From NCBI GenBank assembly GCA_949841325.1, contig CATKZK010000010.1, forward strand, positions 1 through 36,346: 36,346 bases of DNA, written 5' to 3'. The stretch's first letter is position 1. Each line of letters begins with the position of its first letter. The position numbers and the translations under genes are program-made. The stretch comes from an uncultured Bacilli bacterium (GTDB lineage Bacteria; Bacillota_I; Bacilli_A; RF39; UBA660). The notes below the pieces were generated by a model. It searched no databases and was not told the origin of the DNA. It saw nothing but the letters and a program-made list of their open reading frames with translations. This document shows, in pieces, positions 1 to 36,346 of this stretch.

Positions 1-6
1 TTCAAT

Positions 7-55
7 ATTATACTTTTTTTTTTTTTTTTTTAGCAACACCTAATTCATTTGTCAA
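7..55 (-). promoter_or_regulatory. Poly-A promoter-like element: TTGACA-N17-TA18-GTATAAT reading left out of the window
   Basis: Minus strand reads TTGACAAATGAATTAGGTGTTGCT(A)18GTATAAT; same architecture recurs at 20053-20103; lies just after a terminator. Confidence 0.5.
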
Positions 56-75
56 TACTTAAATGTTGTATTCAT

Positions 76-114
76 AAAAAGTAAGTAGTTCTTCCCATTC
101 TATCGACTACTTAC
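76..114 (-). terminator. Rho-independent terminator of the DUF2207/pilD/pilC operon
   Basis: 9-bp perfect stem GTAAGTAGT/ACTACTTAC with T-run on the minus strand, just after the stop at 120. Confidence 0.75.
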
Positions 115-119
115 TTCTG

Positions 120-1694
120 TTATTTTTTCTTTGGCATGTCTATTCTTTTTTTTGCCTTTTTCTTACTTTCTTTATGGTATTTTAAAACATCATCATATAA
201 ATCTTCATAAATAGGCTTAACACTTTCAAATTCTTGTAACAAATGGGCTAATACATTCTTTGGATTTTTTCTTAAAATTTCTTTACTCACTTGTCCACCT
301 ATACCAAGAAGTTCCGCCATAATGAGCAGTTCTTTATATTTATCAACAGTTAATTCTGTTTGTCTAGGTACTTGATTAAAATACAACAAATATTTTTTTA
401 CGCCCTTTATTCTCTCAATCTCTTGTAAATATTCCTCTTGCAAGACATCTTCTGTTTTTCCCCATTTTTTTACTTCTTTTATCTTCCCTTGCTTCTTTGC
501 TTCTTCTACAACGACTTGACGTGTATTTTTAAACCAGTAATAAAAGTCTTTTTCATTTATCTTACAGTATTTAGATAGTTTCATTTTATCTAATCCATGT
601 TTTGAGGATGAAGAGAGAAAATATTCATAAAGATCAGAATCTAAAAAGTTTGAAAATATTTGATTCTCTTTAAAATGCAATGTGCTTGTATTTTCCATTT
701 TTACAATAGTTACTCGCTGTTCAAATAACCATTTCAATAGGATAGCATCTATTAGATGTACTTTTGATTTTAAAAGTCCTGCTCGTTCAGTCAAGTCATT
801 AAGGACATATAAATCTCCTCCACAAGGAACAGAATCATAACATGGAACATCTTCCATATCAGAAAATTCCAGCTTTTTTTGCCTTTCATTTTTATTTTTC
901 CCAAAAAAGTGAATGATGAACCATCCAATTACTAGAAGTATGGTTAAACCAAGTAAAAGATAGACAATTTCTTCTTTTATAAAGGATAAGATTTTATCCA
1001 TTACATGATTTTCTACCAAAGTTTTATCATATATTTCCTGAAATGATTCTTCACTCTTCCTAACACTTGTGTAAAAGTTTTCGGTAAAACGTGTCATTAA
1101 GACAACATTAGAGATGGGACTTATTTCATTAGAAGATACATATAATTTCCCATCTCCAAAACTTGCTGTTATATTCTTACCTATTGCATATAAGGCTGTA
1201 TTTGTTTCTGTAAATGGTATTTCACTTGCAATTGTTACACTGACATGATTATATGTATGTTCTCCTGATAAAGGAATAAACTGCCAATAGATTCCCTGTA
1301 CATCTTTAAACTGCATGATAAAATGTGGAATTGTATATTCTAATGAATATGCCGCTTCTTCTCCTTTTGTCATGAAATGAATTTCAGTTAGAGTATCCTT
1401 CTTTGAAACAAAAAAGTGTCCTTCTTTTAATTGTTCTAAGGTATCAACTTCTTTTAAATTGCTTTCTTTTTCGTTCTTTATAACAATGTCTTTTATCTCT
1501 GTATCAATATCAAAAAGAAAATCTTTCTTAAATGATCGCGTTTCTTGTTTAGGCATTCCCCAGTTTTCTACAAAATGAGCATTTCCTTCGCTATCGATTT
1601 GAACATTAATATCTAAAAAGTTTACTTTTCCGCCAGCATATACACAGGGAACTAAAAATAAATAGATAAGTAAAGAAAATATCGTTTTTTTCAT
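120..1694 (-). CDS. DUF2207-type predicted membrane protein
   Basis: Signal peptide (MKKTIFSLLIYLFLVPCVYA), extracellular beta-rich N-terminal region, TM segment, charged cytoplasmic tail; likely start at 1694 overlapping the previous stop as ATGA (ORF track extends to 1748). Confidence 0.75.
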   Translation of the reverse strand: MKKTIFSLLIYLFLVPCVYAGGKVNFLDINVQIDSEGNAHFVENWGMPKQETRSFKKDFLFDIDTEIKDIVIKNEKESNLKEVDTLEQLKEGHFFVSKKDTLTEIHFMTKGEEAAYSLEYTIPHFIMQFKDVQGIYWQFIPLSGEHTYNHVSVTIASEIPFTETNTALYAIGKNITASFGDGKLYVSSNEISPISNVVLMTRFTENFYTSVRKSEESFQEIYDKTLVENHVMDKILSFIKEEIVYLLLGLTILLVIGWFIIHFFGKNKNERQKKLEFSDMEDVPCYDSVPCGGDLYVLNDLTERAGLLKSKVHLIDAILLKWLFEQRVTIVKMENTSTLHFKENQIFSNFLDSDLYEYFLSSSSKHGLDKMKLSKYCKINEKDFYYWFKNTRQVVVEEAKKQGKIKEVKKWGKTEDVLQEEYLQEIERIKGVKKYLLYFNQVPRQTELTVDKYKELLIMAELLGIGGQVSKEILRKNPKNVLAHLLQEFESVKPIYEDLYDDVLKYHKESKKKAKKRIDMPKKK

Positions 1695-2461
1695 ACATTT
1701 CCTCCTAATAATACACTTAAAAATGTAAGAATGTATTCCATATTCCATAAGAGTAGTAAAATGGCACTTGCTAAAAATGGCCCAAAAGGTAAAATTCCAC
1801 TCTTCTTTTTAAATGAAATATAAAGAGCATATGGAAGAGCTAAAAAGGCTCCTACAAAGATATAAAGAACCCCAACCTTTGCTCCTAAGATATATCCTGC
1901 TAAGAAAGAAAGCTTTACATCTCCCCATCCTAAAGATTCTTGTTTAAAAGCCTGATCTCCTACTTTTTTAACGAAGAACATCAGAAGAAATAATAAAACT
2001 CCACTTACTACTTTTTTAAGGATATAAATAATACCTCCTTGAAAAAAGTAAAGAACTGTCAATATGAGAATTCCCGCTATTAAAACCTCGTCTAAAATTA
2101 CCATAAAACGAGCATCACTGGCAATCGTAATGATTACTATGGAAGAAACGACAATGGAAACTAAAGTCATCACAGAAAAACCAAAGAGATAATAGGAAAA
2201 GGCAAAAAGAATTCCCGTCAAGAGTTCAATGAGAGGATATTGAATGGAGATTTTCATTTTGCATTCTTTACACTTTCCCTTAAGTCCAATATACGAAAAA
2301 ACTGGTATTAATTCATACCAGGATAAACGATGATTGCAATTTGTACAATGAGACCCTGGAAAGAGAATTGATTCACATTTGGATAGGCGAAGGGCCACTA
2401 CATTATAGAATGACCCCAAAAATAAGCCAATAACAAATAGATAAAGTAAAATCACATCCAT
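1691..2461 (-). CDS. Prepilin peptidase, A24 family (PilD/ComC-like)
   Basis: Two CxxC pairs (CTNCNHR, CKECKMK), polytopic, GWGDVKL aspartate motif. Confidence 0.9.
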   Translation of the reverse strand: MDVILLYLFVIGLFLGSFYNVVALRLSKCESILFPGSHCTNCNHRLSWYELIPVFSYIGLKGKCKECKMKISIQYPLIELLTGILFAFSYYLFGFSVMTLVSIVVSSIVIITIASDARFMVILDEVLIAGILILTVLYFFQGGIIYILKKVVSGVLLFLLMFFVKKVGDQAFKQESLGWGDVKLSFLAGYILGAKVGVLYIFVGAFLALPYALYISFKKKSGILPFGPFLASAILLLLWNMEYILTFLSVLLGGNV

Positions 2462-2482
2462 GTTGTTTCCTCCTATATAGGT

Positions 2483-4057
2483 CTAAAGTATTTCAGAATA
2501 TAAACTAAACATTGGAACAATAACCGCAATCATGATTCCACCAACAACAACAGCAAGGAAGATAATGAGAATTGGTTCAATTAAACTTTTCATGGAATCA
2601 ATCATCATTTTATGTTGTTCAGCATAATAATCGGATACTCTTCCCATCATTTCTGCAAGTTCCCCTGTTGACTCTCCTGTAACCATCATGTAGTAAGCAA
2701 CTTCTGGTATCGCCCAGTGATCTTTAAAGGATGCCGATATTTTTTCTCCACGACCAATATAATTAATTGTATTGATCATAATCTCACGATAAATTTCATT
2801 AGTTGTCACTTTTCCTAAGATGTCCATCGATTCTGTAATAAAGACATTATTTCGAAGCAAACTTGAAAAAGTCTTTGTAAAGATCATCATTTCTTTATAG
2901 ATAATGATTTTTCCAAAAACAGGAATTTTCATCATCACAGTTTGCATAAAATATTTAAATGCTTTGATATTTTTATAAAGAATACATAATACAGCAATAA
3001 ATGTCGCTAGGACAACGAAGATATATAATAGATTTGCTTGCATAAAGTCACTCATCACAATAATGAATGATGTGATTGGATTTAATCTAACACCTGCCGT
3101 ATTGTAAATTCCTACGAACTGTGGAATCAAATAGACGAGAATAAAAACGACAACGGCGATAGAAAAGAGAAAGACAAGTGTTGGATATGTCATGGCACTA
3201 ATCATTTCTTTTCTTGTAGTCTCTGTTGCTTTATAGTAATCTGCCATTTCATCAAGAGTTCCCTCTAAATCACCTGTTGCTTCTGCTGATTTTACCATAT
3301 TTACAAGTAATGTAGGAAAAGCTTCTCCCTGTTTTTCAAGACAGGTTGAAAAACTTTCTCCTAATGTTAAGTTGTAGACAACTGAATCAAATGTTCTTTT
3401 TATATTCGCATTCTTTTTTCCCATTTGTTTACTTAGTATACGCATAGCGTCTGTAAGCGCAATTCCCGCTTTTAAATAGGTCGATAATTGCTGTAACCAA
3501 AAGACAATGTCTTTGATTTTTATTTTGCTTGAACCAAATAGACTTGTTCCATATAATTTTTCAATCCATGGAGATGTCTCTATTTTAAATACTTTATACC
3601 CTTCATTTTCTAGGAAGGTATACACCTCTATTTTAGAGAATGCAAGAAATGTATTAGACACTTGTTTTCCATCTGGACTTAAAGCTACATAACGATAAGT
3701 AACAGGTTTTGCACTTCGTACTTCTTCTGCGGCATCGATGGAATTAATCAATTCTTCACGTGCTTTAATTAAATTTGGGCTTACCTTTACTTCTTTTTTC
3801 TGTGGAGCATGAAGAATAGCCTCAGCTGCGCTTTTGGTATTCTTCACATCCTCTTCTGTCATGTTGGCACCTCTTAGTTCTGTCTCTTGTGGCTTGTTGA
3901 TGCTATTATAAAGCGTCATGCTAGAGCGTGTCCAAAGCAAAATCACAGGTGTTGCAATAAGATTTAAAACATAATAAACACCTAGACAAACATACATTGG
4001 AAAAAAAAGAAAAAAGTTTGCTTGTTTATGTCCCCCATTTGTATTTGTCAACCCCAT
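2483..4057 (-). CDS. Type II secretion/type IV pilus assembly inner membrane protein, PilC/GspF family, with N-terminal TM extension
   Basis: Two T2SSF repeats (LKAGIALTDAMRIL, SSLLRNNVFITESMDIL; TGDLEGTLDEMADYY, TGELAEMMGRVSDYY). Confidence 0.9.
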   Translation of the reverse strand: MGLTNTNGGHKQANFFLFFPMYVCLGVYYVLNLIATPVILLWTRSSMTLYNSINKPQETELRGANMTEEDVKNTKSAAEAILHAPQKKEVKVSPNLIKAREELINSIDAAEEVRSAKPVTYRYVALSPDGKQVSNTFLAFSKIEVYTFLENEGYKVFKIETSPWIEKLYGTSLFGSSKIKIKDIVFWLQQLSTYLKAGIALTDAMRILSKQMGKKNANIKRTFDSVVYNLTLGESFSTCLEKQGEAFPTLLVNMVKSAEATGDLEGTLDEMADYYKATETTRKEMISAMTYPTLVFLFSIAVVVFILVYLIPQFVGIYNTAGVRLNPITSFIIVMSDFMQANLLYIFVVLATFIAVLCILYKNIKAFKYFMQTVMMKIPVFGKIIIYKEMMIFTKTFSSLLRNNVFITESMDILGKVTTNEIYREIMINTINYIGRGEKISASFKDHWAIPEVAYYMMVTGESTGELAEMMGRVSDYYAEQHKMMIDSMKSLIEPILIIFLAVVVGGIMIAVIVPMFSLYSEIL

Positions 4058-4100
4058 AATACTTTTGACACCTTCTCTCTAGTATCTCACTATTGTAAAC

Positions 4101-4129
4101 ATTATAACATAAATTATGATAAGTTTAAA
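4101..4129 (-). promoter_or_regulatory. Putative promoter of the pilC operon
   Basis: TATAAT on the minus strand, weak -35 (TTTAAA) at 17 nt spacing. Confidence 0.45.
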
Positions 4130-4171
4130 CATTTTTATAAAAATAATCATATAATTTAATAGGTGATCCTA

Positions 4172-4423
4172 ATGAACTTTAATTTTTCCTCTTTTTTAAA
4201 CGGAAGTCTTCGTATCTTAAATATCGCGAATCGAACACTTCCTTTAATCAAGGAAGCAACACCTGCTATAAAAAATATAAAAAAGAAATACCAAGATTTT
4301 AAAAGACCAAATAGGCAGGGAAATAATGGAAACAATGTAAAAACGCCTCCTTTTATAGAGAAGAAAAAGACTGGGAACATCCAGCTTTCTTCCCCTTCTA
4401 ACTTGCCTACTTTTTTTAAATAA
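4172..4423 (+). CDS. Small basic protein, possibly VrrA/YqfQ-like
   Basis: AGGTG RBS-like sequence before ATG 4172; ILNIANRTLPLIKEATPAIKNIKKKYQDF helix followed by low-complexity polar tail resembles the YqfQ/VrrA layout. Confidence 0.45.
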   Translation: MNFNFSSFLNGSLRILNIANRTLPLIKEATPAIKNIKKKYQDFKRPNRQGNNGNNVKTPPFIEKKKTGNIQLSSPSNLPTFFK

Positions 4424-4431
4424 TGATAAAC

Positions 4432-4689
4432 TTAATTTGATATGAATTGGAGGATCGTATATCCTAATAGAAATAAAAAAAGTCCACCATTCAAAAAACA
4501 AGTCACGTAATTCCATTTACTTTTGAATTTAATCAAAATATAGCCATTTAATATAATGGCAATACTTGTCGATATGCTAGCTATTAAACAATTTACAGGG
4601 GTTCTTTCTTCTGATAATATAAAAAGAATTAAAATAACGTTAACTAGGAGTATATCGACTCCTGCTTTTTTCAGTTCATTTTTTTTCAT
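4432..4689 (-). CDS. Small membrane protein, three predicted TM segments
   Basis: 85 aa, hydrophobic segments with charged ends; downstream of tagD on the same strand. Confidence 0.5.
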   Translation of the reverse strand: MKKNELKKAGVDILLVNVILILFILSEERTPVNCLIASISTSIAIILNGYILIKFKSKWNYVTCFLNGGLFLFLLGYTILQFISN

Positions 4690-4705
4690 TCAAGACTCCT
4701 TTATA

Positions 4706-4740
4706 AGAAAAAGAATGCCTATTCACATTCTTTGCTTTTT
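4706..4740 (-). terminator. Terminator after tagD
   Basis: AAAGAATG/CATTCTTT perfect 8-bp stem with T/A runs on both sides, potentially bidirectional. Confidence 0.65.
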
Positions 4741-5179
4741 ATTTTGCATGGGGTTCGGGAATTTGATTGACACCACTTACAGGTTGTTGTAATCCCAAAT
4801 CCTCTTTTATTTGGCTTGTTGAAATACCTTCTGTTCGATCTAAATAGACAACTTCACAATATTCTTTTAAATAATCGAAACGTGGACTGTCTTTCCAATC
4901 ACTTCCCATAACGACAACATCGATATGATAATTTATTACATCATCCTTTTTTTGTTCCCAGTTTTCCTCAGGAATAACGAGGTCTACATAACGGATAGCT
5001 TCTAACATCATCTTTCTCGTTTCGTAATTGTGATAAGCAGCTTTATTTTTTAATTCATTAAATTCATCTGTTGAAAGGGCGACAATTAAATAATCTCCTA
5101 GTTCTTTGGCCCTTTTTAATAATCTAATATGACCATAATGTAATAAATCAAATGTTCCATATGTCAATACTCTTTTCAT
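4739..5179 (-). CDS. tagD: Glycerol-3-phosphate cytidylyltransferase
   Basis: TYGTFDLLHYGHIRLL nucleotidyltransferase HxGH motif, STSQIK motif. Confidence 0.93.
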   Translation of the reverse strand: MKRVLTYGTFDLLHYGHIRLLKRAKELGDYLIVALSTDEFNELKNKAAYHNYETRKMMLEAIRYVDLVIPEENWEQKKDDVINYHIDVVVMGSDWKDSPRFDYLKEYCEVVYLDRTEGISTSQIKEDLGLQQPVSGVNQIPEPHAK

Positions 5180-5967
5180 TTTTTCTCTCCTTCTACTCCC
5201 ATGAATTCTTCATATTTAGGGATGACTTCACTAGCAGTCCCTTTCATCACAACTTCTCCCTTTTCTAGCCATAATACTTCATCGCATAATTCTTTGATCG
5301 TTCCTAAACTATGTGACACTATAATTACTGTACGATGGGTATCTGAGATAAGTTCTTTCATTTTATTGTAACTCTTCTCTTTAAATTTGGCATCTCCTAC
5401 AGATAATACTTCATCGATAAGCATAATATCAGTTTCTAAAATAGCCGTTATGGCAAAGGCAAGTTTGGAATACATTCCCGAAGAATAAGTCTTCACTGGT
5501 TTTTTAATGAAATCTCCAATATCGGCAAAATCGATAATTTCTTTTTCTTTTTTTGCTATTTCTTCTTCAGAAAATCCAAGCAACATTCCCGATAAATAAA
5601 TATTCTCTTTCCCTGTTAATTTTTTATTGAAACCAACTCCAATAGAAAGTAAAGAGATGGTTCTTCCATGTAAGTCAATGCTTCCTGTATCAGGAGAAAA
5701 GATTCCCGCAATGGCACGAAGCATAGTTGACTTACCAGCACCATTTTGACCAATGATTCCAAGGATTTTTCCCTCTTCTACTTCAAAACTTACACCTCTT
5801 AATGCTTTATAGGTTTCTACTTTATCTCCCATATTTTTCCATGACGCCCGTATGGAAGTTTTTTTAAGTCCTCGATAGGTAATATGTAAGTTATCAACAG
5901 TAACCGCAATATTTTTTGCTTGTTCTACTTTTTTTGTTACAGTCTCTTTTTTCTTTGTCTTTTTCAT
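5176..5967 (-). CDS. tagH: Teichoic acid/polysaccharide export ABC transporter, ATP-binding protein
   Basis: Walker A GQNGAGKST, signature YSSGMYSKLAFA, Walker B IMLIDEV; short Wzt/TagH form; overlaps tagD. Confidence 0.9.
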   Translation of the reverse strand: MKKTKKKETVTKKVEQAKNIAVTVDNLHITYRGLKKTSIRASWKNMGDKVETYKALRGVSFEVEEGKILGIIGQNGAGKSTMLRAIAGIFSPDTGSIDLHGRTISLLSIGVGFNKKLTGKENIYLSGMLLGFSEEEIAKKEKEIIDFADIGDFIKKPVKTYSSGMYSKLAFAITAILETDIMLIDEVLSVGDAKFKEKSYNKMKELISDTHRTVIIVSHSLGTIKELCDEVLWLEKGEVVMKGTASEVIPKYEEFMGVEGEKK

Positions 5968-6758
5968 TATATCACCTTCGCATAACTATTTTCATTTTTG
6001 TGAATGACATGTACACCAAATGCACAAAGCATGATACCAATGATAAGCCAAACAGCTAAACCTTCAAAACTTGGAAGCTTTGCATAGAGCATTACTTTTC
6101 TTAATTCGTTCATGCAAAATGCTGCAGGATTGACTCTCAATAAAAAGAAACATAATGTCGGATTTTTTTTCCCTAGTCTTTCATTGATATTGTAAAATAT
6201 ACCTGATAAATAGAAAATCATTCTTAAAACAATATTGGTAAGGTTGCTTAAATCATTTAACGTTACTCCAAAATGCATAAGTAACATTCCCACTCCAAAA
6301 GATAGTACATATAGAACGATTAATATAGGAATAAAAAATAGAATATGCCAGCTAAGAGGAACTCCTTGAAAGATCATAAGGCCAAAAGTAATGATCAAGG
6401 AAATACCCATTTTGAAAAGATATGTAAATGATTTTGACAATAATAGGATATATTTTGGAATATATACTTTTGTTACTAAATCACGATTATTGGTAATTAA
6501 TTTCACACTCCCTGTAACCATGCGATTGAAAAATTCCCACGCGGTTTGTCCTACAAAAACAAAGGAAGCAAAATATTTCGTATTGTTAGGAAACACTACA
6601 CCAAAAACAAACGTGTAAATAAGCATAAAGCAAAAAGGCTCAATGATCCACCACATCCAGTTTAAATAAGAATCTGCAACTTCACTTTTTAGTTCAGCTT
6701 TAGCCGAACGAACAGCATATTTGTAGTATTTTTTTATATTAGAAAAAAACTTTTTCAT
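5967..6758 (-). CDS. tagG: Teichoic acid/polysaccharide export ABC transporter, permease
   Basis: ABC-2 type permease, six TM segments, adjacent to tagH. Confidence 0.9.
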   Translation of the reverse strand: MKKFFSNIKKYYKYAVRSAKAELKSEVADSYLNWMWWIIEPFCFMLIYTFVFGVVFPNNTKYFASFVFVGQTAWEFFNRMVTGSVKLITNNRDLVTKVYIPKYILLLSKSFTYLFKMGISLIITFGLMIFQGVPLSWHILFFIPILIVLYVLSFGVGMLLMHFGVTLNDLSNLTNIVLRMIFYLSGIFYNINERLGKKNPTLCFFLLRVNPAAFCMNELRKVMLYAKLPSFEGLAVWLIIGIMLCAFGVHVIHKNENSYAKVI

Positions 6759-6780
6759 ATCGATTCTCCTTATGATTCCA

Positions 6781-7794
6781 TTATATCATTCTTTTAACAC
6801 ATTTGAAAGCTAATATATGCGTTTCTATCTTATAAAGAATATACGCAAACAAGGTGGATAGTAACGCACTCATTGTAAAATTTAAAAAAATATTCATATC
6901 GCCTCCATTTAAATAAACTAACACTTGTTGAATTGGAAAACCCACTAAATAAATCTGATAAGATAAATGTTCTAACAAACCAATTTTAAGAGTGCATTTT
7001 TTAAATAAAGTAATGAAAACATATAATATATACGGAAATAATCCTACCATAGCTACATACATAAAAACTATATCTCTTAGAAAAATTAAACAAACAAATA
7101 AAAGAATTGCAAAAATTAAGAACTTTAAATTACACGTAATCTTTTCTTCATAAAGACTTATAAATATACTAGTAGCAAAGATTAAAAAAGGACGTATCAT
7201 AGAAGACAATATTTCCAAGTTCAAATAACAAAATAACTTATCTCCTATAAAACAAAGAAGTATAGTCGCTACAAATATAAAAAGATATTTTCTTACATGT
7301 AAAAAATGAAATTTTTTAACCAAATAAAGATATAGATAGCTAAGCATTTCCACACTCAGAGTCCACAAAGCTCCATTTATAGTACTTCCAAAAATATTAT
7401 TTTCAAACACTCCTGGTAAAGAATGAACAGGAATAAAGACACAATTTAGTAAATATAAATACGTATTTTTATTCGAAAAATATTGTGTAATCGATAGTGT
7501 TGTAAAAATAGGACCTAATAAAAAAATAGTCACAAGAATTACGACGATTAAAGAAGGTAGTAGCCGAGAAAATCTTTTACGAAAAAACTTTTCAGTTCCA
7601 TTCTTCATTATACTTTTCGTAATATAGTACCCCGAAAAAAAGAAGAAGACACTCACAGCGATTCCTCCAAAGTCAATAATTCCATGACTATACTGACTTA
7701 ATGGATCAGGTAAATTCTGCGCTATCGTATAAGAGTGAGAAAAAATAACTAAGTATGCACATATGCATTTCAAGAAATTTGTAGCTTTGTTCAT
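6781..7794 (-). CDS. Acyltransferase family 3 (OafA-like)
   Basis: FLKCICAYLVIFSHS and FFFFSGYYITKS motifs, polytopic. Confidence 0.9.
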   Translation of the reverse strand: MNKATNFLKCICAYLVIFSHSYTIAQNLPDPLSQYSHGIIDFGGIAVSVFFFFSGYYITKSIMKNGTEKFFRKRFSRLLPSLIVVILVTIFLLGPIFTTLSITQYFSNKNTYLYLLNCVFIPVHSLPGVFENNIFGSTINGALWTLSVEMLSYLYLYLVKKFHFLHVRKYLFIFVATILLCFIGDKLFCYLNLEILSSMIRPFLIFATSIFISLYEEKITCNLKFLIFAILLFVCLIFLRDIVFMYVAMVGLFPYILYVFITLFKKCTLKIGLLEHLSYQIYLVGFPIQQVLVYLNGGDMNIFLNFTMSALLSTLFAYILYKIETHILAFKCVKRMI

Positions 7795-8588
7795 TTTACA
7801 TTGTTGCTCCTCTCAGAGTTTGCATATACTCTCGCAATCAACTTAGCAATCGGCGCAGGCCAAAACTTTTTTAAAATCTCGTAATCCTCTTTTGTTCGTC
7901 CATTTTCTTTTAAGATTTCTGAAGTTGTTGATTCGTTATAAATCCGATGCCCCATTAAAGGCTTATGAATGTAATAAAAGTTCCCTTTTCTGCGAGAAAG
8001 TTTTTCCCAAGCATACCAGTCAATATTACATTTTAAATCACTGGCAAAGACATCTTTTGGTATATTCTTTGTTACAAACGTAACAGAAGGACAACTAATA
8101 GCATCTCCAAAGCGTAAAGCCGATCTTTTCATAAATTTAAATTTAGAAAGTCCTCTTAATCTTAAAGGAAAAAGCAATATCTTTTTTATAATAAGATTAA
8201 GATTATTATAGACTTTTTTTTCTTTTCTTATTTCATAATAATCAGGGAATAAAATAAGAGAATTAGGTTGCTTCTGATAAGCACGAACCATATAGTCAGA
8301 ATACTCATAATCATAAAGATCATCCTGATGTGCAACAGTGACTAGTTCTGTGTCCCCACAATGAATAGCAAAGTCAAAATCATAACCAATGCCCTTTTTC
8401 CCTGTATTTTCTTTTATCTCTAATTTATACTTCTTTGCCAAAGAAGTAATATAATCATTAGGCGTAGACGTAGCAATCACTACTTTTGATTGATATTTTT
8501 GATTAAGCACTGATTTTATGCATTCTTCTAAATAATGAGACTCTTTATAAGCCAACACGACAAATGTATGTAACACTTCCATAAACAC
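7791..8588 (-). CDS. GT2 family glycosyltransferase
   Basis: FVVLAYKESHYLEECIKSVLNQKYQS N-terminus, HQDDLYD acidic motif. Confidence 0.88.
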   Translation of the reverse strand: MFMEVLHTFVVLAYKESHYLEECIKSVLNQKYQSKVVIATSTPNDYITSLAKKYKLEIKENTGKKGIGYDFDFAIHCGDTELVTVAHQDDLYDYEYSDYMVRAYQKQPNSLILFPDYYEIRKEKKVYNNLNLIIKKILLFPLRLRGLSKFKFMKRSALRFGDAISCPSVTFVTKNIPKDVFASDLKCNIDWYAWEKLSRRKGNFYYIHKPLMGHRIYNESTTSEILKENGRTKEDYEILKKFWPAPIAKLIARVYANSERSNNVK

Positions 8589-8611
8589 ACTCCTATAATT
8601 GTATTATTTTT

Positions 8612-9805
8612 CTATTTTGTTCTTTTTATAAATATTATTAAGTATTCTAAAAAATGAATTCCCATTGTAGTCATATAAGAATATACAGCTCCTTGTATCC
8701 CCCCATATTTAATGAATACATAAGATGAGATTAAACAAATCATAGTTGAAATAGTATAAATCTTTAGCTGAACTGAATTTTCTTTCATAATCGTTAAAAC
8801 AGATGATATTAAAACGGACATGGAATAAAATCCTGCTCCTAATATAACAAGGACAAAAAGTAAGCGGTATATCTTTGTATCCATTGCATAAATCATATTT
8901 AAAATTGGAATTCCCACAGTGATTAACATAAGCGATGCAAATAAACTAAAAATACCCAATACAATTAACAAATAGACTAATCTCTTCTTTATTTTATTAT
9001 AGTTTTTTTCTTTTTCTTGTTCATTAAAATACGTCATATATGGATTAAGCAAATATTGACCACATAGGCTCATCATAGTTCCTGGCATAATAATTATACT
9101 AAATATCGCTTCTGCGCTTTCTCCTTCAAAAAAAGGAATAAAATACTTTTGCATATTCACCAAAAGAATCGAAACAAAGCTAAAAACAAAAATTGCTCTA
9201 GATGATTTGAACAATGTATAAATCTTTTTCCAATTAAAAGCTTCAATAGTTTTATATTTTTTGTAATTTAAGTAATCTATTACTAAACCGATTATATTAA
9301 CTAGTATAAGAGAACATACTGCTAAAATAATTGAATGAGAATAAATATCAGTAATAAAAAATAGACTCACTCCTAAAAGAGCTTTTATAAAAAGAGATTT
9401 CCCTGCATAATCAAGCCTGTTTTCGCGATGAAATTCTCCATATAACACATCAGCCATGGCCTCTACATTACGAAATAAACATAATAAAACAATCAGAAAT
9501 TTGTCTATTTTTTTTGGAGAGATCATACACAATATTAAACTTATAAGAAACATCAATGTGCAAGATACACATCGTGAATAGACAAAATCGCTTGCCTTAT
9601 ATTCATCATTAGATACTTGATATGCACGTGTATAATAAATGGATACAATATAAAGTAAACAAGCTATAGCATAAGCAAAAGAAAAACTCCCTGCAATTTC
9701 TAATCCATTTATTCGTTTTACAATAATCAAAAAGAATAAAGAGTTAAAAGAGTTGAATGTAAGGCCTAGTAAATTCCAAACAAAATTCTTTTTTTCTTGT
9801 ATCAT
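8612..9805 (-). CDS. Polysaccharide/lipid-linked sugar flippase (Wzx/MATE-like)
   Basis: About 12 hydrophobic segments, Wzx-like N-terminus (FVWNLLGLTFNSFNSLFFLIIVKRING). Confidence 0.75.
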   Translation of the reverse strand: MIQEKKNFVWNLLGLTFNSFNSLFFLIIVKRINGLEIAGSFSFAYAIACLLYIVSIYYTRAYQVSNDEYKASDFVYSRCVSCTLMFLISLILCMISPKKIDKFLIVLLCLFRNVEAMADVLYGEFHRENRLDYAGKSLFIKALLGVSLFFITDIYSHSIILAVCSLILVNIIGLVIDYLNYKKYKTIEAFNWKKIYTLFKSSRAIFVFSFVSILLVNMQKYFIPFFEGESAEAIFSIIIMPGTMMSLCGQYLLNPYMTYFNEQEKEKNYNKIKKRLVYLLIVLGIFSLFASLMLITVGIPILNMIYAMDTKIYRLLFVLVILGAGFYSMSVLISSVLTIMKENSVQLKIYTISTMICLISSYVFIKYGGIQGAVYSYMTTMGIHFLEYLIIFIKRTK

Positions 9806-10137
9806 TTGTTTTTCTCCTTCAACATCGATACCTCTTGTATAAGAAGCGTAATCTGTTTCTTTTGTCGAGCAATGAGCATTGTAAGCACTAATGTTATGGC
9901 TAGTAATATTGTTAGAAGAATTCCAATAACTAAGTTTGAGATTGTTAAAAATCCAAATGCATTGGCAAATATCTCCAAAATTTTAGGAATGACAGCTATT
10001 AAAAAAATAATAAAGATAGCAAACATCCAAACTAAAGAATACTTTATTGGAAGTTTATTTCTACGTATAAGCCCCATAACAATAACAAACCAAACAAACG
10101 AAAATATAAATAAAACAACTCTTAATTTTGCGCTCAT
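9802..10137 (-). CDS. DUF2304 domain-containing small membrane protein
   Basis: VWFVIVMGLIRRNKLPIKYSLVWMFAI and C-terminal ARQKKQITLLIQEVSMLKEK pattern, three TM segments; ATGA overlap with flippase. Confidence 0.8.
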   Translation of the reverse strand: MSAKLRVVLFIFSFVWFVIVMGLIRRNKLPIKYSLVWMFAIFIIFLIAVIPKILEIFANAFGFLTISNLVIGILLTILLAITLVLTMLIARQKKQITLLIQEVSMLKEKNK

Positions 10138-10141
10138 TTTC

Positions 10142-10870
10142 TCACCTTCTTTTCATTAGTAGTATTGTCAACATGACATTAATCATGTAGTAAGCTTTTT
10201 TCCATGATACAATTGAAGATTTCCCACCGATTCTTTCATTCATACTGACAGGAACCTCTGCTATTTTTAATTTCGAAAGAAGAATTTTGGTAGTTGAAAT
10301 TGGTTCTGGATATTCTAATGGATATGATTTCGCAAACATTTTTATAGTTTTCTTATCTACAGCTCTAAAACCGCTAGTAGTATCCTTCACTCTTATCCCC
10401 GTTTTTATTTTTATTGCAGTAGATATTAATGAAATACCTACTCTTCTTGCAAAAGTAGATTTAAATTCACTACTATTTTTATCTACAAATCGTGAACCTA
10501 TTGTCATATTGGCTTCCCCATCTAGAATTGGTTTTATTAACTCCATTACATAATTTACGTCATGCTGACCATCACCATCAAACTGCACAGCTATATCATA
10601 ATTATTTTCATAAGCATACTTATATCCAGTTTGTACTGCTCCACCTATACCTAAATTATTGATCAAAGAAATATATGGAATTTTATTATCTCTTAATATG
10701 CTTTCAGTATTATCTCTTGAACCATCATTAATTACAATTACAGAGTACTGATTTTCTTTAGCATTTTTATTAAATTCTTGTATCTTTTTATATGTATTTA
10801 AAATATTCGATTCCTCATTGTATGCTGGAATTATTAATAACACTGACTTTTTCATATTATTTCCTTTCAA
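10142..10870 (-). CDS. GT2 glycosyltransferase, dolichol-phosphate-mannose-synthase-like
   Basis: LLIIPAYNEESNI, VINDGSRDNT, QFDGDGQHD motifs. Confidence 0.9.
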   Translation of the reverse strand: MKGNNMKKSVLLIIPAYNEESNILNTYKKIQEFNKNAKENQYSVIVINDGSRDNTESILRDNKIPYISLINNLGIGGAVQTGYKYAYENNYDIAVQFDGDGQHDVNYVMELIKPILDGEANMTIGSRFVDKNSSEFKSTFARRVGISLISTAIKIKTGIRVKDTTSGFRAVDKKTIKMFAKSYPLEYPEPISTTKILLSKLKIAEVPVSMNERIGGKSSIVSWKKAYYMINVMLTILLMKRR

Positions 10871-10967
10871 TTATACTAAAAAGTAATTTTCTCTTAACTA
10901 TTTATAATGTATCACTTTTTTGAATCTGTATAAAGTGTTTTAAAGTAAAATTTCAAATTAGTTCAAA

Positions 10968-13007
10968 TCAATCTAAAACAAAATTAATCAATTGCACTAT
11001 ATACAAAACATGAATAAAAAATGCGAGTCCTAAAAGTGTGGAATTGTACTTTTCTATTTTTCCTTTATATCCTATTTTTCCAATACAAATAAAGAATAAT
11101 ATAAAAATTGGAATGAAATAGCGTCCTTGAACTCCCCAAAGTGTATTTGCTAACATATTTGATCTAAATTCTAATACATACATTGCAACAACAACTAATC
11201 CACTTGTAATCAACGCAGTTAAACCAAAAAGCCATCTTAATGGAATTGGATAGTTTTCTTTATCATCACGAATTAGACATGATCCTATCATAAGAATTAG
11301 ATAGAAAGATGCATAAGCAACAGGAACACTAACCCTAGACCAAATAAATTTATATCCTACAAAATCTAACAAATATTGATCAGGCAAAGATACAAGATAA
11401 TTTAACAATACGCCTATAGTTGCAAATGGATGCTTTAAAGCATATATTGGAGTTAAAGAATTAGCAAGTATTCCTTCAGGAGATGGTGTTATAATTGAAG
11501 GAATTTGGATTCTTTCCCACTCCCAAAATAAAACAATGATAAATATTAAACTAAGAATTAAATACAAAATGTTCCTTTTCTTATTTCTATTTAAAACATT
11601 TTTATAATTTAAAATTAATAGACCTAAAACTATTGGAAAATAAACTACTTTCGAAACAACTGAAATAAAGCCAAATAGGGAAAATATAACAAAATCTCTA
11701 ATTCGAAATTGCTGTTTATTGACATTAAGATTTAGCATATGCGCAATTAAATATAATGTAGAAATGGTCGCCATCACATCACAGGATAAAGATCCCATCT
11801 GATATAAATTCATTGGCATTGCCAAATACAATATTGTCAACATTTTATATTTAGGCATTTTTTTAACGATAAGATATCCCATCAGTAAAAAGAAAATCAT
11901 ATTAGCAATTTTTGCCAAATACCACCCTATGTAAGGATTTAGATTCATTGATTTGCTTAAAAATATAACAGGCGTAGAAATTGCATAACAAAAAGGATGA
12001 TATAAAGCCACTTTTGTTACAACTTGAACATTATTATAATCTGCTTTTTTAAGCATTGTTTTAAAAAGATGTTTAACATTTCCGTGTCCATCCCAGTCAG
12101 CTACAATTATACTTGGAATTTCAACTTTAGAAGAAACAGTAAAGTCGCCTGATGCTAATTGATAAATTCTTGCATAATGTTTAAATTCATCAGGGCTATC
12201 TTCTGGCATACAAAGTGCACAATAGAAAAATGATAAAGGAATAGCTATAAGAAGGAAAATTCTGCCATAAGACTTGCTATCAAACAAATTTATAAAAAGA
12301 TAACATATAGTCGAAATAAGAAAAATAAGAATACTTAAATCTAAAATTTGTAAACCACCCTTAAAATTAGCTTTATATATTGAGTAGAAACTGACAAAAG
12401 TAAATATTGCATTTAATAGAAAATATAAAACGAAAAAGATACTTTTCTTCATTTTTTCATTTTTACAGTTTTCTCTGTTCAAAAAAAGCAAAATCATAAG
12501 ATTTACAGCAAAAAGGACCAAAAGCCACAAAGTTGGTCGATAAGTTGGTTGATTATCAATTTCTTCTATCTTAAATTTTTCTTTATCATTTTTCTTGATA
12601 AGAACATCTTTTTTTGCATGGACAAGCTCAAAACTTATTTTTACTGAATCACCTTTTTTTAAATACTCTGGTAAATAGATAAAGTTATGCACTTTATTTA
12701 TCGAAGTAAATAAATTACGATAGATTATTTCATCTTTCTTTTTTATCGTAACCCACAATTCAATATCAGGAGAATCTATAGGACTATAGAAGATAAAAGA
12801 ATCTGTACTCTTGCTTCTTATTTTCAAGTCCTGTTCAATCAAATTTATTTTATCTTCTCCTTCTTCCAAAGACAAACTAAAAGAATCAGATGTCGTGTCT
12901 TCTATTATCACCTTTTTGGTAAAAGGCATATTAACTGAATAAATTAACAAAGCGCTTATGAAAATTAATAAGCAAACACTAATAATATTCCAATATTTTT
13001 TTTGCAT
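10968..13007 (-). CDS. DUF2142 domain-containing polytopic membrane protein
   Basis: CMPEDSPDEFKHYARIYQLASGDF motif and many TM segments; likely start MQKKYWN at 13007 (ORF track extends to 13058). Confidence 0.82.
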   Translation of the reverse strand: MQKKYWNIISVCLLIFISALLIYSVNMPFTKKVIIEDTTSDSFSLSLEEGEDKINLIEQDLKIRSKSTDSFIFYSPIDSPDIELWVTIKKKDEIIYRNLFTSINKVHNFIYLPEYLKKGDSVKISFELVHAKKDVLIKKNDKEKFKIEEIDNQPTYRPTLWLLVLFAVNLMILLFLNRENCKNEKMKKSIFFVLYFLLNAIFTFVSFYSIYKANFKGGLQILDLSILIFLISTICYLFINLFDSKSYGRIFLLIAIPLSFFYCALCMPEDSPDEFKHYARIYQLASGDFTVSSKVEIPSIIVADWDGHGNVKHLFKTMLKKADYNNVQVVTKVALYHPFCYAISTPVIFLSKSMNLNPYIGWYLAKIANMIFFLLMGYLIVKKMPKYKMLTILYLAMPMNLYQMGSLSCDVMATISTLYLIAHMLNLNVNKQQFRIRDFVIFSLFGFISVVSKVVYFPIVLGLLILNYKNVLNRNKKRNILYLILSLIFIIVLFWEWERIQIPSIITPSPEGILANSLTPIYALKHPFATIGVLLNYLVSLPDQYLLDFVGYKFIWSRVSVPVAYASFYLILMIGSCLIRDDKENYPIPLRWLFGLTALITSGLVVVAMYVLEFRSNMLANTLWGVQGRYFIPIFILFFICIGKIGYKGKIEKYNSTLLGLAFFIHVLYIVQLINFVLD

Positions 13008-13071
13008 TACTATCACCTTTATTATTTTATCACACATTAAACGATATAAAAAGAACAATCCCCCTTTATCT

Positions 13072-15708
13072 CTACAATTTCTTTATCTCATTATAGACTC
13101 TTTCACAATTCTTTTTGTCATGATACTTGTAAAATTTTAAGATTCTTTGATCATATTTTTTTTCAATTACACAATCATTTTCTATGTATTTTATAATTGT
13201 ATCAAGTGTTTCTTCATAAGCATGAGTTACAGGTCCAAAACCGTCTCTTTCATATTTAAAATACCCCTCACTGTATAAGTGTTTGCCAAAGAAGGTCTCT
13301 TTATCAAATTGACTATAAATAACTGGTTTATGCATGTAAGCAAAATCAAAAGGAACGCTAGAATAATCAGAGATTAATAATTTACACTCTTTAAATATGC
13401 TTTGGTAGTCAGCAAAGCCTCTCACGATTTCAAAAGTATCATTTTCAACAAAATCAATTACATTCTCCATATGAGATGGATGCATAACAAAAATGCCTTT
13501 ATATCTACAGTCTTTCATTGCCTTAATAAGTTTCTTATCATTAATTAAATTATTATAGAAAAGAAAATACTCGCTCTTTTTAAAATCTGGATTATACTCC
13601 CTAGTTCCATTAGATCTGTTAATTTTCCCTGACAAATCTTGCCTCCAAGTTGGCATAATAGCAATCTTCCTTTCAGAGTTGTCCACTAAATTATCATATC
13701 TTGGAAATCCAGTTAATTTAACTATGGATTCATCATACTCATAATCTCCAAAAAGAATAGATTTATATTCTTCTGGAGCTGCAGTTACGAACATTTCAAT
13801 ATCTTTATTGTAAATATTTAACCAATTTGAGATATCATCCTTTGTTATTCCGTGTTGTAAAAAAACAAATTTAAAATTGTATAAATCTCTGTAAAATCTA
13901 GCATTCTTTCCAAATGCATTATATACCCATATGTCTGCCTGACTCGATATTATCTTATCCGACAATAAGAATAACATTTTATACTTAAATGAATTATGCG
14001 CAACGACTTTCCCATATTGTTTCATTTTTGAAAAATCCTTAGAATGTTTATCTAAAACAAAATATGTTTTTTCTGTTCTCTTTGGCTTTGCATTTATATA
14101 TTTAAACAAATGCATTCCATTGTCATTTGCAACTGTAGTTCTATCAGAAATTAGCCATATTTCTTTTCTTTTAAACAAGTTTAGAATCGAATAAATAAAT
14201 CTGTAGATTGTCTGTTTAATCTTAAAATGAGTAAGCATTTGAAGATACAATATAAATGTAGCAAAAATATTTTTTATCTTATTTCTTCTTGCAACGAAAA
14301 TGATATTTTTTCTTGCTTTTAGTGTATACTTTTCATAATTCCAATAATTTCGATAATAATTATCTAATTTTGTCATTATTTTAAAATTTGGTTTTAATAA
14401 ATAAGGTTCTTCATCTTTGTATTGAAGATAAAAGGCTATTTGTTCTTTATATTTTAGCGGAATTTTGAGATGAAAAGTCATGTTATGATAAAGTTCTTCA
14501 TCAATCCCATATCTTATATTTTTTCTACTATCTTTAAGATTTAAAGGAATTTTTTCGTCATTTACTTTAACAAAAATTTTGTAATCGTCCTTTGGAAGAA
14601 TGCTATTAACTTGCCCATAAACAACTAGTTTATCTCCTTTTCCTTTTAAAATGTTTATAACCAAAACATTGCGATTATTGATTGTATAAAGATAATCCCC
14701 GTTAAAAAACATAAAATTATCTTCAATACGAATTTTTTCTTTATACTGGTTACCATATTTTATTTTAAATGCGTACAGTTTGTACTCTGAATGCATATTT
14801 TTTTGATCCAAAATAATGGCATCATCTATTTGTTCTAAAAGTTTTTTACTTTTTTGAATATATACTTTTTTCGTATTTTCTGATAAATTTTCAGGAAATA
14901 ATTTACGAAGTCTAAATTGGTAATCATACATTACTAAATATTTTACATAATCAAGAATATCCTTATATTTTTTTTGTGATAATTCAAAAAGAAAATGATA
15001 ATACCTTTCAACAGTTAATGTATACCAGTCAATATTCTTTTCTTTATTTTGTACTGCACTAGTATTATCACTTCTTCTACGATAATAAAAACGTGCTTCT
15101 TTTACAATTCCATATTTTTTTTGATCAATTACAATCTCGGCTAAGTATTTTGCATCTTCTCCATATTTTAGCTTTTCATCAAATTCATATTTTTTAGCAA
15201 TATCAGTTTTAATAACAGACGATGTGATGTGAAGATGAATCATACTAGGTTCTTGCTCTATATGGATCACTCTTGTTCCTTCGTCAAACTTATAATCAAG
15301 CATATGAAACTTTTTAGAAGAATCAAAGAATTGCATTCTTCCAACAACGACAGCTATATCACTGTTTTTTTTGAAAAAATTGGCAATTTTTTTAAACGCA
15401 TCCAATTCCCACTTATCATCACTATCGAGAAAATTAACGTATTCCCCTTCTGCATACTCTAAACCATGATTTCGTGCACTTGATACGCCCCCATTTTTTT
15501 GTTTAATATAAATAATATTTTCTGGATACAAATCTCTATACTTTAAGCAAATACTCTCTGAATTATCTGGAGAGCCATCATTTACTAAAATCATTTGAAT
15601 ATTCTTTTTAAAGTCTATCGTTTGATTAATTACACTTTCAATAGTCTCTTCTAAGTATTCTTCTACGTTATAAATTGGCACAATGACCGAGAATAAAAAC
15701 TTTTTCAT
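13072..15708 (-). CDS. Bifunctional GT2 glycosyltransferase / CDP-glycerol glycerophosphotransferase
   Basis: N-terminal GT2 (SVIVPIYNVEEYLEETIESVINQT, LVNDGSPDNS, FLDSDD); C-terminal TagF-type (FLQHGITKDD, MPTWRQDL, LISDYSSVPFDFA). Confidence 0.9.
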   Translation of the reverse strand: MKKFLFSVIVPIYNVEEYLEETIESVINQTIDFKKNIQMILVNDGSPDNSESICLKYRDLYPENIIYIKQKNGGVSSARNHGLEYAEGEYVNFLDSDDKWELDAFKKIANFFKKNSDIAVVVGRMQFFDSSKKFHMLDYKFDEGTRVIHIEQEPSMIHLHITSSVIKTDIAKKYEFDEKLKYGEDAKYLAEIVIDQKKYGIVKEARFYYRRRSDNTSAVQNKEKNIDWYTLTVERYYHFLFELSQKKYKDILDYVKYLVMYDYQFRLRKLFPENLSENTKKVYIQKSKKLLEQIDDAIILDQKNMHSEYKLYAFKIKYGNQYKEKIRIEDNFMFFNGDYLYTINNRNVLVINILKGKGDKLVVYGQVNSILPKDDYKIFVKVNDEKIPLNLKDSRKNIRYGIDEELYHNMTFHLKIPLKYKEQIAFYLQYKDEEPYLLKPNFKIMTKLDNYYRNYWNYEKYTLKARKNIIFVARRNKIKNIFATFILYLQMLTHFKIKQTIYRFIYSILNLFKRKEIWLISDRTTVANDNGMHLFKYINAKPKRTEKTYFVLDKHSKDFSKMKQYGKVVAHNSFKYKMLFLLSDKIISSQADIWVYNAFGKNARFYRDLYNFKFVFLQHGITKDDISNWLNIYNKDIEMFVTAAPEEYKSILFGDYEYDESIVKLTGFPRYDNLVDNSERKIAIMPTWRQDLSGKINRSNGTREYNPDFKKSEYFLFYNNLINDKKLIKAMKDCRYKGIFVMHPSHMENVIDFVENDTFEIVRGFADYQSIFKECKLLISDYSSVPFDFAYMHKPVIYSQFDKETFFGKHLYSEGYFKYERDGFGPVTHAYEETLDTIIKYIENDCVIEKKYDQRILKFYKYHDKKNCERVYNEIKKL

Positions 15709-15712
15709 ACTA

Positions 15713-16663
15713 CTACCTTCCTAACTTCTGTTTCCATATAAATAGACACATCGTCCAATAATGACTTCTGTATACTTTCACCCTTTTAGTTTGAAACCGA
15801 TTTACTACTTTTTTATAATGTCTAAAATTTCTTTTAAAATACTTTAAAAAGGTTTTGACAAACCTCTTTTGAAGTTTTGTATCTGTATATCTTCTAAACT
15901 CTTTTATTCTTCTAACATAAAATCCTGCACTTATCTCAAGTAATTCACTTTCATACTCTTTAAACTTTCCTTCTTCTTTAAAAAAGGAAATAATATCTTC
16001 AAGTACTGCTATAATATGAAACAAATTTTCTTTATAACTATTTGTAATAGACGCTTCACTGTCATAAAGATAATAAATAAGAGGATTATCTAAAATCACC
16101 ATTTTGTTAGCATAATATTTATATTTCATTAGAAAATAGAAATCTTCTGCATAACTATACTCTTCAGGAAAGGTTAATTGATATTGATCAATCAATGCCT
16201 TTTTAAACAACTTATCCCAAACATAACTCGATGTCTTACTAAACTCTTTAGGATTATCCGTCTTATTTTGATTGATAATTGGTTTTAATTCTCCAGTTAT
16301 TACATTATATCTTGATGAACAGACCAAATCAATTTCATCACTCATACAGTTTACCATCGTCTGATACATCTCTTTATCGACATAATCATCGGCATCGACA
16401 AAGCCAATATACTCTCCATGAGCTTCTTTTAATCCTCTATTTCTAGAAGCTGATGGGCCCAGATTTGTTTTATTTTTTATAAGAACAATTGAATCTTTAA
16501 AATTCTTTACTACATCAACTGTATTATCTGTACTACAATCATCAATAACGATAACCTCGATATCCTTTAAAGTTTGTGCAAGCAAACTCTTTATACACTT
16601 TTCAATGGTTTTACTTGCATTATATGCTGGGATGATAACAGACACTTTGTATTTCATTGGCAT
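15713..16663 (-). CDS. GT2 family glycosyltransferase
   Basis: SVIIPAYNASKTIEKCIKSLLAQT, IDDCSTDNT, VDADD motifs. Confidence 0.92.
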   Translation of the reverse strand: MPMKYKVSVIIPAYNASKTIEKCIKSLLAQTLKDIEVIVIDDCSTDNTVDVVKNFKDSIVLIKNKTNLGPSASRNRGLKEAHGEYIGFVDADDYVDKEMYQTMVNCMSDEIDLVCSSRYNVITGELKPIINQNKTDNPKEFSKTSSYVWDKLFKKALIDQYQLTFPEEYSYAEDFYFLMKYKYYANKMVILDNPLIYYLYDSEASITNSYKENLFHIIAVLEDIISFFKEEGKFKEYESELLEISAGFYVRRIKEFRRYTDTKLQKRFVKTFLKYFKRNFRHYKKVVNRFQTKRVKVYRSHYWTMCLFIWKQKLGR

Positions 16664-16689
16664 AACTCCTATTTACTTTCTATCTTTAT

Positions 16690-16722
16690 TTTATCAAAAT
16701 AGGAAATAGAAGTCGAGATAAT
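16690..16722 (-). promoter_or_regulatory. Putative promoter of the 16663-leftward transcription unit
   Basis: TCGACT-N17-TAAAAT with TG extended -10 on the minus strand; coordinates approximate. Confidence 0.4.
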
Positions 16723-16850
16723 CTTATTTATTTTAGAGAAATGAAAGTAATTAAACAGTGCAGCTTAACTAAAAGTTGATTTTTTTCAATTGCTTTTTTT
16801 GAATTATTTCCTGACTCATCATATTAAAAAGGACAATGAAGTCAAGAAAT

Positions 16851-16882
16851 AAAAAAAGGAAGCGTCCTCATATCACTTCCTT
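16851..16882 (-). terminator. Terminator after the TagF-like gene at 16931
   Basis: AAGGAAG/CTTCCTT stem with a T-run on the minus strand. Confidence 0.7.
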
Positions 16883-16930
16883 GAAAAAGTTTTTTTATTT
16901 GTTGTGAACGATTTGGGATTCACTTGATCA

Positions 16931-18178
16931 CTAGTCTTCTTTAATCAGTTCTTTAACCACACGTTTTGAAGCATTTCCATCATCTAAGTACGTATATTTA
17001 TTATTAAAGTCCTCATACTTTTTATCATATTTAAAATGTTCCATCTCTTTAATAGCCTTCACCAAGTCTTTTTCTTTTTCAACAATTGGTCCTGGTAATT
17101 CTTTAATATCAAAGTAGAAGTCCCTTAACTCATGTTGATACTCTTCTAAATCATACATGTAAAAGATCATTGGTCTTTTTAAAATAGAATAATCAAAGAA
17201 AACACTCGAATAATCTGTGATTAATAGATCCCCTAAGATATAAAGTTCATTGATATCATCATAATCTGAAACATTATAAATAAATCCTTCATACTTTTTA
17301 AAGTCAAAAGAATTCGCGACAAAATAATGTGCCCTAAAGAGAATAATGTATTCATCACTCAATTGTTCTCTTAAATAATCAAAATCAACTTCCGTCTTAT
17401 ATGTATAACCTATCCCTGATGTATGTTGATTATCACGCCATGTTGGTGCATAAAGAATAATCTTTTTATCCTTTGGTAAATTCAGTTCTTTTTTTACTCT
17501 TTCTACATCACTTTTTTTATAGTTGATGAGAAAGTCATTTCTCGGATATCCCTTTTCAATAACGATATGCTCTTTTCCTACTTTCCTTAGATTAAAAGCC
17601 GAAATAAATTTCTCTGTACAGAATTTTGAAGGAGATACCATATAAGAATACTTCTTTGAATCCACTTGATATTTATAACGGATATCTTTAAGTGAATTCA
17701 TGGCATTTCCACCCTTAACCTCGATATCAAATCCAAGTCTTTTAAGTGGAGTTCCATGCCAACATTGAATATAGACTTGGTTCTTTTTTTTAACTATTGT
17801 ATCAGGGACTCTCGAATTCGTTACCCAATATTTACTTGTCGCATAAAAGCGATAATAAGCAGCAGATCCATATTTAAGCACTTTTGTATTTCTATTCTTT
17901 TCTAAATGCTTATATTTACTTGGATCTTTAAAAAACCAAACAAATTCAAAGTCTTGATACTCATCACTTGTAAGCATATATTCATACATTGCTTTTGGAC
18001 TATCCACATACTTTCTTCCCATAAAAGCTTCAAAAAGTACACGTTTTTTCTTCACTGGTCTAATATAGAAAAAAAGGTAAATCATTCTATTTTTTACAAA
18101 GATACATCCTCTTAAGAGATGTCTAAAAAAGACATTTTTCTTTGATAAATTGACGAGCATTACTTTTAACTTGTTCAT
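16931..18178 (-). CDS. CDP-glycerol glycerophosphotransferase family protein (TagF/TarF-like)
   Basis: YIQCWHGTPLKRLGFD, LYAPTWRDNQ, LITDYSSVFFDYSIL. Confidence 0.92.
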   Translation of the reverse strand: MNKLKVMLVNLSKKNVFFRHLLRGCIFVKNRMIYLFFYIRPVKKKRVLFEAFMGRKYVDSPKAMYEYMLTSDEYQDFEFVWFFKDPSKYKHLEKNRNTKVLKYGSAAYYRFYATSKYWVTNSRVPDTIVKKKNQVYIQCWHGTPLKRLGFDIEVKGGNAMNSLKDIRYKYQVDSKKYSYMVSPSKFCTEKFISAFNLRKVGKEHIVIEKGYPRNDFLINYKKSDVERVKKELNLPKDKKIILYAPTWRDNQHTSGIGYTYKTEVDFDYLREQLSDEYIILFRAHYFVANSFDFKKYEGFIYNVSDYDDINELYILGDLLITDYSSVFFDYSILKRPMIFYMYDLEEYQHELRDFYFDIKELPGPIVEKEKDLVKAIKEMEHFKYDKKYEDFNNKYTYLDDGNASKRVVKELIKED

Positions 18179-19276
18179 TTATTTCACATCCTTTAAAATC
18201 GCATCCACTAATGCTTTAGTAGCACTTTCTTGTTCAACCACATATTTTTCTCTATAGGCTCTTAATACATTTCGATCATAATTTCCCTTATTAATTGTAT
18301 GAACTAAGGCTTCACTCTCTTTAAAGACATAGCCTTTTAAATCTTCATAGAGATTTGTATTAATTCCCTCTATTTTATTATACCTTTCTTCATCATAAAT
18401 ATAAAGCAAAACAGGTCTATTTAATATAGCTGCCTCGATAGAGATTGCAGAATAATCGGAAATGACGACATCAGCAATACTAAGCAATTCTAAGGAAGTA
18501 ACAGCATCATACGTATACTTTTTATCAACTATTATTTTCATTCGTGGATGAATCTTAATAATAAGTTTATAGTCACTTTCCTCAAAAGCTTGAATCAATT
18601 CATCTATTTTATATTCATCATAAGTACGAAATGTTGGCACATATAAAACTACTTTTTCTTTTTTTAATTCAGGATAGAGTTCATATACTTTTTTTCTATT
18701 TTCTTGTACTGTATGTTTTAAATAATCAACTCTTGGTAAACCACAAACGATAAATTTATCTTCTGGATAACCAAAAGCTTGACTGAAAAAGGGTCTCATG
18801 GCTTCAGAACTGCTCACAATTACATCATACTGTTTATGCATATTCATGATTTTAGCCCAACTTTGATCTCTTTTTGTATTTAAAGTTTGATAGCCAAACT
18901 TTTTGACTGCACCTAGAGAATGCCAAATCTGTACAATCTTAAGGCCCTTTTTATGGTGCACACAAGATATGGCCATTTGGTATCCATCGATAATGCAAAT
19001 TGATGCTTTCGCTAAATAAAAAAGTTGCACAAAGGGATGAAAGACATAACAAATAATCTGTATTACATTTGTCTTTTCCATGCGTTTCGTTAAAACCTTC
19101 ACCTGATATTTGGGATATCGTTTTCTCATATCTTCTATCATATACTGAAAATCAATAGATGCTTCATTTCCCTGTCTACTTAAAAATAAAACAAACTTTT
19201 CATTTCTTGGAATAATCTTAAAAAAGAAATTTACAATTTGTAAAGAAAGCTTATATATTCTAAGAAGTATGCTCAT
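18179..19276 (-). CDS. CDP-glycerol glycerophosphotransferase family protein (TagB-like)
   Basis: QIWHSLGAVKKFGYQ, YVPTFRTYDEY, VISDYSAISIEAAIL; AGGAGTG RBS supports ATG at 19276 (ORF track extends to 19309). Confidence 0.88.
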   Translation of the reverse strand: MSILLRIYKLSLQIVNFFFKIIPRNEKFVLFLSRQGNEASIDFQYMIEDMRKRYPKYQVKVLTKRMEKTNVIQIICYVFHPFVQLFYLAKASICIIDGYQMAISCVHHKKGLKIVQIWHSLGAVKKFGYQTLNTKRDQSWAKIMNMHKQYDVIVSSSEAMRPFFSQAFGYPEDKFIVCGLPRVDYLKHTVQENRKKVYELYPELKKEKVVLYVPTFRTYDEYKIDELIQAFEESDYKLIIKIHPRMKIIVDKKYTYDAVTSLELLSIADVVISDYSAISIEAAILNRPVLLYIYDEERYNKIEGINTNLYEDLKGYVFKESEALVHTINKGNYDRNVLRAYREKYVVEQESATKALVDAILKDVK

Positions 19277-19294
19277 GATATCACTCCTATATGC

Positions 19295-19323
19295 ATTATA
19301 ACAATTCAATAAATAACTTACAA
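19295..19323 (-). promoter_or_regulatory. Promoter upstream of the TagB/TagF-like pair
   Basis: TTGTAA-N17-TATAAT on the minus strand. Confidence 0.65.
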
Positions 19324-19327
19324 TGTT

Positions 19328-20007
19328 TTATCTAAATTTATGAATTTCTTGATCATATTCGTGTAATAAATCGGCATAATTCGACGTTGGATAACAATTT
19401 TCAACATCTGCGAGTAATCGATCTAACTCTTCATATTTTTTCTTACTATCGACAACCCATATGGCTATAGGTTCCCCTCTTTCTGCAAAGTATTCAAATA
19501 ATCTCTTTCCATGGTATCCACGAATTTCTTTTTATAAGTGATTGAAGGCTGAAGAAACTCCATCTAATCCATATAATGCTTTTTCTGTATCATCATAGCC
19601 AATAACTGGAAAACAAGGATATAAGCTATCTTCCTCTTTTATTGCCATTAGTGTATTTACATCTCGACCAATAAAAGTAATTGCTGTATTGGGATATTTC
19701 TTACATAAAGCCACTAATTCTTTTGCATATTTTCTACTTTCTGCTTTTTTCTCTTTTCCAAAGTTTGTCTTAATCTCAATAAAAAGAGGTTTCCCCTTTT
19801 TCGAGTTGAATCAAAGGCCTCCATCACATTTTCAAGAGTTTGATAATTCATAAGTACAAAACCTCCATCTTTTGTCTGCCTAATATCAATTTCAATCGCA
19901 TCAATATTTTGATGTTCTATAGAGGACTTTATCGCCTCTAAAGTGTTTTCTATACAAGGTTTTTCTATTACTCTTCCACGATGCGCTGTAAATTTTGGTT
20001 ATCTCAT
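19328..20007 (-). pseudogene. Decayed glycerophosphodiester phosphodiesterase
   Basis: Hand translation: M R * PKFTAHRG...ENTLEAI...DAIEIDIRQTKDGGFVLM, frameshift near 19795, then KPLFIEIKTNF...FNHL * KEIRGYHGKRLF...IAIWVVDS; GDPD motifs with two nonsense codons and a frameshift. Confidence 0.87.
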
Positions 20008-20052
20008 CCTATGTTCTCCTTTAAAGAGAATAAACCCATTCTCCCCATAGAA

Positions 20053-20103
20053 ATTGTACCATTTTTTTTTTTTTTTTTAGCAATCTCTAAATACATTGTC
20101 AAG
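20053..20103 (-). promoter_or_regulatory. Poly-A promoter-like element upstream of the GDPD pseudogene
   Basis: Minus strand TTGACAATGTATTTAGAGATTGCT(A)17TGGTACAAT; matches the element at 7-55. Confidence 0.55.
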
Positions 20104-20127
20104 ACCTCTTTTTACATTTTTTGACAT

Positions 20128-20151
20128 AAAAAAAGCAAATAACGACTTGCT
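20128..20151 (-). terminator. Terminator after GT2 gene at 20173
   Basis: AGCAA/TTGCT stem followed by a T-run on the minus strand. Confidence 0.6.
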
Positions 20152-20172
20152 ATTTATAAGAAAGAAATAAAA

Positions 20173-21132
20173 CTAACTCTTCTTTTTATTGCTCAATTCC
20201 TCTTTTGTAATATACAAAGGACGTTTTTTTGTCTCCATGTAAATACGGGCAATATATTCACCAATAATTCCTAAACAAAAGAGGATAAGACTTCCAATAA
20301 GCAACACAGTTACAATTAATGTTGGATATCCTGGAACATCAATTGTAAAGAATATTTTCTGTATGATAACGACAACTAAATAAAGGAAGCACAAAAGGGA
20401 AACTAGTAATCCTCCAAATGTCGCGATTCGCAAAGGAGCTACTGAAAATGAGATAATTCCTGATATTGCATAGAGGAATAATTTTTTTATACCAAAACTG
20501 CTTTTTCCATAAAGTCTACTTTCTGGTGTATATGGCATATAGTAAGTATTAAAACCTACCCAACTAAATATTCCTTTTGAAAAACGATTCGCTTCCTTTA
20601 GACTCAAAATAGATTCCACTACATATCGTCTAAACACACGAAAGTCACTAGCGCCATCTACTAACTCTACTTCAGATATTTTATTAATAAGGGCATAAAA
20701 CTTCTTCTTTAAATAAGTCATTGTTTTGTCTTCAATTCTTCTCTCTTGATAACAACAAACACAGTCATACTCTTCCTTTTTCTCTAAAACTTGAACCATC
20801 TCTACTAAAAGTTCAGGCTTTTGCTGTAAATCAGCATCAATAATACCTACATAATCCCCTGTTGCTCGTTCAAGACCTGCATACATGGCGGCCTCTTTAC
20901 CAAAATTTCTCGAAAAATGGAGAACTTCTATTTCAAAGTCTTGTTTCTTTAACAATTTCTTCAGTTCAACAATGGTCTTATCTGATGATCCATCATCAAT
21001 AAAAATAAGTTCTATGTTATAAGAAAGCACAGAAAAACATCTCTTAAAAGCTTTATAAAGAGGCTCAATACTTTTTTCCTCATTATAACATGGAATAATA
21101 ACACTTAACTTTTGTTTCTTCATGTTTTTCAC
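20173..21132 (-). CDS. GT2 glycosyltransferase with two C-terminal TM segments (GtrB/CsbB-like, polyprenyl-phosphate sugar synthase)
   Basis: SVIIPCYNEEKSI, FIDDGSSDKT, IDADLQQKPE, SDFRVFRR, C-terminal LGIIGEYIARIYMETKKRPLY. Confidence 0.93.
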   Translation of the reverse strand: MKNMKKQKLSVIIPCYNEEKSIEPLYKAFKRCFSVLSYNIELIFIDDGSSDKTIVELKKLLKKQDFEIEVLHFSRNFGKEAAMYAGLERATGDYVGIIDADLQQKPELLVEMVQVLEKKEEYDCVCCYQERRIEDKTMTYLKKKFYALINKISEVELVDGASDFRVFRRYVVESILSLKEANRFSKGIFSWVGFNTYYMPYTPESRLYGKSSFGIKKLFLYAISGIISFSVAPLRIATFGGLLVSLLCFLYLVVVIIQKIFFTIDVPGYPTLIVTVLLIGSLILFCLGIIGEYIARIYMETKKRPLYITKEELSNKKKS

Positions 21133-21171
21133 CTACTTCTATCTTATCAAAAAATTCCCCTTTTTAACAAT

Positions 21172-21191
21172 AAAAAAGGAGATTATTCTCC
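21172..21191 (-). terminator. Terminator overlapping the YebC stop codon
   Basis: GGAGA-ATAA-TCTCC-TTTTTT on the minus strand; TAA stop lies in the loop. Confidence 0.65.
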
Positions 21192-21902
21192 TAAATTTAC
21201 ATTATGATAGACTTCCGTTACGTCATCTATATTTTCAAGTAATCCTAATAGACGCGTAAATACCTCTAAATCTTCGCCTTCTAATGTCACTTTCTCTTTT
21301 GCATACCATCCAATTTCATCAATTGTATATTCTATGGTTGGAATAAGCTCTTCTAAAGTATCTTTTATAGAAGAAGCATCACTTGGTTTAGCAGTAATTA
21401 CAATTTCCTCATTTAGAGATTCAATATCGACAATTTCAATTCCCTTATCTAAAAGGGTCATCATAATCGTCTCTTCATCATTAGATTTTACCCCAATAAT
21501 CGCGAGATAATCATAATTATAAGCAACCGAATTCGTTACTCCTAGACTTTTATGACATTTATTAAAGGCTTCTCTTACAAAGGAAACTGTACGATTCACA
21601 TTATCCGTTAAGCACTTTACAATTAAAGTAGAAGCTCCTGGACCAAATCCCTCATAAGATAATTCTTGATAGTCTTCTCCTCCTGCACCTTTTGCTTTAT
21701 CTATAGCACGATTTATAATATCACTTGGCACTTGATTTCTTTTAGCCTTTTCAACTACTCTTTTTAAATGCAAGTTGCTTTCTATTTCAGGGTTTCCTTT
21801 AGCTGCCAAATAAATCTCTTTTGCAAATGTCGAATATAACTTTGCTTTGGCTGCCCCTGTCTTTTGAATACTTGCTTTTCTTACTTCATATGCTCTTCCC
21901 AT
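21183..21902 (-). CDS. YebC/PmpR family protein
   Basis: MGRAYEVRKASIQKTGAAKAKLYSTFAKEIYLAAKGNPEIESN...YEGFGPG. Confidence 0.95.
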   Translation of the reverse strand: MGRAYEVRKASIQKTGAAKAKLYSTFAKEIYLAAKGNPEIESNLHLKRVVEKAKRNQVPSDIINRAIDKAKGAGGEDYQELSYEGFGPGASTLIVKCLTDNVNRTVSFVREAFNKCHKSLGVTNSVAYNYDYLAIIGVKSNDEETIMMTLLDKGIEIVDIESLNEEIVITAKPSDASSIKDTLEELIPTIEYTIDEIGWYAKEKVTLEGEDLEVFTRLLGLLENIDDVTEVYHNVNLGE

Positions 21903-21948
21903 GGTATCTCTTCTTTCCCTTCTATTATAAATAGTTTTTATAGGATAA

Positions 21949-23001
21949 TCAATAATTTTTTATGCGATTTAAATAGTGATAGAACTCATCTTTTTTAAAA
22001 TTTTTCATTTCTTTTTTTAGTTTTCTTATAAGTCTATTGACATCATAAATTTCTAAGTCTTTACTCTTTGCTTTACTCAAAAACATTTCTAGACAGTAAA
22101 GAGTCAATTCTCTTTTATTCTTTACATGCCATTTCTTACAAAGTTTTTCTATCTCCATCTTACTAAAATTACGATGAATAAAATCATAATAGTAACGACT
22201 TTTTCTTTTAAATGAGAACTTTTTCCCTTCCAGTTTACCTAGTACTTTTAATGTATCGATATACCCTCTTTTCATGTTTTCCTTACTTCGATCTTTATCA
22301 AGAAGTAAGACTGACCCTATATTCTTTTTAGGGCTTATAATGGTTACCTTTGTCTCTTTCTTGCGCTTCTTTTTAATAAGACCAAACTTTTTTACGCGTA
22401 CTCCAATAATGTCATTACATCCCATCCGTTCAAGTAAAGTAATGGGTAAGACATTAGTAAATCCGCCATCTAAATAATAATGATCATCAATAATCTTATT
22501 CATATTGAATACTGGCAAATAACAAGAAGCCATAATATAATCAGTTAACTTTCCTTTAGGAATATCATCAATCGTAAGTTCTAAAGGCTTAAAATCACTT
22601 AATCTAACTGTAACAAGACCAAACTTTATCTTACTTTTACGTACCTTTTCCTCGTCTATATAATGATTCAAAAACTTTTTAAATGTTGTCGTATCAATTC
22701 CCTTATTTTTTAAAATTTCTTTTACTTTATTAAAGGTACTTTTAATGTCATCTTTTGCTATACTTCGAGTGACGATAGAATGTACAACATTTGGTTCCAT
22801 ATTAAATACAGTTGCATCTAACTCTTTCCATAGACGTTCAAGAAGCGCAAAATCTCCTTGACATATCAAAGCTGCATTGACCGAGCCAATGGATGTCCCT
22901 GCTATCGCTTTAAATCGATAACCATTTTTAGTGAGTGCCTTATAAGCTCCTATTTGATAAGCTCCTTTTGCGCCTCCACCTTCTAAAGCTAAACCTTGCA
23001 A
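21949..23001 (-). CDS. Patatin-like phospholipase
   Basis: GLALEGGGAKGAYQIGA oxyanion motif, GTSIGS nucleophile elbow, DGGFTN. Confidence 0.93.
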   Translation of the reverse strand: MQGLALEGGGAKGAYQIGAYKALTKNGYRFKAIAGTSIGSVNAALICQGDFALLERLWKELDATVFNMEPNVVHSIVTRSIAKDDIKSTFNKVKEILKNKGIDTTTFKKFLNHYIDEEKVRKSKIKFGLVTVRLSDFKPLELTIDDIPKGKLTDYIMASCYLPVFNMNKIIDDHYYLDGGFTNVLPITLLERMGCNDIIGVRVKKFGLIKKKRKKETKVTIISPKKNIGSVLLLDKDRSKENMKRGYIDTLKVLGKLEGKKFSFKRKSRYYYDFIHRNFSKMEIEKLCKKWHVKNKRELTLYCLEMFLSKAKSKDLEIYDVNRLIRKLKKEMKNFKKDEFYHYLNRIKNY

Positions 23002-23041
23002 CTTGCATCACCCTTTATTTTTCGTATCATATCTTTTATCA

Positions 23042-24772
23042 CTACATCTTTTCCACTTCTTCAATGCCAAGAAGGTTTAATAAATGACGAAGTGTATTAT
23101 AGACTAGCTGTGAAAGAGCAATATAAGTACTCTGTATTTCCATACACTCTTCCTTTGCTATATTATAGTTTGCATAAAATTTATTATAAATACTACATAA
23201 TTCATAGAGATATTCACAAATGTAATTTGTCGTAATTTCTTGATAAGCACTTGTAAGGACTTTAGGAAGTTCTGTCAATTTGACAAGAATATCACGTGTT
23301 TCATTATTTGGGATACAAGCTAAAGATTCCTTTCGGCCTAATTTAGTAAGCAATGAATGAATACGCATTGTGGTATAGACAATATAGATTCCAGTCTTTC
23401 CTTCAAAGGAAGTAAATTTATCTACATCAAAGATATAATCGGTCTTTCTTGAAGGTAAGAGATCGGAATACTTAAGGGTCGCTACTGTTAATTTATTTGC
23501 AACGTCTTCTCTTTCTTTTCCCACAATATCTTCTTTTATCTTTGGTTCAATTTTATCTCTTACAAGTTTAATAAGCTCCTTTAAACTCATAATCCCTCCA
23601 TCACGTGTTTTAAATGGCTTTCCATCTGGTCCATTAATTGTTCCAAAACCTAAGAATCTAAAATCCATCGTTTCAGGCACTAAACCACTCTTTTTAGCCC
23701 CTCTAAAAACTTGTTCAAAATGAAGGTTTTGTCTTTCATCGACAAAATACCATATACCATCTGGTTTAAAGTCTTGCATTCTTTGCATAATGGTTGCTAA
23801 GTCTGTTGTGGCATAAGAAACAGCTCCATCACTTCTTACAAACATTAAAGGAGGCATTTCTTTTGTATCACATTCTTCTTTTACATGCATAATCAAAGCA
23901 CCTTCTGATAGTTGAGTGACTCCCTTTTCTTTGAAAAAGTCTAAAACTGGTTCAACATAAGGATCGGCATCACTTTCTCCATATGAATAATCAAAAGAAC
24001 AATTTAAAAAATCATAAACACGTTTTGAATCTTCTTTACTGACATTCACAATATGTTGCCATAAAGCACGAATTCCTCTTTCTCCCTTTTGAAGACGTTC
24101 TGTAAGAAGCTTCGCTTCATTGGCATACACTTCGTCTTCCTTTTTCCGTTTACTAGCTCGAGGATAAATAACAGCCAATTCCTCATTGGTAACAGGAGAG
24201 GTCTTCGAATATTCTCCCTCATAAGAGACGTCAAAATAAGGTAAATCAGGGTACATTTCTTGGATTTCACGAATGACTAACCCAAGTGGCGTTCCCCAAT
24301 CTCCCCAATGAACATCTGAAATGGCTTTATCTCCAAAAAGAGTAATAATTCTTCTTACAGCTTCCCCAATATTGCAGCGAAGATGGCCTACATGAAGTTC
24401 TTTTGCAATATTAGCACCCCCATAATCTAAAACAATGGTCTTCGGATTTTCTGTATGGTCTACAAAGATATTAAAATCTTCAATTCCTTCATTTAATTCT
24501 GTTAACAATACTTCATCTGAAAAAGAAACATTGATAAATCCAGGTCCTTGAATATTCACATTGGTAAAACGGTTATCTAAAGAATCAACAATACGACTTG
24601 CTATTTCCTGAGGAGAAGTACTATATTTTTTTGCAAGTTGCATCGCAATATTTATTTGATATTGTCCATATTCTGGCATTTTAGACTTTTCTAACTTTAC
24701 TATTTCTACCTCATATCCACAGGCATTTATCACATCACATAAATAATTTTCTGTTTTCTTTATTAAGCTCAT
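23042..24772 (-). CDS. argS: Arginyl-tRNA synthetase
   Basis: ANIAKELHVGHLRCNIGEAVRRI (HVGH), C-terminal anticodon-binding domain. Confidence 0.96.
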   Translation of the reverse strand: MSLIKKTENYLCDVINACGYEVEIVKLEKSKMPEYGQYQINIAMQLAKKYSTSPQEIASRIVDSLDNRFTNVNIQGPGFINVSFSDEVLLTELNEGIEDFNIFVDHTENPKTIVLDYGGANIAKELHVGHLRCNIGEAVRRIITLFGDKAISDVHWGDWGTPLGLVIREIQEMYPDLPYFDVSYEGEYSKTSPVTNEELAVIYPRASKRKKEDEVYANEAKLLTERLQKGERGIRALWQHIVNVSKEDSKRVYDFLNCSFDYSYGESDADPYVEPVLDFFKEKGVTQLSEGALIMHVKEECDTKEMPPLMFVRSDGAVSYATTDLATIMQRMQDFKPDGIWYFVDERQNLHFEQVFRGAKKSGLVPETMDFRFLGFGTINGPDGKPFKTRDGGIMSLKELIKLVRDKIEPKIKEDIVGKEREDVANKLTVATLKYSDLLPSRKTDYIFDVDKFTSFEGKTGIYIVYTTMRIHSLLTKLGRKESLACIPNNETRDILVKLTELPKVLTSAYQEITTNYICEYLYELCSIYNKFYANYNIAKEECMEIQSTYIALSQLVYNTLRHLLNLLGIEEVEKM

Positions 24773-24850
24773 AAAATCAGCTCCCTTTATCTCTTAAATT
24801 ATATAGTAAAATTGCCTTTTAAACAAGGAAAAGATAGAAAATAAGACATG

Positions 24851-24876
24851 AAAAAAACACTTACATGAAGTGCTTT
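24851..24876 (-). terminator. Terminator after csp
   Basis: AGCACTT/AAGTGTT stem followed by T-run on the minus strand. Confidence 0.65.
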
Positions 24877-24882
24877 GCATTA

Positions 24883-25092
24883 CTACTTCTCTTCTTTTAA
24901 GGATTCAACCTCTTGAGCTTGGTATCCTTTTTCGGTATTAATTAGGTTAAAACGTACAGCTTCTCCTTCTTCCAATGTCTTATATCCATGCATTTTTATT
25001 GCTGAATAATGGACAAAGATATCGTTTCCTTCTGTATTTTCAATGAAACCAAATCCTTTTTCATTGTTAAACCATTTAACACGGCTTTCCAT
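24883..25092 (-). CDS. Cold shock domain protein (CspA family)
   Basis: VKWFNNEKGFGFIENTEGNDIFVHYSAI; GGAGG RBS 8 nt upstream. Confidence 0.95.
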   Translation of the reverse strand: MESRVKWFNNEKGFGFIENTEGNDIFVHYSAIKMHGYKTLEEGEAVRFNLINTEKGYQAQEVESLKEEK

Positions 25093-25108
25093 ACTACAAA
25101 CCTCCTCT

Positions 25109-25130
25109 CACAACTCTTGTGCCGCAGCAC
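25109..25130 (-). promoter_or_regulatory. Two overlapping alternative hairpins in the csp 5' leader, next to the RBS
   Basis: GTGC-TGCG-GCAC and CACAA-GAG-TTGTG share the same CAC on the minus strand. Confidence 0.45.
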
Positions 25131-25217
25131 TTTTTTATTATCGCATAAATTGAAGCAAGAAAACTGTAAACTTTCTGCCATATTTCTGTAATAAAACTGT
25201 AATGAAAATGTACATTC

Positions 25218-25330
25218 ACAAAAAAAGAACTTACTTAAGTTCCCTCATTGTATCATAATAGACCTTAAAAACCTACTTCTTTTCATATGATAAATCTCCA
25301 ATAGGACGTGCATTCTTACTGTAATTGTAA
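25218..25330 (-). ncRNA. Candidate structured small RNA or attenuated leader
   Basis: TGTTACAAT (25324-25329) extended -10 with no good -35; long-range pairing GTCCTATTG/CAATGAGGGAAC and TATCATA/TATGATA; ends in GAACTT-ACTT-AAGTTC followed by seven T. Confidence 0.35.
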
Positions 25331-25457
25331 CATTTTGTACATATGTTTTGGTGGTACCTATGTAAAACACATCAATTTGTCATGTATTTTACATGAGATT
25401 TTTTGCCTTTATTACCTTTCAATATTTTTCATTTTTATTATGAAAATTTTAGTAATG

Positions 25458-25495
25458 AAAAGGTAGTTGACAATATTTCAACTACCTTTTTTCGT
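25458..25495. terminator. Bidirectional-type terminator after fhs
   Basis: 12-bp perfect stem AAAGGTAGTTGA/TCAACTACCTTT, loop CAATATT. Confidence 0.7.
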
Positions 25496-25511
25496 CAATT
25501 CAATAAGAATT

Positions 25512-27044
25512 CTATCTTGGTAAAATAATTTCTCCATTTTGGTATAAGATATCTTTTGCTGAAGGATTTTCATTTAAACCTGGCATTGTAATAATACCAC
25601 CAAAATAAACAATAATTAATTTTGCCCCATTCTTTACTTCAATATTCGTAAGTTTCATTGTATGCCCTTTCGGATAACCAAGCAAACTCTTTTTGTCACT
25701 TAGACTATACTGTGTCTTAGCAACACATATAGGATACTTGTATTTATTTAATTCATTCATCTTTTGCATAAGTTCAAAAGAACATGTGAATCCTGTACCA
25801 TGACATATCTTCGTCACATAGCTATTTATTTTATCATAAAGAGAATCATCTAATTGATAAATTGGCGTTACTTCACTTTTTTCTTTAAAAGAGAGAATGG
25901 CTTCTGCCAACGTGATAGCCCCTTTTCCTCCCTCTTGATAAACTGAGTTTATCGTACATAAAACACCTAATTCTTTACAATAATTTTGGATATATAAAAG
26001 ATCTTTTTCTGAATCATCCAAGAATTTATTGACTGTGACAACTAAATTTTTGTTCATAAGTCGCAAGTTATCAACATGGGCATGCAAATTTTCTATACCA
26101 ATACTTAAATCGCCTTCGCCATTCTGCTTTAATGCTCGAACACTTGTCACCAAAACAATTGCACCTAAATTTATCTTGTTTTCTCTCATTAATATATCCA
26201 TAAATTTAAAGGCCCCTGCATCAGCACCAAATCCCGCTTCTGTAATGACATAATCTGCTAAATTTGAGGAAGTTGTAAGTGAAATCAAAGACGAACACCC
26301 ATGAGCAATGTTTGCAAATGGGCCTCCATGAATGACAACGCCATTTCCCTCTTTTGTTTGTACTAAATTTGGTTTAAAAGCCTGAATTAACAAAGAAATT
26401 AAAGCATCAGTTATATGAAGGGCACTGAGAAAAACAGGTTGTAACTGGGAATTATATCCAATAATGATACTATCTAGTCGCATTCTTAAATCTAAAATAT
26501 TTTTTGATAGGCAAAGAATCGCCATAAGTTCTGATGCTGCTGTAATGTCAAAACCTTCTTTTCTTCCCTCAAGCTCGATATGTCTTAAAGCGCGATCATT
26601 CATATCAATACAACGTTTAAAAATGACTTCAACTAAATCTAATTTATTTCCATGATAGATTTCATTATCAATCATAGCACTAATTAAATTATTTGCAGAA
26701 GTAATGGCATGAAAATCTCCTGTAAAATGTAAATTAATCTCCGCTTCTGGTAAGACGACCGCATTTCCCCCTCCAGTAGCGCCACCTTTAAGGCCAAACA
26801 CAGGACCCATAGATGGTTCTCTTAAGTTTCCAATCGCCTTTATACCTAATTCATTTAAAGCATCAGTAAGTCCAATCGCTGTCGTTGTTTTTCCTTCTCC
26901 ATATTGAGTTGGATTCGTCGCTGTTACGAGAATTACTTTTCCTTTCCCCGTTGTTGTAATTGGACTAATTTTAGCCATATATTCACCATAACGATAGAAA
27001 TTTTCAATATCATACTTTTTAGCAATTGTCTCGATATTTAACAT
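25512..27044 (-). CDS. fhs: Formate--tetrahydrofolate ligase (short form)
   Basis: P-loop YGEGKTTTAIGL, REPSMGPVFGLKGGATGGG, FTGDFHAI, ITMPGL. Confidence 0.93.
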   Translation of the reverse strand: MLNIETIAKKYDIENFYRYGEYMAKISPITTTGKGKVILVTATNPTQYGEGKTTTAIGLTDALNELGIKAIGNLREPSMGPVFGLKGGATGGGNAVVLPEAEINLHFTGDFHAITSANNLISAMIDNEIYHGNKLDLVEVIFKRCIDMNDRALRHIELEGRKEGFDITAASELMAILCLSKNILDLRMRLDSIIIGYNSQLQPVFLSALHITDALISLLIQAFKPNLVQTKEGNGVVIHGGPFANIAHGCSSLISLTTSSNLADYVITEAGFGADAGAFKFMDILMRENKINLGAIVLVTSVRALKQNGEGDLSIGIENLHAHVDNLRLMNKNLVVTVNKFLDDSEKDLLYIQNYCKELGVLCTINSVYQEGGKGAITLAEAILSFKEKSEVTPIYQLDDSLYDKINSYVTKICHGTGFTCSFELMQKMNELNKYKYPICVAKTQYSLSDKKSLLGYPKGHTMKLTNIEVKNGAKLIIVYFGGIITMPGLNENPSAKDILYQNGEIILPR

Positions 27045-27076
27045 AGTATCATCCCTTTTTTTTGCCTATTATACAC

Positions 27077-27103
27077 GAAAAAAAGAATTAATGCTAATTC
27101 TTT
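27077..27103 (-). terminator. Terminator overlapping the end of the 27094 gene
   Basis: AGAATTA/TAATTCT stem followed by T7 on the minus strand. Confidence 0.65.
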
Positions 27104-27741
27104 TCTACTACATATAGTTTATTCTCTTTGTTAATGACAATGACTTCTCCCTTTGTATCATATCCTAAGTCATTAGAATAAGTCCAAGTTAAAGTAATCT
27201 TATAAGCTTGATATTCTTTATCTTCACTTTCCATTTTAAATTTCTCTTCACTTTTTTTCGTAACTTCAATCGAATCAACAACAGGCAAACTCTGTGTTCT
27301 TGTATTGTTTGTATTATCCTCTACATATTTATAAAGTGTATCTTCTACATTGAGTTTATAATTTTCTACTGTACTAGGTTCCACAAATTCAACTCCCCCA
27401 GTATCATATTTATTAGTCTTATTCTTAATCGTATATAAATCGATAATAAATAGTTTTGCTACACTTTCAGCATAAGCAGAAAAATCAATCGTATCACTTT
27501 CTAAATTTTCTTTTAAAAGAGTATATTCACTTCGATAAAGATCTGTATCATGGTCATCAAGGGTTATCCCATATCCTTCAATTTCACTTTCATTCTTTTT
27601 CACCACAGGTTCTTCTTCTGGTTGTTTTTCTGTACCTAGAATCTGCATAGAAAAGTACCCAATTCCTGAAATAACCGCGATAATAATAAAGGTAAAAAGA
27701 CCAATCTTCAACCCATTTTTCTTTTTATTCTTTTTACTCAT
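27094..27741 (-). CDS. Membrane-anchored extracytoplasmic protein of unknown function
   Basis: N-terminal KKNKKKNGLKIGLFTFIIIAVISGIGYF anchor; overlaps the LTA synthase stop by 8 nt. Confidence 0.75.
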   Translation of the reverse strand: MSKKNKKKNGLKIGLFTFIIIAVISGIGYFSMQILGTEKQPEEEPVVKKNESEIEGYGITLDDHDTDLYRSEYTLLKENLESDTIDFSAYAESVAKLFIIDLYTIKNKTNKYDTGGVEFVEPSTVENYKLNVEDTLYKYVEDNTNNTRTQSLPVVDSIEVTKKSEEKFKMESEDKEYQAYKITLTWTYSNDLGYDTKGEVIVINKENKLYVVEKN

Positions 27742-29806
27742 TGATCGTCTCTCCTATTCTATTTGATGCCTTTCCTATTAAATCATAGACTATAATATCA
27801 TTTGACAAATCAAGAATTTGTTCAGCATACTTCTTCCGTTCTTCAATGTAATGATCATCAATCGTTTCAACACCAAAAATACGACTTTCATTTTTAGAAT
27901 TATAGTAATACAATTTATTCGTTACAAAATTTCCATTGGGAAAGATTACCGTATTATTGTTTTTCACTTCAAAAATATCATGTCCTAAAGCATACTTTGT
28001 TTCGAGTCCTAACATATTAGCAAGTGTTGGTAAAACATCAATCATTCCCATGTAATAAGAATATGTTTTCTTTACTTGTTTATCTTTTGTCCAAAAGATT
28101 AGAGGTGTATTTTTGTTTAACTCATGTTGATAATAATCATAATTCACATAAGTAGGATCCTCCTCTGTCTTTTGTTCACCTGTTAAAAAATCATAATTAG
28201 TAAATTTATTAAATTGTGATTTTGATATCTGCGCGGCATGATCTCCATAGAAGACAAACAATGTTTTATCATATTCATCATGCGTCTTGACATAATCTAA
28301 AAACTCTCCAAGACATTCATCAGCATAATGAACTGAACGAATATATTTTCCCATCTCTTCTAACTCTTTTGACTCTAAATAATCATAAACAATCTCTTTT
28401 CCACTTGCATCCATTTTTCCTGTATGATAACGAACATCAAACACGTTATCTCCCGTTAAATAATAAGGATCGTTAAATGGCGTATGATTTGTTAAGGTAA
28501 TCATCGTTCCCATAAAATGCGAGTATTCTTCACTACTATTCACCATGTCATCGATTTTTTTAATTAACTCTTCTGATTGATTAAAGAAAGAACGGTCTGA
28601 AAGTCCAAGTCCAATCCGTTCATCAATGGTATAATATTCTTCTGAATAAAAATCCATATAACCTAATGTTGGATGCATTTTATTGCGGTTCCACATGCTT
28701 GCTTTATTCCCATGCATACTGAAGGTATAATACCCTTTTTGTGCAAGTAAATGTTGTAAGGTCTCATAAGAACGATTAAAGTAAGAGACAAATACTGTTC
28801 CACTTTGAACAGGCATCAAACTTGAGGAGAATGTAAATTCGGTATCCGAAGAAGTTCCTGCACTTACTTGTGGATAAAAATGATCGAAATAAATCGATTC
28901 TTTTACCAATTTATTTAAATTTGGAGTAACTTCTTTGCCATTAATCTTTAAATCGACAAGAAAACTCATGATGCTTTCCATATGCATAACAATAACATTA
29001 TAATCCTTATATTTATTGGTAAATTTATTGTCACTCTTTTCATTTGGATGTTCTTCAAAATACTGTGTAAAGTTCTTAGCCGCTTCTTCATAGCCAAACA
29101 TGGAATTTAATTGACTTTTTAAAGTCTGAAACAAATCATTTCCTTGATAAATGATAATCCCAAATCTTTGTACCACATACTCACGATTCCACTGTTTTGA
29201 AAAACGCGAAATATCTGTCCCTGATAATGTTGAAATGTTGATAAATAGACAAATTCCTCCAACAAGCGCAACACTTACAAGCAAACGTTTACTTGCCTCC
29301 ACTTTTTCGACAACATGAAAGTAGTCTTTACTTTTTAAATAACGGTTAATGAGAATAAAGAGAATTGGCGCTAATAAGTAGACAAAATTTGCTAAACTCA
29401 ACTTTTCAAATACAGCGTCAGTTACTTCAGCAGTTTGTCCCATTGAAGCTAAAAGCCCAAAAGATGCATAACTATTAAAAAAGGCATAATAAATTCCATT
29501 GATAACATTCATTAAAGTTATCACACAAAGAACGGAAAAAAAGTATACAAATTGTTTTTTTGGTTTGAAAAAATATGCCAAACTTCCAAACAAAACAAGC
29601 ACTGAAAAATCAAAAAATATGGCATCAAAATCCCAAAAATGACCTATCGTAAAATGTCTAACTAGCATACAACTCAAAAGACTTAGTATCATATAAGAAA
29701 GAAATTGACGATTGTATTTTATAAAATTCACCAAATTCTCTTTCAATGTAGGAATTGCTTTTTTTAGCTGTATTCTTTTTAATTTATCTAAAATCGTTTT
29801 CCTCAT
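27734..29806 (-). CDS. ltaS: LTA synthase family protein (sulfatase superfamily)
   Basis: Five N-terminal TM segments; NVIVMHMESIMSFLV, SAGTSSDTEF nucleophile, SMHGNKASMWNRN, VFYGDHAA. Confidence 0.9.
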   Translation of the reverse strand: MRKTILDKLKRIQLKKAIPTLKENLVNFIKYNRQFLSYMILSLLSCMLVRHFTIGHFWDFDAIFFDFSVLVLFGSLAYFFKPKKQFVYFFSVLCVITLMNVINGIYYAFFNSYASFGLLASMGQTAEVTDAVFEKLSLANFVYLLAPILFILINRYLKSKDYFHVVEKVEASKRLLVSVALVGGICLFINISTLSGTDISRFSKQWNREYVVQRFGIIIYQGNDLFQTLKSQLNSMFGYEEAAKNFTQYFEEHPNEKSDNKFTNKYKDYNVIVMHMESIMSFLVDLKINGKEVTPNLNKLVKESIYFDHFYPQVSAGTSSDTEFTFSSSLMPVQSGTVFVSYFNRSYETLQHLLAQKGYYTFSMHGNKASMWNRNKMHPTLGYMDFYSEEYYTIDERIGLGLSDRSFFNQSEELIKKIDDMVNSSEEYSHFMGTMITLTNHTPFNDPYYLTGDNVFDVRYHTGKMDASGKEIVYDYLESKELEEMGKYIRSVHYADECLGEFLDYVKTHDEYDKTLFVFYGDHAAQISKSQFNKFTNYDFLTGEQKTEEDPTYVNYDYYQHELNKNTPLIFWTKDKQVKKTYSYYMGMIDVLPTLANMLGLETKYALGHDIFEVKNNNTVIFPNGNFVTNKLYYYNSKNESRIFGVETIDDHYIEERKKYAEQILDLSNDIIVYDLIGKASNRIGETINE

Positions 29807-29925
29807 AATTTGAAACCTTTCTTACTGTAATTTCATTATAGCATAATTCTTAAAATGTTTATAGTCTTTCTTTATGAAAGAGCCTATGATATACTGAAAA
29901 AGCCTAAGAAAGGGAGCTGTGAAGT

Positions 29926-31665
29926 ATGAAAAAAAGTGAAAAAAAGTTTATTGAAAATTTTAAAAAAACATGGATTTATCTTAAAGGAGCAAAAGGAAAT
30001 CTCATATGGTATATTTTCATTAGCATTGTAGAAGCCACGATGAGCGCTATTATTCCCCTTATTGCAGCAAAAATCGTTCTTTATATTGCAGATGGTGCTA
30101 TGAAACAATTGCTTCTTACTTCTTTTTTAGTCATCATTATCGATAGTATCTCCCATGCTTCACAATACTTCAAAGATGAAGTTTTTCGCAAAATTCATCT
30201 AAAAGTATTTGTATCTTTACAGGAAGCGATAGCACGCGAAACACTGAAATTAGAGATAAGCGAGATCGATAAAGAATCTTCTGGTTTTTTTATCAATCGT
30301 TTAAATAATGACACACGAAATATATCAGGCATCTTCATGGAACTCGGTTATTGGCTTTCTTATACGCTTTCTAATATTGGTATTTTAATCACTTTTGCAA
30401 TACTCAATAAATACCTATTTTTATACGCACTTATTACTTGTACTGTCATTTTCTTTATAAACAAACGCAAAATACACAAAATATACGAAGCCCAAAAGGA
30501 GTTGCATGTACTTGGCGAACAGAAAACAAGTCTTATTGGCGAAGTCGTTAGAGGAATTCGCGATATAAAAGTCTTACATGCAGAAGAAGCCATTTTAAAG
30601 CAGACAACAAAACAAATCCACGACTCTGCTAAAAAAGAACAAAGCATTAAAGCGACGACAAATGTCTACTATTTTATTGAAAGAATGACGAGAACGCTTT
30701 TTGATTTTGGTTTTCTTCTTTTAGGATGTATCCTTTTTAAAAACAATCTCCTTGCCATTCCTGTTTTTGTCATTTTATATAATTATCAACCAAGAATTAG
30801 GAACCTACTCACTGGCTTAGTGCAACTTCTAGAATATTTAAAAAAATTTGAACTTGCAGCAACTCGTGTCTATGAAGTGATTGATAATCAAAAATTTCAG
30901 AAGGAAAAGTTTGGAAACACAAGAAAAAAGAAATTATCAGGACATATTGAATTTAAAAATGTATGTTTTGGTTATGATGGAGATACGCCCATTTTAAAGA
31001 ATTTGAGTTTTGAGATAGAACCAAATCAAAAGATTGCCTTTGTTGGAAAAAGTGGAGAAGGAAAAACGACAATCTTTAATTTAATTACACGACTTTATTC
31101 CCATCAAAAGGGTGATATTTTGCTCGATGGTATTCCAATTGAAAAGTTAGATTGTTCTTCTTTAAGAGATAATATGTCAATTATTACACAAAACCCCTAT
31201 ATCTTTAATTTTACGATAAAAGAAAATCTTCAACTTGCTAAAAAGGATGCTACACTAAAGGAAATTAGGAATGCTTGTAAAGTGGCTTGTATTGATGACT
31301 TTATTATGTCTTTACCTGAAAAATACGATACGAAAGTTGGAGAAAATGGCGTGATTTTATCAGGCGGACAAAAACAGCGTATAGCCATTGCAAGAGCTTT
31401 ACTTATGAAAACAGAAATTATTTTATTTGATGAAGCGACCAGTGCTTTAGATAATGAAACCCAAAGTGAAATTCAAAAAGCAATTGCAAACTTACGTGGC
31501 GAATATACTATCCTCATTATTGCCCATCGTCTATCAACTGTTGTCGATAGTGATAAAATTTTTGTCGTACATGATGGAAAAATTATCGAAAGTGGTCTTC
31601 ATAAAGAGCTTAAAAAGAATTCCAAATATTATCAATCTCTTTATGAAAAAGATTTACAAAACTAG
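29926..31665 (+). CDS. ABC exporter, fused permease and ATPase
   Basis: Walker A GKSGEGKTT, signature LSGGQKQRIAIARALL, Walker B IILFDEATSALD, IIAHRLST. Confidence 0.95.
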   Translation: MKKSEKKFIENFKKTWIYLKGAKGNLIWYIFISIVEATMSAIIPLIAAKIVLYIADGAMKQLLLTSFLVIIIDSISHASQYFKDEVFRKIHLKVFVSLQEAIARETLKLEISEIDKESSGFFINRLNNDTRNISGIFMELGYWLSYTLSNIGILITFAILNKYLFLYALITCTVIFFINKRKIHKIYEAQKELHVLGEQKTSLIGEVVRGIRDIKVLHAEEAILKQTTKQIHDSAKKEQSIKATTNVYYFIERMTRTLFDFGFLLLGCILFKNNLLAIPVFVILYNYQPRIRNLLTGLVQLLEYLKKFELAATRVYEVIDNQKFQKEKFGNTRKKKLSGHIEFKNVCFGYDGDTPILKNLSFEIEPNQKIAFVGKSGEGKTTIFNLITRLYSHQKGDILLDGIPIEKLDCSSLRDNMSIITQNPYIFNFTIKENLQLAKKDATLKEIRNACKVACIDDFIMSLPEKYDTKVGENGVILSGGQKQRIAIARALLMKTEIILFDEATSALDNETQSEIQKAIANLRGEYTILIIAHRLSTVVDSDKIFVVHDGKIIESGLHKELKKNSKYYQSLYEKDLQN

Positions 31666-31691
31666 AAACTGCTTTGACTAGCAGTTTTTTT
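31666..31691 (+). terminator. Terminator after ABC exporter
   Basis: AAACTGCT-ttgact-AGCAGTTT followed by T-run, directly after stop TAG 31663-31665. Confidence 0.8.
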
Positions 31692-31697
31692 ATGATA

Positions 31698-31726
31698 TTT
31701 ACTACTCTCTCATAATGGTATACAAT
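31698..31726 (+). promoter_or_regulatory. Promoter of the radical SAM gene
   Basis: TTTACT-N17-TACAAT upstream of GGAGAGG RBS. Confidence 0.6.
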
Positions 31727-31754
31727 ATAAATACAAAAAAGGAGAGGTATGAAG

Positions 31755-32513
31755 ATGATAGACAATGAATATGTTTTTGCTAAAGACAATAAAAGACTCT
31801 TTTTAAATACAAGTCTTCGCTGTGATGGAAAATGCAGTTACTGTTATTTATCAAAAATGCATTATGTTCATAAAGGGAAGAAAACGGCAGAAGAAATTAT
31901 AAAGAGTTTAGAAGAAAGTCCAATTGAAATAAATCAGGAAACTTTAATAACTATTGGCTGTTTTTCAGAGTGTCTTGACGAAGTCAATAAAAGAGAAACA
32001 CTTTATTTAGTTAAACACTTTCTAAAAAGAGGAAATCAAGTTCAATTATCAACTAAAAAACAAATTCTAGAAAGTGACTTAGTAGAAATCCTTCCCTTTC
32101 TTTCTTACTACGGGCAGTTCGTTATTTTCATAAGTTCTGCAACGATATCTAAACAAAATCTCATCGAACATAATACTTCCCCTATTCAGGAAAGATTTAA
32201 AAGTTTTGCTCTTGCTCATGTATACCCAGTTCCTATTGTCCTTTATGTAAAACCTGTATTACAAGAAATTACCATTCAAGACTTAGCTCTTTATGTTCAT
32301 TATATTGAAACATATAAGATTAAAGACGTCGTAGTTGGAAGTCTTTTCACAACAAATCCATCAGATGAGTCCGTTCCTTTTTCCAATAAACAAGAATTAT
32401 TTTATCAAAAGAATGCCGATGAAGATATCCTCATTTCTGAGTTATCAAAAAGGGCAAAAGTTTATAGAAGAAGCACAGAAGTTTTAAAAAACTATAAACA
32501 AAAACACGAGTAA
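31755..32513 (+). CDS. Radical SAM protein (SplB-like layout), function unknown
   Basis: LNTSLRCDGKCSYCYL (CxxxCxxC); RBS spacing favours ATG at 31755 (ORF track starts at 31749). Confidence 0.85.
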   Translation: MIDNEYVFAKDNKRLFLNTSLRCDGKCSYCYLSKMHYVHKGKKTAEEIIKSLEESPIEINQETLITIGCFSECLDEVNKRETLYLVKHFLKRGNQVQLSTKKQILESDLVEILPFLSYYGQFVIFISSATISKQNLIEHNTSPIQERFKSFALAHVYPVPIVLYVKPVLQEITIQDLALYVHYIETYKIKDVVVGSLFTTNPSDESVPFSNKQELFYQKNADEDILISELSKRAKVYRRSTEVLKNYKQKHE

Positions 32514-32515
32514 GA

Positions 32516-34228
32516 TTAATGATTTAAATGTAATTCTCTATAAATCGCATTATTTTTTATCAAATCTTGATGCCTTCCAATACATTCAATCTTACCCTTA
32601 TGTAAAACAACCAATGTATCTGATGCTTTCATCAAGTCTTTATTATGCGTAATAACAATTAACGTATGATCTGATTTTAAATCATCTAAAAGATTGATGA
32701 TTTTATTTGTCGTATTTGGATCTAATGAAGATGTCACTTCATCCAAAAGAATTATTTCAGAAGTCGTAAGAAGTGCCCTAGCGATTGACAATAACTGTTT
32801 TTGTCCGCCACTTATATTCGTAGCATCTTCTTTCAAAATAGTATTATAGCCATCGGGTAAAGACATTATAAAGTCATGAATTCCAACTCTTTTACAAGCA
32901 TCTATTTGTCTTTTTTTGTTTGCATCAATAAGAGAGAGATTAGCACTTATACTCATATTAAAAATAAAAGTCTTTTGATTGACAATACTAATATTTCTAT
33001 AATAAACATCTTTAGAATATTCATAAATATTTAAATGATCTATTGAGATTTTACCGCTTCCTACTTTATACATTCTTAAAAGAAGATTAAATACAGTCGT
33101 CTTTCCAGTACCTGTTTTACCAACGATTGTCGTAATCTGGTTTGGTTTAGCTACAAAAGAAATATTTTTTAATATAGGAACTTGATTATATTTAAAGGAT
33201 ACGTTTTTAAATTCAACAAGGCCTATAATATCATCGTTTTGATTCATGCCATCGAGTTTTTCTGTATGATTTCCATAGTGTATGATTTCCCTTATTCTAT
33301 ATAATGAAACAGATTCTTCCATGATAGATACATCAAACCCCATAATAGTATGAATAGATTCTTTTGCCTTATCATAATAAGAAATTAACAATAAAAATAT
33401 AGAAAGTTGGATTTCCCCTTTCATAAGGAAGAAAATCATAATGACATATAAAGTTATTTTCCCAAAGTCAATAATTAAACCTACCAATGTTTTCCTTGTG
33501 AAATAGTATTTTCTTTTTAAGAAATAGCTCTCCTGCCATCTCTTTCTATAGCCATCTAATTTGTTGTTTAATTTATCTCCTATACCAAAACTTTTAATAT
33601 CTTTAAGTCCTGTTAAAATTTGAGATAACATGCCAGTTATTTTATCAGCATATGTTCTTTGTTTTTTTAAATAAAATGTATTTTTGCTATTGCATCTTCT
33701 TGCAAAATAATAATAGATTACATCTACTATCATAACATATAATGCAACGAATATGCTTTGCCTAATAAAGACAAGATAGATAACAAACAGTTTGATTAAT
33801 TCTACGGTTAATTCGATGATAAAAGAAGGAATTTCCGCAATGTTAATAATATCCGTATTTGAAGAATTTATAATTTTGCCAGTGGGAATTTTCTTTGAAT
33901 ATTCTTCATCAAAATTATAGATACTATTTACGAGAGTTCTATGAACTTCTACATAAGCCTCTTTAAAAAAGTGAGCATAACACCAATTCGTACAATAAGA
34001 ACAAACTTTATTAAATAAATAAGTCAGTGCTAGCATCATGACAAAAAGAAACGCAATTGGGTATAAGCTATTTGTTACATTTTCTACTATAAGTGATATG
34101 TAATAAGGTACGAGCAAACTTACTAAAACGTTTATTAAATCTACAATGATAAAAGTTATTAAATATTTATTTTTAAATCTTACCAAAGAAAAATAATCTT
34201 TTGTAATTTTAATCACTCTTTTAAACAT
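32516..34228 (-). CDS. ABC exporter, fused permease and ATPase
   Basis: GKTGTGKTT, ISGGQKQLLSIARALL, IILLDEVTSSLD; likely ATG at 34228 (ORF track start 34240 is TTG). Confidence 0.93.
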   Translation of the reverse strand: MFKRVIKITKDYFSLVRFKNKYLITFIIVDLINVLVSLLVPYYISLIVENVTNSLYPIAFLFVMMLALTYLFNKVCSYCTNWCYAHFFKEAYVEVHRTLVNSIYNFDEEYSKKIPTGKIINSSNTDIINIAEIPSFIIELTVELIKLFVIYLVFIRQSIFVALYVMIVDVIYYYFARRCNSKNTFYLKKQRTYADKITGMLSQILTGLKDIKSFGIGDKLNNKLDGYRKRWQESYFLKRKYYFTRKTLVGLIIDFGKITLYVIMIFFLMKGEIQLSIFLLLISYYDKAKESIHTIMGFDVSIMEESVSLYRIREIIHYGNHTEKLDGMNQNDDIIGLVEFKNVSFKYNQVPILKNISFVAKPNQITTIVGKTGTGKTTVFNLLLRMYKVGSGKISIDHLNIYEYSKDVYYRNISIVNQKTFIFNMSISANLSLIDANKKRQIDACKRVGIHDFIMSLPDGYNTILKEDATNISGGQKQLLSIARALLTTSEIILLDEVTSSLDPNTTNKIINLLDDLKSDHTLIVITHNKDLMKASDTLVVLHKGKIECIGRHQDLIKNNAIYRELHLNH

Positions 34229-34301
34229 ATACTTCACCAATACAATTGTAGAACAATCTAATACATACTTCTTTACATTTTTAATATTTATTTTGTTAAG
34301 A

Positions 34302-35093
34302 TTATTTTATAGGTAAGTATATAAAGCAATTATCTCCACTGTATAATTCAATTTTGAGATTGTTTTTAATACTGTAATTTGTTGAGGGAATCCATTGCTT
34401 ATTGATTTGACTCTCTAACGCTACTATTTCATTCTAATCTCTTGATAAAAGTTTAAATTCAGCAAATTCATTTTCCTTTATTTCAAATTTTTCCAAATCA
34501 AGAAAGTATTGAGTAGATCCTAAATAATAATGATATACATTGTATTCTTTAGAAAATATGCCATACATTCCTGATTTATTAAAAGCATCGTACTTTCCAC
34601 TTCTTTTAGCTTTTTGATAAAGGTTTTTAATTTTATAGATCAAATCTGTATGATTTTGTGAAGACACATGATAACAATATAAAATAATCTTGTTCATTCT
34701 TTTTATTTTATACTCAAAATTATATTTTCCTTTATTAGTTTCAAAATACTCTATAGGTATTATTTTATAATTGCCAATGCCTTTTCGGCATTCTGTAGGT
34801 GTTAGCTTAAATAGTTGTTTAAAAGCTCTACTAAAAGAAGAGGACGAATTATACTGGTATTTAAAAGCAATATCGATAATCTTATCATTCGTGTTTCTTA
34901 TTTCTTCAAATGCTTTGCTTAGTCTTCTTTTCTTTATATATTCTGTGATTGTCATATTGGTTAGAAACATAAAAACTCTATCTAGTATGAAAACATTAGT
35001 ATTCGTTATTTTGCTTAATTTATTTAAATCTATCTCGTTATCAAGATTGTTTTCAATATATTCAATCATTTTATTTAAATAATCGAAATTCAT
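34302..35093 (-). pseudogene. AraC family regulator with GyrI-like C-terminal domain, interrupted by an in-frame TAG at 34434-34436
   Basis: HTH: MIEYIENNLDNEIDLNKLSKITN...YNSSSSFSRAFKQLFKLTPTECRKG; frame continues past TAG as NEIVALESQINKQWIPSTNYSIKNNLKIELYSGDNCFIYLPIK*. Confidence 0.8.
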
Positions 35094-35195
35094 TTACATC
35101 CCCTACTTTTCACTGATTTATCATTATTATACCATTCGTTTCTTAATAAATCATCGTAGTTCTTTCAAAAAAGTTCTATATGATTTTTTACTGTA

Positions 35196-35224
35196 TTATA
35201 GTATAATTCTCTTTTGTAAGCAAA
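35196..35224 (-). promoter_or_regulatory. Promoter of the AraC-type regulator
   Basis: TTGCTT-N17-TATAAT on the minus strand. Confidence 0.55.
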
Positions 35225-35244
35225 AAATGAGCAATTTCTTGCTC
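35222..35244 (-). terminator. Terminator after GNAT gene
   Basis: GAGCAA-GAAA-TTGCTC stem with T-run on the minus strand. Confidence 0.75.
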
Positions 35245-35253
35245 AACTAAATA

Positions 35254-35826
35254 TTAATTATATTTTTTAAAGTACACATCTTTTGTAATAACCATTTCTC
35301 TAGAAATATACTTTTTATCGAATTTAATAATTTCTTCAATATTTCCACTTTCTTTAAAACCGCAACTTTTAAATAATTTAATTGCACTAATTCTATCATT
35401 TGGAAAAGAATCGGTTAATTCAGGTATTTCATATTTTTCAAATGCAATTTTCATTAATTCAGTTAAAGCTTCTTTACTATAATTTTTACCACGAAACTCT
35501 TTTATAACTAATATTCCCATTTTGTACTTGTCTTTATCTTTATAAAAATAAACTTCTCCAATAGGAAAATTTTTATTAGTTTCATATATATAAGCAAAAA
35601 ACTTATTTGGTTCTTGTCCAATCCAGTTGTCATACCAAACTTTCATTTCGTCATCAGTTTTAGATATAGTTCCAGTTTGATAATCATATCCTGATAAATT
35701 CATTTCTAATCCAGCATTATAATTCATAGTATTTGGATCTTGCATCCACTTTTGTCTATATTGTACATCTTCTAAATTAGGAACTTTTAATTCGATTTCA
35801 GCCATAATTTGATCTCCTCTCTGCAA
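35254..35826 (-). CDS. GNAT family N-acetyltransferase (RimJ/RimL-like)
   Basis: IGEVYFYKD, MGILVIKEFRGKNYSKEAL, ISAIKLFKSCGFKESG. Confidence 0.87.
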   Translation of the reverse strand: MQRGDQIMAEIELKVPNLEDVQYRQKWMQDPNTMNYNAGLEMNLSGYDYQTGTISKTDDEMKVWYDNWIGQEPNKFFAYIYETNKNFPIGEVYFYKDKDKYKMGILVIKEFRGKNYSKEALTELMKIAFEKYEIPELTDSFPNDRISAIKLFKSCGFKESGNIEEIIKFDKKYISREMVITKDVYFKKYN

Positions 35827-35828
35827 AG

Positions 35829-36290
35829 TTAAATATCAATTTTTATACTTCCATTCAATATTTTATCAATAATTGCTTGTGCTCTTGATTCCATATTAGG
35901 TAAATTCTCTAATGCAAAAAATTTTAATTGTTTGCTTTCATTATCAGATACTCTTATTTCACCAGTATAATTTAATATCTTAAATAACACTATAACGGTA
36001 CACATTTTATCCCCATTAGGATACTCAAAATAATATTCTTTTCCTGATAGTATAGTAACTAATTCTAATTCATTTGCATCAATTCCAGTCTCTTCTTTCA
36101 ATTCTCTAACAGCAGTTTCTTCGATAGTTTCATATAGTTCCATAGAACCACCTGGAATTCCCCAAGTGTTTGTATCTGTTCTTAAATTTAAAAGAAGTTC
36201 ATTTTTGTCATTGAATACTAGAGTTGTAGCACCCAATCCAATTAATGGTTCATGTCCTACATATTTTCTTAAATTCATTATATATCCCAT
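35829..36290 (-). CDS. NUDIX hydrolase
   Basis: NUDIX box GGSMELYETIEETAVRELKEETGID. Confidence 0.94.
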   Translation of the reverse strand: MGYIMNLRKYVGHEPLIGLGATTLVFNDKNELLLNLRTDTNTWGIPGGSMELYETIEETAVRELKEETGIDANELELVTILSGKEYYFEYPNGDKMCTVIVLFKILNYTGEIRVSDNESKQLKFFALENLPNMESRAQAIIDKILNGSIKIDI

Positions 36291-36346
36291 TTTTACTCCT
36301 CACTTTCATTGTCAATTTTGTTTATTAATAAACTTTACATAGCCAA

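Follow-up and report, generated by a model that had tools for sequence, protein, structure and literature searches.

The locus

The window, by which we mean the whole 36,346-nucleotide stretch of DNA analysed here, is contig C10 of a 1.34-Mb draft genome in 65 contigs (the host genome below) from an uncultured Bacilli bacterium. Near position 20,050 its minus strand carries a promoter-like element with a long A-tract, lying between a terminator-like hairpin and the remnant of a gene for a glycerophosphodiester phosphodiesterase (GDPD), and a second copy lies at the start of the window. The features are as follows.

20120..20155, minus strand: terminator-like hairpin and T-run after the glycosyltransferase gene at 20173-21132 (fold -6.5 kcal/mol, z -2.1)
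20053..20102, minus strand: whole element, TTGACA-N13-TTGCT-A17-TGG-TACAAT as read in the sequence, the genome has 8 copies at 0-1 mismatches, this one included
20097..20102, minus strand: TTGACA box, present in subtype a only and separated from the -10 by 38 nt
20083-20079, minus strand: TTGCT, 13 nt from TTGACA (20102-20097)
20078..20083, minus strand: TTGCTA, proposed -35-like hexamer, its last base being the A that opens the tract; TACAAT follows after a 19-bp spacer
20062..20078, minus strand: A17 homopolymer, the proposed slippage tract, as read in the sequence
20053..20061, minus strand: TGG-TACAAT, extended -10-like box (TGG 20061-20059, TACAAT 20058-20053)
19328..20007, minus strand: GDPD gene remnant, broken at codon 3, with later stops and a frameshift
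18179-19309 and 16931-18178: a pair of CDP-glycerol glycerophosphotransferase genes (PF04464) that directly follow the GDPD remnant
7..55, minus strand: second copy of the element (TTGACA 55-50, 13 nt, TTGCT 36-32, A18 31-14, G13, TATAAT 12-7)

The original prediction described the element as TTGACA-N17-TTGCTA and paired its TTGACA with a downstream TAyAAT, and neither assignment agrees with the sequence. The gap from TTGACA to TTGCT is 13 nt, a distance of 17 nt reaching only the TAAAAA where the tract begins, and in the copy at 20050 TTGACA and TACAAT lie 38 nt apart, so that the two do not form one sigma-A promoter and TTGACA is not the -35 of that -10. By analogy we infer that TTGCTA serves as the -35-like hexamer, a role taken by TGTACA in a second subtype described below, TTGCTA being taken as the -35 because in relatives it is a TTGACA that adjoins the tract. 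The spacer from TTGCTA to TATAAT in the copy at 1-60 is 18 bp, and the gene downstream of this copy is truncated by the contig end. It had also been proposed that both copies follow a terminator, which is plausible as both are preceded by hairpins (-6.5 and -13.4 kcal/mol) and then T-runs, although a stricter terminator scan of the window listed none near the 20050 copy.

A family of tract promoters in the host genome

The assembly contains 13 A-runs of at least 12 nt; 12 are 16-19 nt long, all in a promoter context, and the remaining one is an unrelated A12. Runs of 13-15 nt are absent from the assembly, and every run of at least 13 nt (n=12) lies within a tract-promoter element. A pattern search of the host genome found 8 sites that match TTGACA-N13-TTGCTAAAAA with 0-1 mismatches, most of which have TTAGGACTTGCT in common, and the two window copies are therefore diverged members of a family. 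The repeated switch-like element that had been described from two sites is supported by further copies genome-wide, and the motif is not confined to those two sites.

In total 25 tract promoters can be recognised in the host genome: 12 with A16-19, both window sites included, 13 with A4-9 and none with A10-15. They fall into two subtypes, a, to which the window copies belong, and b, which has the form CCAAAACATATGTAC-A(n)-TGRTACAAT, has no TTGACA and lies in the upstream regions of surface-protein paralogs; short-tract versions exist for both. Most copies have TGRTANAAT 3' of the tract. The hexamers TTGCTA and TGTACA each match a -35 at 4/6 positions and are thus weak, and the spacers between them and a -10 box such as TACAAT are 18-21 bp in the host. 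Two copies depart from this layout, one on contig C17 with no recognisable -35 hexamer and a further, naturally interrupted copy at C13:11667 (TTGCTT-A8-G-A7-G-TAGAAT) with a spacer of exactly 17 bp.

Several host contigs end in tract-promoter repeats (C10, C13, C21, C46, C56 and C7), as is expected because the 5' regions are near-identical. Just after the terminator T-run, upstream of most host tract promoters, there is also a direct repeat, TGTMAA-N4-6-TGTAYAA, which is absent from the copy at window 1-60. We take this repeat to resemble a WalR/YycF-type box (TGTWAH-N5-TGTWAH); such a box was set aside as an explanation of the repeat, given that it is missing from the 1-60 copy.

Genes downstream of the tracts

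Enrichment of surface proteins downstream had been put forward as the test of phase variation, and such enrichment is what we find, with 8 of the 12 long copies preceding members of one signal-peptide surface family (2 of these genes are truncated at contig ends). The other four long copies precede the GDPD remnant and a short disrupted membrane-type ORF (C12:25097), or run off their contigs (two copies). A profile of the N-termini (MKRKxILVLxIILMxIGFAAVSTTLFLNGNTN...DFDVYFSKA) gives 43 matches to the surface family in the host genome. In Pfam and NCBIfam scans the C-terminal parts vary, with DUF285/PARCEL repeats, a glycine-rich ALK/LTK-type domain or no assignment, and the N-terminal domain has no credible PDB or NCBIfam match. 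Approximately 14 paralogs appear by eye to have a different, tract-free promoter of the type TTGTAG-N17-TATAAT. The tract-free promoter shared by these paralogs (C30:14124, C37:6362, C44:3843, C52:7147 and others) is followed by a long conserved leader containing TTTGTCGAAAGACTTTATG.

Poly-G tracts in related genomes

Each genome compared represents one consensus per species, and most are draft MAGs. Among 9 genomes of the same genus the A-tract promoter pattern was found in the window species only. The surface family itself is shared with three congeners, all metagenome assemblies, in which the profile search gave 44 matches in G021 (uncultured Bacilli bacterium Lapin-005 bin82), 60 in G064 (uncultured Bacilli MGG24433) and 10 in G059 (Erysipelotrichales bacterium HAN091), and several congener promoters of this family have G8-10 in place of the A-tract. 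Tract lengths differ between paralogs, being A16-19 in 12/12 long copies of the host and G7-10 in relatives. G021 contains 63 poly-G tracts of 8-10 nt, and of the 41 family starts listed for it, 28 are preceded on the sense strand by G8-10, where 0.25 would be expected; these tracts sit 33-157 nt upstream of the starts, mostly at 43 or 55.

The sequence that follows the tract in G064 (AAATTATAGTAGGAAAGTA) differs from that of the host (AAATGATAGTAGGAAAGTA) by one mismatch in 19 nt, whilst shuffled sequences gave a mean of 10.6 and a maximum of 15. As these post-tract leaders match above shuffles, the promoters of G064 and the window species are probably homologous, those of G064 having G9 and those of the window species A6 or A17. 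For G021 and G059, the leader 3' of the tract was no more similar to that of the host than shuffled sequences were. The original prediction had attributed the divergent copies to selection on the layout rather than recent duplication; the first part gains from the finding that relatives keep a spacer homopolymer with G for A, whereas the shared TTAGGACTTGCT indicates that duplication has also been involved.

Three further features of the congeners can be recorded here. A second secreted family in G021 (MNMKKVILGILIGLSLSTISVVAISLCNAKDIEY...WDVDTV) lies under the same poly-G promoter as the surface family. The same genome has, by eye, poly-G9 tracts inside apparent acyltransferase-type coding regions, which would be translational phase variation. 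In the congener G062, poly-G tracts at contig ends (G062:C15:13061-13082 and C151:3935-3946) follow Illumina/Nextera adapter-like sequence and are an assembly artefact.

The poly-G promoters extend well beyond the genus. Across 145 genomes of the family, the order poly-G tract, -10-like box and start codon was counted 405 times and its reversed control 43 times, in 46 and 17 genomes respectively. Outside the window species, the equivalent poly-A pattern was found in one genome, at a single site that lacks a good -10 (TAGGCT). No other clear user of poly-A was seen. Of 30 poly-G sites, drawn almost entirely from different genera, 22 have a -35 matching at least 5/6 within 12 nt 5' of the tract; mononucleotide shuffles gave 2.6 with a maximum of 8. 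In 296 genomes of the class the pattern TTGAC-N0-12-G8-N0-9-TANNNT has approximately 263 forward matches and 2 in the control, counts which include overlapping registers per site and are to be read as a contrast and not as exact site numbers. In the poly-G relatives the homopolymer clearly lies between the -35 and the -10, boxes of TTGAC- and TATAAT-like form. At the 78 listed sites whose -10 is good the spacer averages 17.8 bp and falls within 15-19 bp at 62; spacers peak at 17-19. The starts downstream in relatives include, by eye, TasA/CalY-like, type IV pilin-like (GFTLIELL) and lipoprotein-like proteins, and the matches per genome, overlapping registers included, reach 58 (G087), 36 (G044) and 32 (G017).

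Proposed mechanism and alternative explanations

We give a probability of roughly 0.78 to the reading, drawn from sequence comparison, that the element is a phase-variable promoter in which slipped-strand changes alter the -35/-10 spacing and which mostly controls the surface family. The A17 tract would form the spacer between the -35-like TTGCTA and the extended -10 (TGGTACAAT), and slipped-strand mispairing at replication would add or remove A residues. Such gains and losses would move the spacer, which measures 18-21 bp in the copies as assembled, about its optimum of 17 bp, switching the downstream gene on or off among cells, and with about a dozen such promoters on one surface family each cell may present a random combination of surface proteins. 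The poly-A tracts are placed in a sigma-A spacer because of the probable poly-G homologues in G064 and by analogy in position, targets and the 18-21 bp range. In copies with short tracts (A4-9) the spacer would measure about 6-11 bp, and these copies would therefore be off, or dependent on the extended -10 alone. The 17-bp spacer of the interrupted copy speaks for this mechanism; the weakness of the -35 hexamers and the broken target of the 20050 copy speak against it. What this mechanism leaves unexplained is the distance at which TTGACA is conserved in subtype a; this upstream box may be an activator site or an ancestral box.

Because the two length classes, A4-9 and A16-19, lie about one helical turn apart, the main rival is that the tract is a variable spacer between a putative site for an activator upstream (TTGACA-N13-TTGCT or CCAAAACATATGTAC) and an extended -10 that depends on this activator, with helical phase as the switch. 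The activator site would then have the TGTMAA-N4-6-TGTAYAA repeat further up, and -35/-10 spacing would be irrelevant. Such an arrangement would suit the good conservation of both upstream boxes, neither of which is a good -35, and the extended -10 form of TGRTANAAT, but the tract adjoins a canonical TTGACA in most relatives, where spacers are close to 17, and the copy at 1-60 lacks the upstream repeat. It would therefore seem unlikely, though it deserves more weight than the other alternatives.

A much less probable suggestion is that TTGACA-N17-TAAAAA is itself the promoter and the A-tract is transcribed, expression being controlled by RNA polymerase slippage or by a poly-A leader. TTGACA and TAAAAA are indeed separated by exactly 17 nt, in the two window copies as in those of subtype a; against this, the tract and -10 are also present in subtype b, which has no TTGACA, TAAAAA does not have the final T of a -10, and many copies, as well as G064, conserve the -10-like box and leader AGTAGGAAAGTA 3' of the tract. 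It is equally hard to credit that the A-runs are neutral low complexity, or sequencing or assembly artefacts, spread by duplication of surface genes, for although the genome is A+T-rich, contigs end at the repeats and adapter-derived poly-G occurs at contig ends in G062, the runs of at least 13 nt are all in one context with none of 13-15 nt, many contigs agree, and relatives hold a homopolymer of another base at the same position with structured flanks (approximately 263 matches against 2).

Returning to phase variation through spacer length, a more tentative extension, which we hold somewhat less probable than its opposite, is that this regulon has changed its slippage base: an ancestral G8-10 spacer tract, which congeners and the class at large still use, would have been lost and replaced in one species by a poly-A about twice as long, so that switching was maintained, the A4-9 copies being either locked off or not yet expanded.

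Relation to known systems

The ON length of the vlp promoters of Mycoplasma hyorhinis is about 17 A. Every member of that multigene family has an A-tract in its promoter region and is turned ON or OFF through indels of A (PMC10502178), and the likeness to the present case is that of a promoter A-tract before the members of a multigene surface-protein family. The two differ in that the host here is an uncultured Bacilli bacterium, the copies are scattered over the genome, there are two tract-length classes and congeners use poly-G. The Pfam and NCBIfam scans identify DUF285/PARCEL and Gly-rich domains in the surface family and not Vlp. Promoters of the Neisseria porA/opc type have poly-G or poly-C between the -35 and -10, the length of which tunes transcription, in one or a few genes per genome. 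The poly-G promoters of the relatives match this layout, but some relatives have tens of pattern matches per genome. The tracts of the Campylobacter and Helicobacter phasomes are largely intragenic, whereas those of the host and its relatives lie in promoters. Those poly-G phasomes comprise many homopolymer-controlled surface genes per genome (PMC6321876, PMC2823697).

A literature search, with limited coverage of subscription journals, found no description of such promoters in RF39-like or other uncultured Bacilli. The mechanism is already known; what appears to be new is its scale, along with the G/A difference among congeners and the division into two length classes. Were our reading correct, a large group of uncultured Bacilli represented by metagenome assemblies only would diversify its surface by hypermutable promoters, as pathogens do. 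Homologous promoters with G and with A tracts would also offer a natural test of which property is selected, be it spacer length, mutation rate or base identity.

The GDPD remnant and its neighbours

The gene downstream of the 20050 copy had been called a broken GDPD gene, and this holds. Its leader contains AAGGAG and its ATG lies at 20007-20005 on the minus strand, the gene opening ATG-AGA-TAA with a stop at codon 3 and more stops after, whilst a 66-residue N-terminal piece is still recognised by Pfam (PF03009, E 7.5e-07). The further idea that the switch has outlived its target is possible, as GDPD is broken and the tract is still A17, but the evidence is one draft assembly and read-through into the genes downstream is an alternative. 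Either the loss of GDPD is recent, or the promoter at 20050 also feeds the glycerophosphotransferase genes behind it, although the gene at 18179-19309 has its own promoter-like TTGTAA-N17-TATAAT. The region 16931-19309 is part of a glycosyltransferase/teichoic-acid-type cluster.
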